From: an uncultured Maribacter sp.
GTDB lineage: Bacteria > Bacteroidota > Bacteroidia > Flavobacteriales > Flavobacteriaceae
Direction: 5' to 3'
Length of the DNA: 64,000 bases
NCBI RefSeq assembly: GCF_947500985.1
Contig: NZ_CANMTX010000005.1
Span: 186,001 to 250,000 of the forward strand
Below are positions 1-64,000 of the stretch, piece after piece. The notes beneath the pieces were generated by a model. It had not been told where the DNA came from, made no database searches, and was given only the letters and a program-made list of their open reading frames with translations. The translations under genes were made by a program, and so were the position numbers. Every line of letters starts with the position of its first letter. The first letter of the stretch is position 1.

Positions 1-1
1 A

Positions 2-337
2 GAAATTCTGGATTTAGCTTTAGGAAGACTTCGAATGCATGCTAGAATAGTTATTTGTGGAGCAATATCTCAATACAATAATAAAACCGCTATGAAAGGA
101 CCTAGTAACTACTTGTCTCTATTAGTAAATAGAGCTAGTATGACAGGCATGGTTGTTTTTGATTATGCAGATAGATATGCAGAAGGAGCTAAAATTTTAG
201 GCGGATGGATGGCGCAAGGAAAACTAAAAAACAAAGAAGACATCTACGATGGAATAGAAAATTTCCCAGAAACATACAATCGTCTTTTCTCTGGCGATAA
301 AATGGGGAAATTGATATTAAAAATAATTGAGGAATAA
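2..337 (+). CDS. NADP-dependent MDR oxidoreductase, C-terminal part (cut by window edge)
   Basis: The reading frame is open from base 2, so the gene starts before the window; an internal ATG at 35 is not the real start. The 111 visible residues match the C-terminal end of the zinc-independent medium-chain reductases of the CurA / leukotriene B4 12-hydroxydehydrogenase group, which reduce alpha,beta-unsaturated carbonyls with NADPH. Diagnostic is the stretch HARIVICGAISQYN, the family's conserved strand after the Rossmann fold. The tail ending in GKLILKI is the usual last strand. It lies 96 bp before a second MDR gene on the same strand and may share its acyl-CoA metabolism context. The family is clear; the exact substrate cannot be told. 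Confidence 0.85.
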   Translation, partial: EILDLALGRLRMHARIVICGAISQYNNKTAMKGPSNYLSLLVNRASMTGMVVFDYADRYAEGAKILGGWMAQGKLKNKEDIYDGIENFPETYNRLFSGDKMGKLILKIIEE

Positions 338-433
338 AAAGTATACCACCACTTAGAGCGCAGTGGAGAACTTAACAATGCGAGATTTAAAATATTTCTG
401 TTTACACAGAAATGAAAAACAAAGAACTTATAT

Positions 434-1408
434 ATGAAAGCTATACGATGTAAAAAATTCGGTCCTCCTTCTTCATTAGTATTGGAAGATGTTGCTAATT
501 TAAAACCGAAGGCAAAAGAGGTTTTAGTCGAAGTCAAGGCATGTGGATTGAATTTTCCAGATACATTGATTATTCAAGGCTTATATCAGTTCAAACCAGA
601 ATTGCCCTTTACACCAGGGAGTGACGTCGCCGGTATTGTTAAAGAAGTTGGCGAAGGTGTTTCTCATTTAAAAGTAGGTCAAGAAGTATTTGGTTTTGTA
701 GCTCATGGTGGTTTGGCAGAAGAAGTTCTAGTTCCTGCAAATGCTTGTTTCCCAAAGCCTCCCCAGATGGATTTTCCCATTGCCGCTTCTTTTCTTATGG
801 CGTATGGAACTTCATACCATGCCTTAAAAGACAGAGGTAATTTGGCAGAAGGTGAAACACTTTTGGTTTTAGGTGCTTCAGGTGGTGTAGGCTTAGCCGC
901 TGTTGAACTTGGCAAACTTATGGGTGCAACGGTTATTGCTGCTGCATCAACTGATGATAAACTCGATTTATGTAAGGAATATGGTGCTGACAAAACAATT
1001 AATTACACTACCCAAGATTTAAAAATAGCCATAAAAGAACTAACTGATGGTAAAGGTGTAGATGTTATATATGACCCTGTAGGCGGAACATATTCAGAAG
1101 CAGCCTTTAGAGGTATTGCCCGAAATGGCAGGTATTTGGTCGTAGGTTTTGCTGCTGGCGATATTCCTAAAATTCCGCTGAATCTTCCTCTATTAAAAGA
1201 AGCAGCGATAGTTGGTGTTTTTTGGGGTGCATTCGCAATGAAAGATGCTAAAGCGAATATGCACAATACAATGGCTTTAATGAAATGGCATGCCGAAGGC
1301 AAACTAAAACCACATATTCACGCTGTTTATGATTTAAAAGATACAGCAACTGCTCTTGAAGAAATGACCCAAAGAAAAGTGAAAGGCAAATTGATTGTTA
1401 AGATTTGA
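434..1408 (+). CDS. NADPH:quinone oxidoreductase-like MDR protein
   Basis: This is a 324-residue medium-chain dehydrogenase/reductase of the quinone oxidoreductase family. The GroES-like N-terminal domain contains PGSDVAGIV (61-69). The Rossmann fold carries GASGGVG (147-153), which binds NADPH. No structural zinc Cys cluster is present, as expected for QOR-type members. Length is typical (about 325). It starts a same-strand run with an SDR, a MaoC hydratase and an acyl-CoA ligase, so it probably reduces an enoyl/quinone-type intermediate in fatty or branched acyl-CoA metabolism (inference). The ATG at 434 is the only start before the conserved MKAI N-terminus. Confidence 0.88.
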   Translation: MKAIRCKKFGPPSSLVLEDVANLKPKAKEVLVEVKACGLNFPDTLIIQGLYQFKPELPFTPGSDVAGIVKEVGEGVSHLKVGQEVFGFVAHGGLAEEVLVPANACFPKPPQMDFPIAASFLMAYGTSYHALKDRGNLAEGETLLVLGASGGVGLAAVELGKLMGATVIAAASTDDKLDLCKEYGADKTINYTTQDLKIAIKELTDGKGVDVIYDPVGGTYSEAAFRGIARNGRYLVVGFAAGDIPKIPLNLPLLKEAAIVGVFWGAFAMKDAKANMHNTMALMKWHAEGKLKPHIHAVYDLKDTATALEEMTQRKVKGKLIVKI

Positions 1409-1481
1409 AAAATATAAATAAAGAAAAATGACTGTCACTTCTAGTACTGTCAAGAATATAGAAATTACAAAATAGAATAAC

Positions 1482-2219
1482 ATGAGATTAGAAAACAAAA
1501 TAGCAGTAGTAACAGGTGGTTCTAGAGGAATAGGACAAGCGATATCAGAATTATTTGCAAAAGAAGGTGCTACAGTAATAATAGTAGACCTATTACCAGA
1601 AGGGCAAGCAGTTGCAGATGGCATAAATGCTAGTGGTGGTAAAGCAGAGTTTCATTCCGTATCTGTAACAGAAAAATCGGCTATTGAAACCTTATTTGCA
1701 TCGATAAACGATAAGTACGGAAAACTAGATATCCTTATTAACAATGCCGGAATTACAAGAGATAAAACTCTTGAAAAAATGAGTGAAGAAGAGTTTGATT
1801 CTGTGGTAAACGTGAATTTAAAAGGTGTGTTTTTATGCACCCAAGCTGCTGCACCATACATGAAAGCCAACAAATATGGTCGAATAGTAAGTGCTGCTTC
1901 TAATGTTGGGTTACGAGGTAACTTTGGTCAAACAAATTATGCAGCTACAAAAGCCGGAGTTATAGCAATGTCAAAAACATGGACTGTTGAATTAGGTAAG
2001 TATGGCATTACTGCCAATGCAATTGCACCAGGTTTTACCATGACCGATATGGTTGCTAAAATACCTAAAGAGCATTTTGCTGCTATTGAAGCAAGTATAC
2101 CTCTAAAAACTGTTGCACAGCCTATTGATATCGCTTACGGATATTTATATCTGGCATCAGATGAGGCGCGATTTGTATCTGGTATTTGTTTAACAATAGA
2201 TGGTGGAACTTCAAGATAA
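1482..2219 (+). CDS. fabG-like: SDR oxidoreductase, FabG/PhaB-like 3-oxoacyl reductase
   Basis: A 245-residue classical short-chain dehydrogenase. The cofactor motif TGGSRGIG is at 11-18, NNAG at 87-90, and the catalytic Ser140, Tyr153 and Lys157 are all present. The family reduces 3-oxoacyl-ACP or acetoacetyl-CoA with NAD(P)H. The next gene (MaoC hydratase) begins 4 bp after its stop, so the two are almost certainly cotranscribed, which favours an acyl-CoA role over the housekeeping fatty-acid FabG. The paralogue cannot be assigned from sequence alone. Confidence 0.9.
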   Translation: MRLENKIAVVTGGSRGIGQAISELFAKEGATVIIVDLLPEGQAVADGINASGGKAEFHSVSVTEKSAIETLFASINDKYGKLDILINNAGITRDKTLEKMSEEEFDSVVNVNLKGVFLCTQAAAPYMKANKYGRIVSAASNVGLRGNFGQTNYAATKAGVIAMSKTWTVELGKYGITANAIAPGFTMTDMVAKIPKEHFAAIEASIPLKTVAQPIDIAYGYLYLASDEARFVSGICLTIDGGTSR

Positions 2220-2223
2220 TAAT

Positions 2224-2688
2224 ATGGCAAAGTTAGAAATAGAAGATTTTAAGGCATTCAGAGAACTCGAAGGCAAACCACTACCAGTAGGTAATTGGAT
2301 AACCGTAACTCAAGAAATGATCAACGATTTTGCCAAAGCTACGGGAGATCATCAATGGATTCATGTTGATGTTGAAAAGGCGAATAAATACTCTCCTTTT
2401 AAAAAACCAGTAGCTCATGGTTTTTTATCAGTGTCATTACTATCTAAAATGCTGGAAGATCTCATTATGGTAAAGTCAGCAAAAATGGGGGTGAATTACG
2501 GATTAAACAAAGTTCGTTTTCCTAGTCCTGTTTTGGTCGATAGTCGTCTTCGACTTATAGGTAATATCGCTAACATTGAAGAATACGGTGATTCTGGCTT
2601 AAAAGTTATATGGAATTGTACAATTGAAATCGAAGGTTCTGAAAAGCCTGCCTGTGTTGTAGAATTTATTAGTCTTATGTTTTCTTAA
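2224..2688 (+). CDS. MaoC-family (R)-specific enoyl-CoA hydratase
   Basis: A 154-residue hot-dog-fold MaoC dehydratase. The hydratase-2 signature is visible: the catalytic Asp42 and His47 in GDHQWIH, followed by AHGF at 64-67. I choose the ATG at 2224 rather than one at 2200: 2224 lies directly after the SDR stop and gives the usual MAKLE... N-terminus, while the longer form would overlap the SDR gene. Together with the upstream SDR it forms a reductase-hydratase pair for 3-hydroxyacyl/enoyl-CoA interconversion. Confidence 0.88.
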   Translation: MAKLEIEDFKAFRELEGKPLPVGNWITVTQEMINDFAKATGDHQWIHVDVEKANKYSPFKKPVAHGFLSVSLLSKMLEDLIMVKSAKMGVNYGLNKVRFPSPVLVDSRLRLIGNIANIEEYGDSGLKVIWNCTIEIEGSEKPACVVEFISLMFS

Positions 2689-2764
2689 AACCTCAACTTA
2701 TATAATTAAATAAAATCACGTGTAATTTATCTCAATTAAAATTAACAAAAAACAATCCAAAGCA

Positions 2765-4585
2765 ATGACTAGACTCTTTGACCTCTTATATTACCAATTA
2801 GAAAATCATCCATTAGAAAACTCTATAAACGGTCGAGATACCTCTGGTAAATGGAAATCATATAGTTCGCAGGAAGTTAAAGAAACTGCGGAAAGTATGG
2901 CATCAGGATTATTGAATCTTGGTCTAAAACCTGGCGATAAGGTTGCTTTTGTTACTTATAAAAATAGACCAGAGTGGATGATTCTAGACTTTGCCATGCA
3001 AATGGCCGGATTGATAAGTATTCCTCTGTATCCGACAATTAGTGTAGGTGAGTATGAATATATTTTAAATGAAGCAGAGGTAAAAGTAGCTTTTTGTGGA
3101 GGTGGAGATTTGTACAAGAAATTAAATGCTACACGTAAAAACGTTACCACTTTAAAGCATATCTACACTTTAGACAAGCAAACTGACATTCCCTTCTGGG
3201 AAGATTTATTCAATGATTCACATAAGGCGGAAGTTGAAAAAATTAAAAGCGGAATTACAACTGAAGATCTGGCTACAATTATTTATACCTCAGGTACTAC
3301 CGGAAACCCAAAGGGTGTTATGCTATCGCATAAAAACATAATGCACATCGCTTTGAAAACTTCTCCACATTTACAAGCCAAGCCTGGTAATAATGTGTTG
3401 AGTTTTTTACCCTTATGCCATATTTACGAACGATCGGTGTCTTTTGTATACTATTACAAAAGTGCTAAAATATTCTTTGCAGGTACAGATAATTTAAGCG
3501 GTCCAGATGGCGATTTAGCTGCTGTGAAACCCGCAACATTTACAACCGTTCCAAGATTGCTTGAGAAGATATACGAGGCTATTTATAATAAAGGCTTGGC
3601 TTTAGATGGAATAAAAAAGAAGCTTTTCTTTTGGTCCTTATCATTAACCGATGACTATGAAATAAATCAAAAATTATCTTTTGGTAAAAAGTTGAAATGG
3701 AAAATTGCCGATAAATTAATTTTTTCTAAATGGCGCGATGCTCTTGGTGGTAATATAAATGCAGTTGTTACAGGCGCTGCCCCATGCCCTGTAAAAGTAA
3801 TGCGTGTTTTTTGCGCAGCAGGTATTCCAATACGTGAAGGGTACGGACTTACAGAAACTTCACCAACATTAAGTGTAAATACTATGGAGCCCGATGGCGC
3901 ACTATTAGGTTCTGCCGGTCCTCTTATTAATGGAGTAGAAATATTAATTGATCAAGAAGGCGGAGATTACAGAGAAGGTGAAGGTGAGATTTTAGCATAC
4001 GGTCCAAATGTAATGATGGGCTACTACAAGAAACCAGAAGTAAATGCCCAGGTTTTTTGCGAAATAGATGGCAAGCGATGGTTTCGTACTGGTGATATAG
4101 GTACATTAGTAAAAGGACCTACAGGTCGAGAATTTCTTAAGATTACTGATAGAAAAAAAGAATTACTTAAAACATCTGGAGGTAAATATGTTGCCCCAGC
4201 ACCAATTGAAAATAGAATAAAAGAGGAGTTTTTAGTAGAACAAATGATGGTAATCGGTGACAAACAAAAATTTGTTTCCGCTTTGATAGTGCCTGCAGAA
4301 GAAGCTTTAAAAAGTTATTGTAATAAAAAGGAAATTCCCTGGACCAGTTTAGACGAAATAATAAAACACCCAAAAGTATTAAAACGATACCAGAAGATTA
4401 TAGATACGTACAATCCTGAATTTAGCCATGTAGAACAAATTAAAAAGTTCAAACTTATTGCTCGTGAATGGCTACCTGTACATGCTGATGGTGCAGATGC
4501 AGAATTAACCCCTACCCTTAAATTAAAGCGTCGGGTTATAAGAGAGAAGTTTAGTGCTGAAATTATGGATATCTATGCTGAATAA
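2765..4585 (+). CDS. fadD-like: Long-chain fatty acid--CoA ligase (AMP-forming)
   Basis: A 606-residue ANL-superfamily enzyme that activates fatty acids to acyl-CoA via acyl-AMP. The P-loop-like core YTSGTTGNPKG is at 174-184, GYGLTET at 359-365, and the RTGD motif and C-terminal lid Lys region follow. Length fits the FAA1/long-chain AMP-ligase group common in Flavobacteriia. It closes a five-gene same-strand run and is followed by a 566-bp gap that contains the island boundary, so it is the last chromosomal gene on this side. Confidence 0.92.
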   Translation: MTRLFDLLYYQLENHPLENSINGRDTSGKWKSYSSQEVKETAESMASGLLNLGLKPGDKVAFVTYKNRPEWMILDFAMQMAGLISIPLYPTISVGEYEYILNEAEVKVAFCGGGDLYKKLNATRKNVTTLKHIYTLDKQTDIPFWEDLFNDSHKAEVEKIKSGITTEDLATIIYTSGTTGNPKGVMLSHKNIMHIALKTSPHLQAKPGNNVLSFLPLCHIYERSVSFVYYYKSAKIFFAGTDNLSGPDGDLAAVKPATFTTVPRLLEKIYEAIYNKGLALDGIKKKLFFWSLSLTDDYEINQKLSFGKKLKWKIADKLIFSKWRDALGGNINAVVTGAAPCPVKVMRVFCAAGIPIREGYGLTETSPTLSVNTMEPDGALLGSAGPLINGVEILIDQEGGDYREGEGEILAYGPNVMMGYYKKPEVNAQVFCEIDGKRWFRTGDIGTLVKGPTGREFLKITDRKKELLKTSGGKYVAPAPIENRIKEEFLVEQMMVIGDKQKFVSALIVPAEEALKSYCNKKEIPWTSLDEIIKHPKVLKRYQKIIDTYNPEFSHVEQIKKFKLIAREWLPVHADGADAELTPTLKLKRRVIREKFSAEIMDIYAE

Positions 4586-5009
4586 AGAGTCTAACTAAAA
4601 AATTGAATTGAATTCTTTAGTAAGGCTGTAATTATTGTGAATTAATAACTTGATTTTTTTTGAAAAAATTATCATAACAAATAACAACTTCACAAATTGA
4701 AAACTACACTTTGATTTATATGCCGTAATCTATTTTCGCTACCATTACAAGGCGAAATTCGTAAGCAAGCTGATATGAGTCAGATTGGAAGATAATGTTT
4801 CTGTAACGGCTTTAAAAGACCTACAAATCATTAATGCCCTATAAATAATAAGTTTAATGTAAATATAAATTACGTTGAAGTAAATTCAATTGTAATCATC
4901 ACGGTACTATAGAGAATATTAGATTATAAAAAGATTTAGGACCAAGTAACACATCTGAACAAAGGCTAAAATTAAAGCAAAAAAAAACCAGTTCATTTCT
5001 GAACTGGTT
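4586..5009. other. Non-coding stretch between ligase gene and island left end
   Basis: I see no supported gene here. The only clear structure is the terminator hairpin at its right end (listed separately). Before integration this stretch would have separated the acyl-CoA ligase gene from the tRNA-Pro 3' end. Confidence 0.6.
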
Positions 5010-5012
5010 TTT
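4983..5012 (-). terminator. Displaced terminator of the tRNA-Pro transcript
   Basis: A 13-bp perfect stem (4983-4995 with 5000-5012, loop TTTC) flanked by A and T runs directly abuts the tRNA-Pro 3'-end copy at 5013. A very similar hairpin follows the intact tRNA-Pro at 33754-33787. The simplest reading is that this was the original terminator of the tRNA operon, moved away when the island inserted. Confidence 0.75.
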
Positions 5013-5026
5013 GTCGGGGTGGCAGG
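5010..5026. repeat. attachment-site direct repeat (copy of tRNA-Pro 3' end)
   Basis: The 17 bases TTTGTCGGGGTGGCAGG are identical to 33808-33824, which is the 3' acceptor/T-arm end of tRNA-Pro plus three flanking bases. After base 5026 the two sequences diverge, so no tRNA could be made from this copy. It is the expected outcome of site-specific integration into a tRNA 3' end. Confidence 0.8.
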
Positions 5027-5086
5027 GTTATACCCCTACCCCACAATAACTTATAAATCAAACAGTTACATATTCAAAAACTAAGC

Positions 5087-5106
5087 TGTTAGCCGAATTG
5101 TTGACG
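5087..5106. repeat. Inner end repeat, left copy
   Basis: This 20-bp sequence matches 33689-33708 at 19 of 20 positions and in the same orientation. Both copies lie roughly 60-100 bp inside the tRNA-derived repeats. They could be integrase arm-type binding sites. Confidence 0.6.
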
Positions 5107-5151
5107 GCAATATAAATGACCTCAAAGTAAAATGCTTTACTCTCTGATAAA

Positions 5152-5472
5152 TCAAATATATAGTTTTGGGTTAAAAAAATCAACAAAACAAGTTAAATCT
5201 TGACTACTATTCTCAAGTTTGCGTAATTCATATTTGGAAGGACTCACTGTAATCGAATAGAATTTAGGTTCTTTCTTTTTTAGTTTTACTGTGTTTCCAT
5301 CAATTTCTTTAACCACCTCCTCCGCAGAAATTTCGTCGCTAAATTGATTAAAAAAGTGTTCCATATCCTGTTGTTCTAAACCTTGATTTTCTTTCTCCAA
5401 ATAGCCTACAAAATCCCCTGAACTTTGACTATAGTTAGCACCCATTTTTTGAGGTGTAATTGTAATGTACAT
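5152..5472 (-). pseudogene. Truncated relaxase (MobB / DUF5712-like), N-terminal fragment
   Basis: A 106-residue frame whose N-terminus MYITITPQKMGANYSQSSG is typical of the Bacteroidota mobilization relaxases of the DUF5712 type, which run to roughly 300 residues or more. After about residue 92 the family-like sequence stops and about a dozen unrelated residues follow before the stop. The rest of the relaxase, including its His-rich catalytic region, is absent between here and the island end about 130 bp away. It lies 11 bp downstream of the BfmA-like gene, the usual order for these mob modules. The family assignment rests on recall of the N-terminal motif. Confidence 0.65.
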
Positions 5473-5483
5473 AGCTCAAATAT

Positions 5484-5864
5484 TTAGAATTGATTACTCG
5501 GATTTTGCTTCTCTCCCAAACCTACTTCTTTGTTTTCTTTAGCGTATTTCTTTTCTATCATCATGGGTTTTTTCCTTGGCTCTTCTGTTTCAAAAAGTGA
5601 TTGAATCATAGCTACCGTAGGTTTGGTCTGTGTCTTTTCCACATCCCTCATAATTGCAATAACCGCGTTGATTCTTTTTAAGAGTTTAGCTTCAATAGTT
5701 CGCCCTGTAGGACCTAATTTTTCCTTTGGCGAAATTTCGTTGTAGAAAAAAAAATCGAGCATCGTTGCCATTGCCTCGGTATGCGATTTAAAGTAAGTTC
5801 GGGAGAATGTTTGGAAACGTTTTGTAGTCTCTTTCTTAAATCTAATTCCAATAAATGAGTCCAT
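5484..5864 (-). CDS. BfmA/BtgA-family mobilization protein
   Basis: A 126-residue basic protein resembling the small DNA-binding mobilization proteins BfmA/BtgA of Bacteroides elements, which help the relaxase bind oriT. The N-terminus (MDSFIGIRFKKETTKRF) resembles a ribbon-helix-helix-like segment, followed by a helical part with KRINAVIAIMRDVEKTQTKP. The C-terminal 30 residues are Lys/Glu-rich and probably disordered. It precedes the relaxase fragment by 11 bp. Two copies of a 13-bp palindromic repeat lie just upstream of its start, plausible autoregulatory or oriT-proximal sites. Confidence 0.7.
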   Translation of the reverse strand: MDSFIGIRFKKETTKRFQTFSRTYFKSHTEAMATMLDFFFYNEISPKEKLGPTGRTIEAKLLKRINAVIAIMRDVEKTQTKPTVAMIQSLFETEEPRKKPMMIEKKYAKENKEVGLGEKQNPSNQF

Positions 5865-5872
5865 ATTTCGCC

Positions 5873-5930
5873 AATTTGTCGCAAATTCTTCCCTAAAAAC
5901 AGGCGTTTACAAGGCGTTTGTCGCAAATTG
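5873..5930. promoter_or_regulatory. Paired palindromic repeats upstream of the BfmA-like gene
   Basis: TTTGTCGCAAATT occurs at 5875-5887 and again at 5917-5929. The first sits in a palindrome AATTTG-TCG-CAAATT (5873-5887). Both lie within 70 bp upstream of the mobilization gene start, where an operator or mobilization-protein binding site is expected. Function is inferred from position. Confidence 0.45.
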
Positions 5931-5984
5931 CTGAAGGTCAAGAAATTAAATAATTTTCAAGTAGCTGAATATCAGCGTTTTGAA

Positions 5985-6043
5985 AACGAAAAGGAATGCT
6001 TAACACCGCATAGCGTGTTACCCTCTTGCTATTCCTTTTCGTT
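5985..6043. other. Nested inverted repeats, candidate oriT
   Basis: An outer 13-bp perfect inverted repeat (5985-5997 with 6031-6043, AACGAAAAGGAAT) encloses an inner one (TAACAC 6001-6006 with GTGTTA 6015-6020). The structure lies 120-180 bp upstream of the mobilization gene, the usual place of oriT in Bacteroidota mobilizable elements. An 80-codon frame on the plus strand (5928-6170) covers it, but I do not accept that frame as a gene. No nick site can be recognised. Confidence 0.4.
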
Positions 6044-6250
6044 CGCTACAGGCGAACAAAAATTTCATACAATCTGGCTACAAAGCCAATTGCCATTTAA
6101 AGGAAATGAATTTCCGATATGTTATTATTTCGATGTGTATGGTTATCGGCGAAAGTCGAAAAATGGATAACCCTACTTAAAATTGAATGCTGTATATCAG
6201 CAAACTAAAGATACAATTTTTTTCTTAATATGATATTCCCTAAAAGCAAA

Positions 6251-6275
6251 ACACCCCTGAAAATTTAGAGGTGTC
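6251..6275 (-). terminator. Probable terminator after the small mobile-element genes
   Basis: A stem ACACCCCT / AGAGGTGT with one mismatch is followed, on the minus strand, by a T-rich stretch. It lies downstream of the 49-residue gene at 6343-6492. Confidence 0.5.
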
Positions 6276-6342
6276 AATTTAGTTATTTCAAAATTTAAGG
6301 GTTAAAAACAAAAGTATAGGAATATAAATTTCGTATTGCTTC

Positions 6343-6492
6343 TTACTCAACCATCGTTTCAAAACAGGTGCGATTTCCTTTAATATATTTCCGAATACTA
6401 TCGCCAAATTTTCGTTCAACGTCTTTCTTAGAATTTTCTAAAAGTCGGTTTTGAGCCTCTTCGCTCAGGTCTGTAAAATTCAGATATACCAT
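6343..6492 (-). CDS. Small hypothetical protein (49 aa)
   Basis: A short frame beginning MVYLNFTDLSEEAQNRLLEN and ending in TCFETMVE. It is placed 11 bp after the DUF6876 gene on the same strand and is followed by a terminator-like hairpin, which supports it being a real gene. It is charged, likely helical, with no signal or membrane segment. I do not recognise a family. Similar small proteins accompany ssb and DUF6876 genes in Bacteroidota mobile elements, so an accessory mobile-element role is possible but not shown. Confidence 0.55.
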   Translation of the reverse strand: MVYLNFTDLSEEAQNRLLENSKKDVERKFGDSIRKYIKGNRTCFETMVE

Positions 6493-6503
6493 AGCTGTAG
6501 ATT

Positions 6504-6929
6504 TTAATATTCGCTAGGTAACATTAACGTATCATTTACAAAAAACAACCGCAGTTCATCGAGCGGAAAATCGGTTACGCTATACCTTTGCTTTTCCAAA
6601 ATAGTATCATTGCCATCGCTGTAAATTATCTCCGCTTCGTATCCTTCAAAATCCTGCTTTTCTTTATTCAGCCTTTTGAAGTCTATCGTTATAAACTCGC
6701 TTCGGTTCATCAAGTTTTTTGCCATTACTGAAGTGTCTGTTATCAGCCAAAAACATTCAGCGACTTCGGCTAAATACTTTAATCCGTCCGTAAAACGGGT
6801 TCGCAATAATGGGATTTGATAGAACATTTCCGTTCCGTGAAAATGTTGTAAACCTTCTTTGATTTCGTTAACTTGTGCTTTACTCACTTGTAAATATTTG
6901 TTTTGGTGTTCGTGAATCTTCGATTTCAT
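6504..6929 (-). CDS. DUF6876 family protein
   Basis: A 141-residue protein with the pattern of the DUF6876 family found on conjugative and mobilizable elements of Bacteroidota: an N-terminal helix (QVNEIKEGLQHFHGTE), then TDGLKYLAEVAECFWLI, then a strand-rich C-terminus. The function of the family is unknown. It lies between ssb and the 49-residue gene on the same strand, a typical mobile-element neighbourhood. A terminator-like hairpin (6961-6996) separates it from ssb, so it may have its own promoter. Confidence 0.65.
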   Translation of the reverse strand: MKSKIHEHQNKYLQVSKAQVNEIKEGLQHFHGTEMFYQIPLLRTRFTDGLKYLAEVAECFWLITDTSVMAKNLMNRSEFITIDFKRLNKEKQDFEGYEAEIIYSDGNDTILEKQRYSVTDFPLDELRLFFVNDTLMLPSEY

Positions 6930-6960
6930 TGTGCATCGTATTAAGGTGTGAATAATGAAA

Positions 6961-6996
6961 AAAGAGGGCGCATCTTTAGACGGTTACACCCTCTTT
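6961..6996 (-). terminator. Terminator after ssb
   Basis: An 8-bp stem AAAGAGGG (6961-6968) / CCCTCTTT (6989-6996) is followed on the minus strand by a T run. It is 12 bp past the ssb stop codon. Confidence 0.6.
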
Positions 6997-7007
6997 AATT
7001 TTAAGTT

Positions 7008-7352
7008 CTATTTGTCGTTCTTACTTCCAAGTAATAGCATTTCGTTCGCTTCGATTTCCGTAACATAGCGTTGGTTTCCATCATCAGTGGTATAGGTCCT
7101 AGTCTTAAGTTTTCCGGTTACCCCTATCTCTTTACCTTTTACGACATATTTTTCAATGATATCGGCAGTTTTACCCCAGGCTACCACGGTATGCCAATTC
7201 GTTTCAGTTTGCTTTACGCCTTTGGCGTCTTTGTAATACTCGTTTGTTGCCAACGATAAACGGGCTACTTTTTTACCGCTTTCAAGATTTGTAATAGCTG
7301 GTTCCTGTCCAACGTTCCCAATTAACTGTACATGATTTTTTAAAGTACTCAT
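7008..7352 (-). CDS. ssb: Single-stranded DNA-binding protein
   Basis: A 114-residue OB-fold Ssb. The signature NHVQLIGNVGQEP at the N-terminus, NWHTVVAWGKTADIIEKYVVKG in the middle and EIEANEMLLLG near the end match the family. It lacks the long acidic C-terminal tail (DDxPF-type) of housekeeping Ssb, as is common for mobile-element copies. The neighbours (DUF6876, mob genes) and the position inside the island indicate an element-borne Ssb that protects transferred or replicating single strands. Confidence 0.92.
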   Translation of the reverse strand: MSTLKNHVQLIGNVGQEPAITNLESGKKVARLSLATNEYYKDAKGVKQTETNWHTVVAWGKTADIIEKYVVKGKEIGVTGKLKTRTYTTDDGNQRYVTEIEANEMLLLGSKNDK

Positions 7353-7868
7353 AGTAATAGATTTAAAGATTAATTAAAATGCTACCTGAACCATTCAGAT
7401 AGTTTTTGTTTATTTTTTTTGAAGTGATTTACTTATTATATCTAGAGCGTTTTCCTTTTTTGTTTTTTTTGGTGTCGCTTCCTTTTTGATGTTTTTGTAA
7501 GATTTCATATCCTTCATTTTAGATTTACTTCCCATAGTGCCGTCGCTGTTCCCTTTTTTTGTTGCTGATACTTTTTCAATATTTGGAATTGATAAGGACT
7601 TATAAAAAGTGGAGCGCAGCGAGAACGGTTTATGCAGTCCGTTCAACTTCCCAATGTTGGTATTTTGCTGGCATAAAAAGGGAATAACAGTGATGGTACG
7701 AAAGGAGAATCTAAAGGACTTTGTGAAGTACAAAACCATAGGAAGTGACACCAAATGAATAATGGAATTCGGATTTGGCGGACTTGATTCACGATTTTAG
7801 CTCTGGAATGGAGCGTTTCATTCCGGCGCAGCGGAATGGGTTAGCAGAATGGAAAGCTAAAATTGGGG

Positions 7869-7905
7869 ATTGTGTCCAAGACCTTTTGTTAGTGAAGCTC
7901 TTTCC
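7869..7905. repeat. Dispersed near-repeat, copy 1
   Basis: Shares ATTGTGTCCAAGACCTTTT and then a similar tract (TAGTGAAGCTCTTTCC) with the copy at 8078-8115. Origin unknown. Confidence 0.6.
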
Positions 7906-8077
7906 CTGAAATGTAGGGAAACGGAATAAAGAGGAATGTGCTGAACGGGTTATGCTAATCGATTACTAATATTTTGGTAGAATATAGGGCAGACTTAATT
8001 TCTAAGATGGATATTGGAAATGAAGCGTTTCCCGCACTTTTTGCGGGTTTAGTGTAGTGGAAATCGTAATCTTTGAC

Positions 8078-8115
8078 ATTGTGTCCAAGACCTTTTTTAG
8101 CGAAGCTTTTTTCCA
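8078..8115. repeat. Dispersed near-repeat, copy 2
   Basis: Same direction as the copy at 7869-7905, about 210 bp away. Variation is mainly in the T run and the GAAGCT segment that follows. Confidence 0.6.
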
Positions 8116-8402
8116 AGAATGAAGCTTTTCGCGGAATGCAGGGGAATGGGCTGTCTAATTGAATAAGTGTCAAAACATTTTCAAGAAAGAAATTTATTTC
8201 TGACCACATAAAATATAAACCAATATTTGACAGATTCCAATTTTATTCAAAAAAATTATTAAAACACAACGAGTGTCTCAAAGGACGAAAAAATCAAAGA
8301 TCGACCTTTGACATTTAAAAGTAGAATCGACATTAAGCATGCCTCACTTGTCCCTTCGTAACTTTGTACTACCTAACCTTTTTAATCTTGAATTTATAAA
8401 AA

Positions 8403-9422
8403 TTATATCAATTTTTTAGTAGAATTACCAATAGTTAATTTTGTTTTAATAATAGTATGAGAAGGGCTTTCTATATTTTTACTCTCAATACGGCTTATAA
8501 GAATGTTAGCAGCAGTACTTCCCATATTAGATGCTTGATGGCAAACTGTTGTTATAGATGGGTTTGAGTATCTAGTTAAATATCCATTTGTAAAACCAAT
8601 AATTGAAACGTCATTTGGCACCTTATAACCTAGAGCCTGAATAGTATTCAAAGTACAAAAAGCAGACAATTCATCGGTAATTAAAAAAGCGTCAATTTGA
8701 TGTTCACAAATGGCCTTTTTTAACATTTTTTTTAAACCATCATAATTTTCAATATTAAATATAAAACCATCATGAGAATGACCATTTAGTTTAATCGCTA
8801 TCAAATAACCTTCTTTACGGAGTTCACCTATACTCGTTTTAGAAATTGTTGTTATGAATCCAATTTTTTTACACCCAGTTTCAATTAAATATTCGGTAGC
8901 GGTATATGCACTATCGAAATCATTAATAGTAATCTTGTCTCCAACCAATTTGTCATAAACTCTATCAAACTGTACGATGGGTAAATTATGATTAAAGAAA
9001 TTTTCTATGTAAGATGTTTTATTTTTACGCTGGGTTTCTTCTGCGAAAGAAATTAAAATACCGTCAACGTTATCCTTTATCAAACTTTGCAAACTCTCTT
9101 TTTCTTTAATATGTTTATCATCTGTAATACAAACGAATACTTTATACCCATAGGTTGAAGCTTCTTTTTCAATACCATGCAAAACTTTCGCAAAAAAACC
9201 TCCGGTAACATTAGGAATTACAAGACCTATGGTCTTTTGTTTTACTCCAAGTTTTAAACTTCTGGCCAAATAATTAGGCACATACCCATATTCATCAGCG
9301 GTTTTTCTAACCTTTATCTTGGTTTTTTTAGGTATCTCAATACTATCATTAAGTGCCTTAGATATTGTAGAGACAGAAAGGTTTAAAATTTGCGCAAGCT
9401 CTTTTAGTGTTGTCTTTTTCAT
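8403..9422 (-). CDS. LacI/GalR-family transcriptional regulator
   Basis: A 339-residue LacI-family repressor. The N-terminal helix-turn-helix (TTLKELAQILNLSVSTISKAL, about 4-24) and the hinge region VPNYLARSLKLG (about 53-64) are followed by a periplasmic-binding-protein-like sensor domain (IGLVIPNVTGGFF... GFTNGYLTRYSNPSITTV). It is the last gene of the island's one-strand catabolic run, 53 bp after acs. It therefore probably controls that run in response to a sugar acid or polyol intermediate (inference). A few linker residues are unusual, but the fold is complete. Confidence 0.92.
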   Translation of the reverse strand: MKKTTLKELAQILNLSVSTISKALNDSIEIPKKTKIKVRKTADEYGYVPNYLARSLKLGVKQKTIGLVIPNVTGGFFAKVLHGIEKEASTYGYKVFVCITDDKHIKEKESLQSLIKDNVDGILISFAEETQRKNKTSYIENFFNHNLPIVQFDRVYDKLVGDKITINDFDSAYTATEYLIETGCKKIGFITTISKTSIGELRKEGYLIAIKLNGHSHDGFIFNIENYDGLKKMLKKAICEHQIDAFLITDELSAFCTLNTIQALGYKVPNDVSIIGFTNGYLTRYSNPSITTVCHQASNMGSTAANILISRIESKNIESPSHTIIKTKLTIGNSTKKLI

Positions 9423-9475
9423 GAGTTTTAAAGTGAAAAATCACACATAAAAAATGGTGAATTTTGAATTATTAA

Positions 9476-11382
9476 TCAGAGCGCTTTTTCTATTATATTC
9501 TCGACTACTTCCGGATTCAACAAAGTGGAGGTATCTCCAAGATTACTTGTATCCTTGGATGCTATTTTTCTTAAAATACGCCGCATAATTTTTCCGCTTC
9601 TCGTTTTAGGGAGACCTGGAACAAATTGTATTTTATCCAATTTTGCAATAGGTCCAATATGTTCTGTAATGACTTGATTAATTTCTTTCTTAAGATTATC
9701 GCGATCTCTAGACTCCCCCGTTTCCTTTAGAATTACATACCCGTATAAAGCGTTACCCTTAATATCATGAGGGAATCCTACAATGGCAGATTCGGCAACA
9801 GCTGGATGCTCATTAATAGCATCTTCTATTGGAGCTGTGCCTAGATTGTGACCAGAGACAATAATAACATCATCTACACGACCTGTAATACGGTAATAAC
9901 CAACTTCGTCTCTTAGTGCTCCATCCCCGGTAAAGTACATATTTTTAAAAGCAGAAAAATAGGTATCCTTATAACGTTGATGATCTCCCCAAATAGTTCT
10001 TGCCATTGATGGCCATGGGAATTTTATACATAATCTACCATCTACTTGATTACCTGTTATCTCTTCTCCGTTCTCGTCTATTAAAGCAGGTTGTATACCA
10101 GGAAGAGGCAAAGTTGCATAGGTAGGTTTCGTTGGTGTTGAAAATGGTATCGGAGAAATTAAAATTCCACCTGTCTCTGTTTGCCACCAAGTATCTACAA
10201 TAGGACATTTTTTATCTCCAACATGGTCATTGTACCAATGCCAAGCTTCTTCATTTATGGGTTCTCCTACAGTTCCTAATACTTTAAGACTAGAAAGGTC
10301 ATGTTCCGTTACAAAGTTTAAATTCTCTTTCGCTAAGGCCCTAATTGCCGTAGGCGCTGTATAAAATTGAGTTACTTTATGTTTTTGTACTACATCCCAA
10401 AAACGACCAAAATCAGGATAAGATGGTACTCCTTCAAACATTACCGTAGTTGCACCATTAGCTAACGGACCGTAAACTATGTATGAATGACCCGTAATCC
10501 AACCAATATCTGCTGTACACCAGTATATGTCATTTTCACGATATTGAAATACGTTTTTAAATGTGTAAGCTGTATTTCCATATACCCAGCTGTAGTGTGC
10601 ATCATTCCTTTGGGCTTTCCTGTAGAGCCAGAAGTGTACAGAATAAACAATGGGTCTTCAGCATCCATAACTTCTGGTGGATAATCTGCGTAGGCATCCT
10701 CCATCAAAGGAGCTAACCACTCATCCCTGCCCTCCTTCATTTTAATATCCGAATTAATACGGTTTACTACTAAAACACTTTCTATTCCTGGGCAGTCTTC
10801 CAAGGCGTCATCTACAATACCTTTTAAATCAATTGTCTTTGCCCCACGATAAGAACCATCTGATGTAAGAACCATCTTTGCTCCACAATCATTAATACGA
10901 GTAGATAATGCTGTTGATGAAAAACCAGCAAACACAACAGAATGAACTGCACCTATACGTGCACAAGCTAAAAGTGAAATAGCTAGCTCGGGAATCATTG
11001 GTAAATAAATAACGACTCTACCTCCTTTTTCTATACCCTTCTCTCGTAACACGTTAGCCATTTTACAAACACGCTCTTTCAGCTGTTTATAGGTAATATG
11101 CTGTGCCTCCTCGTCAGGATTGTTAGGTTCAAAAAGTATAGCCGTTTTATCTCCTCTTATATGTAAATGCCTATCTATACAGTTTTCTGTAATGTTTAGT
11201 TTAGCCCCTTCAAACCACTTTACTTCTGGCTTTGAAAAATTCCAATCTAATACTTTGTTCCATTTTTTTCTCCAAACAAAATGCTCCTCCGCAATTTCGT
11301 CCCAAAAACTTTCTGGATTACGAACCGACTTACGATATACTTGATAGTATTCTTCTAGATGTTTAATATGATAATTACTCAT
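9476..11382 (-). pseudogene. acs: Acetyl-CoA synthetase interrupted by a one-base frameshift
   Basis: Acs makes acetyl-CoA from acetate, ATP and CoA. Two frames cover the whole enzyme. 11382-10477 holds the N-terminal part with the AMP-binding core [16 protein letters not shown]. 10441-9476, which opens earlier in its own frame, holds [13 protein letters not shown], the TWWQTETG motif and the C-terminal [13 protein letters not shown] with the acetylated lysine. Near 10574-10580 the frame changes by one missing base: the second frame reads on upstream as [13 protein letters not shown] and [11 protein letters not shown], as in normal Acs. Total length corresponds to about 635 residues plus one lost base. 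It sits 11 bp downstream of the SSS symporter. A real mutation and a sequencing error both remain possible. Confidence 0.85.
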
Positions 11383-11393
11383 GTACTTAATTA

Positions 11394-13082
11394 CTAATGA
11401 TTAATGGCTTCTCCTGCACCACTTGGTATTCTTATACTCTCAACTATTTCCTGTACATTTTTTGGGGGAGCTGGGGTGAATTTTGAAATAACAATTGATA
11501 CCCCGAAATTTACAATCATTGCTACGGTTCCAAATCCTTCTGGAGAAACTCCGAACCACCATTCTCTTTCTGTGCCACCTCCAAACCAATCAAATTTGAA
11601 TTTGAGCATATAAAATAACATGAGTAAAATACCTGCAATCATACCTGAAATAGCACCTTCTTTATTCATTCTCTTATAAAAAATACCTAGAATAATAGCC
11701 GGAAAAAAAGAGGCTGCTGCAAGACCAAAAGCAAGTGCTACAGTTGCAGCTACAAAATCTGGGGGATTAATTCCAAAGTAACCCGCTACAGAAACTGCAA
11801 AAACCGCAGCTAAACGTGCTGCAATTAATTCTCCTTTTTCTGAAATGTCCGGTTTTACCATTTTTTTAATTAAATCATGTGAGACTGATGCAGAAATAAC
11901 TAATAGCAAACCTGCAGCTGTTGATAATGCAGCTGCCAAAGCACCGGCAGCCACTAAGGCAATAACCCAATTTGGCAATTGTGCAATTTCAGGATTTGCC
12001 AAAACCATGATATCCTTGTCTACAATGAGCTCGTTTACTTTTGGGTCCGCTACGTATTGCACTTTACCATCACTATTTTTATCGTTAAATGAAATTAAGC
12101 CAGTGTCTTCCCAATTTTTGAACCAGCTTGGTAAATCTTCATAATCTTTATTACTAACCGTCTCTATTAGGTTTATTCTTGAAAAAACAGCTATGGCAGG
12201 TGCGGTAGTATATAAGATAGCAATAAGTAATAATGCCCAACCAGCTGATTTACGCGCATCGCTTACTTTTTTAACGGTAAAAAAACGAACAATTACATGA
12301 GGAAGACCTGCTGTACCTACCATTAAGGCAGCGGTTATAAAAAACACATCTAATTTTGACTTGCTTCCTGAAGTATACGCTGCAAAACCAAGGTCTCGAT
12401 GCAAACTATCTAATTTTTCTAAAAGTGAAACACCTTCACTATCATACCCTCCGAAACCTATTTGTGGAATAGGGTTGCCAGTCATTTGTATTGATATAAA
12501 AATAGCTGGCACCATAAAGGCAAAAATAAGCACACAATATTGAGCCACTTGTGTATACGTAATGCCCTTCATGCCACCTAATACGGCATAAAACAAGACT
12601 ATTATCATGCCTATAATGACCCCAGTATTAATATCTACTTCTAAAAATCTTGAAAAAACTAATCCAACACCCCTCATTTGCCCAGCCACATAAGTAAAAG
12701 AAACCAATAAGGCACATACTACCGCAACACTCCTAGCCACATTAGAATAGTAACGATCACCTATAAAGTCAGGAACAGTAAACTTCCCGAATTTACGTAG
12801 GTATGGCGCTAGCAGGAGAGCAAGTAGCACGTAACCCCCTGTCCAACCCATTAGATATACGGAACCATCATAACCGCTAAAAGATATTAAGCCCGCCATC
12901 GAAATAAATGAGGCGGCACTCATCCAATCAGCAGCTGTTGCCAAACCATTTACTAGTGGAGAAACCCCACCACCTGCAATGTAAAATTCTTTTGTTGAGC
13001 CTGCTCTAGACCAAATAGCAATACCAATATAAATAGAGAACGTTATACCAACTAAAACCCAAGTCCATGTTTTTAAATCCAT
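11394..13082 (-). CDS. Sodium:solute symporter, acetate permease ActP-like
   Basis: A 562-residue SSS-family transporter with about 13 membrane segments. Typical stretches are GLATAADWMSAASFI (TM2), GMKGITYTQVAQY, and GTAGLPHVIVRFFTV, the segment seen in ActP/VC_2705-type acetate or monocarboxylate symporters. The preceding gene encodes the DUF4212 small subunit and the following gene is acs, the standard acetate-uptake arrangement. An insertion of about 55 residues between TM segments (ETVSNKDYEDLPSWFKNWED...) is common in Bacteroidota members. Its job here could be recovery of acetate released by deacetylation of the island's substrate (inference). Confidence 0.88.
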   Translation of the reverse strand: MDLKTWTWVLVGITFSIYIGIAIWSRAGSTKEFYIAGGGVSPLVNGLATAADWMSAASFISMAGLISFSGYDGSVYLMGWTGGYVLLALLLAPYLRKFGKFTVPDFIGDRYYSNVARSVAVVCALLVSFTYVAGQMRGVGLVFSRFLEVDINTGVIIGMIIVLFYAVLGGMKGITYTQVAQYCVLIFAFMVPAIFISIQMTGNPIPQIGFGGYDSEGVSLLEKLDSLHRDLGFAAYTSGSKSKLDVFFITAALMVGTAGLPHVIVRFFTVKKVSDARKSAGWALLLIAILYTTAPAIAVFSRINLIETVSNKDYEDLPSWFKNWEDTGLISFNDKNSDGKVQYVADPKVNELIVDKDIMVLANPEIAQLPNWVIALVAAGALAAALSTAAGLLLVISASVSHDLIKKMVKPDISEKGELIAARLAAVFAVSVAGYFGINPPDFVAATVALAFGLAAASFFPAIILGIFYKRMNKEGAISGMIAGILLMLFYMLKFKFDWFGGGTEREWWFGVSPEGFGTVAMIVNFGVSIVISKFTPAPPKNVQEIVESIRIPSGAGEAINH

Positions 13083-13088
13083 ACTATT

Positions 13089-13343
13089 CTATTTATCAAA
13101 ATTATATTTTTTATCTAGTCTATTCATTAATAGTATGTATGCGAAAATTAAAACTACAAATACATAAATTGAGCCTTGTTGGGCAAACCAAAAACCTAGT
13201 TTAAATCCGCCTAATTTGATACTGTTCAATTCTTCTACCCAAATGATTCCAAATCCGAAAGAAGCTATAAACCATATAAATAAGAGAATGCCTAAATATT
13301 TTAGATTCTCTTTCCAGTACTTTGTTTTCATTGATGTTGACAT
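13089..13343 (-). CDS. DUF4212 solute:sodium symporter small subunit
   Basis: An 84-residue protein with two membrane helices (about 16-33 and 53-71) and the pattern KYWKENLKY...FGFGIIWVEELN...GFWFAQQGSIYVFV. It matches DUF4212, the small partner encoded next to ActP-like SSS permeases. It is 6 bp upstream of the permease gene, so the two are translated together. A promoter for this part of the cluster may lie in the 120-bp gap before it. Confidence 0.9.
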   Translation of the reverse strand: MSTSMKTKYWKENLKYLGILLFIWFIASFGFGIIWVEELNSIKLGGFKLGFWFAQQGSIYVFVVLIFAYILLMNRLDKKYNFDK

Positions 13344-13463
13344 ATATTTAGTATGATTTACTTGGGTTAGGGTTTGTATATTACTATTATTCTAGATTTG
13401 GCATTATTAAACATTGTGATTTTAGAAATATAAAATCATAATTATTTGACTCATTTTCAAAAT

Positions 13464-14132
13464 TTATTGCTGTAACGATTTAATTAACGTAAGTATATTT
13501 CTAACTTCCTGTTCTAGTTTACTGTAATTTTCATTAGCCAAAATTTCTTTTGAAATTAATTTAGAACCAATTCCAACACAAGTAACTCCAGCATCAAACC
13601 ACCCTTTAAGATTAGACTCTTCAGTACTAACACCGCCTGTAGGCATTACACTCGTCCAAGGTTGTGGACCTTTTATTGCTTTCACAAATCCGGGGCCATA
13701 AGTAGATCCCGGAAATAACTTAACAATTTCACAACCCAGTTCTTCGGCCTTGTTGATTTCAGTTAACGAACCACAACCAGGAGACCATAATACTTTACTT
13801 CTATTACAAACCTTGGCAATGTCTTCTTTTAAAGATGGGGTTACTATGAAATTAGCACCCATTTGCATGAACATACTAGCTGCTGCTGCATCTGTTATAG
13901 AGCCTACACCCATTATCATTCCCGGTAGTTCTTTAATAGCATATTTATTAAGTTCTAAAAAAACTTCATAAGCAAAATCACCACGAGCCGTAAATTCCAT
14001 TAAACGTGCTCCACCATCATAGCAGGCTTTTAAAACTTTTTTTCCTAATTCAATATCAGCATGATAAAACAAAGGAACCATACCCGATTCCTTCATTACT
14101 ATTGCTACTTCTATTCTAGAATATTGTGCCAT
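13464..14132 (-). CDS. kdgA: KDPG/KHG aldolase (2-dehydro-3-deoxy-6-phosphogluconate aldolase)
   Basis: A 222-residue class I aldolase that splits KDPG into pyruvate and glyceraldehyde 3-phosphate, the last step of uronate degradation. The general base Glu46 (RLMEFTARG), the Schiff-base Lys138 in EIVKLFPG, and the phosphate loop MPTGGV are present. It lies 59 bp after the uxaC-kdgK chimera. Because the KDG kinase gene next door is mostly deleted, this enzyme now lacks an obvious local source of KDPG. Confidence 0.93.
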   Translation of the reverse strand: MAQYSRIEVAIVMKESGMVPLFYHADIELGKKVLKACYDGGARLMEFTARGDFAYEVFLELNKYAIKELPGMIMGVGSITDAAAASMFMQMGANFIVTPSLKEDIAKVCNRSKVLWSPGCGSLTEINKAEELGCEIVKLFPGSTYGPGFVKAIKGPQPWTSVMPTGGVSTEESNLKGWFDAGVTCVGIGSKLISKEILANENYSKLEQEVRNILTLIKSLQQ

Positions 14133-14191
14133 TTATATAGATTATTAATTATTAGATTCTTCGATTATTAGCATTTATTCATTTCTATTAG

Positions 14192-14941
14192 CTATCTAGC
14201 CACTCTACCTGACGCATCACCATTCATTAGCTTTTCAACTTCAGGTACGGTTACTAAATTCGCATCACCTTTAATAGTATGTTTTAGACAGGAAGCTGCC
14301 ACTGCAAAATCAAGTGCGTTCTGATCATCTTCAGGATATTTTAATAGACCGTAAATAAATCCTCCAACTAAAAACAAGTTATCTGAACGAAAGGTTGGAT
14401 ACACTTTGGTAAAAAAACCTTTTTCAGCAATTTGTTTGTGGTATTTTAAATCATCTGTAGGGTCGTCTGTAGTGCAAACCACCTTAACGTTCATCTCTTC
14501 TAATAGCCGTGCAGGTGTCTTTATCCTTAATATCTCATTCGCCCTAGTATAAGTAGACTTTGCTGAACTACTTTGTAAAATAGCGTCAATATCAAAATAG
14601 CGTTTGAGTTCTAACTGTGTCCAATGGAATAATGGGTTCCTAAGTGTGTAAGGCACAGTTTCCGCCCATTTGACAAACTTCTCCTCTGAAGAAGCGTTCC
14701 CTGTAATATATTTTTCTTCAATACCATTCGCACGCATACCGCGCCATTTGTAGTGATCACCACTTAACCAAGCTTTCGTGATATTTTCAATAGGAACATC
14801 TTCTGCAATTTCTTTGGCAGATAAGTGATTATGGTAATCGATAATGGGCATTTCTTTCGCATAATCATGGTATAGCGTACAGGCTATTTCTGAATTAAGA
14901 AGGAAATCCTCGGTAATAAAATGATTAGCGTTTATCTCCAT
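14192..14941 (-). pseudogene. uxaC'-'kdgK: In-frame chimera: uronate isomerase N-terminus fused to KDG kinase C-terminus
   Basis: The 249-residue frame begins as uronate isomerase: [20 protein letters not shown], the metal-binding His37/His39 in DYHNHL, and TTDDPTDDL near 157-165. At about residues 186-191 it changes into the C-terminus of a PfkB-type 2-keto-3-deoxygluconate kinase: [23 protein letters not shown] and [16 protein letters not shown] at the end. UxaC is normally about 466 residues and this kinase about 340. So an apparent deletion of about 1.7 kb, with ends near 14368-14388, removed the C-terminal 60% of UxaC and the first 80% of the kinase. Neither activity is expected to remain. 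The size is inferred from family lengths. Confidence 0.82.
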
Positions 14942-14943
14942 TT

Positions 14944-16119
14944 CTAAATACTTTTATTTATACCCATCTCTAAACCCCGTAATTCTGCTAACCCGCGTAA
15001 TCTTCCAATACCTGAATATCCAGGGTTTGTCTTTTTGTGAAGATCATCTAACATCTGGTGCCCATGATCTGGTCGCATTGGTATTATCGCATCCGTTCTT
15101 CCTTCCACTTTTCTTCTACGTTCTTCTATGACCACTTCTTTTACAACTCCATACATGTCAACATCCCCTTCTAAATGGTTCGCTTCATGAAAATTACCTT
15201 TGGTGTCACGTTGCGTGCTCCTAAAGTGAAGAAAATGTACTCTATCTGAAAACCGTTTGAAAATTTGCACCAAATCATTATCGGCTCGGACACCTAGTGA
15301 ACCTGTACAAAAGGTAATTCCATTAGCAAAATCAGGTACCTGTTCAAAAATAAATGCGTAATCTTCTTCTGTACTTACCACTCTTGGTAAACCTAAAATA
15401 GAATACGGCGGATCATCTGGATGGATGCACATTTTAATATTATTACCGGAAGCAATTGGAATGATTTCCTTTAAAAAATGAATTAGATTCTCTTTCAGAG
15501 TCTGTGAGTCGATATTTTTATAAGTATCTAAAATAGATTGAAACTGTTCTAAAGTATACCCCTCCTCTGCACCTGGAAGTCCGGCTATAATTGTTTGTAC
15601 CAAAGCTTCTTTTTCCTCCTTTGAAAGTTTGTCAAAATACGTTCTAGCGTCGGCTTTCTGCTGATTTGAATAACTATTTTCTACACCCGGTCTTTTGAGT
15701 AGATAAAGCTCGAAGGCAGCAAAAGCGGTAGTATCAAAACGCAAGGCTCTTGAACCATCCTCAACTTCAAAATCTAAAGAAGTACGTGTCCAATCTAAAA
15801 CAGGCATGAAATTATAGCACACAATAGGAATACCGCAACTTGACAAATTGGCGATACTTTTCTTGTAATTTTCGATATAAATTTCAAATTCACCTGAACG
15901 TGTTTTTATATTTTCATGTACCGGAATACTTTCTACTACGCTCCATGAAAGTCCAGCAGTTTCAACTATTTCTTTTCGTTCGTTAATAGCTTCAGTAGAC
16001 CAAACCTCCCCATTTGGTATTTGATGCAATGCAGTAACTATTCCGGTTGCACCTGCTTGTTTTATATCTGATAGGGATACCGGGTCTTTTGGTCCGTACC
16101 AACGCCATGTTTGTTCCAT
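14944..16119 (-). CDS. uxuA: Mannonate dehydratase
   Basis: A 391-residue UxuA, which dehydrates D-mannonate to 2-keto-3-deoxygluconate using a divalent metal. The start [16 protein letters not shown] and HQIPNGEVW are typical, as are MCIHPDDPP and GVRADNDL in the metal/active-site region and [13 protein letters not shown] near the C-terminus. Length equals the family norm (about 394 in E. coli). It is separated by 2 bp from the chimera downstream and 18 bp from uxuB upstream, so it is part of one transcript. Confidence 0.96.
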
Positions 16120-16137
16120 TTCTTATTATTTTTTCAA

Positions 16138-16965
16138 TTAAACACCACTATATGCGGCAAATCCGCCATCTATGGGGATGACAACACCTGTTACAAAAGC
16201 TGATGCATCATCACATAGGTAAAGTGTGGTACTCACTAAATCGTCTGGTTCTCCGTATCTACCCATTGGAGTTTGATCTATAATTTGCTGTCCCCTTTGG
16301 GTTAAACTCCCGTCCGTCTCTGTTAATAGAGCTCTGTTTTGATCGGTCAAGAAAAATCCCGGAGCCAAAGCGTTCACACGGATACCAACTTTAGAAAAAT
16401 GAACGGCCAACCACTGGGTGAAATTGGACACGGCAGCTTTGGCTCCGCTATATGCCGGTATTTTGGTCAATGGAGTAAAAGCATTCATTGATGAAATATT
16501 CAAAATGCTACAGCCCTTTTTACCTATCATATCTTTTGCAAAAACCTGAGTTGGTAATAATGTTCCAATAAAATTTAAATTGAAAACGAATTCAATTCCT
16601 TTTGAATCTAAATCGAAAAAGGTTTTAAATCCTTCCCTAGTATTAAACAAATCCTCTTCAAGAAGGTACGGATTTGAAGTTGTTCCTAAAGGATGGTTTC
16701 CTCCTGCTCCGTTTATTAAAATATCACAGGTGCCTAACTTTTTATGAATTATCCTTTTCGCTTTTTCTAACGATTCTTTTTCTAAAACATTAGCCATTAC
16801 ACCAATACATCTTCCTCCTTCATCATTAATCTCTTTCGCTACTTCTTCGGCAGCCTCTAAATTTAAATCTAACACCGCAACTTGACATCCTTTTTTAGCT
16901 AATGCTTTCGCTAGGGTACTGCATAAAACACCACCAGCCCCTGTTAATACTACTACCTTATTCAT
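16138..16965 (-). CDS. uxuB: D-mannonate oxidoreductase, SDR type
   Basis: A 275-residue short-chain dehydrogenase. The cofactor motif TGAGGVLC is at 8-15, NGAGGNHP from 85, and the catalytic Ser158/159, Tyr172 and Lys176 are intact. It resembles the SDR-type D-mannonate (fructuronate) oxidoreductases found beside uxuA in Bacillus and Bacteroidota, which replace the E. coli long-chain-type UxuB. The gene lies directly upstream of uxuA. The role as fructuronate-to-mannonate reductase rests on family likeness plus this neighbourhood. Confidence 0.85.
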   Translation of the reverse strand: MNKVVVLTGAGGVLCSTLAKALAKKGCQVAVLDLNLEAAEEVAKEINDEGGRCIGVMANVLEKESLEKAKRIIHKKLGTCDILINGAGGNHPLGTTSNPYLLEEDLFNTREGFKTFFDLDSKGIEFVFNLNFIGTLLPTQVFAKDMIGKKGCSILNISSMNAFTPLTKIPAYSGAKAAVSNFTQWLAVHFSKVGIRVNALAPGFFLTDQNRALLTETDGSLTQRGQQIIDQTPMGRYGEPDDLVSTTLYLCDDASAFVTGVVIPIDGGFAAYSGV

Positions 16966-16998
16966 CTAATTAAATATGATTAAAAATTAATTACTATT

Positions 16999-17886
16999 TC
17001 AGTTATTATCGTGTAACAATTCAGCTATAGAAGTTAGAGCTACCTCTGGATTTGCTCCCTTCTTGCTGGCTACACATGCTCCAACTGCAGAAGCATAATC
17101 CAATGCTATTTGCGGTGATTTTCCTTTTAATAATTTGTCTATTAATCCTGCTAAAAAGGAATCTCCTGCACCTACAGTATCAGCAACCTTTATTTGGTGA
17201 CCATAATTATAATAATATTTAGTATCAAAAAATAAAACTGACCCTTCCCCCCCTTTTGTTATACAAATAGTTTTTGTACCCGTTGTTTTTGAAATAAGCT
17301 CTATACTCGCTTCTAAATTATTTAGTTCAGCACCCATCCCCGATATGATTTCATCAAGCTCATCCTTATTCAATTTTATAAAATCTGCATACTTCATCAA
17401 GTCTAACAACAACTCAAAACTATAATTAGGCGGTCTTAAATTAAGATCAAGTATCTTATATACTGGTAGTTTTAAAAGTTCATATAATGTGGTTCTTGAA
17501 ATCTTATCTCTTGCTGCTAAACTGCCATACAAAAAGGCATCAGATTCAGACACTTGTTTTTTTATTCCTTCCGTTATTTTAATATTATCCCAAGCACTCG
17601 GATAACTGATATCATAACTTGCAGAACCTTCTTTATTTAATGTTACGTTAACTATACCGGAATCAAATTTTTCATCAATCTGTAAGCCTTCGATATTGAT
17701 TTTATTCTTTCGTAAATAATCTATTATTTCCCAACCATCTTTATCTTCACCAACACTACTAATTATACTAACATTATTTTTAAAAGATTCTAATCGTAAA
17801 GCAACGTTTAAGGGCGCTCCGCCAATAATTTTATAGTTTGGAAAATTATCCCATAAAACTTCACCAAAACAAGTTATCTTATTCAT
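16999..17886 (-). CDS. PfkB-family sugar kinase, probable fructokinase
   Basis: A 295-residue ribokinase-fold kinase. The N-terminal FGEVLWDNFP and GGAPLNVALRL (22-32) are characteristic of bacterial fructokinases. The C-terminal signature DTVGAGDSF (236-244) carries the catalytic Asp. It overlaps the mannitol-dehydrogenase gene by 4 bp, so the two are translationally coupled. Mannitol to fructose to fructose 6-phosphate by such a dehydrogenase-kinase pair is known from Zobellia galactanivorans. A KDG kinase role is less likely, because the N-terminus differs from KdgK and a true KdgK remnant is present in the cluster. Confidence 0.85.
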   Translation of the reverse strand: MNKITCFGEVLWDNFPNYKIIGGAPLNVALRLESFKNNVSIISSVGEDKDGWEIIDYLRKNKINIEGLQIDEKFDSGIVNVTLNKEGSASYDISYPSAWDNIKITEGIKKQVSESDAFLYGSLAARDKISRTTLYELLKLPVYKILDLNLRPPNYSFELLLDLMKYADFIKLNKDELDEIISGMGAELNNLEASIELISKTTGTKTICITKGGEGSVLFFDTKYYYNYGHQIKVADTVGAGDSFLAGLIDKLLKGKSPQIALDYASAVGACVASKKGANPEVALTSIAELLHDNN

Positions 17887-19379
17887 TTTGTTTGCGTTTT
17901 GGAATTAATAGCTATTACAGATTTTTTAATACCATCAGTAACTATGTTGTTGTAGTTTCTTGTGAAGCTATCTACAAAAGGTTTTGAGTTACTTAAACTA
18001 CCAAAGACTTGTTTCATCTCTAAAAATAGCTTGGGCTCTTTTTGCGCGGCTTGTGCTTTTTCATTAGCCTCTTCTTTCATCGCATCTATAATATCTAAAG
18101 TGATGCCTTTTTCATCTTTTCCTAAACTATAGACTGCCCATGCTGCAAGAACAAATGCAGCCCTATTATACGTGCCATTTTGCTGCAGTTGTTTTAGTAC
18201 TGTTGGCAAAATAAATATGGGAATTTTTGAAGAAGATTCTGAACATATTCTAGCTACTTGATCCTTTATATTAATATTCGCAAAACGTGCTATTAAGGAA
18301 TCTTTATATTCTGTTAAATTAACCCCATCTAAATCACTAAGTGTAGGCGTTACCTCTTGATCCATAAAACCTCTTAAAAAAGTATTGAGGTCTGAATCTT
18401 GAACAGCCTGATCAATAGTATCATAGCCGATTAAAGCACCTAGAATACCTAATACAGAATGCCCTGCATTTAATAAACTCAGTTTCATTTTTTCAAAAGG
18501 CGCTACATCGTTTACAAATTGAGCTCCTACATTTTCCCAATGTGGCCTACCTGTACTAAAATCATCTTCAATAACCCATTGTATAAAGGGTTCACATACC
18601 GCAGGCCAAGCATCTTCTATTCCGTAATCATTTCGAAGTTTTTCAATATCAGTTTTTGTTGTTACTGGTGTAATACGATCAACCATACTATCTGGGAATG
18701 AAACATGCTTCTCCATCCAAGCTAACAGATCGGGTTGTGCTTCATTTACATAGGCAAACAAGGTCTTTTTCATAACCTTACCGTTACTCTGTACATTATC
18801 ACAAGATTGAATTGTGAGCCCTTTAACCTGATTTTCTTTACGCATCTTAAGTGCCTGTGTCAGATAACCGAATACTGTTTTTGGGTTTTCTGGATTGGCC
18901 AAATCATGTTGAACTAACGGATTTTTTAAATTGAATTCACCTGTAGCCTCATCTATATTATAACCACCCTCGGTAATAGTCAAAGAAACTATTTTAGTGG
19001 CAGGATTTGCGATTTTATGAATAACTGCCTTTGGATTTTCTGGTGCAAACATATATTCAACCATAGAACCAATAACTCTAGGGCTCCATCTGCCATCTAG
19101 CTCTTTAACAATAAGGGTATACAAACCATCTTGCGCCTTTAAGGTTTGGTAGATTTTTTCATCTCTTTCTAAGAGTGCTACCCCACAAATACCCCATTGT
19201 TCAGAATTATTTTCATGTAACAACTGGTCACAATAAAACGCTTGGTGCGCCCGATGAAAACCTCCAATTCCTATATGAACTATACCTGCCTTCACCCTAC
19301 TTCTATCATAAGTAGGTACTTTAATAACAGATGATAACCCTTTAAGGTTTTCTTGTTTTAATACTGTAGCTTCTTTCAT
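17883..19379 (-). CDS. Mannitol 2-dehydrogenase (long-chain polyol dehydrogenase family)
   Basis: A 498-residue polyol-specific long-chain dehydrogenase that oxidises D-mannitol to fructose with NAD. The NAD-binding GIGGFHRAHQA is at 38-48. The catalytic triad Lys299, Asn304 and His307 lies in KLSLLNAGHS, the same spacing as in Pseudomonas mannitol dehydrogenase, with Asn195 in SCDNVQSNG completing the site. E. coli-type fructuronate reductase is in the same family, so that is the alternative. The coupled fructokinase and the separate SDR-type UxuB favour mannitol. Confidence 0.85.
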   Translation of the reverse strand: MKEATVLKQENLKGLSSVIKVPTYDRSRVKAGIVHIGIGGFHRAHQAFYCDQLLHENNSEQWGICGVALLERDEKIYQTLKAQDGLYTLIVKELDGRWSPRVIGSMVEYMFAPENPKAVIHKIANPATKIVSLTITEGGYNIDEATGEFNLKNPLVQHDLANPENPKTVFGYLTQALKMRKENQVKGLTIQSCDNVQSNGKVMKKTLFAYVNEAQPDLLAWMEKHVSFPDSMVDRITPVTTKTDIEKLRNDYGIEDAWPAVCEPFIQWVIEDDFSTGRPHWENVGAQFVNDVAPFEKMKLSLLNAGHSVLGILGALIGYDTIDQAVQDSDLNTFLRGFMDQEVTPTLSDLDGVNLTEYKDSLIARFANINIKDQVARICSESSSKIPIFILPTVLKQLQQNGTYNRAAFVLAAWAVYSLGKDEKGITLDIIDAMKEEANEKAQAAQKEPKLFLEMKQVFGSLSNSKPFVDSFTRNYNNIVTDGIKKSVIAINSKTQTK

Positions 19380-19402
19380 TTTAATTCTTGAATAAGTTTA
19401 AA

Positions 19403-21118
19403 CTAAATTGATTTTTGCAATGCCTTATTTCGAACAAGAACCAAATAAGCGCTAACAAAATAAGTAAGCGTACAAACAAAACCGTAGGTATAAAAAGTAT
19501 CGCGATTAGCTTCGTATGTTGGCATATCTGGACTCCAAAACATGGTGATTACCGCTAGTATCATAGTAACTATCAAACTTACCAATGCAATACCATTTAA
19601 CAATTTCGTCAATATTGAACGGTCTTTTTGTATGGGTTTCTCTTGAAGTGCCTGTTGTTTTTGGAATCTTTTTATTTCTTGGTTACGAACAAGTTCTTTT
19701 GCCTCCTCAACAGGATACTTTTCATCTGCTCCAGATTTTTTAGCCAATACGGTATACAGAATAATGGTAACAATCCAAGTGGGAATAAATAAATAATAGA
19801 AGGACATGATATTTAAAGCATTCAGTCCAAAACCGAATACTAGTCCCAGTCCCCAAGAAGATACGGCTGGCGTACTATGGGTCAGTTTTTTATAGCTTAC
19901 CCAATACCGTGTGAGACCGATACGCGGAAAAATAACATGCTCCGCAAAAACTATGGCACCAACAGGTACTACTAAAAGCCCTGCATAGGTTAATAAGGGT
20001 AATATTTGAGAAAATACAAAAGGAAAACAAGCTACGATAACAGTTACAATACCAACGACCATCGTGGTCTGTTTGCGAGAATATCTAGTAAAGATGGCCT
20101 GTGCCGCTAGCCCTGCGCGATATAGGTTGGCATTTGCAGTCGTCCAGCCCGCAACGATTACAATAACAAAACCAGAAAGGCCCAATGCGTAATAGGCTAC
20201 ATCTCCAGGATCTAGTTCTACAATACTTTTTTTCAATAATACTGCTGTACCAGCGCCCATAATACCTGCAGATATCCAAGCAATAAAATGACCGAAAAGC
20301 ATACCTGAACTTGTAGCTAAACCATATTCTTTCTTTTTAGCATAGCGTAATAAGGCCATATCGATGAGCCCAAAATGGGTAATTGTATTTGCCGCCCATG
20401 CAAAACCGATAACCTCTAAGAGGCCTATCCCAGGTTCTCCCTCACTATTAATACCTGTCCATATAGATTTGTCACCCATGGTTAGAAAATCTTGCCAACC
20501 ACTAATTACTGTTGTTCCAAGTACAGATTCAGCTAAAGCTGGCATAAGTACCAACGCGCCACAACTAAACATTACAAAAAGCCAAGGAGCACAAATGTTT
20601 GAGAATTCTGACACCGCTTTAAAACCGTACATGGCGACAAAAACAACTATAATTCCCACAATCAAAACAACAAGCACAAACCATGCATTAGTAGGGTACC
20701 AATTGAGCTGTGCGGGTATATCAAAAGCGAAACGAACTGCCGTTGATGATACCGTAATCATTGCTGCCGAGATGACCGTAAATATCAAGACATTTGCCCA
20801 ATTATAGAGTTTAGTCATTGAATCACCAGCAATCTTGTTCAGGTAGGTGTAAAGACTCATTCTCGTATCTACTGCGATTGGAGAGGTAATTAGCGTCCAA
20901 CTTAATATTGCCAAAATATTTCCTATGAGAAGCCCCCAAATAATATCCATTGTCGTTGCGCCTAAAGCTACAAAGGTTGCACCTATTACGAATTCAGTAG
21001 CTGCTACATGTTCTCCTGCATATAACCCAAGAATATGTTTCCAACCATGTAGCTTATGCTCCGCTATGGGTAATTGTTCTTCGTTTAATTGTTCAAATTG
21101 ATTATAATCTTCAGTCAT
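19403..21118 (-). CDS. NCS1-like nucleobase:cation symporter family transporter, substrate unknown
   Basis: A 571-residue membrane protein with about 12 helices. The N-terminal region (LPIAEHKLHGWKHILGLYAGEHVAATEFVIG) and GFAWAANTITHFGLIDMALLRY resemble the NCS1/CodB family (cytosine, hydantoin and allantoin permeases). No nucleobase catabolic gene is nearby. It lies between a phosphatase and mannitol dehydrogenase genes on one strand with 23-32-bp gaps, so in this locus it may carry a polyol or other product of the outer-membrane enzymes into the cytoplasm (inference). The C-terminal 120 residues form an extension with a charged loop and two more helices. Confidence 0.75.
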   Translation of the reverse strand: MTEDYNQFEQLNEEQLPIAEHKLHGWKHILGLYAGEHVAATEFVIGATFVALGATTMDIIWGLLIGNILAILSWTLITSPIAVDTRMSLYTYLNKIAGDSMTKLYNWANVLIFTVISAAMITVSSTAVRFAFDIPAQLNWYPTNAWFVLVVLIVGIIVVFVAMYGFKAVSEFSNICAPWLFVMFSCGALVLMPALAESVLGTTVISGWQDFLTMGDKSIWTGINSEGEPGIGLLEVIGFAWAANTITHFGLIDMALLRYAKKKEYGLATSSGMLFGHFIAWISAGIMGAGTAVLLKKSIVELDPGDVAYYALGLSGFVIVIVAGWTTANANLYRAGLAAQAIFTRYSRKQTTMVVGIVTVIVACFPFVFSQILPLLTYAGLLVVPVGAIVFAEHVIFPRIGLTRYWVSYKKLTHSTPAVSSWGLGLVFGFGLNALNIMSFYYLFIPTWIVTIILYTVLAKKSGADEKYPVEEAKELVRNQEIKRFQKQQALQEKPIQKDRSILTKLLNGIALVSLIVTMILAVITMFWSPDMPTYEANRDTFYTYGFVCTLTYFVSAYLVLVRNKALQKSI

Positions 21119-21150
21119 TTCTGTTTTACTAAGTTGATTTTTTCTAAAAG

Positions 21151-22779
21151 TTATTTTTTAAATACTTCGTTTATAGGATACCTAGAAGAAGTACTTGGCA
21201 ATGGAATATTTAATAACATTGATAATGTGGGTACAATTTGATCTATACTATAATTGGTTATTGTTTCCCCTTGAGGAATATTCATACCATACCAAAGTAA
21301 TGGAACATGGGTATCATCATTGTATGAAGAACCATGGGTTGTACCTTCGGTTCTTTTGATCATCCAACCAGGTTTAAACTGTAGAATGATATCGCCTGAA
21401 TTTTTGGTATTATAATTTTTCCTAAAAAAAGAATCAATGGCTAAGTTTCTTGAATTATGAAGTGTAGGTATATATACCTCTTTTATACCTTCAAATGATT
21501 TAAGAATGATGAGTGCACCCTTCAAAAGCTCTTCTTTAGGTGTTGACGACTCATTAAAATAAATTTGTGTTGCATCCATATATGCTACATAATCAGCTTC
21601 GCCATATAATTTGGTAAGCTCTGTATCTAGAAGACGTTTTATAGTTTTCAAATCAAAGAATTTCCCTTGCAGTCTTGATTTTTTCAGAAATTCCGGATGG
21701 TCGCTGGCCGCATGATCGGCGGTCAAAAAGAGCAAATAATTATCTTTCCCGACTTCGCCATCCAGATACATGAGTAGTTCGGCAATCTCATTATCCATTC
21801 TAACATAAGTATCCTCAATTTCTTTAGAACGTATACCAAAATTATGACCTACATAGTCCGTACTTGAATAGCTTAAGGTTAAAAAATCGGTATCATCGTC
21901 CTTACCCATTTCTTCTGATGAAACAGTTGTTTTCGCCAACTGAGTCAAAAGACTGTTACCAAAAGGAATTTGAGTTAACAAAGCAAAATTTCCATTCTTA
22001 TTTCTCAGTTTTTTAAAATTATAAGGAAATGTAGCGTCTTTCTTCCCCTTAAAAATCTTCTCCATACTAACATCGTCTAGACCACTATTCTTGTACTCTT
22101 CAATAGGTTTAAGCGTATCCCAAGTAAGATTAAGCAAGGAATCTGCTATATGCTTCCTATTAAATTCTTGCAACCATTTGGGAAGACTATCTGAATAATA
22201 AGAACTTGTAATAAAATCGCCGGTTTCTGTATGATACCAAAAGGCATAGTCCGCCAAATGACCCGAAGGTAAAATAGACGCCCTATCTTTAAGTGACAGA
22301 CCAATCACCTTTGAATGGCCGTTACTAAATAATTTTAGCTCATCTGTAATGGTTAATGATTGAAGGTTTTTTGGAGAACGGGAGTACTTATTTAATTCCT
22401 TTTTTGAATTGTTTTGCCCATCTATTAAAAAAGCCGTTTCGTCTTCAGCGCAATAGACTGTTTGTTTTTTGGATTCATCATACCAGTCATTCGCCACGAT
22501 ACCATGATTGGCAGGGGTGGTACCAGTAAAAATCGATGCATGCCCCGGACCTGTTGTTGTCGGAATATAATTATAATGCATATTCTTTACATTAAAGCCT
22601 TCTCGCATTAAACGTTTAAAACCATTTTCTGAGTAGTTATCTTGAAAACGATATAAGTATTCTGCCCTCATTTGATCAACAACAATCCCTACTACTAATT
22701 TTGGCTTGTCTTTTTGTTGAGCAAAAAATGTATTGATACTAAAGAAACCCAGTATGAAGAATATTCTAATTCTATTCAT
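21151..22779 (-). CDS. Alkaline phosphatase / type I phosphodiesterase, PafA-like, exported
   Basis: A 542-residue alkaline-phosphatase-superfamily enzyme with an N-terminal signal peptide (about 1-20, ending FFA-QQ). Metal ligands and nucleophile are recognisable: Asp35 in GIVVDQMRAEY, the Thr nucleophile within TTTGPGHAS (74-82), TADHAASDHPEF and GTTHGSSYNDDTHVPLL. This matches the Flavobacteriia PafA phosphatases, which release phosphate from monoesters in the periplasm. It is 2 bp from the esterase/GDPD fusion gene upstream, suggesting it removes phosphate from what that enzyme releases. Confidence 0.88.
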   Translation of the reverse strand: MNRIRIFFILGFFSINTFFAQQKDKPKLVVGIVVDQMRAEYLYRFQDNYSENGFKRLMREGFNVKNMHYNYIPTTTGPGHASIFTGTTPANHGIVANDWYDESKKQTVYCAEDETAFLIDGQNNSKKELNKYSRSPKNLQSLTITDELKLFSNGHSKVIGLSLKDRASILPSGHLADYAFWYHTETGDFITSSYYSDSLPKWLQEFNRKHIADSLLNLTWDTLKPIEEYKNSGLDDVSMEKIFKGKKDATFPYNFKKLRNKNGNFALLTQIPFGNSLLTQLAKTTVSSEEMGKDDDTDFLTLSYSSTDYVGHNFGIRSKEIEDTYVRMDNEIAELLMYLDGEVGKDNYLLFLTADHAASDHPEFLKKSRLQGKFFDLKTIKRLLDTELTKLYGEADYVAYMDATQIYFNESSTPKEELLKGALIILKSFEGIKEVYIPTLHNSRNLAIDSFFRKNYNTKNSGDIILQFKPGWMIKRTEGTTHGSSYNDDTHVPLLWYGMNIPQGETITNYSIDQIVPTLSMLLNIPLPSTSSRYPINEVFKK

Positions 22780-22781
22780 AA

Positions 22782-24458
22782 TTAATTATGCAATTGCTTT
22801 TTTCTTAAATAATCTAATACAACTTGAGGTCTATCTGTTTGAATGATAGTCGTCCCTTGGTCCAGTATCCAGCCTAAATGAGTTTCAGGGTCTTGCATGA
22901 TTTTTTCGTCGGTATGCCCTGCGCTATGAAATTCCTCTAACGTATTCATCCATAACCATAAGCCTTTATTTTTGGCGTCAGGAATCATTTTTAATAATGA
23001 ATCTGTTTCTGTTATTGCTCTTGTTTGCAGAATTACGGACTTGGTGTTTTTTAAAAAAGTGTCTAAATATTCCTTAGGTATTTTAGTATCGTGCTTTATT
23101 TTGGGCATGTAAAGAATACTATCAATTAAACTACCGGAAAGTTTTCTCAGTTTTTCATAGGGATAATAGCTGCTAAAAATAGTTTGATCTAAAGTTCCTG
23201 TATTCTTAAGTATGGGATACACCAGAGGTATGTGATCTTCTCCCTTATCAATATTGAAAAGAATTTTACCTTTTATCTTTTCTAGGGCTTGCTCTAGCGT
23301 TGGTATATCATATCCTGTAAGGTCATCTATACCATCTTTTAGTTTGCATTTAGATAAAGAAGCATAGGTATGATCTTTAACCAATCCATCACAATTGGTT
23401 GTTCTATCCAATGTTTTATCGTGCATTAAAACAGGTATGCTATCTTTAGTTACGGCAATATCAATTTCAACAATATCAACACCCATCGCTATAGCTTGTT
23501 CTATAGACTGTAAAGAATTTTCTGGAGCATTACGCCAATCTCCCCGATGTGCCGCTACCATCACATAATTATCTATTGGCTTTAAAAGCATTTCTTTTAA
23601 GGCATTAAAAGAACTTGCTTTTGTGGCGTTTAGAATTTTCTGTTTCGGAAGATTTTTAATTTCTAAATATTTTTTGGCATAGCGTGCTCCTAATAAACGT
23701 TGTGATTTACTATTAAAATGATGTTCATCAAAATTGGTAAGCCCATCAGAAGAAACCAAAAAAGAATTGGGTATGGTATTTTCTATTTTTGAAATCTCAT
23801 TACGTATATTTTCATATTCGGGATTCCATTGCCCTAATTGTCCGCATATAAAAGGAAGATTTGGACTATTTAAGTCTGTTCTATAATCTCTTGTAAGTTT
23901 ATTTAGGTTTGTAAGATAGTTATGATAGCTATTTCTGTTAGACTCTCCTTGGTGCCAGATTATAGCTTCTAGCGTTGCAGAAGGTTCTTTTCTTTGTACT
24001 TCTTTAACACGGTCTATTGTTTTTTCGTAATAACCACTACTATCGTTTTTCATAAAACGTTCTATAGCTGTGCCACCTCTAGCGTTAACTACCAACAAAA
24101 TAGTATCTTTTGGATGGACATTGTGTACTGCTTTTGCAAAGGAATAAATTGGTCCTAAGCGTTGTCTGTATGTTTCTTTTTTAATGTTTGAATATAGGTT
24201 TAAAGGATTACGAGAGGGTATAAAATTATTTGTATCATCTACAACGTAGACATTGGGTATACTTTCAAAATCTATTTCTTCTATCTCAGCTCTACCCGCC
24301 ATATTTGATTGGCCTGTAAAAACAAACAGTTTTTTCTGCGCATATATGTTTTGATACAGTAATACAACACCTAAAACCATAATTACCAATAATTTCTTGT
24401 AGATTTCAGTAAACAAGTCAGTACAAAACATATAGATTTTTTTATAATGATTAATCAC
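22782..24458 (-). CDS. Two-domain SGNH (sialate O-acetylesterase-like) esterase fused to glycerophosphodiester phosphodiesterase
   Basis: A 558-residue protein with an N-terminal hydrophobic signal (about 22-40). Domain 1 (about 43-265) is an SGNH/SASA-type carbohydrate esterase: GQSNM with Ser51, WHQGES at 168-173, and a C-terminal DEHHF with His246/247. Domain 2 (about 298-555) is a GDPD: AHRGD 303-307, PENS 312-315, Glu331/Asp333 in EIDI, and His346. The GDPD fold hydrolyses glycerophosphodiesters, including teichoic acid in GlpQ. Both active sites look intact. Fusion of the two is unusual. The gene lies between susD and the phosphatase gene. An alternative start 10 codons later would shorten the signal region. 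Confidence 0.85.
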   Translation of the reverse strand: MINHYKKIYMFCTDLFTEIYKKLLVIMVLGVVLLYQNIYAQKKLFVFTGQSNMAGRAEIEEIDFESIPNVYVVDDTNNFIPSRNPLNLYSNIKKETYRQRLGPIYSFAKAVHNVHPKDTILLVVNARGGTAIERFMKNDSSGYYEKTIDRVKEVQRKEPSATLEAIIWHQGESNRNSYHNYLTNLNKLTRDYRTDLNSPNLPFICGQLGQWNPEYENIRNEISKIENTIPNSFLVSSDGLTNFDEHHFNSKSQRLLGARYAKKYLEIKNLPKQKILNATKASSFNALKEMLLKPIDNYVMVAAHRGDWRNAPENSLQSIEQAIAMGVDIVEIDIAVTKDSIPVLMHDKTLDRTTNCDGLVKDHTYASLSKCKLKDGIDDLTGYDIPTLEQALEKIKGKILFNIDKGEDHIPLVYPILKNTGTLDQTIFSSYYPYEKLRKLSGSLIDSILYMPKIKHDTKIPKEYLDTFLKNTKSVILQTRAITETDSLLKMIPDAKNKGLWLWMNTLEEFHSAGHTDEKIMQDPETHLGWILDQGTTIIQTDRPQVVLDYLRKKQLHN

Positions 24459-24585
24459 TCTATTTTTTTCTGGAGAAAAACAGATATCGAAAGGTTAGTA
24501 AAAAAAGCGCAGCATAAATGTTTATGCTACGCTCTAATCAAACTAACTCAACAAACTATTTTTATATCTCTTGTATTTATTTACA

Positions 24586-26118
24586 CTAATTATATCCCTG
24601 ATTCTGTGTTAAATTAGGGTTTGCTTCAATCTCTATTTGTGGCAGAGGTAATAATTCATTTCTATTAGCTGTAAATCCTCTGTCTACAAATTCGGCTTCT
24701 TCCACTATTGCATTTATAGCATCATTAGCAAGACCTAGTGTAACTAAATCAAACCAACGTTGACCTTCAAACGCTAATTCTACTCTACGTTCGTGTACAA
24801 TTTCATCTCTTATACCATCTTGGGTAAGACCTACTAAACTAGGTAATCCTGCTCTATCTCTAACTAAATTTAAAGCCGTTAAACCATTAGCACCTGTCTC
24901 GTTTAAGGCTTCTGCTTGCATTAATAATAAATCTGCATAACGTAAAACAGGCATATCTAGAGTGCCAAGATTAAAACTTGCCGTAAAATCAGTAGTCACA
25001 AATTTGTACATAAATAAATTGGTTGCACTACCCGGTGAATTAGAACCCACAAAACCACCCTCGTCTGTACCGTTATAAGTAAGGCCATTAAAGGTTAAAC
25101 CTTCATGCATTACATTAACACTTAATCTAGGGTCTCTACCCACAAACGTATTATCAGCTGGGTCATATTCTGTACCGTCTGCATAGTTAAAAGCATCTAC
25201 AAAATTTTGATGCGCATACATTACTAAAACACCTGCATCCCATGAATATCTTTCTTGAAAAGAATCTGACAAATCAATTGAATTAAATTTCACAGAAAAG
25301 ATAAATTCAGAATTTGCTTCACCACTTTCAGTAAATAGTGACTTATAATCAATATCAGGATTATCAGTATCCACTAATAGATGCCCCCCTGCGTCGGCAG
25401 CAGTAACCGCGTTATTAATTGCCGTTAGCGCCTCTGCCCATGTTTTGTTACCAAGTCTTGCTTCATAAAGCATTACTTTAGAGTGAAAGCCTAAAACTGC
25501 TTGTGAGGTTAACCTACCATCGGAAGAACTAGAACCTAAGATACTGGACGCATCTGCAAATTCTTCTAAAATAAAGGTGACAATAGTATCGCGATCTGTT
25601 CTAGAAATTTCCAAAGATTCTTCTCTACTTATAGATGTTGTAATAAGTGGTACATCACCAAATAAATAAACAAGTTTCATGTATGCTAATGCACGGAGAC
25701 TTCTGGCTTCAGCTTTAACTAAAGCTAAATCGTTGGTAGTTATTCCGTCTATACCATCTGCATTATCTAGCAATAAATTTGCACGTTGTATAACCACATA
25801 AGGATCCTGATAAAAATCAATAAACGATCCTGCAACTTCAACTTGATTACCTGCTGCAAAAGTGCCAACATCAGGTCTAAAGACATCATCTACTATACAA
25901 TTATCACTTAGGCCATCTAGTAATACCTGATCACCAAACATACCATTAAGCTGTAAACCATCATAAATACCGAATAAACCTGCATTTAGATTTTGTGCAG
26001 TAGTATAAAAGCTATCTGCATCAACTGAATTTATAGGAGATAAGTCTATATCGTCCTCACATGATGCTGTACTAATAATTAGCATCAATATTATATATAT
26101 ATTAAATTTTAGTTTCAT
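24586..26118 (-). CDS. susD-like: SusD/RagB-family outer-membrane glycan-binding lipoprotein
   Basis: A 510-residue SusD homologue. The signal peptide ends in a lipobox (STASC, about Cys20), giving a surface lipoprotein. The TPR-like helical region includes ARSLRALAYMKLVYLFGDVPL, and the C-terminus has the family hallmarks VHERRVELAFEGQRWFDLV and LLPLPQIEIEANPNLTQNQGY. With SusC 9 bp upstream it forms the substrate-capturing lid of the outer-membrane importer. The ligand cannot be read from sequence. Confidence 0.95.
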   Translation of the reverse strand: MKLKFNIYIILMLIISTASCEDDIDLSPINSVDADSFYTTAQNLNAGLFGIYDGLQLNGMFGDQVLLDGLSDNCIVDDVFRPDVGTFAAGNQVEVAGSFIDFYQDPYVVIQRANLLLDNADGIDGITTNDLALVKAEARSLRALAYMKLVYLFGDVPLITTSISREESLEISRTDRDTIVTFILEEFADASSILGSSSSDGRLTSQAVLGFHSKVMLYEARLGNKTWAEALTAINNAVTAADAGGHLLVDTDNPDIDYKSLFTESGEANSEFIFSVKFNSIDLSDSFQERYSWDAGVLVMYAHQNFVDAFNYADGTEYDPADNTFVGRDPRLSVNVMHEGLTFNGLTYNGTDEGGFVGSNSPGSATNLFMYKFVTTDFTASFNLGTLDMPVLRYADLLLMQAEALNETGANGLTALNLVRDRAGLPSLVGLTQDGIRDEIVHERRVELAFEGQRWFDLVTLGLANDAINAIVEEAEFVDRGFTANRNELLPLPQIEIEANPNLTQNQGYN

Positions 26119-26127
26119 AACGTTTAT

Positions 26128-29100
26128 TTAAAAATTAAGATTAAGCCCCAAAGTAACTACCTTCGCCTGTGGTAATGTCGCAGCAAAATGATTCGTAAAT
26201 GCATTTCTTTCAGGATCTAAATCATCTAACTTAGAGTTCGTCCATAAGTTTTGCCCACTAACATAAATTCTAAATTTATCAAGAGATAACTGCTCTAATA
26301 CCTTCTCTGGAAAATTATACCCAATAACCACGTTTTTTAGTCTTAAGTATTGTCTATCTATAATCCAATTAGACGTTTGAGCTAAACCACCAACACCTTC
26401 TATAGTATTCCCGTTCCATCCTTCTCTATCAACAAAAATTCTAGGTACCGTATTACTTCTATTCTCTTCAGTCCAACCGTTTAACCAATATTCTCTTAAG
26501 CCAGAATGACCAAAATTACCAGTATATCTATTTACCAAAGAATTAGCTTTTCCAATACCTTGAAACAATAAACCTAAATCAAAACCTTTATATTCAAAAT
26601 CAAAATTAAAACCATATAACCATTCAGGGTTGGGATTACCAATTACCACCATATCATCTTCATTGATGGCACCATCTCCATTCTGATCTGTGTATTTAAT
26701 GTCACCTGGTCTAGGAGTGTTGCTACCTAACCAACTAAAATCTAAAGGCTGCAATAAATTACCAGCTGTGTCAAAATCTTCTACTTGATATATACCGCCA
26801 AACTCATGACCGAAAAAAGAATTTATAGCTTCTCCTCTAATCCACCAACCTTGACCTACTCTTCTGCGATCATCTTCATTTGTTAAACTTGGATCTACAG
26901 AAGTAACTACATTCTTTACATGAGTCACATTAGCCCCAGCGGACATTTTAAAATCACCGAAATTATGACGTAATTTAAGTGTCAAATCAAGACCCTCATT
27001 TTGAATAGATGCCGCGTTTACAGAAATATTAGAATCAACTCCTGATGTAAGCGGATTTGCTAAATCTGTTAAAATCCCTGTACTTTCTTTCAAGAAATAG
27101 TCGGTTTCAAGAGAAACCTTTCCACCAAAAAACTTAAAATCAACACCAAAATCCGTTACTGTAGTTTCTTCCCATACCAAAGCTTCATTACCTAAAGTAT
27201 TTAAAGATGCTCCAGATACCCCGTTATAGTCTGACCCTAAAAGAATTTCGGAAGCAAAAGGATACAAGTTTGTACTTTGTACACCTAACTTACCCCAAGA
27301 ACCTCTTAACTTTAAATAAGTTAGGAATTCGCTTTTCCAAAAATCCTCATTAGAAACTATATATCCTGCAGATATACCTGGAAAAGATGCCCATTTATTT
27401 TCGGAACCAAATCTTGACGAACCATCACGTCTTATATTCGCTTCTAGCAAATATTTGTCTTTATAGTTATAATTTAATCTACTAAAAACTGATTGCAGAG
27501 CCCAATCTCCGTCATAATTATTTATATCGACAGCTTCCGTACCATTACCTACTTTTACAAGAGAAGTTGAACCAAATCCTTTTTCAAAAGTTGCTGTTCT
27601 TCTAATTTCAGAAGTTTCTTGATTAGCACCTAGTAATAAATTAAAATTATGATTACCAAATGATTTTTTATAATTAGCCTGTAGCCAATTTGTGTGGTTT
27701 AGAATTGTTGATTCTCTAGTAATCAATAAACTACCCTCTTCTCTAAGTGCCGTTCTATTTCCAAATCTGTCATATTGTTCATGCTCTAAACGCGTATCTG
27801 CATATGATTCTTGTTGGTAGTTTATTGCTGAAGTATACCTCAGAGTTAACCCATCAACAGGTTCATATTCAATAAATGCATTTCCTAAGAATTCATTCCC
27901 ATTAATATCTACCCATTGGTTATCAATAAGCGCTTGTACATTGTGGCGCTGAGACCTTGATGATTCACCACCAGTTCCACCATATCGTCCAAATTCATCA
28001 AAAACAAAGCCGTTTGGAGCACTTACATTAAGTATAGTGAACAAAAAACTTCCTTTATTACCGTCGCTCGAAAAACTAGGAATTATTCCTTCACCCTCAG
28101 GGATGCCACGCTGAGTGCTATTAGCAGGCGCATCATTTTTAGTTGCCTGTCTGTTGTCACTATTTACGTAGGATAAAGATGTTCCTATTTTTACCTTGTC
28201 ACTTAACTTAACATCAAGATTCAAACGAGTATTCAATCGTTTTAAATAATAATCGCCAGCCAAGAAACTTTTTTGATCTAAATAACTTGTGGACCACCTG
28301 TACTTAACATTTTCAGTTCCACCAGAAATTGATAAATCTTGATTCGCTATGGAACCTGTATTAACATAATCACCTAACCAGTCTTTAGAACCCAAAGCGG
28401 AAATTTCATCAATTAATTCTGGAGTAAAAGGATGAGTTCTACCAGAATATTCCGCTGCATCAACAAAGGTTTCTAAATAAGTTCTAGTATCAGTTACCGT
28501 ATTGGCTAAAACTGTTGGCGATGTGACACCATAAGATGAATTAAACGTAATTGATGGCTCACCTGTTTTTCCTCTTTTTGTTGTAATTAATATTACACCG
28601 TTTGCAGCTCTAGTACCGTAAATAGATGCTGAAGCCGCATCTTTAAGCACATTGATAGTTTCTATATCATTTGCATTAATACTATTTAAAGGACCTTCTA
28701 TACCATCTATCAAAACTAAAGGATTTGAATCATTCAATGTTCCAACTCCCCTAATATTTATCGTGGCGTTATCATTACCAGGTTCTCCAGAATTGGTATT
28801 AATCTGAACACCAGATGCTATACCTTGCAATGCCTGCGAACCCTGCGTAATTGGTCTCTTATTAATATCATCACCGCTTACACTGACTACTGACCCCGTT
28901 AAGTTGGCCTTCTTTTGTGATCCGTAACCAACTACAACAACTTCCTCTAAAGCAGCAGCATCTTCTGATAAAGTAATTATAATCTCACTTTTTCCATTTA
29001 CTGATATTTCTTTGGTCAAAAAACCTAAATAAGAAACCACAAGAATCGCATTATCATTGGCAACTTCTAAAGTAAAGTTTCCATCAAAATCAGTTTGAGT

Positions 29101-29598
29101 ACCATTGGCGGTTCCCTTTTCTAGAACGTTCGCACCAGGTAAAGGACCTCCATTTTTATCTATAATCGTACCTCTTACCTGTAAGTCTTGTGGTGTAACT
29201 ACCGCAGATTCATCAACAAGTAATCCTTTTTTTACCACTTTTTGACGTAGAAGAATTTTTCTGTTGTCTATTTCAAAAGTTGTTTCCGTATTATTGAATA
29301 ACTTTTTCAATACCTTATCTACCGTAAGTTTCTCGACATTTATTGAAACCAGCCTTTTTAAGTCTAGTGCTTTCGTATTAAAAATGAATTTAAATTCAGT
29401 TTTAACTTCTATTTCATCTATTACCTGTGAAACGGTAACGTTTTGCATATCTAAAGAAATCTTTGTTTTTTGAGAATAAGCCGTATTCGCACTCATAGAG
29501 AACATGGTTATCAATAAAAAGAACAAGGAAAACTTCATCTTTAAGTCAATTTTTGGTACCCCAATGCTTTGAGCAAAAGGGTTTAGTGCTTTTTTCAT
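26128..29598 (-). CDS. susC-like: SusC/RagA-family TonB-dependent outer-membrane transporter with STN domain
   Basis: A 1156-residue TonB-linked barrel. Order: signal region (about 20-42), an STN (secretin/TonB short N-terminal) domain with TVSQVIDEIEVKTEFKFIF (about 50-120), a carboxypeptidase-D-like domain (RGTIIDKNGGPLPGANV, about 144-220), the plug with VVVGYGSQKKANLTGSV, and the barrel ending in VVTLGLNLNF. The STN domain is the part that talks to a FecR-type anti-sigma factor, which is encoded just upstream. The long N-terminal extension before the signal region (MKKALNPFAQSIGVPK) is common in STN-type SusC. Confidence 0.95.
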   Translation of the reverse strand: MKKALNPFAQSIGVPKIDLKMKFSLFFLLITMFSMSANTAYSQKTKISLDMQNVTVSQVIDEIEVKTEFKFIFNTKALDLKRLVSINVEKLTVDKVLKKLFNNTETTFEIDNRKILLRQKVVKKGLLVDESAVVTPQDLQVRGTIIDKNGGPLPGANVLEKGTANGTQTDFDGNFTLEVANDNAILVVSYLGFLTKEISVNGKSEIIITLSEDAAALEEVVVVGYGSQKKANLTGSVVSVSGDDINKRPITQGSQALQGIASGVQINTNSGEPGNDNATINIRGVGTLNDSNPLVLIDGIEGPLNSINANDIETINVLKDAASASIYGTRAANGVILITTKRGKTGEPSITFNSSYGVTSPTVLANTVTDTRTYLETFVDAAEYSGRTHPFTPELIDEISALGSKDWLGDYVNTGSIANQDLSISGGTENVKYRWSTSYLDQKSFLAGDYYLKRLNTRLNLDVKLSDKVKIGTSLSYVNSDNRQATKNDAPANSTQRGIPEGEGIIPSFSSDGNKGSFLFTILNVSAPNGFVFDEFGRYGGTGGESSRSQRHNVQALIDNQWVDINGNEFLGNAFIEYEPVDGLTLRYTSAINYQQESYADTRLEHEQYDRFGNRTALREEGSLLITRESTILNHTNWLQANYKKSFGNHNFNLLLGANQETSEIRRTATFEKGFGSTSLVKVGNGTEAVDINNYDGDWALQSVFSRLNYNYKDKYLLEANIRRDGSSRFGSENKWASFPGISAGYIVSNEDFWKSEFLTYLKLRGSWGKLGVQSTNLYPFASEILLGSDYNGVSGASLNTLGNEALVWEETTVTDFGVDFKFFGGKVSLETDYFLKESTGILTDLANPLTSGVDSNISVNAASIQNEGLDLTLKLRHNFGDFKMSAGANVTHVKNVVTSVDPSLTNEDDRRRVGQGWWIRGEAINSFFGHEFGGIYQVEDFDTAGNLLQPLDFSWLGSNTPRPGDIKYTDQNGDGAINEDDMVVIGNPNPEWLYGFNFDFEYKGFDLGLLFQGIGKANSLVNRYTGNFGHSGLREYWLNGWTEENRSNTVPRIFVDREGWNGNTIEGVGGLAQTSNWIIDRQYLRLKNVVIGYNFPEKVLEQLSLDKFRIYVSGQNLWTNSKLDDLDPERNAFTNHFAATLPQAKVVTLGLNLNF

Positions 29599-29650
29599 AT
29601 ATTTAGTGTGTTTATGGTGGTTAACTCATTAGAGTTTAATCACATTTTAC

Positions 29651-29680
29651 AATCGGGAAATGTTCGCGCATTTTCCGATT
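29651..29680 (-). promoter_or_regulatory. Hairpin in the susC 5' leader / fecR-susC gap
   Basis: A 12-bp stem (29651-29662 with 29669-29680, one G-T pair) with loop TTCGCG lies between the fecR stop and the susC start. The T run follows it only on the plus strand, where no gene is read, so on the coding (minus) strand it is better seen as an mRNA structure that could protect the susC message or attenuate fecR read-through. Confidence 0.5.
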
Positions 29681-29766
29681 TTTTATTCTTTTAAAACGGA
29701 TTAAGTATTCTTTTTTACTTCTAATTGTTATTAGCTTTTACATCATACGCGTTTTTGGTTTTTAAG

Positions 29767-30933
29767 TTAGTTTATGATTACTTTATTATTCACAACTCTA
29801 TAATCTATTGCATACACTTTATTAAAGTAGTTTAGTACTTCTTCTAAACTCTCCCTTTCAAGTTCAATACTAGCATTAAATGTTTCTTGCCCTAGCGTGG
29901 TATTATTGTTTATTATAGTCGTGTTATACTGCCGTTCTAAACTTTTTAGAATATTCTCAAAGGGCTCGTTCCTAAAAACTATAGTTCCATTTATCCAAGA
30001 AGTATAAAGGGTAGTATTAACTTTTTTGGTGTCTACTGTTTTGTATTCTTTATCAAAACTTCCTTTAAACCCTGGTTGTAACATTATATTTTTATCTACA
30101 TCAAACTCCTCCTTACTCTCAAATAATCCGACAGACCCTTCAATAAGTATCACATCAGTATTGGTATTCTCAGGATATGCAATAACATTGAATTCTGTAC
30201 CTACAACTTGCACATTCAACTCATAGGCGTTTACAACAAATGGGTTCTTTTTATCTTCAGTTACATCAAAATATGCTTCCCCTTTTAAAAAGACTTGTCT
30301 GATTTGACCCTCTATAAATTTCACAGGATATCGAAGTGATGTTCCCGCATTTAAATAAACTTTTGTGCCATCAGAAAGACTCAAGTCAAATCTTTTTCCA
30401 TAAGGTACAGTAAGGGTATTGTAAGATACTTTAGAAGCAACTGCATCATCAGAATAAATCAATTGACCCCCATGTTGCTTACCAACAACTTTTCCATTAA
30501 AATCAACAATCTTTGCAGAACCGTCTTCTGAAATAACTTTTATATTTCCATTTTCTAACTCTAGAGTAATACTCTCTTCCTTTGGACTGGGAATATCTTC
30601 CAATACAGATTTTCCAAACTCCGTTTGAACAATATATCCGACACCTAAAAAAAGAAGACCTACAGCTGCATACTTTAATATCGATTTTGGCTTTATGTGA
30701 TAAAAGATATTTTTTTCTTTTCGAATTTCCTTCAAGAGTAGCTTTCTTATTTCTGAGGGGTCTGGTTTATTCATGCTAATAGTAATTGCAAAATGTGTTT
30801 CAATATATTCCTTAAATAATATATCATTAGATGGGTTTTGAATCCAGTTATTCAAAATATCTAAATCTGGCCCTGTGGCCGAATTATTTAGATAACGTAA
30901 CAGACAATTTTGAATTTTATCATCAATCATCAA
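29767..30933 (-). CDS. FecR-family anti-sigma factor
   Basis: A 388-residue inner-membrane anti-sigma factor. A cytoplasmic N-terminal helical part (1-80) is followed by one membrane helix (ILKYAAVGLLFLGVGYIV, about 85-102). The periplasmic FecR domain includes VPYGKRFDLSLSDGTKVYLNAGTSLRYP and GEAYFDVTEDKKNPFVV. A DUF4974-like C-terminal domain that contacts the STN domain of the TonB receptor ends in VINNKVIIN. It is upstream of susC on the same strand and divergent from its likely partner ECF sigma gene 145 bp away. Confidence 0.93.
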   Translation of the reverse strand: MMIDDKIQNCLLRYLNNSATGPDLDILNNWIQNPSNDILFKEYIETHFAITISMNKPDPSEIRKLLLKEIRKEKNIFYHIKPKSILKYAAVGLLFLGVGYIVQTEFGKSVLEDIPSPKEESITLELENGNIKVISEDGSAKIVDFNGKVVGKQHGGQLIYSDDAVASKVSYNTLTVPYGKRFDLSLSDGTKVYLNAGTSLRYPVKFIEGQIRQVFLKGEAYFDVTEDKKNPFVVNAYELNVQVVGTEFNVIAYPENTNTDVILIEGSVGLFESKEEFDVDKNIMLQPGFKGSFDKEYKTVDTKKVNTTLYTSWINGTIVFRNEPFENILKSLERQYNTTIINNNTTLGQETFNASIELERESLEEVLNYFNKVYAIDYRVVNNKVIIN

Positions 30934-31025
30934 CAGTACTTAATTTGAAGGTTTACGTTAGTATTACAAAGCTAAATGACGATACCCTTACTTTTATTTA
31001 AATTATTCTTCAAATTCATAAAATA

Positions 31026-31070
31026 TTTGGTTCGTAATTGTGATATTCATATTATTGTGATATTCATATT
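31026..31070 (+). promoter_or_regulatory. ECF sigma promoter region with perfect 17-bp tandem repeat
   Basis: The 17-bp unit ATTGTGATATTCATATT occurs twice without a gap (31037-31053 and 31054-31070), ending 8 bp before the sigma ATG. A TTTG at 31026-31029 and TATTATTG at 31050-31057 (one mismatch to TAnnTTTG), 20 bp apart, could be the promoter, with the repeat spanning its start region. Confidence 0.5.
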
Positions 31071-31078
31071 CATATAAA

Positions 31079-31684
31079 ATGGACTTTACTAAAAATTCAG
31101 AGCTAATTAAAAGCCTTAAATCAGGGGATGAGAAAGCCTATATGTTTCTATTGGATAAATACCACAGAAGACTATATGCTTACGCAATGAACCTAGTAAA
31201 TGATCATACGTTGGCAGAGGATATTGTGCAAAACGTATTTTTAAAAACTTGGCAGTATAGAAAAAAGTTAAATACTGAATTATCTATTCAAAGTTTTCTT
31301 TACAAATCTATCTATAACGAATTTGTAAATAGTTATAAGAAGGATAAGTCGGTTATGATGCTTCAAATGAAATATTACGAATCATTAGTAGAAGTAGTTG
31401 AAAACTCTGATGATAAGATTATTGAGAAAATGATAAATTTGGTTTCTAAGGAAATAGAAAAACTACCTCCAAAATGTAAGGAAATATTCTCTTTAAGCAA
31501 AAAAGAAGGTTTATCTAATATTGAAATTGCGGAGTATTTAAATATCTCGCCAAAAACAGTAGAAGCTCAAATAACAAAAGCTTTCAGTGTGCTAAGAATT
31601 TCTCTGAAAGAGAAATATCATACTATTTTGTTTTTAGTTTTTGGAATTAAGTCCGATGAAAATGATTTGGAATTGAGCCAATAA
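31079..31684 (+). CDS. ECF RNA polymerase sigma factor
   Basis: A 201-residue sigma-70 family ECF factor. Region 2 is at about 20-90 (LLDKYHRRLYAYAMNLV, HTLAEDIVQNVFLKTW), and region 4 at about 130-190 (LPPKCKEIFSLSKKEGLSNIEIAEYL, then TVEAQITKAFSVLR). The divergent fecR gene next to it and the STN-type susC indicate a cell-surface signalling triad that turns on the locus when substrate binds SusC. The divergent layout is less usual than a sigma-fecR operon. Confidence 0.93.
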   Translation: MDFTKNSELIKSLKSGDEKAYMFLLDKYHRRLYAYAMNLVNDHTLAEDIVQNVFLKTWQYRKKLNTELSIQSFLYKSIYNEFVNSYKKDKSVMMLQMKYYESLVEVVENSDDKIIEKMINLVSKEIEKLPPKCKEIFSLSKKEGLSNIEIAEYLNISPKTVEAQITKAFSVLRISLKEKYHTILFLVFGIKSDENDLELSQ

Positions 31685-32329
31685 ATAAGGTAGTATCAAA
31701 ATTTTAGTAATAGTTGTATTGTTTTATTCCGAATATCTATTTGTAAACTACCTCACATCAATGAACAGATTACTCTTTACTCAACTTTTGAAGACATTTA
31801 GGAACCTAGAGTTATTTTAGCATATTTTAAATCATAAAAAGTTCACAAATCGTCAACACGATAGGTGAATTTCAGCAAGTACTCGATTCTCATTGGGTTG
31901 AGAACATTAGGTTCAAACCCCAGCCAGATGAAATAAATACTTCATAGATCAAGTATTGATATCAAATAATACTCATTTAAATCATCTAGGGTTAAAATGT
32001 CTGGTTTAACAGGAAGAGGTCAGTCTGTTAGACTTTTATTTCAAATCTATTTTTAAGTGTTTGCGTAGAATTCTCATATTATAAATCATAAAAATCTTTT
32101 TAACAAAACGCTTTTCCTAGAATGGATTTTTTTCTACATAATATAGAGGAATGGGGCTAACTAAGATGCGAACCAGTATCTTATCTTCTCGTAATAAGTA
32201 ATTCACAACATACTTGATATCCCTGAATTTAAAATTCATCTTCTCTTCCTTTCGAACTATTTCGTCTTTTACGTACCTTATTTTTATTTTTAAAGCATAT
32301 TATAGTCACTAAGAGCTTTTAGAAGCCAA
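31685..32329. other. Non-coding gap between ECF sigma and integrase genes
   Basis: There is no frame with family features in 645 bp. A stretch at about 31910-31922 (AGGTTCAAACCCC) looks like a tRNA T-arm, but no cloverleaf can be drawn around it. AT-rich island DNA with nothing else recognisable. Confidence 0.5.
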
Positions 32330-33562
32330 TTAGCATTCAATAGTATTAAAATGCTTCCTTAATCGATTCATATCGTCACTTACCTTGCGTTCAATAACCT
32401 TCGCATAAATTTGAGTAGTAGCTATCTTTGAATGTCCCAATAATTTAGAAACGGTTTCTATAGGCATCCCGTTACTTAGGGTGACCGTTGTGGCAAAAGT
32501 ATGCCTAGCAATATGAAACGTCAGATTCTTTTCTATACCGCAAACGTCTGCTATTTCTTTTAAATAAGAATTCAATTTCTGGTTTGATATTTTGGGAAAT
32601 ACCCTGCCTTGTAAAATCGCTTTTTGGTTATCCCTATACTTCTCTATAATATCCAAAGCCTTTGGCAATAAAGGAATATGAATAGGCTTGGTTGTTTTTT
32701 CACGGTTATAATAAATCCATAGTTCCCCATCAATACCAATGCGAATATTATCGGCGCTAAGATTGATAGCGTCGATATAACTCAAACTCGTATAACAGCT
32801 AAACACAAACAAATCCCTTACCAACTGTAATCTTGGAATAGTGAAATTCTTTTTTTCTATTTCCTGAAGCTCTAATAGACTTAAGAAGCCTCTTTCCGTT
32901 TTAATAAACTTTGCATGAAAATTAGCGAACGGGTCACTCACCATCCATCCTAATTTAAAAGATAAATTAATTAATTTTCTCAAGCGTTCTATGTGCTTCA
33001 TTACCGTGTTATTACCCAATTTTTTATGATGGTCTTGGGGAATGTAAGCCCGTAAATATTTCTCGAACCTTATGATAAAATCATAATCTAATTCTTTTAG
33101 AAACATATCCGTAGAATTGTACGCTTTTAATATAAAGTTAGAGATATAGCGCTGTGTAGTAAAATAGTTCTTTTGCGTGCCCCATTTTAACTTGCCTTTC
33201 ATATCCTCATTATGATAGCAAATGATATCCATAACCGAACGGTTGATTTCATCCAAACCAAGGAAGCGTGCTTTAATCGACCGCGCAGTTATCTCCTTAT
33301 GTTCGGACTTTAAATCTTGATAGGCTTGAAATAACTGATTAAAAGTTTCGTCTAGATAGGTATTAAGTATACGTGATTTTTGCCCGGTTCCCTTTGCCTT
33401 GTTTCTGTCACTATCCCAGTTGGCTATTAAAACTTTGCGATTTAAACTGATGGCAGCCCTTTTTCCGTTTACGGTAATCCGTGCGTAAAGAGATGCCTCG
33501 CCGTTCTTTGTTCTAGATAAGTTTACCCAAAACAGAATACTGAATGAAGAAGATGTTTTCAT
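32330..33562 (-). CDS. int: Tyrosine recombinase / integrase (CTnDOT-like family)
   Basis: A 410-residue phage-type integrase. The N-terminal arm-binding region (FWVNLSRTKNGEASLYARITVNGKR) is followed by a SAM-like core-binding domain (about 105-210) and the catalytic domain. His350-x-x-Arg353, His377 in LLGHS, and the nucleophile Tyr386 are all present. Where Arg I is expected (CYTSLSYID), there is Ser261. The same substitution is known in IntDOT, so the enzyme is probably active. It lies 249 bp inside the intact tRNA-Pro, transcribed away from it, as expected for the integrase of an element in that tRNA. Confidence 0.92.
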   Translation of the reverse strand: MKTSSSFSILFWVNLSRTKNGEASLYARITVNGKRAAISLNRKVLIANWDSDRNKAKGTGQKSRILNTYLDETFNQLFQAYQDLKSEHKEITARSIKARFLGLDEINRSVMDIICYHNEDMKGKLKWGTQKNYFTTQRYISNFILKAYNSTDMFLKELDYDFIIRFEKYLRAYIPQDHHKKLGNNTVMKHIERLRKLINLSFKLGWMVSDPFANFHAKFIKTERGFLSLLELQEIEKKNFTIPRLQLVRDLFVFSCYTSLSYIDAINLSADNIRIGIDGELWIYYNREKTTKPIHIPLLPKALDIIEKYRDNQKAILQGRVFPKISNQKLNSYLKEIADVCGIEKNLTFHIARHTFATTVTLSNGMPIETVSKLLGHSKIATTQIYAKVIERKVSDDMNRLRKHFNTIEC

Positions 33563-33654
33563 AATTTCGTCTTTTTGTTAACATGAAATATTGCTATCAG
33601 ACGAAAGTCAAATCACTTAAAGATACATTTATTTAGCCTAAACAGCGAAATTTT

Positions 33655-33708
33655 AACAATTCGGTCAACACTTTTTAAAAAATTAATTTGTTAACCGAAT
33701 TGTTGACG
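33655..33708. repeat. Inverted repeat between int and tRNA-Pro, including right copy of inner end repeat
   Basis: 33655-33669 (AACAATTCGGTCAAC) is the reverse complement of 33690-33704 at 14 of 15 positions. The latter lies in the 20-bp sequence 33689-33708 that is repeated at 5087-5106. The position upstream of int fits arm-type integrase sites or an int operator. Confidence 0.6.
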
Positions 33709-33753
33709 TGTTCTTTGGATATAATTGTTTTATTATGATATCCCTAAAACCAT

Positions 33754-33787
33754 AAAAACCTGTTAATCATAAGATTAACAGGTTTTT
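33754..33787 (-). terminator. Terminator after tRNA-Pro (element-side copy)
   Basis: A 15-bp perfect stem (33754-33768 with 33773-33787, loop ATAA) flanked by A and T runs, 24 bp past the tRNA-Pro 3' end. It ends the tRNA-Ser/tRNA-Pro transcript in the present arrangement and could also stop plus-strand transcription. Confidence 0.8.
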
Positions 33788-33807
33788 GGTATAGATTGAT
33801 ACTATAA

Positions 33808-33824
33808 TTTGTCGGGGTGGCAGG
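33808..33824. repeat. attachment-site direct repeat (right copy, in tRNA-Pro)
   Basis: Identical to 5010-5026. This copy belongs to the intact tRNA-Pro gene and keeps the tRNA functional after integration. Confidence 0.8.
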
Positions 33825-33886
33825 ATTCGAACCTGCGACCTCCGCGTCCCAAACGCGGCGCGATAACCGGGCTACGCTACACCCCG
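33812..33886 (-). tRNA. tRNA-Pro(TGG)
   Basis: A 75-nt cloverleaf on the minus strand. The acceptor stem CGGGGTG pairs with CACCCCG, with discriminator A. The anticodon stem CCGCG/CGCGG holds loop TTTGGGA, giving anticodon TGG. The T-arm contains GGTTCGAATCC. CCA is not encoded. It is cotranscribed with tRNA-Ser 39 bp upstream and its 3' end is the island attachment site. Confidence 0.96.
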
Positions 33887-33925
33887 AATTGGTTATCAAA
33901 AAATATGTCTCTCAACACATTGTTG

Positions 33926-34014
33926 CGGAGAGACAGGGATTCGAACCCTGGGTAAGTGTTTCCACCTACGACGATTTAGCAAACCGTTCCTTTCGGCCAC
34001 TCAGGCACCTCTCC
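33926..34014 (-). tRNA. tRNA-Ser(GCT)
   Basis: An 89-nt class II tRNA on the minus strand. The acceptor stem GGAGAGG pairs with TCTCTCC, discriminator G. The anticodon loop TTGCTAA gives anticodon GCT. A long variable arm (GTAGGTGGAAACACTTAC region) and T-arm GGTTCGAATCC are present. It is first in the two-tRNA transcript. Confidence 0.96.
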
Positions 34015-34053
34015 AGTAATTCTTCAATGAACTGTTGCTCTAAATAGCGGATG

Positions 34054-34084
34054 CAAATGTATAAGTATAACTCGTTTTACGCAA
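34054..34084 (-). promoter_or_regulatory. Promoter of the tRNA-Ser/tRNA-Pro transcript
   Basis: On the minus strand, TTG (34084-34082), a 20-bp spacer and TACATTTG (34061-34054) match the Bacteroidota primary sigma consensus TTTG / TAnnTTTG. It ends about 40 bp upstream of tRNA-Ser. Confidence 0.75.
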
Positions 34085-34125
34085 CTATTTTTGATGTTTT
34101 TTTTTAATAAAAAAATACCTCCCTG

Positions 34126-36162
34126 TTACTCAGGATATTCCACACGCAAATGATAGATATTTATTAACTTTTGTTTGAAGATTTTCTTGATTTTTTCAAT
34201 TTCTTTGAATGTGATATCTGCATTCAAAAATTGATTTGCCTTCATTTGACCCGAAATTATCTTATCGACAAACTCATCAATGATTAAAAAAGTTGGATTT
34301 TTCAAACTTTTTGATGCTGCTTCTACAGAATCTGCCATCATTAAAATTGCTGTTTCTTTAGAAAATGGCAACGGACCTGGATATCTAAAATCTTCTTCAT
34401 TTACATCTTCTTCTAATTCTTTTTGCTTTTTGTAAAAATAAAATACCAAAGTTGTACCATGATGCGAACGTATAAAATCAATAATTCGGTCAGGTAAATT
34501 ATTCTTTCTCGCTATCTCAATCCCCTTAATTACATGATCAATAATAATACGTGCACTGTCTTTAGGACTCAGCTCGTCATGCGGATTTACATTGGTGACC
34601 TGATTTTCGGTAAAATAAGTCGGTTCGTTCATTTTACCAATATCATGATATAAAGCCCCTACCCTAACCAACATGGCATTAGCCCCAATTTCATTAGCCG
34701 CTGCCTCAGCCAAATTAGCTACTTGTAATGAATGATGAAATGTCCCCGGAGCCTTATTAGATAATTCTTTTAAAAGCTTAGAATTGGTATCTGACAACTC
34801 TAACAGCGACACATCTGACACTAGACCAAAGAGTTTTTCATAAATATAGATTAGCGGCTGCACAAAAAGAGTAATCATTCCGTTCAAAAGAAAAAGTCCT
34901 AAAGTATACCACTCAATATCACTTAAATCGCCTTCATGTATCGTATGAAAAGCTAAATACCCTATAATATAAATAAGTGTAATCTGACCTACACTCACAA
35001 AAAGATTTGCTCTTTTATACAGCTCAGATACAGTAAGTATGGTTACTATACCTGTAATTATCTGCAAGAATATATATTCAAAACTGTTGGGCACTACAAA
35101 ACCCAAAATTAAGATAGTCAGTACATGCACGAATAAGCCCAGTCTAGCATCAAAAAACGTTTTCAGAATTAATGGAAGAATACACAACGGAACCACAAAT
35201 ACTAATTGGTCATTATATTTTATAACCATGGTGGTTATAAAAACCATCAACAGAATATTGAAAAAGATAAAGGTTACTTTGACATTGTTATCATATACCG
35301 TTCTTCTATATTTTTTCAAAAACAAAAACAGCATAATAAGTACCAAAGCAACAAGAACGGTGTAACCTATTAATATGTAATAATAGTTACTAGCCGTCCA
35401 TAATTCAGACTCATATTCAGACTTTAACGACTCTAATATCTTTAAATTTTCAGCTTCGACAACTTCACCTTTAGCGATTATTAATCGCCCTTGATCAACC
35501 GTGCCTCTTGTATATGATAATTTGGATAAAGCCTCATTTCTAGCTTTTTGAGTGAGATTGTTGTCAAAACTGACATTAGGAGCTATAATATCGAAAAACA
35601 ATGCTTGCGTATCTTTCTCAAATGCCGATAAGTTATTATCAGCGAGTACTTGACGCACCAATTTATTAATCTCATTTACTCTAAAAAAATCTGAAACCCT
35701 TACTTTTCTTGCCTCATTATCCTTTACTAAATAAATAAAACTACGTTGAACCTGCTTACCATTGTTTTGCAAAATTCCCTTAGCATAAACGGAGTCTAAT
35801 ACTACTTTTGAAAAATATTTTAATCTTGCTTTCTGATTTTCTCCAAGTGCGGTTCCTCCCCATTTATCTTCGAACTTTTGCTCAAATTCTGCTGAAACTT
35901 TAGTTACCTCAGCCTGATCATATCTGTAATATGGTAATTGATTACTTTCTATTACTTGTTTTTCTTTTGCTATTTCAGTATCAGTTTTCTGAATAGAAAA
36001 ATCAAAAGGGGCATATAGATTTTCAAATTGCCAAGGCTTCCCTTTTTGAAATTCATATTTAAACTTCCCTCCCTTAGGCAAGAAAAAAACAATAAATGCA
36101 ACAGCTACAACATAGAGTATATATTTGAAAATGAGCGATTGCTGTTTGTAAAGATTATCCAA
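34126..36162 (-). CDS. pgpH-like: 7TM-HD family phosphohydrolase, PgpH-like c-di-AMP phosphodiesterase
   Basis: A 678-residue membrane enzyme. One N-terminal helix (about 13-29) leads to an extracytoplasmic 7TMR-HDED-type domain (about 45-250). About seven membrane helices (258-445) follow, then a cytoplasmic HD domain: the metal ligands His476/477 (TFHHSL), His506-Asp507 (LYHDIGK) and a later SHHGT. This is the PgpH architecture, which degrades cyclic di-AMP to pApA. Length and order are normal. It is convergent with the tRNAs' direction of transcription and divergent from the thiolase gene. Confidence 0.92.
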   Translation of the reverse strand: MDNLYKQQSLIFKYILYVVAVAFIVFFLPKGGKFKYEFQKGKPWQFENLYAPFDFSIQKTDTEIAKEKQVIESNQLPYYRYDQAEVTKVSAEFEQKFEDKWGGTALGENQKARLKYFSKVVLDSVYAKGILQNNGKQVQRSFIYLVKDNEARKVRVSDFFRVNEINKLVRQVLADNNLSAFEKDTQALFFDIIAPNVSFDNNLTQKARNEALSKLSYTRGTVDQGRLIIAKGEVVEAENLKILESLKSEYESELWTASNYYYILIGYTVLVALVLIMLFLFLKKYRRTVYDNNVKVTFIFFNILLMVFITTMVIKYNDQLVFVVPLCILPLILKTFFDARLGLFVHVLTILILGFVVPNSFEYIFLQIITGIVTILTVSELYKRANLFVSVGQITLIYIIGYLAFHTIHEGDLSDIEWYTLGLFLLNGMITLFVQPLIYIYEKLFGLVSDVSLLELSDTNSKLLKELSNKAPGTFHHSLQVANLAEAAANEIGANAMLVRVGALYHDIGKMNEPTYFTENQVTNVNPHDELSPKDSARIIIDHVIKGIEIARKNNLPDRIIDFIRSHHGTTLVFYFYKKQKELEEDVNEEDFRYPGPLPFSKETAILMMADSVEAASKSLKNPTFLIIDEFVDKIISGQMKANQFLNADITFKEIEKIKKIFKQKLINIYHLRVEYPE

Positions 36163-36283
36163 AAGAAAATTGTATTAGGTTCATCAAAAATAGAAAATTA
36201 TAAACTGATAACTAGTAATTGAAACGATATCCCGCGGGTTGCTACAGAATTTAGTAATTTCGTGTAATCAAATAACAAAAAAC

Positions 36284-37459
36284 ATGAAAGAAGTCGTTAT
36301 CGTATCAGCCGTAAGAACTCCAATAGGAAGTTTTATGGGCGGATTATCAACAGTTCCAGCTCCGAAACTAGGAGCAATTGCTATTGAAGGCGCATTAAAA
36401 AAAATCAACCTTTCACCTACATTAGTAGATGAAGTAATAATGGGCAATGTAGTACAAGCTGGCACAGGTCAAGCACCTGCAAGACAAGCTGCTATATTTG
36501 CCGGTATTCCTAACACCGTACCTTGTACAACCATAAATAAAGTTTGTGCCTCTGGTATGAAAGCGGTAATGCAAGGTGCACAAGCTATTGCGTTAGGTGA
36601 TGCAGATGTTGTTGTTGCAGGTGGAATGGAAAATATGAGCCTAATTCCTCATTATGTTCATTTGAGAACAGGTACCAAATTTGGACCTACCACTTTGATA
36701 GATGGTATGCAAAAAGACGGTTTAGTTGATGCATATGATGAAAACGCCATGGGTGTTTGTGCTGATGCATGTGCTACTGAATATGAATTTAGCAGAGAAG
36801 ATCAAGATGCCTATGCTATTCAGTCTTACAAGAGATCTGCCGATGCTTGGGAAAATGGAAAATTTGACAACGAGGTTATTCCTTTAGCAGTACCTCAAAG
36901 ACGTGGAGAACCTAAAATGGTTACCAAAGATGAAGAATTCAGTAATGTATTTATTGATAAGATTCCAAATTTAAGACCTGCATTTTCAAAAGACGGAACA
37001 GTTACCGCTGCAAATGCCTCAACTATTAACGACGGTGCTGCGGCATTAGTTTTAATGAGTAGAGAAAAGGCAGAAGAGCTAAACCTAAAACCATTAGCCG
37101 TTATAAAAAGTTATGCTGATGCAGCTCATGAACCTGAATGGTTTACTACAGCCCCAGCAAAAGCATTACCGAAGGCTCTAGCAAAATCTAATTTAAAATT
37201 GGAAGAAATTGATTTCTTCGAATTTAACGAGGCATTTTCTGTAGTTGGTCTTGCCAATATGAAAATATTAGGTCTAGATGACAAAAATGTTAATGTAAAT
37301 GGTGGTGCTGTTTCTTTAGGACACCCTTTAGGATGTTCTGGCGCACGTATTTTAATAACATTACTAAACGTATTGGAGCAAAATGATGCTAAACTTGGCG
37401 CAGCTGCAATTTGTAATGGTGGCGGTGGTGCTTCAGCAATAATTATTGAAAAGGTTTAA
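36284..37459 (+). CDS. Acetyl-CoA C-acetyltransferase (thiolase)
   Basis: A 391-residue type II thiolase. The N-terminal MKEVVIVSAVRTPIGSF is the family start, so I choose ATG 36284 over an upstream in-frame ATG at 36239. The acyl-accepting Cys lies in INKVCASGMKA, the second active region is NGGAVSLGHPLGCSGAR, and the last is CNGGGGASA. It condenses two acetyl-CoA or cleaves acetoacetyl-CoA. The NlpC/P60 gene starts 16 bp after its stop. Confidence 0.95.
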   Translation: MKEVVIVSAVRTPIGSFMGGLSTVPAPKLGAIAIEGALKKINLSPTLVDEVIMGNVVQAGTGQAPARQAAIFAGIPNTVPCTTINKVCASGMKAVMQGAQAIALGDADVVVAGGMENMSLIPHYVHLRTGTKFGPTTLIDGMQKDGLVDAYDENAMGVCADACATEYEFSREDQDAYAIQSYKRSADAWENGKFDNEVIPLAVPQRRGEPKMVTKDEEFSNVFIDKIPNLRPAFSKDGTVTAANASTINDGAAALVLMSREKAEELNLKPLAVIKSYADAAHEPEWFTTAPAKALPKALAKSNLKLEEIDFFEFNEAFSVVGLANMKILGLDDKNVNVNGGAVSLGHPLGCSGARILITLLNVLEQNDAKLGAAAICNGGGGASAIIIEKV

Positions 37460-37475
37460 GTGGATAAAAAATTGC

Positions 37476-38219
37476 ATGCAATACGGTATTTGTCAGTTAA
37501 GCATTATTCCTGTAAGAAGTACGCCAGCTGAATTAGTTACACAACTTCTATTTGGGGAGCACTTTAAAATTTTGGAATGCCGAAAAAATTGGTCTAGAAT
37601 AAAAACCATTTTCGATAAGTGTGAAGGCTGGATAATGAATAGCCAGCTGTTTTTTATACCTGAGGATGAGTTTAATGACATTCAGGCACATAAAAATAAG
37701 AGCTATGTTACTGAGTTAATATCATATGTTGAAGATGCCAATCAAATACTTACCCCTATTCTTATAGGGTCTTGTATTACCAACACTCCGTCGCTGTCGG
37801 TTAATTTTGAAGGCAAACTTTTAAGTGAGCCACAACCTAAAGAGAATTTAGTTAAAACTTCATTGCTCTATTTAAATTCTCCGGAATTGAAAGGAGGAAA
37901 ATCAACTTTTGGCATCGATAATGCCGGATTCGTTCAAATGGTATATAAAATTAATGGATATAGCATTTTACGATCTGCACAAGAACAATCTACACAGGGT
38001 ACAGCCCTAAGTTTTTTAGAAGAAAGTGAGACTGGCGATTTAGCCTTTTTTGACAATGCCAATGGCGAAATTAATCATGTTGGCATTATTATAGAAAATA
38101 ACTATGTTATTCATGTAAACGGAAAAGTTAGGGTTGACCGCTTAGACCACACAGGAATTTTCAATAATGACATTAGAATATACACACATCAGTTACGAGT
38201 CATTAAAAAAATAGTATAA
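37476..38219 (+). CDS. NlpC/P60-like SH3-peptidase protein lacking the catalytic cysteine
   Basis: A 247-residue two-part protein: bacterial SH3-like N-terminal half (about 1-65), then an NlpC/P60 fold. In this family the nucleophile is Cys in GIDCSGF. Here the matching stretch reads GIDNAGF, with Asn149 (codon AAT, 37920-37922). The two catalytic-region histidines, His201 (NHVGIII) and His213 (VIHVNGK), are kept. So peptidoglycan endopeptidase activity by the usual mechanism is not expected, although the fold seems intact and may still bind peptide stems. No signal peptide is seen with this start. ATG 37476 is chosen because the earlier in-frame TTG overlaps the thiolase gene. Confidence 0.82.
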   Translation: MQYGICQLSIIPVRSTPAELVTQLLFGEHFKILECRKNWSRIKTIFDKCEGWIMNSQLFFIPEDEFNDIQAHKNKSYVTELISYVEDANQILTPILIGSCITNTPSLSVNFEGKLLSEPQPKENLVKTSLLYLNSPELKGGKSTFGIDNAGFVQMVYKINGYSILRSAQEQSTQGTALSFLEESETGDLAFFDNANGEINHVGIIIENNYVIHVNGKVRVDRLDHTGIFNNDIRIYTHQLRVIKKIV

Positions 38220-38220
38220 A

Positions 38221-38245
38221 AAAAGGCCCTTAATAAGGGCCTTTT
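38221..38245. terminator. Bidirectional terminator
   Basis: AAAAGGCCCTT / AAGGGCCTTTT stem (11 bp, loop AAT) flanked by A and T runs between the convergent NlpC/P60 and TPR genes. Confidence 0.9.
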
Positions 38246-38266
38246 ATTTTATTGTTAGGTTTGTAA

Positions 38267-39529
38267 TTACTCACCTAACATCTTCTTCATTTTCGTAAAG
38301 TTTTCAGTATCACCCATTGCTCCATAGATATTCTTAAGCTGAGTCATTATATTTTCACTTTCAGGATTGTTTTTCAACGCATCTTCTAAAACATCAGCAC
38401 CTTGCTTGAACAAACCATCTTTCTTCTCTTTAAGCTCATCATATTTTGCAATATCAGCTCTAGAGTTACCTAATGAATTCATTTCATCGATTAATGCATT
38501 ACCTTCATTAACATATGTCGTAGAAAGATTTAAATATGCATTAGTATACTTAGGATCAATTTCAATAGCTTTTTTATAAGATACTCGTGCATCTGCATAA
38601 TTATCTTGCTCCATGCTTATTACACCAACATTATAATGTAAATCAGGATTATCTGGAGCCAAAGCGATCGCTTGAGCCATTAATTCTTTAAACTTATCCT
38701 TATTTCCTTGCTTGAAATATAAGTTTGCTTCATTTAGAATAAGATTTACATCTTCTGGATCATTTTTTCTAGCCGCCTCATAAGCCTCTAAAGCTTTTTC
38801 ATCTTGACCTAATTGCGTATAGATCAATGCTGTATTCTTAACAATCTCAGCTTTTTTAGATGGCGTTTTCTCATCTACCGGGTTTGAATACGTACCTGAT
38901 TTTACCATAAGATCACGTTGAACCTTATCCATTTCTTCAACCTCACCAGAAGCTGCATTAGTAGCTTTGTACACTACCGCACTACCATCATAACCTACCA
39001 CTTGTAGTTTATCATAGTAATCTAAAGCCATTTCATAATGACCACCGTTTACAGCACTACCTGCTGCGTAGTATAAATAAGAAGTATCTTTTGGACTAAG
39101 CGTATAGCTCATATACAACTTTTCAGCAGCTTCTTTAAACTTACTATTACTATTATCACTAACAGCAGAGTTTACAAGGTCAGCCGTTAAAGATGCCATG
39201 TATTGGTTTGTTTCAGCAGTATATTTTTGCTTACCAGAAGCTTCTTCTAATTCTATAACCTTTTTGAAAGAAGTTGCAGATTTTTCAAATGCATCATTAT
39301 TTCCTTTTTTAGCCAAATCGCTATAAATTTTACCTCTAGTGAAATAATATTGTGCTTGCGTCTTCTCATCTGCAGCTGCAATAGTTCCAGATGCAGCCTC
39401 AAGAGCAGTTTGCGCCGTTGCGGCATCACCTGACTTTAAAGCCTTTTCAGCAGCTTTTATTTCATTTTTTTGAGCAAAACCAATCATTGTAAATGATAGG
39501 GCCGCTACAAGTAATAATCTATTTTTCAT
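38267..39529 (-). CDS. Exported TPR-repeat protein
   Basis: A 420-residue protein with a signal peptide (about 1-19, ending GFA-QK). Tetratricopeptide repeats follow: GDAATAQTALEAA near the start, LIYTQLGQDEKALEAYEAARKNDPEDV, DNPDLHYNVGVISMEQDNYADARVSYKKAIEIDPKYTNAYLNLS and further helices. It probably acts as a periplasmic scaffold. No enzyme domain is seen. It is followed (upstream in transcription) by gyrA on the same strand with a 39-bp gap, so the two may be cotranscribed, as is common in Flavobacteriia. Confidence 0.88.
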   Translation of the reverse strand: MKNRLLLVAALSFTMIGFAQKNEIKAAEKALKSGDAATAQTALEAASGTIAAADEKTQAQYYFTRGKIYSDLAKKGNNDAFEKSATSFKKVIELEEASGKQKYTAETNQYMASLTADLVNSAVSDNSNSKFKEAAEKLYMSYTLSPKDTSYLYYAAGSAVNGGHYEMALDYYDKLQVVGYDGSAVVYKATNAASGEVEEMDKVQRDLMVKSGTYSNPVDEKTPSKKAEIVKNTALIYTQLGQDEKALEAYEAARKNDPEDVNLILNEANLYFKQGNKDKFKELMAQAIALAPDNPDLHYNVGVISMEQDNYADARVSYKKAIEIDPKYTNAYLNLSTTYVNEGNALIDEMNSLGNSRADIAKYDELKEKKDGLFKQGADVLEDALKNNPESENIMTQLKNIYGAMGDTENFTKMKKMLGE

Positions 39530-39568
39530 CTTTAATATATTAATTATTAGTGTTTAATTTTTTGATAC

Positions 39569-42127
39569 TTAATCTTCAGTTTCAGAATTATCAGTCCCTG
39601 TACCTTCTTCGGGTTCAGAATTATCAATCTCCGTGCCATTATCGACATCTACCTCAATATCAAGTATTTCTGCTTCTTCTAAATCATCTTCATCCTTCAT
39701 CACTTTTGCAACTGCTGCAATAGAGTCATTACCTTTAATATTTATCAATCTAACACCTTGTGTTGCCCTACCCATTACACGTAAATCTTCTACGCTCATT
39801 CGTATTGCAATTCCAGATTTATTGATAATCATTAAATCATCAGAATCAGTAACGTTTTTAATAGCTACAAGTCCACCAGTTTTATCTGTTACACTAATAG
39901 TCTTAACTCCTTTACCACCTCTATTGGTAACTCTGTAATCTTCAATGCTTGAACGTTTTCCATAACCTTTTTCTGAAACAACCAATATTTCATCTTCGAA
40001 ATTATGTACCGACACCATTCCAATTACCTCGTCGTCATCATTCGCCAAAGTGATACCACGAACACCAGAAGCATTTCTACCCATTGGTCTCGTCTTACTC
40101 TCTTCAAAACGAATGGCCTTACCAGATTTAAGTCCTAAGAAAATCTCACTTGAACCAGTAGTTAATTTAGCTTCAAGCAATTCATCACCATCACGAACGG
40201 TAATGGCATTTATACCATTTTGACGTGGTCTAGAGTATTGCTCTAAAGATGTTTTCTTAACAACACCTTTCTTAGTTGCCATAATAACATAATGCGCATT
40301 GATATACTCTTCATCTTTTAAATCTTGCGTACAAATGAATGCTTTTACACTATCTCCTTGTTCAATATTTATAAGATTCTGTATTGCCCTACCTTTAGAT
40401 GTTCTACTTCCTTCCGGTATTTCAAATACACGCATCCAGAAACATTTTCCTTTTTGTGTAAAGAACAACATATATTGATGGTTGGTACCAACGAACAAAT
40501 GCTCTAAGAAATCTTCATTTCTTGTAGATGATGCTTTTTGACCAACACCACCTCTATTTTGTGTCTTGTATTCTGTTAACGGAGTTCTTTTAATATAACC
40601 GGCATGAGATATTGTAATAACAACCTGCTCATCTGGTATCATATCTTCCATACTAAGATCACCACCTGCAATATTAATTACAGATCTTCTTTCATCTCCG
40701 TACTTACCTTTAATTTCAAGAAGCTCATCTTTAATAATAGACATTCTACGTTCTTTCTTATCAAGAATATCTTTAAGATCTGCAATAAGAAGCATAATTT
40801 CATCATACTCGGTCCTTAGCTTATCTTGCTCCAGACCAGTAAGTTGACGAAGTCTCATTTCTACAATTGCCTTCGCTTGAATTTCACTTAATTTGAAACG
40901 TTCAATTAAGTTTGCTCTTGCTTCATCAGCATTATTAGAAGCTCTTATTATAGCAATTACCTCATCAATATTATCAGAAGCAATAATTAAACCTTCTAAT
41001 ATGTGAGCGCGATCTTCTGCCTTCTTTAATTCAAACTGTGTACGTCTAACTACAACTTCATGTCTATGCTCAACGAAATAGTGAATCATTTCCTTCACAT
41101 TCAATAACTGAGGCCTTCCATTCACCAAGGCAATGTTATTAACACTAAATGAAGTTTGTAATGCCGTATACTTGAACAGCATATTTAAAACGATATTAGG
41201 AATTGCATCTCTTTTTAAGATATACACGATACGCATACCGTTACGGTCAGATTCATCTCTAATATTGGATATACCCTCCAATTTTTTGTCGTTAACAAGA
41301 TCAGCAGTTTTCTTGATCATATCGGCCTTGTTGACCTGATAAGGTATTTCCGTAACAACAATACATTCACGACCCTGAACTTCTTCAAAAGTTGCTTTAG
41401 CACGCATTTTTACACGCCCTCTTCCTGTATGAAAAGCTTCTTTTACACCATCATAGCCGTAAATAATACCTCCCGTTGGAAAATCTGGCGCTTTAATATG
41501 CGTAATCAACTCATCTATTTCAATATCATTATTGTCTATATACGCAACAGTACCATCAATGACTTCCGCTAGGTTATGTGGAGGCATATTGGTAGCCATA
41601 CCTACAGCAATACCAGATGCTCCATTAACTAATAAAGCAGGAACTCTAGTAGGTAGAACAGTTGGTTCTTTCAAAGAATCATCAAAATTCAATTGATAAT
41701 CTACAGTTTCCTTTTCAATATCGATAAGCATATCATCTGCAATCTTACGCATACGGGCTTCCGTATAACGCATTGCTGCAGGGCTATCACCATCAACAGA
41801 ACCAAAGTTACCTTGTCCATCTACAAGCATATATCGTAGACTCCATTCTTGTGCCATACGAACCATGGCATCATATACAGAAGTATCACCATGCGGGTGA
41901 TACTTACCAAGAACCTCACCCACAATACGGGCAGATTTTTTATGCGAGCTATTACTTCTAACCCCTAATTCATGCATTCCAAAAAGAACTCTTCTGTGCA
42001 CGGGTTTTAATCCGTCCCTGACATCTGGCAGGGCTCGTGACACAATGACCGACATTGAATAATCAATGTAAGCAGATTTCATTTCGTCTTCAATGTTAAT
42101 GGGAATCAATTTTTCACCGTCAGCCAT
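39569..42127 (-). CDS. gyrA: DNA gyrase subunit A
   Basis: An 852-residue GyrA. The N-terminal [39 protein letters not shown] is typical. The quinolone-resistance region reads [10 protein letters not shown], so the position equivalent to E. coli Ser83 is Thr. The catalytic Tyr lies in MRYTEARM. C-terminal beta-pinwheel blades carry NRGGVG (GyrA-box-like) and NRGGKG. The last 35 residues are acidic with a partial internal repeat ([10 protein letters not shown] and [10 protein letters not shown]). It introduces negative supercoils together with GyrB. Confidence 0.97.
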
Positions 42128-42386
42128 CTTAAAATCTTATGTTTTTTAATTAGTAAAAAAGCATGCCAATATACTTAAATCCTAAGCGTTTAAAGACTAA
42201 GTCGTTTTAATTATATCAAATTTTATTAACACATGCCCAAGAAATGTTAATTTTCATTATATACGGTCATTTTCATGCTCAGAGTCGCACATTTAATGGG
42301 TTTTACAATAACTTTAACGATTATAGGTACGGTATTTGCCATTGATTGAATGAGATTTAGTAATTTTATAGAAGATAATATAGTAT

Positions 42387-44939
42387 ATGGATGATAATTT
42401 TTCCCCAAGAGTAAAGGATGTAATTGCTTATAGCAAGGAGGAAGCATTGCGACTTGGTCACGATTTTATCGGTACCGAGCACCTCATGCTAGGGCTTCTT
42501 AGAGATGGAAACGGGAAGGCTATAAGCATTTTAGATGCTTTAGAAGTTGACCTGGAACACCTACGTAGAAAAGTAGAAATACTTAGCCCTTCTAACCCTA
42601 ACGCTAGTGGCGTACAAAAAGATAAAAAGAACTTGCACTTAACAAGGCAAGCTGAACGTGCATTGAAAACTACTTTTTTAGAAGCTAAACTTTTTCAAAG
42701 TTCTTCTATCAATACTGCACACCTTTTACTTTGTATCCTTAGAAATGAAAATGACCCTACTACGAAGCTTTTACATAAATTAAAAGTTGATTATGATGGC
42801 GTCAAGGAACAGTTTAAATTTATGATTACAAGCGACGACGATATAGTAGACGGCCCAACGGCCGAATCTTTCCCTAGTGATTCTGAAGACACAAACGAAG
42901 GCAAGGAAAGCACTTTTGGTGCTGCTTCTAGCCAGAAGGGTACAAAAAAATCTAAAACTCCGGTATTAGATAATTTTGGTAGGGACCTTACCCAAATGGC
43001 AGAAGAAAATAAACTAGACCCTGTTGTTGGTAGAGAAAAAGAAATAGAAAGGGTTTCTCAGATTCTTAGTAGAAGAAAAAAGAACAACCCATTACTTATA
43101 GGTGAGCCAGGTGTTGGTAAAAGTGCCATTGCAGAGGGTCTTGCCTTACGTATAATTGACAAAAAAGTTTCTAGAATTCTTTACAACAAAAGAGTTGTTA
43201 CTCTTGATCTTGCTTCTTTAGTTGCCGGTACAAAATACCGTGGACAGTTCGAAGAGCGAATGAAGGCAGTAATGAACGAGCTAGAAAAAAATGATGATGT
43301 CATTTTATTCATTGACGAAATTCATACCATTGTAGGTGCAGGTGGAGCTACCGGAAGTTTAGATGCTTCGAATATGTTCAAACCAGCATTAGCAAGAGGC
43401 GAAATTCAATGTATTGGTGCCACTACCCTTGATGAGTACAGACAGTATATTGAAAAAGATGGTGCTTTAGAAAGACGTTTTCAAAAAGTAATTGTTGAAC
43501 CGACTACTATTGACGAGACGATTGAAATTTTACATAACATTAAAGGTAAATACGAAGATCACCATAATGTAACCTATACTGATGAGGCTATTGAAGCTTG
43601 TGTTAAATTAACAAGTAGGTACATGACTGATCGTTTTTTACCAGACAAGGCTATTGATGCTCTTGACGAAGCTGGTTCTCGTGTACACATTGTTAATATG
43701 GACGTTCCAAAACAAATTCTTGAATTAGAAAAGAAATTGGAAGATGTGCGCGAACTTAAGAACAGCGTTGTCAAAAAGCAGAAATATGAAGAAGCTGCCA
43801 AGTTACGTGATGACGAAAAAAGTCTAGAAAAGGAACTTGCTATCGCTCAAGAGCGCTGGGAAGATGACAGTAAACTTAACAAAGAAACTGTAAGCGAAGA
43901 TAATGTTGCCGATGTTGTTTCAATGATGAGTGGAATTCCTGTAAATAGAATTGCACAAACAGAAAGTAACAAGTTAGCCGGATTACCAGAGCTTATTAAA
44001 TCGAACGTAATAGGTCAAGATGATGCGGTTGCAAAGGTTTCTAAAGCAATACAACGTAACAGAGCCGGACTAAAAGATCCTAACAAGCCAATTGGTTCGT
44101 TTATATTTTTAGGACAGACAGGTGTTGGTAAAACACAGTTGGCAAAAGTATTGGCAAAAGAACTTTTTGATTCTGAAGACGCACTTATTCGTATAGATAT
44201 GAGTGAGTATATGGAGAAGTTTGCCATCTCTAGATTAGTTGGTGCACCTCCAGGATACGTTGGTTACGAAGAAGGCGGTCAATTGACTGAAAAAGTTAGA
44301 AGAAAACCTTACTCTGTAATTCTGCTTGATGAAGTTGAGAAAGCGCATCCAGATGTATTCAATATGCTTTTACAGGTATTGGACGATGGCTTCTTAACTG
44401 ATAGTCTTGGTCGTAAAATCGATTTTAGAAATACTATTATAATAATGACTTCTAATATTGGCGCACGACAATTAAAAGACTTTGGTCAAGGTGTCGGTTT
44501 CGGTACTTCTGCCAAAAAGTCACAAGAACACTCTCATCAAAAAGGTGTTATCGAAAATGCTTTGAAAAAAGCTTTTGCTCCTGAATTCTTAAATAGAATT
44601 GATGATGTAATCGTATTTAATGCTTTAGAGAGAGAAGACATACATAAGATTATAGATATTGAATTAGCTAAGTTGTTCAAGAGAATCAAAGATATTGGTT
44701 ACCACTTGAATCTTACAGATGAAGCTAAAGACTATATCGCAGAGAAAGGCTTTGACAAACAATACGGAGCCAGACCGCTTAAAAGAGCAATTCAGAAATA
44801 CATTGAAGATGCCCTTGCGGAAGAAATAGTAAATTCGAAACTTAAAGAGGGAGATAGCATTTATATCGATCTTGATAAGAAAAGTGAAGAATTGACCATC
44901 AAAATTGAAAAAGCAGAGGAAGAATCGCCTAAAACATAG
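42387..44939 (+). CDS. clpC: ATP-dependent Clp protease ATP-binding subunit ClpC
   Basis: An 850-residue HSP100 unfoldase. The N-terminal double Clp domain (about 1-145, GTEHLMLGLLRD) is followed by a linker. AAA+ domain 1 has Walker A GEPGVGKS (239-246). The middle region includes the UVR-like KYEEAAKLRDDEKSLEKEL, which marks ClpC rather than ClpB. AAA+ domain 2 has GQTGVGKTQ and ends with ARPLKRAIQKYIED. It feeds unfolded proteins to ClpP. It is divergent from gyrA, 259 bp apart. Confidence 0.95.
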   Translation: MDDNFSPRVKDVIAYSKEEALRLGHDFIGTEHLMLGLLRDGNGKAISILDALEVDLEHLRRKVEILSPSNPNASGVQKDKKNLHLTRQAERALKTTFLEAKLFQSSSINTAHLLLCILRNENDPTTKLLHKLKVDYDGVKEQFKFMITSDDDIVDGPTAESFPSDSEDTNEGKESTFGAASSQKGTKKSKTPVLDNFGRDLTQMAEENKLDPVVGREKEIERVSQILSRRKKNNPLLIGEPGVGKSAIAEGLALRIIDKKVSRILYNKRVVTLDLASLVAGTKYRGQFEERMKAVMNELEKNDDVILFIDEIHTIVGAGGATGSLDASNMFKPALARGEIQCIGATTLDEYRQYIEKDGALERRFQKVIVEPTTIDETIEILHNIKGKYEDHHNVTYTDEAIEACVKLTSRYMTDRFLPDKAIDALDEAGSRVHIVNMDVPKQILELEKKLEDVRELKNSVVKKQKYEEAAKLRDDEKSLEKELAIAQERWEDDSKLNKETVSEDNVADVVSMMSGIPVNRIAQTESNKLAGLPELIKSNVIGQDDAVAKVSKAIQRNRAGLKDPNKPIGSFIFLGQTGVGKTQLAKVLAKELFDSEDALIRIDMSEYMEKFAISRLVGAPPGYVGYEEGGQLTEKVRRKPYSVILLDEVEKAHPDVFNMLLQVLDDGFLTDSLGRKIDFRNTIIIMTSNIGARQLKDFGQGVGFGTSAKKSQEHSHQKGVIENALKKAFAPEFLNRIDDVIVFNALEREDIHKIIDIELAKLFKRIKDIGYHLNLTDEAKDYIAEKGFDKQYGARPLKRAIQKYIEDALAEEIVNSKLKEGDSIYIDLDKKSEELTIKIEKAEEESPKT

Positions 44940-44968
44940 GTATTTATACTTTACTGGAATATAAAAAA

Positions 44969-44988
44969 GGAGCCCTGTGTAGGGCTCC
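44969..44988 (+). terminator. Terminator of clpC
   Basis: GGAGCCCT / AGGGCTCC stem with loop GTGT, then a T run. It also has an A run before the stem. Confidence 0.9.
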
Positions 44989-45146
44989 TTTTTCGTACAA
45001 TTCATTTTCAAATGTAAGAATAAAAATACACAGAATAGTAGGTATAAGCAGTATGAACGATATTTTCGCGTTTAAACTAAAAATTTACTCAGAGAAAGTA
45101 GTTCCTTATATTTTCGCTTCAGACACACTATATTAATACGAATAGA

Positions 45147-45545
45147 ATGAAGATTGGATCTACCAAAAAAAAGGTAATTGTAAGGGAATACGAATTAGAA
45201 ACAGGAAAAATTCAAGTATATGATAACTACATGGTATCCATCTTTGATGAAGGGGCCACATTAACTCTAGAAAGAGCATATCAAATTATTGGTATATCTG
45301 AAATTCACTTTAGAGACAAAAATTTTGGTTTTATAAGTCTACGCAAAAATTCATTTGCCATCGACCCTACCATTTACAATTATCTAAAACAGCTAGACAA
45401 CCTTAAAGCTTTTGCTATTGTTTCTGTCAAAGAAATAGACATGCATAACTTTAAGATTGAAAAACTGTTTTACAAAAAACCAATGAAGTTTTTCATTGAA
45501 TTTGATAATGCTTTAAAATGGGTAAAAAGAAGAGTTAACTCTTAA
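45147..45545 (+). CDS. Conserved hypothetical protein (132 aa)
   Basis: A soluble 132-residue protein with alternating strands and helices (KKKVIVREYELETGKIQVYD, then ISEIHFRDKNFGFISL, ending in EFDNALKWVKRRV). No signal peptide, membrane segment or catalytic motif is visible. The pattern is reminiscent of STAS/SpoIIAA-like folds, but I cannot support the assignment. It stands alone between clpC (own terminator) and nnr (convergent), with a shared terminator hairpin at its end. Confidence 0.75.
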   Translation: MKIGSTKKKVIVREYELETGKIQVYDNYMVSIFDEGATLTLERAYQIIGISEIHFRDKNFGFISLRKNSFAIDPTIYNYLKQLDNLKAFAIVSVKEIDMHNFKIEKLFYKKPMKFFIEFDNALKWVKRRVNS

Positions 45546-45547
45546 AA

Positions 45548-45570
45548 GAAAATCAACTTGGTTGATTTTC
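45548..45570. terminator. Terminator between hypothetical gene and nnr
   Basis: A 10-bp stem GAAAATCAAC / GTTGATTTTC with loop TTG. It overlaps the last codons of nnr on the other strand and can act in both directions. Confidence 0.7.
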
Positions 45571-47100
45571 TTCTTCTACAACAGGCTGTTCTGGCATTTT
45601 AAACAGATCTAAGTAAGCTCCAGCTAAATTATCTATTAGATGTGATGCTGTTAAGGATTGAAAACCTGTAGACTCCACTGCAATATCACCGGCTTTACCA
45701 TGCAAATAAACTCCGAAAATTGCAGCATCTAATGCAGCATAGCCTTGTGCTCGTAAGCCTGTAATCACACCTGTCAATACATCGCCACTTCCTGCAGTAG
45801 CCATACCTGGGTTACCAGTTGTGTTTACATAACCTTTTCCATTTTGCACTATAATAGTGTGCGCACCTTTAATTACTAAAATACATTTATACTTTTTCGA
45901 AAATTTCTTCACCTTAGAAAGTTTCTCGAAATCGTCTTTCCATTTTCCTATCAAACGCTCTAGTTCTTTTGGATGCGGAGTCAAAATAGAATCTTCTGGC
46001 AATTCTTTCAGAAAATCTTTATTCTTAGAAAGAATATTAAGCGCATCAGCATCAAGTACCAATGGCAGCTTATTACTTTTCAGAAAACTAGATAAAGCTT
46101 TAACGGTTGCCTCACTTGTTCCTATCCCAATACCTACTCCTATGACCGTTGGTTCTATTTCTATCTTTATATCTGTAAGTTCATTTTCATTGGCATCGGT
46201 TAAAACCATAATTTCAGGTAATGAGGTCTGCAAAATGTTATATCCTATTCTTGGAACATAAGATGTTACTAAACCGCTACCTGAATAAAGTGCAGCTTTA
46301 GACGACAGACATACTGAGCCCATTTTACCATAACTACCTCCAATAATTAAAGAATGTCCGTAAGTTCCCTTATGTCCATATTTCTCACGCGGCTTGTACA
46401 TTGTAAGTACTTCATTCTTTCCAATTAATTCATAATCGGTTTCCGTCACCCTTAAATATTCCGGATCTAACCCAATATCTAAAACTTCCCACTGTTCTAT
46501 ATACTTTCCTGTTTCAGGCAAGAAAAAAACTAGTTTCGGAGTTTGAAAACTCAACACAAAATTAGATTTTATAATTGCCTCAAAATCTTCGGGACCTTTA
46601 TCTGTAAATAATCCCGAAGGAATATCAATAGATAGAATGAAAGCTTGAGAATTATTTAAATACTGAATTACTTTTGTTACCCATGCGTCTGGTGTTCTAT
46701 TTAATCCAATTCCAAAAATTCCGTCTACAATAATATCCTCCCTACCAATTTCTGGTAGCTCATCATCACAATTCATAAAATGAGGCCAAACCTTGCGATC
46801 TTTCAGTCTATCTAAATTTATCAGAAAATCTTTTGAGCGCTTCTCACTATAATTAATAACATACACTTCTACATTATAACCATGATCCACTAGGTGTCTG
46901 GCAAGGGCAATACCATCTCCCCCATTATTACCAATACCGCAGAATAAATGTATTTTTACTGGGGCGCCTTGCATACGCAAATGCATCCAATTGAAGAGTT
47001 GTAAGGCTGCGCGTTCCATCAATTCATTGCTGCCTATTTCTTCTTTTTTTATAGAAATCTGATCTGCTTTATAAATCTGTTTTGCACTGTATAATTTCAT
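45553..47100 (-). CDS. nnr: Bifunctional NAD(P)H-hydrate epimerase / ADP-dependent dehydratase
   Basis: A 515-residue metabolite-repair enzyme. The N-terminal YjeF_N epimerase domain (about 1-215) has CGIGNNGGDGIALARHL and GIFGIGLNR. The C-terminal ribokinase-like dehydratase domain (about 225-500) has GGSYGKMGSVCLSSKAALYSG and the ADP-dependent signature NPGMATAGSGDVLTG. It restores damaged NAD(P)H hydrates. A perfect minus-strand TAnnTTTG (47177-47170) lies upstream, adjacent to the thr promoter, but with a short spacing to the nearest -33-like CAA. Confidence 0.95.
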   Translation of the reverse strand: MKLYSAKQIYKADQISIKKEEIGSNELMERAALQLFNWMHLRMQGAPVKIHLFCGIGNNGGDGIALARHLVDHGYNVEVYVINYSEKRSKDFLINLDRLKDRKVWPHFMNCDDELPEIGREDIIVDGIFGIGLNRTPDAWVTKVIQYLNNSQAFILSIDIPSGLFTDKGPEDFEAIIKSNFVLSFQTPKLVFFLPETGKYIEQWEVLDIGLDPEYLRVTETDYELIGKNEVLTMYKPREKYGHKGTYGHSLIIGGSYGKMGSVCLSSKAALYSGSGLVTSYVPRIGYNILQTSLPEIMVLTDANENELTDIKIEIEPTVIGVGIGIGTSEATVKALSSFLKSNKLPLVLDADALNILSKNKDFLKELPEDSILTPHPKELERLIGKWKDDFEKLSKVKKFSKKYKCILVIKGAHTIIVQNGKGYVNTTGNPGMATAGSGDVLTGVITGLRAQGYAALDAAIFGVYLHGKAGDIAVESTGFQSLTASHLIDNLAGAYLDLFKMPEQPVVEEENQPS

Positions 47101-47155
47101 TCTTTATTTTTTTTACATCTAAAAAGTAACGATTCCATAAAAAATTGTGGAATCA

Positions 47156-47186
47156 TTTGTTTAGGATATCAAATGTACTACTTTTG
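47156..47186 (+). promoter_or_regulatory. Promoter of the thr leader/operon
   Basis: TTTG (47156-47159), a 19-bp spacer and TACTTTTG (47179-47186) are an exact match to the Bacteroidota consensus TTTG / TAnnTTTG. Transcription would start near 47190-47193, about 15 nt before the leader peptide ATG and about 175 nt before thrA. Confidence 0.8.
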
Positions 47187-47206
47187 ATTTTCAACCATTA
47201 GTATTT

Positions 47207-47299
47207 ATGGACTGCTATAAAACAGACATAACATTCGATTTCACTACAGCTACTATTACTTATGGTACAACAACTGCATGGTTCACCCTTAGGGGTTAA
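47207..47299 (+). CDS. thrL: thr operon leader peptide (30 aa, threonine-rich)
   Basis: A 30-codon frame (ATG 47207, TAA 47297) just after the promoter and 69 bp before thrA. Ten of its 30 residues are Thr (6, 9, 13, 14, 16, 18, 21, 22, 23, 27) and two are Ile, including the run TTTAWFT. This is the composition expected of an attenuator leader that senses charged tRNA-Thr, as with E. coli thrL, but the sequence is unrelated. No strong intrinsic terminator is seen between 47299 and 47369. Only weak competing stems are possible (ACCC 47285-47288 with GGGT 47293-47296, or that GGGT with ACCC near 47315), so the mechanism is open. Confidence 0.75.
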   Translation: MDCYKTDITFDFTTATITYGTTTAWFTLRG

Positions 47300-47368
47300 A
47301 AACTATATTTCTCCGTACCCGTGTTTAATTACACCATATCTTAAATTACAAAGTCAATATTTCATATC

Positions 47369-49810
47369 ATGAAAGTTCTAAAATTTGGTGGTTCATCTGT
47401 AGCCAAACCCGAAAATATAATTAAAATTAAGAATATAATCTCCAAGTATAATGACCCGATAATTCTGGTTGTTTCTGCTTTAGGAGGTGTAACGGATCTA
47501 TTATTAGAAGCTGGGTCATTAGCTTCTACTCAAGATCAATCTTACAAAGAAATTCTTAGCACATTAGAAGAAAGACATCTTTCTACCATAAAAGAACTAA
47601 TACCTGTAACGGCACAAAGTAAAGTACTTAGTAAAGTTAAGAGCGAGTTCAACGTATTGGAAACTCTTTTGGAAGGTGCTTTTTTTATTGGAGAAATCAC
47701 TCCGAAATTATCTGATAAAATAGTTAGCTATGGAGAACTTCTTTCTTCTTATATTATCAGCGAATACCTTGTTAGTGAAAAATTAGACGCTGAATTTAAA
47801 GACAGTAGAGAGCTGATAATTACACATAAGCTTAACGGCAAGAATGTCGTCAATTTCGCAAAAACCAATGCTAACTGCCTAGATTATTTCAAAGCTTCAA
47901 ATAAGAAAGTAACCGTTTGCCCAGGATTTATAGCTACTTCTGAAGAAGGAGTATCTACTACTTTAGGCAGAGGTGGCTCTGATTATACTGCAGCAATATA
48001 TGCTGCCGCTATTGATGCAGATGTTTTAGAGATTTGGACAGATGTTAGTGGCATGTATACTGCGAATCCAAAAATGGTAAAGCAAGCAAAAGCTATTCCG
48101 CATATTTCATATGAGGAAGCTATGGAGCTGTCTCATTTTGGTGCTAAAGTGCTTTATCCGCCTACTATTCAACCTGTATTATCTAAAGGCATATCTATTG
48201 TTATTAAGAACACTTTTAGTCCTGATGAGGCTGGAACATTAATTACAAAATCTAAAAATGAAAAAGGAAAGACAGTTCGTGGAATAAGCCATATTGGCAA
48301 TATTGCTTTGCTATCTTTGGAAGGACCGGGAATGGTAGGTATACCAGGTATTTCAAAGCGCTTTTTTGAAGTTCTTTCTCAAGCAGATATTAGCGTAGTT
48401 CTTATAACACAAGCGTCTTCTGAGCATTCTATCTGTGTTGGTATTTCTGCAAATGATGTTGAAAAGGCAGTAAATATTGTGAATGAAGCCTTTGAATATG
48501 AAATTGAAAGAGGTCGCATAAAAGAAGTAATACCTGAAAAAGATTTAGCAATTGTTGCCCTAGTTGGTGACAATATGAAAAGCCATCAAGGATTGAGCGG
48601 TAAAATGTTCAGCACTCTTGGCAAAAACAATGTCAATATTAGAGTGATTGCCCAAGGTGCGTCTGAAAGAAACATTTCTTGTATTATAGATGAAAAGGAT
48701 GTCAAAAAAGCACTGAATGCATTGCACGAAGAGTTTTTTGAAGAAAACATTAAGCAATTAAACCTATTTGTAATGGGTGTTGGTAATGTTGGGGCTAAAT
48801 TTCTAGAGCAAATTAAAGAGCAACGTAAATTCTTGAAAGAGAATTTAAAATTGAACATTCGAGTTATAGGAATGTCCAACTCAAGAACTATGCTTTTTGA
48901 TGAAAAAGGGATTGACCTAAATGATTGGTCAGCCAAACTTGCGGCAGGTGAAAAAGCCGACAAGGTTAAATTTTTAGAATTGGTAAATAGCCTAAACTAT
49001 AGAAATAGCATCTTTGTTGATAACACAGCAAGTGAAGAGGTTTCTAAAACGTACAGCGAATATTTAGGTAATAGTATTTCTGTAGTTACTTGTAATAAAA
49101 TTGCTTGTTCTTCTGCCTTTGAGAACTATTCTCATTTAAAATCCTTAGCAAGAACATATAACGCTCCTTTCTTATTCGAAACTAACGTTGGCGCTGGGCT
49201 ACCCATAATTGACACTTTAAAACACCTAATTGCATCCGGAGATAAAATCCTTAAAATTCAGGCTGTTCTTTCAGGAAGTTTAAACTTTGTTTTCAATAAC
49301 TTCAATGATAAAACCACCTTTCATGATGTGGTAAAACAAGCTCAGGAAGAGGGATATACAGAACCTGATCCAAAAATTGATTTAAGTGGAGTTGACGTAA
49401 TGCGTAAAATATTAATTTTAGCTCGTGAGAGTGGAAATCAATTAGAAATCAGCGATATTACCAACAAACCATTCTTGCCTGAAGAAAGTTTAAACACAGC
49501 TAATAATGATGAGTTCTTTGCTTCTCTAATACAAAATGAAGCTCATTTTCAGTCCTTATACACTAGTGCAAAAAATGCAGATAGTAAATTGAAATATGTT
49601 GCTCAGTTTGATAATGGCAAAGCAAGTGTAGGTTTACAAGAAATACCTAAGGGACACGATTTTTACAACCTAGAGGGTAGTGATAATATCGTGCTTTTTT
49701 ATACAGAAAGATATCCTAATCAACCAATGATCATTAAAGGTGCTGGTGCCGGAGCTGCAGTAACAGCTTCTGGTATATTTGCGGATATTATACGAATTGG
49801 TAATTTCTAA
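47369..49810 (+). CDS. thrA: Bifunctional aspartate kinase / homoserine dehydrogenase
   Basis: An 813-residue fusion. The aspartokinase domain (about 1-290) has KFGGSSV at 4-10 and TLGRGGSDYTA. Two ACT regulatory segments (about 310-455) follow, which bind the feedback inhibitor. Homoserine dehydrogenase (about 465-813) has the NAD(P)-binding GVGNVG at about 469-474 and ETNVGAGLPIIDTLK. It catalyses the first and third steps from aspartate to threonine. It is the first structural gene of thrABC, 23 bp from thrB. Confidence 0.97.
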   Translation: MKVLKFGGSSVAKPENIIKIKNIISKYNDPIILVVSALGGVTDLLLEAGSLASTQDQSYKEILSTLEERHLSTIKELIPVTAQSKVLSKVKSEFNVLETLLEGAFFIGEITPKLSDKIVSYGELLSSYIISEYLVSEKLDAEFKDSRELIITHKLNGKNVVNFAKTNANCLDYFKASNKKVTVCPGFIATSEEGVSTTLGRGGSDYTAAIYAAAIDADVLEIWTDVSGMYTANPKMVKQAKAIPHISYEEAMELSHFGAKVLYPPTIQPVLSKGISIVIKNTFSPDEAGTLITKSKNEKGKTVRGISHIGNIALLSLEGPGMVGIPGISKRFFEVLSQADISVVLITQASSEHSICVGISANDVEKAVNIVNEAFEYEIERGRIKEVIPEKDLAIVALVGDNMKSHQGLSGKMFSTLGKNNVNIRVIAQGASERNISCIIDEKDVKKALNALHEEFFEENIKQLNLFVMGVGNVGAKFLEQIKEQRKFLKENLKLNIRVIGMSNSRTMLFDEKGIDLNDWSAKLAAGEKADKVKFLELVNSLNYRNSIFVDNTASEEVSKTYSEYLGNSISVVTCNKIACSSAFENYSHLKSLARTYNAPFLFETNVGAGLPIIDTLKHLIASGDKILKIQAVLSGSLNFVFNNFNDKTTFHDVVKQAQEEGYTEPDPKIDLSGVDVMRKILILARESGNQLEISDITNKPFLPEESLNTANNDEFFASLIQNEAHFQSLYTSAKNADSKLKYVAQFDNGKASVGLQEIPKGHDFYNLEGSDNIVLFYTERYPNQPMIIKGAGAGAAVTASGIFADIIRIGNF

Positions 49811-49833
49811 ATTTCATAACAAGAGTATTCATT

Positions 49834-50760
49834 ATGAGCCAAAACGAAATTAAAGTTTTTTGCCCTGCTACAGTAGCAAATGTTTCATGCGGATTTGATG
49901 TTCTAGGGGTTGCCCTAGACTCGGTCGGTGATGACATGATAGTGAGAAAAGTGCCCCAAAAGGGTATTAGAATCACCAAACTAACAGGACAAGACCTACC
50001 AAAAGAAACCTTGAATAACGTAGCAGGTGTAGCAGGTAATGCATTCTTATTAGCATCTGATTATGATGGCGGATTCGAAATTGAAATCAATAAAAAAATA
50101 AAACCCGGTAGTGGTATTGGTAGTAGCGCCGCAAGTTCTGCAGGTGCTGTCTGGGCAATGAACCATTTATTGGGTAACCCGTTCAGTAAAACAGAATTAG
50201 TAAAATTCGCCATGGAAGGTGAGCGTTTGGCAAGTGATGTTGCCCATGCAGACAATGTAGCCCCTGCCCTATTTGGTGGGTTTACATTGGTGCGCAGCTA
50301 TAGTCCGCTAGATGTAATTACTATCCCTGCTCCTTCAGAATTATATGTTACTATTATACATCCGCAGATAGAGATAAAAACATCAGATTCTAGAAAGATT
50401 CTGAAAACTACTATTTCTATGGAAACCGGTATTAAACAATGGGGAAATGTAGGTGGTTTAGTTGCCGGATTATTCAAAGAAGACTATGACTTAATTGGTC
50501 GTTCTTTAGAAGACCATATTGTAGAGCCTATTCGTTCTATATTAATCCCTGGTTTTGATGAAGTAAAAAAGGTTTCTCTAGAAGCTGGTGCCTTAGGCTC
50601 TGGCATCTCAGGATCCGGACCGTCAATTTTTGCATTTAGTAAAGGGAACGAAACAGCAACAAAGGTCGGTAATGCGATGAAAACGGTTTATGATAAAATC
50701 GGTATAGCTTACGAAATACATGTTTCAAAAATTAATATGGAAGGCGTTAAAATTTTATAA
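49834..50760 (+). CDS. thrB: Homoserine kinase
   Basis: A 308-residue GHMP kinase that phosphorylates homoserine. The N-terminal VFCPATVANVSCGFDVLG, the ATP-binding GSGIGSSAASSAG (about 92-104) and the C-terminal GALGSGISGSGPSIFAF are present. Middle gene of thrABC. Confidence 0.97.
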   Translation: MSQNEIKVFCPATVANVSCGFDVLGVALDSVGDDMIVRKVPQKGIRITKLTGQDLPKETLNNVAGVAGNAFLLASDYDGGFEIEINKKIKPGSGIGSSAASSAGAVWAMNHLLGNPFSKTELVKFAMEGERLASDVAHADNVAPALFGGFTLVRSYSPLDVITIPAPSELYVTIIHPQIEIKTSDSRKILKTTISMETGIKQWGNVGGLVAGLFKEDYDLIGRSLEDHIVEPIRSILIPGFDEVKKVSLEAGALGSGISGSGPSIFAFSKGNETATKVGNAMKTVYDKIGIAYEIHVSKINMEGVKIL

Positions 50761-50800
50761 GTTCAGCACATTTTCATTATAACATTTAAAAATATTCAAC

Positions 50801-52093
50801 TTGAAATTCTATAGTTTAAATAATAAAGCACCAAACGTTTCTTTTGATACAGCGGTTATTAACGGTATTGCACCTGATAAAGGTTTGTATTTTCCGGAGG
50901 AAATTAATGCATTACCTAGTTCTTTTTTCGAGAATATTGAAAGCCTATCTAACGAAGAAATTGCATTTACGGCAATACAGCAATTTGTATCGGGCATTGT
51001 ACCTGATGATGTCTTGAAGAACATTTTAAAAGAGGTGCTAGATTTTGATTTCCCTGTAGTTGAAATCACTCCCAATATTGGAACTCTGGAGCTTTTCCAT
51101 GGTCCGACGATGGCATTTAAAGATGTTGGCGCTCGTTTTATGGCACAATGTTTAGGCTATTTTTCAAGGTCTACAAAAAATGAAGTAACCGTACTTGTAG
51201 CTACGTCTGGTGATACGGGAGGCGCAGTAGCCAATGGTTTTCTTGGTGTTGAAGTTGTAAACGTTGTTATACTTTACCCAAGCGGAAAAGTTAGTGATAT
51301 TCAGGAACGACAACTGACCACTATGGGGGAAAATATAACAGCTTTAGAAGTTGATGGCACTTTTGATGATTGCCAGGCTATGGTTAAGAATGCCTTTTTA
51401 GATAAAGAACTTCTTGATCACATGAAGCTAACTTCAGCGAATTCAATTAATGTTGCTCGTTGGTTACCACAATTATTTTATTTCTTATTTGCTTACAAGC
51501 AAGCAAAATCAAAAGGTAAAGAGATTGTATTCTCTGTACCTTCTGGTAACTTTGGAAATATCTGTGCCGGTCTTGTTGCCCAACGTCTGGGCATGCCCGT
51601 AAAACATTTTATAGCGGCTACAAATGTAAATGATACCGTACCGCAGTTTATGCTAACCAAAGCATATAATCCTAAACCATCTACGGCGACTATTTCAAAT
51701 GCAATGGATGTTGGTGATCCAAGTAATTTCATAAGAATAAGACATTTGTTTCAAGATGATTTTGAAGCTTTACAAAAGAACCTTTCCTCCTACCCATTTG
51801 ATGATGAAACAACAAAAGAAGCCTTAAAGGAAATATACAACATCAATGGATATATTGCTGACCCTCATGGTGCAGTAGGTTACCTAGGTTTAAAAAAATA
51901 TCAAGAACAACACCCTAACACCTATGGTATTTTTCTAGAAACTGCTCACCCGGTAAAATTCTTGGATATCGTTGAAGAAACGCTTCATGAAAAATTGGAA
52001 ATTCCTGCTCAAATTCAAAAAGTAATGGGGAAAGACAAAAAATCTATCAGAATAGCGAACTATGAAGAATTGAAATCTTTTCTAAAAAATTAA
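50801..52093 (+). CDS. thrC: Threonine synthase (TTG start)
   Basis: A 430-residue PLP enzyme that converts O-phosphohomoserine to threonine. The PLP lysine is Lys107 in GPTMAFKDVGARF; ATSGDTGGAVANGF and SVPSGNFGNICAG are phosphate-cup and substrate motifs. The conserved N-terminus KFYSLNNKAPNVSF follows directly from a TTG codon at 50801, and no ATG lies upstream, so TTG is the start. Weak initiation may tune its level relative to thrAB. Confidence 0.96.
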   Translation: MKFYSLNNKAPNVSFDTAVINGIAPDKGLYFPEEINALPSSFFENIESLSNEEIAFTAIQQFVSGIVPDDVLKNILKEVLDFDFPVVEITPNIGTLELFHGPTMAFKDVGARFMAQCLGYFSRSTKNEVTVLVATSGDTGGAVANGFLGVEVVNVVILYPSGKVSDIQERQLTTMGENITALEVDGTFDDCQAMVKNAFLDKELLDHMKLTSANSINVARWLPQLFYFLFAYKQAKSKGKEIVFSVPSGNFGNICAGLVAQRLGMPVKHFIAATNVNDTVPQFMLTKAYNPKPSTATISNAMDVGDPSNFIRIRHLFQDDFEALQKNLSSYPFDDETTKEALKEIYNINGYIADPHGAVGYLGLKKYQEQHPNTYGIFLETAHPVKFLDIVEETLHEKLEIPAQIQKVMGKDKKSIRIANYEELKSFLKN

Positions 52094-52124
52094 ATATTCA
52101 ACGTAGTTGAAGATTGCATATATT

Positions 52125-52156
52125 AAAGAAGGCAAACTAAATGGTTTGCCTTCTTT
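52125..52156 (+). terminator. Terminator of the thr operon
   Basis: A 13-bp stem AAAGAAGGCAAAC / GTTTGCCTTCTTT with a 6-nt loop, 32 bp after the thrC stop. The T run is part of the stem, so it could serve both strands. Confidence 0.75.
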
Positions 52157-52228
52157 AGGCTGAGCTAAGTTTTATGTATTTGCAATTATTTTATTAATGA
52201 TTACGAATCATAAATTATCAATGCTGAA

Positions 52229-53290
52229 TTAATTTGAATCGTGAGTATTATTGAGACGGTAAAAAGTAACAATATCACTGTCATCATCATTACCTGTATT
52301 GTTTTGCGTATATACTCCTGCTTTAAAATACATCCATTCGTCAGCAAGATTGTAGCCACTGTTTAAGCTATTCATATCTACGGTAGTTTCTGCTATTATT
52401 GGTCCATCCATATCACCTCTACGAACCCGCACAATAATATCCTCATTATCATTTACAATTTCATAAGAAAACAATTCATCTAACTGAATACCATCATCAG
52501 GACCATTACCACTACAATCTTCATCACCAATTAAATTAAAGGTAACATCATCACCATCACGAATTTCATGCTCTAAATAAAGACAGCCAAAATCGGCATT
52601 GGGTAATTTTCTATAATAGAGTCTTGCAGGTTCATCATTGTCAGCATGAATTTGACCAATTATTGTTCTTCCTGGGTGTAATCCATTACCGGTTGTAGTT
52701 ACTTGGTTCACCATTAAAGTAGCTGTTAAAGTACCATTTCGACCTCCGTGATTTGTGCCCGTCGGCTGATATCCAAGTGCCCAATTATTACCATTTGCTC
52801 CCTGAGTAGAAATACTTGTATTACCACTACGTAACATTTCACGAAGTTCAGAACGTGGAAAAGATGTATTTTGACTGGTACGTGCACCACCAACAGTAGA
52901 AACAAATCGCATACCACCATCCGTGTGCGTAAAAAAGAATGGGCGTGAATCACTAGTTGCTAGTGGATCCCAATTGAGTTCACCAAAACGTTGAGAAAAT
53001 CCATCTTCTTCATCTACAGCGGGTGTATCTATTGCCCAATCAGAGAGGTCAAAATTTTCCCATGGTTCAAGATTTGCGCTTAAACCAAATACTTCATCAA
53101 CAGTTTCCTCTTCTTCATTGTTCTCTTGCTCCTCCTCTTGAATCATCTCTTCTTCTTCGGGGTCGCTAGATTCTTCCATAGTTTCAGGTTCTTCTACCGA
53201 ACTATCGGAGGAACAACTAGCTATTGTAATCATTGCCAAAGCGAATAACAATAAATTGGTCTTAATAATAACGGAAATAACTTTTTGCAT
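52229..53290 (-). CDS. PL7 alginate lyase, surface lipoprotein
   Basis: A 353-residue polysaccharide lyase family 7 enzyme that cleaves alginate by beta-elimination. The signal peptide ends in lipobox IASC (Cys26), then a Glu/Asp-rich linker (about 33-67). Catalytic blocks: RSELREM (146-152), QIH (213-215) and YFKAGVYTQN (321-330, Tyr327). All key residues (Arg, Gln, His, Tyr) are present. The Ile in QIH is the form commonly linked to guluronate-containing substrates. It stands alone outside the island, between thrC and gcvT, with no SusCD or other alginate genes beside it. Confidence 0.93.
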   Translation of the reverse strand: MQKVISVIIKTNLLLFALAMITIASCSSDSSVEEPETMEESSDPEEEEMIQEEEQENNEEEETVDEVFGLSANLEPWENFDLSDWAIDTPAVDEEDGFSQRFGELNWDPLATSDSRPFFFTHTDGGMRFVSTVGGARTSQNTSFPRSELREMLRSGNTSISTQGANGNNWALGYQPTGTNHGGRNGTLTATLMVNQVTTTGNGLHPGRTIIGQIHADNDEPARLYYRKLPNADFGCLYLEHEIRDGDDVTFNLIGDEDCSGNGPDDGIQLDELFSYEIVNDNEDIIVRVRRGDMDGPIIAETTVDMNSLNSGYNLADEWMYFKAGVYTQNNTGNDDDSDIVTFYRLNNTHDSN

Positions 53291-53527
53291 AATTTTCTTT
53301 CTAAGTTTTACAATTCTTTATTTTAATAACAATTGTTGTTGTATAAAAGTATTTATTTGTCGGATAATTATATGAAATTAACAATCGAATCGATAGAATA
53401 CAATAAAAACCTGTTTTAAGCCATTTATTTTGAAAAAAGAAAGACAGCTTTAAAATTACTGCTATTAATAGATTTCAAAAGTTGAAATTATGTCAATCAT
53501 ATGTCTTCGAATTGATAAAGTTTTAAA

Positions 53528-53535
53528 TAACTTTG
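53528..53535 (+). promoter_or_regulatory. -7 element upstream of gcvT
   Basis: TAACTTTG matches TAnnTTTG exactly, 18 bp before the gcvT ATG. A -33 TTTG at the right distance is not clear. Confidence 0.45.
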
Positions 53536-53552
53536 ATTTATAAAAAAATCCA

Positions 53553-54638
53553 ATGAAAAACACTGCACTTACCACAACTCACGAATCTCTTGGAGCTAAA
53601 ATGGTTCCATTTGCTGGTTATAATATGCCCGTTTCTTATGAAGGCGTAAATGCTGAACATGAAACCGTACGTAATAGTGTTGGCGTTTTTGATGTATCGC
53701 ATATGGGCGAGTTTTTAATCTCTGGCTCTACTGCCTTAGATTTAATTCAAAAAGTATCATCTAACGATGCTACGAAACTGACTATTGGCAGAGCACAATA
53801 CAGTTGTCTACCTAATGAAACTGGTGGCATTGTAGATGACCTTATTATTTATAAAATTAAAGAAGAGCAATATTTATTAGTGGTGAACGCTTCAAATATT
53901 GAAAAAGATTGGAATCACATTTCATCTTATAACGATGAATTTAAAGCAGATATGAAAAACATATCTGAAGGATATTCGCTTTTAGCGATTCAAGGCCCTA
54001 AGGCTGTTGAGGCGATGCAATCTTTGACTTCTGTTAATTTAGCTGATATTAAATTTTATCATTTTGAAGTTTCCGATTTTGCAGCTATAGATAATGTAAT
54101 TATTTCTGCAACAGGATATACCGGTTCTGGCGGATTTGAAATTTACTGTAAGAATGATGAGGTAAAACAAATATGGGACAAGGTTTTTGAAGCCGGAGCA
54201 GATTTCGGAATTAAACCAATCGGATTGGCAGCTAGAGATACCCTTCGTTTAGAAATGGGATACTGCCTTTACGGTAATGATATTGACGATAACACCTCTC
54301 CGCTTGAAGCAGGTTTAGGATGGGTTACAAAATTTAATAAAGATTTTGTCAACTCTGCAGCTTTAGAAAAAGAAAAACAACACGGACCAAAACGTAAATT
54401 AGTTGCTTTTGAACTAAACGAACGTGGTATACCTAGACATGGTTATGATATTGTTGATGGTAATGGTAAAACAATAGGTGTGGTAACTTCTGGCACTATG
54501 TCACCTTCAATGGGTACTGGTATCGGCTTAGGTTATGTTCCACCTATTTTTTCAGATGTAGGTAGTAAAATTAGCATTCAAATTCGAAAAAATGTAGTAC
54601 CTGCAAGTGTAATTAAATTACCATTTTACAAAAAGTAA
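53553..54638 (+). CDS. gcvT: Glycine cleavage system T protein (aminomethyltransferase)
   Basis: A 361-residue T protein that transfers the aminomethyl carbon from the H protein to tetrahydrofolate. Typical stretches: [20 protein letters not shown] at the start, [39 protein letters not shown] and [17 protein letters not shown] near the end. It heads a tight run: glsA begins on the next base after its stop codon. No glycine riboswitch is seen upstream. Confidence 0.96.
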
Positions 54639-55553
54639 ATGATAGATTTTCAACATATTCTTACCTCAATTAATGAAGCTGCATCTAATGAAAAAGATAA
54701 AGGTAAGATTGCTGATTATATACCTGAACTAGCGAAGGTCGATGTAGACAATTTCGGTATTCACCTGATAGATATTCAACAAAATAATTTTTCAGCAGGA
54801 AAATCTGATGAAAAATTTTCGATTCAAAGTATCTCGAAGGTTTTAACCCTTTCTATGGCTTTGGGACTCATTGGAGAAAAAGTTTGGAAGCGTGTAGATG
54901 TTGAACCTTCTGGAGATCCTTTCAACCATCTATCGCTATTAGAATTAGAAAACGGAATACCTAGAAATCCGCTAATTAACCCTGGTGCAATTGTAATTGC
55001 AGATATTCTAGTTTCCCAGTTAGAAAATCCGAAGGAAGAATTTTTAGCATTCGTTAGAAATATTACGGATGATGACACCATAGATTATGATATAAATGTG
55101 GCACAGTCTGAAAAACGAACAGGATTTCGAAATTTTTCAGCAGCCAACCTTTTAAAATCGTATGGTAATCTGAAAAATGATGTAGACGTTGTTCTAGATT
55201 TTTATTTTCATCAATGTTCACTTGTTATGAACTGTGTTCAATTAACGAATACTTTTTTCATGTTCATGAACAATGGAAAGTGTAGAAGAAATAATACGTT
55301 CCTAACCATATCGCAAGTAAAACGTATTAATGCTATAATGTTGACTTGTGGCTTTTATGATGAAGCAGGTGAATTTGCTTTTGAAGTTGGACTGCCTGGT
55401 AAAAGTGGTGTCGGCGGCGGAATCGTTGCATTTCTACCAAATAAATTCTGCGTTGCAACATGGTCTCCTGGTCTCAACCCTAAAGGAAATTCTAAATTAG
55501 GAATGCTTGCCTTAGAGAAATTAACTACAGAAACTGAACTTTCCATTTTTTGA
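54639..55553 (+). CDS. glsA: Glutaminase
   Basis: A 304-residue serine-dependent glutaminase (beta-lactamase-like fold) that converts glutamine to glutamate and ammonia. The nucleophile motif S-I-S-K (Ser64, Lys67) lies in FSIQSISKVLTL. Also present are NPLINPGAIV, LLKSYGNL, and GLPGKSGVGGGI with the oxyanion region. Its ATG follows gcvT's TAA without a gap, and its stop overlaps the next gene's TTG start (TTGA), so translation is coupled on both sides. Confidence 0.95.
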   Translation: MIDFQHILTSINEAASNEKDKGKIADYIPELAKVDVDNFGIHLIDIQQNNFSAGKSDEKFSIQSISKVLTLSMALGLIGEKVWKRVDVEPSGDPFNHLSLLELENGIPRNPLINPGAIVIADILVSQLENPKEEFLAFVRNITDDDTIDYDINVAQSEKRTGFRNFSAANLLKSYGNLKNDVDVVLDFYFHQCSLVMNCVQLTNTFFMFMNNGKCRRNNTFLTISQVKRINAIMLTCGFYDEAGEFAFEVGLPGKSGVGGGIVAFLPNKFCVATWSPGLNPKGNSKLGMLALEKLTTETELSIF

Positions 55554-56377
55554 AATTAGAAACTAAAAAAATATTGATTCTTGGCGGAAGCGGATTCATA
55601 GGTAATGCGATTTACAAAGAACTTTGTAATTATTTCGATACCTATGGCACCTATTGTCATGCCGCAAACTCATTCTCTTCTAATAAACAATTTGTACATT
55701 ATAATTTAGAAGAAGATGATATTGTTGAAGTATTAGAAACGGTGAAGCCACAGGTAATAGTTTCAGCATTAAGGGGGAATTTTGCTGCTTTGGTAATCGC
55801 TCATAATCATATTACCGAATACATTACTAAAGAAGACTGTAAAATATACTTTATATCCTCTGCCAATGTTTTTGACGCTTACAGTAAATATCCATCTTAT
55901 GAAATGGACAAGACACTATCTGAAAGTATATATGGTAGACTAAAAATAAAGATTGAAAATATGCTGCTCAGGTTGCCAAAAGAGAAAATGGCCATATTAA
56001 GAGTTCCTATGGTTTTTGGTAATAGCTCCCCTAAGGTTAAGGAGATGAAAAAGGCTATAATAGAAAATAAACCTGTAGAAGTCTTTCCTAATTTGATATT
56101 AAATATAACCAATGATGATAAGCTAACGCAACAAATTCATTACCTTATCAATAGAAATAAAACAGGTATTTACCATTTAGGAAGCAATGATCTAACGCAT
56201 CATGAAGATTTTATCAAAGAAGTTTTAGAACGTGTAGGTAATTTTAATCCCATTATAAAAAGGGTTTATACCACTAATGAAGACAGGTATTTGGCCGTTT
56301 TACCAAAGACAAATAAATTACCTAAAAATTTACAGTTTACTTTTCAAGATATTATTGACCATCATGTTTTAAATTAG
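55550..56377 (+). CDS. RmlD-like NAD-dependent epimerase/reductase (TTG start)
   Basis: A 275-residue extended-SDR protein resembling dTDP-4-dehydrorhamnose reductases. The Rossmann motif GGSGFIG is near residues 12-18, SSANVFDAY supplies the Ser, and YGRLK the Tyr/Lys pair. It probably reduces or epimerises a nucleotide sugar. The start is a TTG within TTGA overlapping the glsA stop; no other start lies before the cofactor motif. Substrate unknown. Confidence 0.82.
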   Translation: MKLETKKILILGGSGFIGNAIYKELCNYFDTYGTYCHAANSFSSNKQFVHYNLEEDDIVEVLETVKPQVIVSALRGNFAALVIAHNHITEYITKEDCKIYFISSANVFDAYSKYPSYEMDKTLSESIYGRLKIKIENMLLRLPKEKMAILRVPMVFGNSSPKVKEMKKAIIENKPVEVFPNLILNITNDDKLTQQIHYLINRNKTGIYHLGSNDLTHHEDFIKEVLERVGNFNPIIKRVYTTNEDRYLAVLPKTNKLPKNLQFTFQDIIDHHVLN

Positions 56378-56385
56378 TAACAATT

Positions 56386-56685
56386 ATGAAAGAAATTGAA
56401 AAATTTACTGACCAGCAAATAGCGGACTATTTGGGTCAACTTGAAGGATGGGAATATGTGGACGGAGCCATAGAAACCACTTTTGAATTTAAAAATTTTA
56501 AGGAAGCCTTTTCTGTAATGACGCGTATTGCCTTTGAATGTGAAGCACAAGGTCATCACCCAGATTGGAGCAATGTTTACAATACTGTAAATATTCGTCT
56601 AAACACCCATGATGCTAATGGTGTTACCGAAAAAGATTTTGTTCTAGCTAGAACTATAGAAGATATTATAGAAAGTGAATTTTAA
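56386..56685 (+). CDS. phhB: 4a-hydroxytetrahydrobiopterin dehydratase (PCD/DCoH)
   Basis: A 99-residue pterin carbinolamine dehydratase. The active-site block HHPDW (57-61) with YNTVNIRLNTHD follows the standard E-x-x-x-HHP-x-W pattern. It recycles the pterin cofactor of aromatic amino acid hydroxylases. It ends the gcvT-glsA-epimerase run, 8 bp after the epimerase gene. Confidence 0.93.
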   Translation: MKEIEKFTDQQIADYLGQLEGWEYVDGAIETTFEFKNFKEAFSVMTRIAFECEAQGHHPDWSNVYNTVNIRLNTHDANGVTEKDFVLARTIEDIIESEF

Positions 56686-56758
56686 TAACCAATATCAATA
56701 GTTAAAAATGGTGTTCACGAAATTCAATTTATTGATTTCTGAACATTGACCGTTTTTG

Positions 56759-56766
56759 TACATTTG
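56759..56766 (+). promoter_or_regulatory. -7 element upstream of yebC
   Basis: TACATTTG fits TAnnTTTG exactly, 17 bp before the yebC ATG. A TTG lies 24 bp upstream, a longer spacing than usual. Confidence 0.45.
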
Positions 56767-56782
56767 TTTAAAATAATTTACC

Positions 56783-57493
56783 ATGGGAAGAGCTTTTGAA
56801 TTTAGAAAAGCACGTAAAATGAAAAGATGGTCTGCAATGTCCAAAGCCTTTACTCGTATAGGCAAAGATATTGTGATGGCCGTTAAAGAAGGTGGACCAG
56901 ATCCAGATTCTAATTCACGATTAAGAGCAGTTATACAAAATGCCAAGTCGGTAAACATGCCGAAAGACAATGTGGAACGTGCTATTAAAAGAGCAAGTGA
57001 CAAAAGTCTTGGCGATTACAAAGAAGTTCTTTTTGAAGGATATGCCCCTCACGGTATTGCTATATTAGTTGAAACTGCAACTGACAACAACACTAGAACG
57101 GTAGCGAATGTTAGAAGTTATTTTAATAAATGTAATGGCAATATGGGTACATCAGGATCCGTTGAATTTATGTTTGATCATACTTGTAATTTTAGAATAC
57201 CAGCAGAAGGCTTAGACCCTGAAGAAATAGAATTAGAGCTAATTGATTTTGGAGCTGAAGAGGTTTTTATTGATGATGATGGAATTTTAATCTACGGACC
57301 ATTTGAAAGTTTTGGAACTCTTCAAAAAGAATTGGAAAATAGGGAATTAGAAATACTTTCTTCAGGATTTGAACGTATTCCTCAAGTAACAAAATCGTTG
57401 AATGAAGAAGAAGCTGCCGATGTAGAGAAACTTCTTGAAAAATTAGAAGAAGATGATGATGTGCAGAATGTTTACCATTCTATGGAAGAATAA
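56783..57493 (+). CDS. yebC: YebC/PmpR-family translation/transcription factor
   Basis: A 236-residue YebC protein. The N-terminal GRAFEFRKARKMKRWSAMSK is the family signature, then GGPDPDSNSRLRAVIQNAK, NMPKDNVERAI, LVETATDNNTRT and an acidic C-terminal domain. Members act as DNA-binding regulators or help ribosomes through proline runs. Length normal. Confidence 0.95.
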   Translation: MGRAFEFRKARKMKRWSAMSKAFTRIGKDIVMAVKEGGPDPDSNSRLRAVIQNAKSVNMPKDNVERAIKRASDKSLGDYKEVLFEGYAPHGIAILVETATDNNTRTVANVRSYFNKCNGNMGTSGSVEFMFDHTCNFRIPAEGLDPEEIELELIDFGAEEVFIDDDGILIYGPFESFGTLQKELENRELEILSSGFERIPQVTKSLNEEEAADVEKLLEKLEEDDDVQNVYHSMEE

Positions 57494-57515
57494 ACTTCAG
57501 TTTTATTTTATAAAT

Positions 57516-57543
57516 AAAGGAGACCAAATTGGTCTCCTTTTTT
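57516..57543 (+). terminator. Terminator of yebC
   Basis: AAAGGAGACC / GGTCTCCTTT stem (10 bp, loop AAATT) followed by Ts. A short AGTT x5 repeat follows at 57551-57570. Confidence 0.88.
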
Positions 57544-57608
57544 AGTTTTAAGTTAGTTAGTTAGTTAGTTAATCAGTCCTATTGTCGCTGAATCAACATT
57601 TTATCCAA

Positions 57609-58136
57609 TCAATGCTTACCCTCAACACCTTCAAAAAAGACATGATACTTCATAAAATCTGCTTCTTTATCTTCAGTTGGAACAAGAGGCTCAGATAATT
57701 TTATTTCTTTTTTACCGTAGTCAAAGGCAACTAGTACTATGGGTACATTAGCAGTTTTGGCTATAAAATAGAAACCTGTTTTCCATTTCTCCACCTTTTT
57801 ACGAGTTCCTTCAGGTGACAATGCCAGTCTGAACTTTTTACGTTTACTAAAAATCTCTGCTGTAGCCTTTACGGTATCATTAGTTTTTGTACGATCTATA
57901 GGTGCACCACCTGTCCAACGAAAAAACCAACCGAAAGGAGGCTTGAACAAACTTTTCTTACCTACAAAGTTTATCTCCTCTTGCCATACTGCACGTATTA
58001 ATAATGCCAATAAAAAATCCCACCAACTGGTATGCGGCACTACAATAGCCACAAATTTATCTAAGTGTGAAGGAAACGTCCCTTTAAATTTCCATCCTAG
58101 AATTTTAAAATATATAAATTTTGCTATTTGCTGCAT
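57609..58136 (-). CDS. 1-acyl-sn-glycerol-3-phosphate acyltransferase-like protein
   Basis: A 175-residue PlsC-family acyltransferase, shorter than full PlsC. The catalytic H-x4-D is His35-Asp40 in PHTSWWD, and the glycerol-phosphate/acyl site SPEGTR is at 107-112. It adds an acyl chain to a lysophospholipid or similar acceptor. It has only a short hydrophobic N-terminal stretch. Single gene on the minus strand. Confidence 0.88.
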   Translation of the reverse strand: MQQIAKFIYFKILGWKFKGTFPSHLDKFVAIVVPHTSWWDFLLALLIRAVWQEEINFVGKKSLFKPPFGWFFRWTGGAPIDRTKTNDTVKATAEIFSKRKKFRLALSPEGTRKKVEKWKTGFYFIAKTANVPIVLVAFDYGKKEIKLSEPLVPTEDKEADFMKYHVFFEGVEGKH

Positions 58137-58185
58137 AAGACAAAGATGTAGGTTGTGATATTAATTAACCTACTGATTAGATAAA

Positions 58186-59319
58186 CTATATTTTTTGATA
58201 AATAGCCTTAAGCTTTTCCGGAGTAATGATTGATTTCCATTGTTCTCCTAATGCATTTTCCCATAAAGGTTCCATACCCATAGCAACAGTAATCATCGTA
58301 TCCATTTCTGCTGTTGTCAATTTAGAGCATACCTGTTTTGGTAATACTATATTATGCTTCTCAAGCATTTTTTTGAACACCGCTACTCCTTCCGGATAAA
58401 ACTCTTCTAAATATTGAAAAACGAGACAATTGCCTATTCCGTGCTTTACACCTAAAACATAGCCTAAACCATAGCTCATAGCATGTGCTACTCCAACTTG
58501 TGAATATGCGATACTCATACCACCATGCCAGGATGCCATCATCAGCTTCTCTCTACTTTCTGACGCTGATATGTCTTCTAAAAAGACTTCTTTGCAAAGT
58601 TCTAATGATTTCTCTCCGTAACTCTGACTGAATGCATTTAAGAAGGTTCCATTCAAAGATTCAATACAATGTATAAAACAATCCATACCCGTATAGAACC
58701 ATTGTTCTTTTGACACTCCCACAGTTAATTCTGGATCTAATAATACTTGATCGAAAGTGGTATAATCAGAATTTATACCTAATTTTTTTTCTGGTCCCAT
58801 TAATACCGTAGTTCTAGAAACCTCTGCCCCGGTACCACTAATTGTTGGTATACCTACGTGATATATTGATTGTTTATTGACCAAGTCCCAACCTTGATAT
58901 TCTGACGCGCTTCCTTTATTAGTCAGCATAATCGCAACTGCTTTTGCCAAATCTAATAAGGTGCCACCACCAATACCGATAATACCTGATGGCAATTCAG
59001 TAAACTTTTCTTGAATCATTTTCACAAGAGCATCTACCTGTTCAGTTTTCGGCTCTTCTTCGGCAGAAATTAAAATGACCTGATCACAAAAAATGCTTGG
59101 TATTCTGCTTATAAGCTCCGTATTTTCAAATACATCGTCCACCAAATAAATCATTGGTGCTTCTGAATGCTTTCTTTTTGGCATTAAAATATCACCTAAG
59201 GTATCAAAACTGCCTTTTCCGTAGACTACTCTTGGTACCATTGGGAAATTTCTAAACTCCTCTGACGCCTTCGTTGGTATTTTCTTCAATGTCATTTGTT
59301 TATTCACGTCCATTTTCAT
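58186..59319 (-). CDS. kdnB: Iron-containing alcohol dehydrogenase, 3-deoxy-D-manno-octulosonate 8-oxidase-like
   Basis: A 377-residue Fe-ADH. GIGGGTLLDLAKAVA binds NAD, and metal ligands lie in GMDCFIHCIESL and VGVAHAMSYGLGYVLGVKHGIGN. The whole sequence (VPRVVYGKGSF, EYQGWDLVNK, GIPTISGTGAEVSRTTVL, MEPLWENALG) reads like Shewanella KdnB, which oxidises the C8 of Kdo on the way to 8-amino-Kdo of lipopolysaccharide. Its start overlaps the HAD gene by one base (TAATG), and kdsB is next upstream, which supports a Kdo role. No kdnA aminotransferase gene is in this cluster. Confidence 0.78.
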   Translation of the reverse strand: MKMDVNKQMTLKKIPTKASEEFRNFPMVPRVVYGKGSFDTLGDILMPKRKHSEAPMIYLVDDVFENTELISRIPSIFCDQVILISAEEEPKTEQVDALVKMIQEKFTELPSGIIGIGGGTLLDLAKAVAIMLTNKGSASEYQGWDLVNKQSIYHVGIPTISGTGAEVSRTTVLMGPEKKLGINSDYTTFDQVLLDPELTVGVSKEQWFYTGMDCFIHCIESLNGTFLNAFSQSYGEKSLELCKEVFLEDISASESREKLMMASWHGGMSIAYSQVGVAHAMSYGLGYVLGVKHGIGNCLVFQYLEEFYPEGVAVFKKMLEKHNIVLPKQVCSKLTTAEMDTMITVAMGMEPLWENALGEQWKSIITPEKLKAIYQKI

Positions 59320-60017
59320 TAAACATATTCCAATATATCTGTTAAGGTAGAAATTGTCATGTATCCTTTATTCTCTATGGGCCCTTTTACTTCTTCATGC
59401 TCCCATGTAGTATGAAAAGGTACATGTATTGCCCTTGCTCCTAATTCTACTAATGGTAATACATCTGATTTTAGAGAATTACCGATCATTAAAAACTCAT
59501 TTGGCGCTATTTGTAAATGTTCTAAAAGATCGCTATAATTCTTTTCCTTTTTATCGCTCAACACTTCCACATGATGAAAATACTCTGACAGTCCTGATCG
59601 TTCTAGTTTTCGTTCTTGATCTAATAGGTCTCCTTTTGTTAAAACTATTAATCGATATTTATCCTTCAGACTTTTCAATACATCCTCTACTCCATCTAAA
59701 AGTTCTACTGGCTGGGTTATCATCTCCTTACCTAAATCTAAAAGTGCTCCTATGGTTTTTGAAGAAATTTGATTGTTTGAAAGCTCTAAAGCACATTCTA
59801 TCATAGAAAGCATAAAACCTTTAATACCATAACCATATAAATCTAAATTCTTTATTTCTGTTCTAAAGAGTTCTTGATCTATTTTATTCTTGGTTTCGTA
59901 CTTCTCCAATAAATTGGCGAACTTATCTTCTGTATCTCTAAAATAGGTTTCGTTTACCCATAATGTATCGTCTGCATCGAAGCCAATTACATTAATTCCC
60001 TCAAAATTTATTTCCAT
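59319..60017 (-). CDS. HAD-family hydrolase
   Basis: A 232-residue HAD phosphatase-like protein. Nucleophile Asp14 and Asp16 are in FDADDT, the Thr/Ser motif is in IVLTKGD, and GNSLKSDV is the last metal motif. A helical cap separates the first two. It overlaps kdsB by 10 bp and kdnB by 1 bp, so it belongs to one transcript of Kdo genes and may dephosphorylate a sugar intermediate. It is not the compact KdsC type, so this is only an inference. Confidence 0.82.
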
Positions 60018-60736
60018 GCTGCTTGGGCTTTCTTTAAGTCCTCAGGAGTATCAATTTCTATTCCCTGAACATTCGTTTCTACCATTTTAATCTTCTTGCC
60101 ATATTCTAAATAACGAATGGCTTCGATTTTCTCCGTCGCTTCCAATTGTAACATCGGTAACCTTTGAAAATCCATCAAAGCACTTTTTCTAAAGGCATAT
60201 ACACCCTTATGCTTATAATATATGGTTTGCTCACTTTTTGCTCTTGGATAAGGTATTGGTGACCTTGAAAAGTACAAAGCAAAATCTCTATTATCTACTA
60301 TAACCTTAACAGTATTCGGATTATTAATTTCTTCTTCTTCCGTAATTTTAACCATTAAAGAGGCAAGATCAATTTCTTTATGAATATCATCTTCAAAAAC
60401 CTTCATCACTCCTTCTAAACTTTCTCTATCAGTAAACGGTTCATCACCTTGAACATTTACGATAATATCTACATCCATTTGAATAACGGCCTCTGCAATA
60501 CGATCACTACCACAATCATGTTCTTTTTGGCTCATAATAGCCAAACCACCTTCTTTAATAATAGTATCATAGATAACATCGCTATCTGTTACTACATATA
60601 CTTCATCAAATAGCTTAGTTTGCACTGCTGCTTGATACGTTCTTAAAATAACCGGTTTACCAGCTAAATCTTGCATTAATTTTGCAGGAAATCTTGATGC
60701 CGCGTAACGGGCAGGAATCATTGCTATTTTCTTCAA
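60008..60736 (-). CDS. kdsB: 3-deoxy-manno-octulosonate cytidylyltransferase (CMP-Kdo synthetase)
   Basis: A 242-residue KdsB that activates Kdo (or 8-amino-Kdo) with CTP for lipid A-core assembly. The nucleotide-binding N-terminus [23 protein letters not shown] and the C-terminal [16 protein letters not shown] are diagnostic. First gene of kdsB-HAD-kdnB on the minus strand. Its pairing with KdnB suggests the substrate may be the 8-amino sugar. Confidence 0.95.
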
Positions 60737-60747
60737 CTACTTTTATT

Positions 60748-61317
60748 TTATGTTTTTGCCTTTGGTCGTAAGCTTCTATATATTCTAAAGATTATTACTA
60801 AAATAATAATGACCAAAACTGCTGCTAAGATAGGTGCAAATATTGAAGCTACGGATACTACTGCCGCTGTACCTGTTTCTACAGTGGTTATCAACGGATT
60901 CGCCAAACCACCGGTTGTCGCAGTAGATGCTAAACGCCCTGTTGCCCCTGCTCCTTTTATTGCAGTGGCAGTACCGCCACCGGCTATTATCGCCAAAGAC
61001 CAAGTTATTACCGGATCTAAATCTGCTACTGTTGAGACCATTACCGCAGTACCTGCTATTGCTGCTAAAGGAACTGCTATACTATCTAATAAATTATCGA
61101 ACCATGGTATAAAATAGGCAAATATTTCTAATACAGTTGCAACACCTAGAGTTAGAACAGCTACTAAACTTCCTATCCATTGCCAATTATCATTCAATTC
61201 CCATACTCCGAAATATGACGCCAAACTCAGCGCAAACAAAGGTAGAAAAACTCTAAATCCTACAGATGCTGCCAACCCTATTCCTAAAAATATACTTAAT
61301 ACTGTATCCGTTGTCAT
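60748..61317 (-). CDS. DUF4126 membrane protein
   Basis: A 189-residue Gly/Ala/Thr-rich protein with about five hydrophobic segments. The N-terminal LSIFLGIGLAASVGFRVFLPLFALSLASYFG and the segment GTATAIKGAGATGRLASTATTGG are the DUF4126 pattern. Function unknown. It lies 11 bp upstream of kdsB on the same strand and may share its transcript. Confidence 0.88.
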   Translation of the reverse strand: MTTDTVLSIFLGIGLAASVGFRVFLPLFALSLASYFGVWELNDNWQWIGSLVAVLTLGVATVLEIFAYFIPWFDNLLDSIAVPLAAIAGTAVMVSTVADLDPVITWSLAIIAGGGTATAIKGAGATGRLASTATTGGLANPLITTVETGTAAVVSVASIFAPILAAVLVIIILVIIFRIYRSLRPKAKT

Positions 61318-61378
61318 ATGCTATTTACTATTAGAAAATATTCTTTCCTACATCAATAATTACTAAAATAACCTTTTC

Positions 61379-62812
61379 TTATTCAAGAAAAAAATCATCT
61401 TTAAAACCTATAAGATACAACTTGCTCTTTGCTCTGGTAACTGCAGTATATAGCCATCTTAGGTATTCTTTATCTATACCATTGGGCAAATAGGGCTGCT
61501 CTATGAAAACCGTATTCCATTGTCCCCCTTGAGATTTATGACAGGTTATTGCGTATGAGAATTTCACCTGTAAACCATTGAAGTATTTATTATTCTTTAC
61601 ACCTAAAAACTTCTTGTACTTTGAACTTTCATGTGCAAAGTCTTTCATGACTTCTTGATATAACCTATTACCATCTTCGTAAGATAACGACGGAGATTCT
61701 GCCGTTATGGTATCTAACAATAAGACGGTTTCAAAAGGTGGCATATTAGGATAATCGACCATTTTAACCTTAACCTCGGCAAACTTAAAAGTGAAAATTT
61801 CCTTGATATCAAATATTTCTAAAATCTCTATAATATCTCCGTTTGCAATAAAACCGGCTTCTGTGCTTGGCTTTAACCAATAGTAGTTATTCTTAACCAC
61901 CATCATAAAATCGCCTACAGCAATATCATTCTCTAAAAATAAAATTCGCTCTCTTATATTCTGATTGTAAAGATTTGCGCGTTTATTGGAGCGGACTATA
62001 AATGCTGTTTCTTCTTTGCCATTTTCTGAATATGAACTATCGATGGCTTCTTGAATTTCGTTACCATCTATTAGTCGTACTATATCAGTGAACGGATCTA
62101 CATCAAATTTAAAATCTTCAAAAAAATCGCTTTGCAATTGCTCTCTTAATAAAGTTGCATTTGCTAATATTCCTGAATCACCTGCTTGCCTTACTACTTC
62201 ATTCAACTCTAAATGAACCACTTCTTTATTATAATTCAAAGAAAGTTTATCGCCATCTAAAGCGGGACTCAAAACTAAATGCACCGGTGGCAATTGCGCT
62301 GTATCTCCTATTAATAACAACTTACATTTATGCCCAGAGTATACGAACATCATTAAATCATCTAATAAAGAACCATTTTCGAATAACTTAGAATCTGCAG
62401 CAGTATCTGGTATCATAGATGCTTCATCGACAATAAATAAGGTATCTCTATGTTTATTAGGCGCTAAAACAAACTGCACTCCCCCACCACTTTGCTTCTT
62501 CGGAAAATATATTTTTCTGTGTATGGTAAACGCCTGTGTTTTTGAATAATTCGACATCACTTTTGCCGCTCTACCGGTCGGTGCCATTAGCACAGCTTTC
62601 TTCTGAACATTCCATAAACTGTTAACTAAAGTGCCTATTAAAGTAGTTTTACCCGTACCAGCGTAACCTTTTAACAAAAAAACTTCGTCCTTGACCGTAG
62701 AAAGGGTAAACTCAGCTAATTTCTGCAAAGCCACTGATTGTGTGGCAGTTGGTGTATGTGGAAATTTAGATTCTAGTATACTATAGAATGATGCGGGTGT
62801 TGTTGGTTTCAT
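61379..62812 (-). CDS. RecD-like ATP-dependent DNA helicase (exonuclease V alpha-like)
   Basis: A 477-residue SF1B helicase. Walker A GYAGTGKTT (49-57), Walker B DEASM (about 128-132), a GDTAQLPPV motif, and the C-terminal UvrD-like block AITCHKSQGGQWNTVF with WLYTAVTRAKSKL. It lacks the long N-terminal region of RecD2 and has no recB/recC neighbour, so it is a stand-alone small RecD-like helicase common in Bacteroidota. Confidence 0.9.
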   Translation of the reverse strand: MKPTTPASFYSILESKFPHTPTATQSVALQKLAEFTLSTVKDEVFLLKGYAGTGKTTLIGTLVNSLWNVQKKAVLMAPTGRAAKVMSNYSKTQAFTIHRKIYFPKKQSGGGVQFVLAPNKHRDTLFIVDEASMIPDTAADSKLFENGSLLDDLMMFVYSGHKCKLLLIGDTAQLPPVHLVLSPALDGDKLSLNYNKEVVHLELNEVVRQAGDSGILANATLLREQLQSDFFEDFKFDVDPFTDIVRLIDGNEIQEAIDSSYSENGKEETAFIVRSNKRANLYNQNIRERILFLENDIAVGDFMMVVKNNYYWLKPSTEAGFIANGDIIEILEIFDIKEIFTFKFAEVKVKMVDYPNMPPFETVLLLDTITAESPSLSYEDGNRLYQEVMKDFAHESSKYKKFLGVKNNKYFNGLQVKFSYAITCHKSQGGQWNTVFIEQPYLPNGIDKEYLRWLYTAVTRAKSKLYLIGFKDDFFLE

Positions 62813-62872
62813 GTGCCATCAAAGATAAAGATGATTTTTAGCCTAAAAACTTTTACGATTAAAAAAAAATTG

Positions 62873-62880
62873 TAGATTTG
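62873..62880 (+). promoter_or_regulatory. -7 element upstream of the membrane-anchored hypothetical gene
   Basis: TAGATTTG matches TAnnTTTG, 32 bp before the ATG at 62913. A -33-like TTTT is 18-20 bp upstream. Confidence 0.45.
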
Positions 62881-62912
62881 TGAAGACCACTAAATAAAAT
62901 AACACATACGAA

Positions 62913-63563
62913 ATGAAGACCATTATACAAATTGTACTTTGGATTGGGTGTATCGCTTTAGGATACTTTATCTACAACTCCATAACTGGACCAATTAAAT
63001 TTAAAGAGGTAAAAGAGGAACGTTTTTCTCAGGTTGTTGCCAAATTAAAAGATATTAAAAATTCTCAAGACGCTTACAAAACAATTAACGGCAAATATGC
63101 GAATGACTTTAATAGTCTTATTCGTTTTATTGACACTGGCAACTATGTTATTACGCAACAAAGAGATTCTTCTTTCTTAGAGATGAATGATGCATACGGA
63201 ATTGAAATGCTTAAAGAGGTTAAAATAATTGATACTTTAGGTTTCGTTTCAGTAAAAGATTCACTTTTCAAAACTGATACTAGATATAAAAGCTTAATGG
63301 ATGTACCTACAGCGGCAAATGGTGAAAAATTCACAATGAAAGCTGGGTTTGTAGAAAAGAGTGGTTATAAAGCTCCTGTTTTCGAAGCCAAAGTTGATAA
63401 GGAAGTTGTTCTTTATGATCAACCAAAAGATTTATTAGCACGTGAGAAAGCATCGTTAAGTGTAGAAGAAGTAAATGGACCGACCATTTATGTTGGTTCT
63501 ATGGATGAAGTTAGCACAAGCGGCAACTGGCCTGCTATATATGACAGAAAAGAAAAAAAATAG
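62913..63563 (+). CDS. Membrane-anchored hypothetical protein
   Basis: A 216-residue protein with one N-terminal membrane helix (about 5-23, IIQIVLWIGCIALGYFIYN) and a periplasmic remainder. A coiled segment FSQVVAKLKDIKNSQDAYKTINGKYANDFNSLIRFI resembles the pilin-like helix of type II pseudopilins or related flavobacterial proteins, but I cannot name a family. Its last 23 bases overlap the start of the DUF3822 gene, so the pair is coupled. Confidence 0.78.
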   Translation: MKTIIQIVLWIGCIALGYFIYNSITGPIKFKEVKEERFSQVVAKLKDIKNSQDAYKTINGKYANDFNSLIRFIDTGNYVITQQRDSSFLEMNDAYGIEMLKEVKIIDTLGFVSVKDSLFKTDTRYKSLMDVPTAANGEKFTMKAGFVEKSGYKAPVFEAKVDKEVVLYDQPKDLLAREKASLSVEEVNGPTIYVGSMDEVSTSGNWPAIYDRKEKK

Positions 63564-64000
63564 TAGCTTTAATATAGCGGATAAAAATTTTAAGAAATTG
63601 TCCATTCAGGTTAGCTTGAATGGACTTTCTTTTTGTGTAGCAGATACTGTTTCACAAAAATTATTGATTTCTGACAAAGTGGATTTTTCTGATGAAAAAA
63701 ATCCGATGACCGCTAAAGATGAATTGGAAAAACTTTTTCAAAAGCATGATATAGAAAATATGCAGTTTGATGAAGTTGTTGCTATTCATAGAAACACCCT
63801 TTTTGGACTTGTACCTAAATCTTTATTCAACCCCAATAACTTAAATGAATACCTTAAATTCAATACTAAGGTTCTGGCGAATGATATTTTAGCTTATGAC
63901 GAGGTAGAGAATCATGAATTAGTCAATGTTTATGTTCCTTATGTAAACATCAACAATTACATATACGATCTTTTTGGTGAGTTCGATTTTATGCACAATG
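63541..64000 (+). CDS. DUF3822 family protein (N-terminal part, cut by window edge)
   Basis: The frame opens with ATG 63541 inside the preceding gene and remains open to the window end (153 codons). The N-terminus (FKKLSIQVSLNGLSFCVAD, then VVAIHRNTLFGLVPKSLFN and VNVYVPYVNINNYIYDLFGEF) matches the DUF3822 family of Flavobacteriia, an actin-like-fold protein of unknown function often encoded near rsmD and coaD. The C-terminal half is beyond the window. Confidence 0.82.
   Translation, partial: MTEKKKNSSFNIADKNFKKLSIQVSLNGLSFCVADTVSQKLLISDKVDFSDEKNPMTAKDELEKLFQKHDIENMQFDEVVAIHRNTLFGLVPKSLFNPNNLNEYLKFNTKVLANDILAYDEVENHELVNVYVPYVNINNYIYDLFGEFDFMHN

Follow-up and report, generated by a model that had tools for sequence, protein, structure and literature searches.

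Control of amino acid biosynthesis by leader peptides is best known from the Proteobacteria. The enteric threonine leader peptide encoded by thrL is rich in threonine and isoleucine, and in the tnaC and mgtL systems it is translation of the leader that decides whether Rho loads onto the RNA downstream. In 2010, leader-peptide systems were described as known only from Proteobacteria and Actinobacteria, before the same account added the Firmicutes (PMC2965389). In the Bacteroidota, the Bacteroid-trp RNA is an already described element (PMC2864571, PMC6414381), leader-like small frames have been reported in Bacteroides thetaiotaomicron (PMC7366714) and strong clues have been presented for leader-peptide attenuation before amino acid biosynthesis operons of Flavobacterium psychrophilum, with conserved elements before pheA and hisG named (PMC9723704). 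Bacteroidota ribosomes are reported to fail to recognise Shine-Dalgarno sequences (PMC9976891).

We found no description of a thr leader in the Bacteroidota in the literature searched, although Lopatovskaya 2010 and Vitreschak 2004, both on attenuators, may hold predictions of one, and neither 'threonine' nor 'thrA' occurs in the main text, as distinct from the supplements, of the F. psychrophilum paper (PMC9723704). The original prediction, which knew of no account of leader-peptide control of this operon in Flavobacteriia, needs one correction, since attenuation before amino acid operons as such had already been suggested for F. psychrophilum (PMC9723704); of the thr operon and the design set out below we found no account. 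Here we describe a threonine-rich leader frame that precedes thrABC in a 64 kb stretch of DNA (the window) and that is very probably a ribosome-mediated sensor of threonine, through Thr-tRNA, for the operon.

The thrABC operon, its promoter and the leader frame

The window encodes a bifunctional aspartate kinase/homoserine dehydrogenase I (thrA, 47369-49810; NF006959, 1045.7 bits against a cut-off of 726), homoserine kinase (thrB, 49834-50760; NF002288 and TIGR00191, both above cut-off) and threonine synthase (thrC, 50801-52093; TIGR00260, above cut-off), all on the forward strand, as are the other features of this operon and its leader described here. In our comparison of relatives, thrA shows 98% identity to thrA of both Maribacter spongiicola and M. 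caenipelagi, and by this measure the source genome, a 4.25 Mb assembly, is Maribacter-like.

Upstream of thrA lies a candidate promoter (47156-47186) made up of a -33 TTTG (47156-47159), which we take to be a promoter element here, and, 19 bases further on, the -7 box TACTTTTG (47179-47186); from this promoter, transcription would be expected to start shortly after 47186. TAnnTTTG is the -7 consensus given for F. psychrophilum (PMC9723704). Taken alone, the promoter sequence is little proof of anything, since about one match per 64 kb is expected by chance (one match to TTTG-N19-TAnnTTTG was found in the window, against 0.84 in shuffled sequence). Its conservation is more telling: TTTG-N19-TAnnTTT[G/A] stands upstream of thrA in all 80 testable near loci (79 relatives and the window), with the spacing at 19 in every one of them, although the search admitted 17-21. 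Further out the exact pattern becomes rare. Of the 63 Flavobacteriaceae loci in the wider set 12 carry it, some of them away from the position of the leader, and it is absent from all 37 loci of other families in which it was looked for.

The leader frame, MDCYKTDITFDFTTATITYGTTTAWFTLRG (47207-47299), begins 20 bases past the -7 box and comprises 30 codons, ten of them for threonine, with runs of two and of three. Where near loci have the frame, it stands downstream of the predicted promoter of the operon and ahead of thrA, its first gene. The leader peptide has no NCBIfam match, and a search of 46900-47700 against known RNA families gave no Rfam match at E<=5. Two further aspartokinase genes of the same genome have no Thr-rich frame within 300 bases upstream.

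To assess conservation we compared two sets of thrA upstream regions: a near set of 81 loci, being the best 80 of 352 confirmed thrA relatives plus the window, and a wider set of 120 further regions. One near locus, L049, whose contig ends 95 bases before thrA, was left out of the promoter and leader counts. Families are referred to by codes, f5 belonging to the same order as the Flavobacteriaceae, f10, f11, f12, f15, f16 and f17 to the same class and f29 to another class. A locus was counted as having a Thr leader if a frame within the last 300 bases carried at least five threonines in its last 18 residues. This strict cut was passed by 57 of 80 near loci against 1.0 in shuffles (counts that are not independent, since many close species are among them), and by 25 of 63 wider Flavobacteriaceae loci against 0.5. 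Beyond the Flavobacteriaceae it was passed in f15 (6/6 against 0.0 in shuffles), f11 (4/5 against 0.2), f10 (4/5 against 0.0), f16 (1/2 against 0.0), f5 (1/1 against 0.0) and f29 (7/17 against 0.1), as well as by one of three f22 loci with a frame unlike the others; it was passed by none of four f12 loci, four f23 loci and ten loci of nine further families. Shuffles gave at most 0.2 passes for any family other than the Flavobacteriaceae, and on the reverse strand none of 200 loci passed. Outside the Flavobacteriaceae, Thr-rich leaders therefore stand ahead of thrA in one family of another class as well as in five of the same class.

Conservation has its limits, nonetheless. The strict cut is missed by 38 of the 63 wider Flavobacteriaceae loci, many of which have three or four threonines interspersed with isoleucine, and the majority of loci in the more distant families have no Thr-rich leader. 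In some lineages threonine content has decayed or the leader has been lost, as in Pricia, where one locus (L035) has none and two (L037 and L039) are poor. Near-locus frames are mostly of about 20-33 codons, end in TTTPLG or similar (FTLRG and FTPWG in Maribacter) and have their stop about 59-84 bases before thrA (170 in L064); in a few fetched loci the match starts one or two codons inside the gene, and distances are off by that much.

The codons themselves argue for translation. Across 115 distinct loci (redundant segments having been removed for this and for the hairpin, motif, composition and U-tract counts below), the ten codons preceding the hairpin described in the next section are 45% threonine and 15% isoleucine, and threonine takes all four spellings, ACA, ACC, ACG and ACT, at every one of the seven positions that precede the last. 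The last codon, which touches the hairpin, can by construction only be ACC or ACG, and was left out of this evidence. Read in the alternative frames, the same codons would give Leu/Gln-rich and Tyr/His-rich peptides. Threonine identity with free third codon bases is, as codon patterns go, a coding signature, and from it we infer that a leader rich in codons for the product of the operon is translated. The promoter, the 30-codon frame with its ten threonines and thrABC were all located where the original prediction had placed them, and conservation of the frame and of its Thr codons among relatives, the absence of which was to have counted against that prediction, was found; together with the free codon spelling, it lends support to the reading as leader-peptide attenuation.

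The hairpin at the leader stop and the stretch before thrA

The last leader codons of the window overlap a small hairpin, P2 (ACCC-TTAG-GGGT, 47285-47296), that ends just before the TAA. This is a weak Maribacter form of ACCCC-TTT-GGGGT and falls under the fixed score used for counting, and the leader RNA of the window as a whole folds no better than shuffles (z -0.13). In distinct loci already having a Thr-rich frame, a hairpin at the leader stop attains that score in 53 of 59 near loci (3.9 in shuffles), 27 of 42 further loci of the family (1.6), five of eight of the class (0.4), the single locus of the order (0.0) and five of six of the phylum (0.6). P2 starts with the last Thr codon and either takes in the leader stop or adjoins it; the stop lies in the loop (frames ending ITP), just after the hairpin (TPLG) or one codon later (TPFGV). 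Across families the arms covary (ACCCC:GGGGT, CAACCC:GGGTTG, ACAACCC:GGGTTGT, ACGGG:CCCGT and CCCGG:CCGGG) and the residues encoded there vary (PLG, PMG, PWG, PPG, PSG and LRG); since the arms change together while the encoded residues differ, it is the RNA that is kept at P2. The pattern ACCCN{3,4}GGGGTNA has four matches in the source genome, one of which is the thr leader.

A hairpin of this kind might release its 3' arm to form an antiterminator. We reject this for the Flavobacteriaceae: among 120 loci, those with a spacer of more than 115 bases having been left out, the 3' arm has no downstream partner better than in shuffles.

Beyond P2 comes a conserved motif, YATAT...TCCG, here CTATATTTCTCCG (47303-47315), some 8-18 bases past the G run. 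Of 115 loci, 86 have YATAT within 35 bases (shuffles give about 30), and in 75 of those 86 it lies 8-12 bases beyond the G run; TCCG is present in 55 of 115 loci, against about nine. (Two loci with long or unusual spacers, L064 and L119, were left out of the motif, composition and P3 counts.) Hairpin-stabilised pauses have their hairpin 10-12 bases behind the RNA end, and by analogy the spacing between P2 and YATAT suggests a pause site for RNA polymerase.

The whole stretch from the leader stop to thrA (47300-47368) is C-rich, G-poor and little structured, and by its base composition is a candidate Rho-loading region. The 70 bases before thrA in the window have a C content of 0.21 and a G content of 0.06. 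Between P2 and thrA the corresponding values are 0.212 and 0.080 in 63 near loci and 0.167 and 0.072 in 40 wider loci. In 76 loci, C exceeds G by a mean of 0.13 over the 70 bases preceding thrA. For 148 other upstream regions the mean is 0.023, and 7.4% of these come up to 0.13.

How transcription of the leader might end

The window has no intrinsic terminator between the leader frame and thrA, and lacks the G+C-rich stem with U tract of the classical attenuator. In this it is typical: a U tract follows a stem in only four of 116 thr loci and a separate criterion, a strong hairpin with a T-rich tail, picks out five of 125 (both sets include a few loci of other families). The original prediction had noted that no clear intrinsic terminator follows the leader, and had named Rho or weak stems as possible means of control; the first point is confirmed, and the second fares well also, with the C-rich, G-poor tail pointing towards Rho.

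Other leaders in the same genomes are built differently. We located hisG in 11 of 12 genomes queried, and in all 11, the source genome included, the leader is His-rich (with at least three consecutive histidines in ten) and has a strong stem plus U tract behind it, the tract of the source genome being interrupted (TTTTGTATTT). The end of the hisG leader pairs with the 5' arm of the terminator, as an antiterminator would, and 0-7 of 200 shuffles do as well. At ilvD, inspection by eye shows an Ile/Val-rich frame with a strong stem behind it in six of 13 loci, among them that of the source genome (leader MKLPNLKIELVIVIPNLG), five of the six having a clear U tract. Family f10 has such an arrangement at thrA itself: a strong stem and U tract stand between Thr leader and thrA in all five loci and, in three of the five, the leader-end segment pairs with the terminator 5' arm better than in 95% of shuffles. 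As read from their sequences, the f10 terminators show a Thr leader of the same kind taking part in transcription attenuation.

The C-over-G skew is absent from the leaders with an intrinsic terminator: with terminators masked, C and G stand at 0.139 and 0.127 in the five f10 thr loci and at 0.117 and 0.124 in 11 hisG loci. Skew is greater in the thr tail than in the hisG tail of the same genome in seven of eight pairs drawn from the 11 hisG genomes (one-sided Wilcoxon p 0.012; the exception is genome G147), and YC dinucleotides per base number 0.109 for thr and 0.045 for his in the eight pairs. A Rho RNA-binding domain is encoded in all eight genomes examined; with the unstructured C-rich, G-poor RNA downstream of the leader, both features looked for in a Rho-dependent attenuator are present. 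The composition is the pattern to be expected if Rho substituted for the U-tract terminator. The argument is correlative, for base skew does no more than correlate with Rho sites. We tentatively favour a Rho-dependent end to thr attenuation, at a confidence just short of even. Rho is the most likely of the possible endings, followed by a non-canonical hairpin terminator and then by translational control.

A hairpin terminator of unusual type would require P3, or else P2, to stop RNA polymerase without a U tract. P3 (GTGT-TTAATT-ACAC, 47321-47334) is a small, weak hairpin at the position taken by the terminator in hisG leaders, and the P3 site is more stable than shuffles (z < -1) at 26 of the 64 near loci and at 24 of the 40 wider ones. 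There is no hairpin at the site (E > -1), however, in 17 of 64 near and six of 40 wider loci, and we reject P3 as an intrinsic terminator, weak and often absent as it is. Given in addition the rarity of U tracts at thr loci, their use in the hisG leaders of the same genomes and the lack of an alternative partner for the P2 arm, we consider such a terminator unlikely.

Control might instead be translational, with the position of the leader ribosome altering access to the thrA start or re-initiation about 70 bases downstream. Leader and thrA are indeed close together, and leader genes have been proposed as re-initiation aids in bacteria, Bacteroidetes included (PMC4833913). What that proposal addresses in Bacteroidetes, however, is a peak at 11-14 bases (PMC4833913), whereas here the G run and the thrA ATG are 61-175 bases apart (median 76), and f10 has transcription terminators at the corresponding place. 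This makes translational control improbable.

It is very improbable indeed that the region is the operator of a transcription factor and the frame incidental. Some clades do carry half sites, with ACGGACATA near the start of the frame and GTCCGT beyond its end, but complementarity between ACGGAC and GTCCGT is not above shuffles overall and is absent from the clade of the window, and the coding signature of the Thr codons also speaks against an incidental frame. Long-range pairing of ACGGAC in the early codons with GTCCGT past the stop catches the eye in some clades but was likewise rejected as a general element, and the window has no such pairing. Own pairs did not clearly outdo swapped ones, their median rank being 0.41 for the 72 near loci, 0.53 for the 41 wider ones, 0.20 for six loci of the class and 0.15 for five of the phylum. 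As a control this comparison is weak, both ends being conserved. When the 5' parts were shuffled, the longest complements were barely shorter (5.21, against 5.42 for the real ones, in the near set), and six of 124 loci reached p 0.05 or less. A chance frame in an AT-rich spacer is scarcely credible: a short frame with at least ten threonines does arise in nine of 5000 dinucleotide-shuffled versions of the 190 bases preceding thrA, but codon spelling, P2 and the Thr-leader tallies in many lineages, set against shuffles and an empty reverse strand, refute it.

Comparison across loci establishes, at the level of sequence, the promoter, the frame and its Thr codons, P2, the motif and the base composition; ribosome stalling, polymerase pausing and, above all, the Rho step we infer. 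With Rho as the preferred ending, transcription would start just downstream of the promoter and a ribosome would translate the leader. When charged Thr-tRNA is plentiful, the ribosome would pass the Thr codons, reach the stop and leave, upon which P2 would close around the stop, with the C-rich, G-poor RNA downstream lying exposed. Transcription would then end before or early in thrA, most likely through the action of Rho on polymerase paused near YATAT. When Thr-tRNA is scarce, the ribosome would stay on the Thr codons beside P2, P2 could not close, termination would fail and thrABC would be made. Ile-tRNA is perhaps sensed too, as only threonine is more common than isoleucine in the leader tails.

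Relation to known leader systems

A broader scenario, which in our judgement is somewhat more apt to need revision than to stand as a whole, is that of an ancient Bacteroidota Thr leader retained through different families and no fewer than two classes whilst its terminator was exchanged. One family would use a U-tract terminator for it, and the Flavobacteriaceae a Rho-type ending with a hairpin over the leader stop codon that acts as a ribosome-release switch, in cells whose his and ilv attenuators are of the classical type. A widespread Thr leader would show leader-peptide logic to be general in the phylum. The his leaders, with intrinsic terminators, beside thr leaders without them would offer a clean test of coupling between leader translation and Rho in the Bacteroidota, and the Thr leader could serve as a marker of thr operons in genome annotation.

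Among the closest known systems is the enteric thr leader (RF00506, Thr_leader), with which the flavobacterial leader shares its operon and the logic of a Thr/Ile-rich leader. The RNA itself is different: RF00506 scores above cut-off in none of ten genomes, many of the matches listed being sub-threshold background and, unlike thrL, the flavobacterial leader lacks a U-tract terminator and has instead a stop-codon hairpin and a C-rich tail. The Bacteroid-trp RNA (RF01692) is likewise an attenuator-type leader of the Bacteroidota and is found above cut-off in eight of the ten genomes, that of the window included, but it is a different element, to which the thr leader has no match. The flavobacterial hisG and ilvD leaders are amino-acid-rich frames of the same genomes that end near or within a small hairpin, and they differ from the thr leader in their stem and U-tract terminators. 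The tnaC and mgtL leaders resemble it in the proposed Rho logic but sense other signals, a Thr-codon leader working with Rho being a proposal made here.

Lineages with a lost or Thr-poor leader or an interrupted thrA match

Among the thrA loci of relatives, one from Pricia (L035) has lost the Thr-rich leader, with only 77 bases separating the -7 box from thrA, and the leader is Thr-poor in two further Pricia loci (L037 and L039). Pricia, as represented by these three loci, is possibly a natural loss lineage for the thr leader. In Maribacter litopenaei (L055/L093), the reported thrA match contains eight internal stop codons, despite which a leader-like frame is still recognisable.

The region 5' of the thr promoter

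The divergent neighbour gene, on the reverse strand at 45553-47100 of the window, encodes an NAD(P)H-hydrate epimerase domain and a dehydratase domain. Directly 5' of the promoter lies an inverted repeat (47131-47154; GATTCCATAA-AAAA-TTGTGGAATC) of ten pairs, one of them G-T, with a T-rich tail, which is a candidate terminator or operator and is visible in part in close Maribacter.

His and ilv leaders of the same genome

The genome that holds the window also carries a His leader (...THHHFHIHA) and an intrinsic terminator upstream of hisG (L212, contig C1, hisG at locus 1351), and such a terminator accompanies the hisG leader in all 11 Flavobacteriaceae loci. A Val/Ile leader, MKLPNLKIELVIVIPNLG, and a U-tract terminator are both found 5' of ilvD in this genome (L224, contig C9); by eye, five more of the 13 ilvD loci have similar frames followed by a strong stem. 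The motif ACATAT/YATAT, at 47303-47308 in the window, recurs in thr leaders soon 3' of the hairpin at the leader stop codon and, on visual inspection, in several his and ilv leaders (L214 and L221, for example) a little 5' of the terminator.
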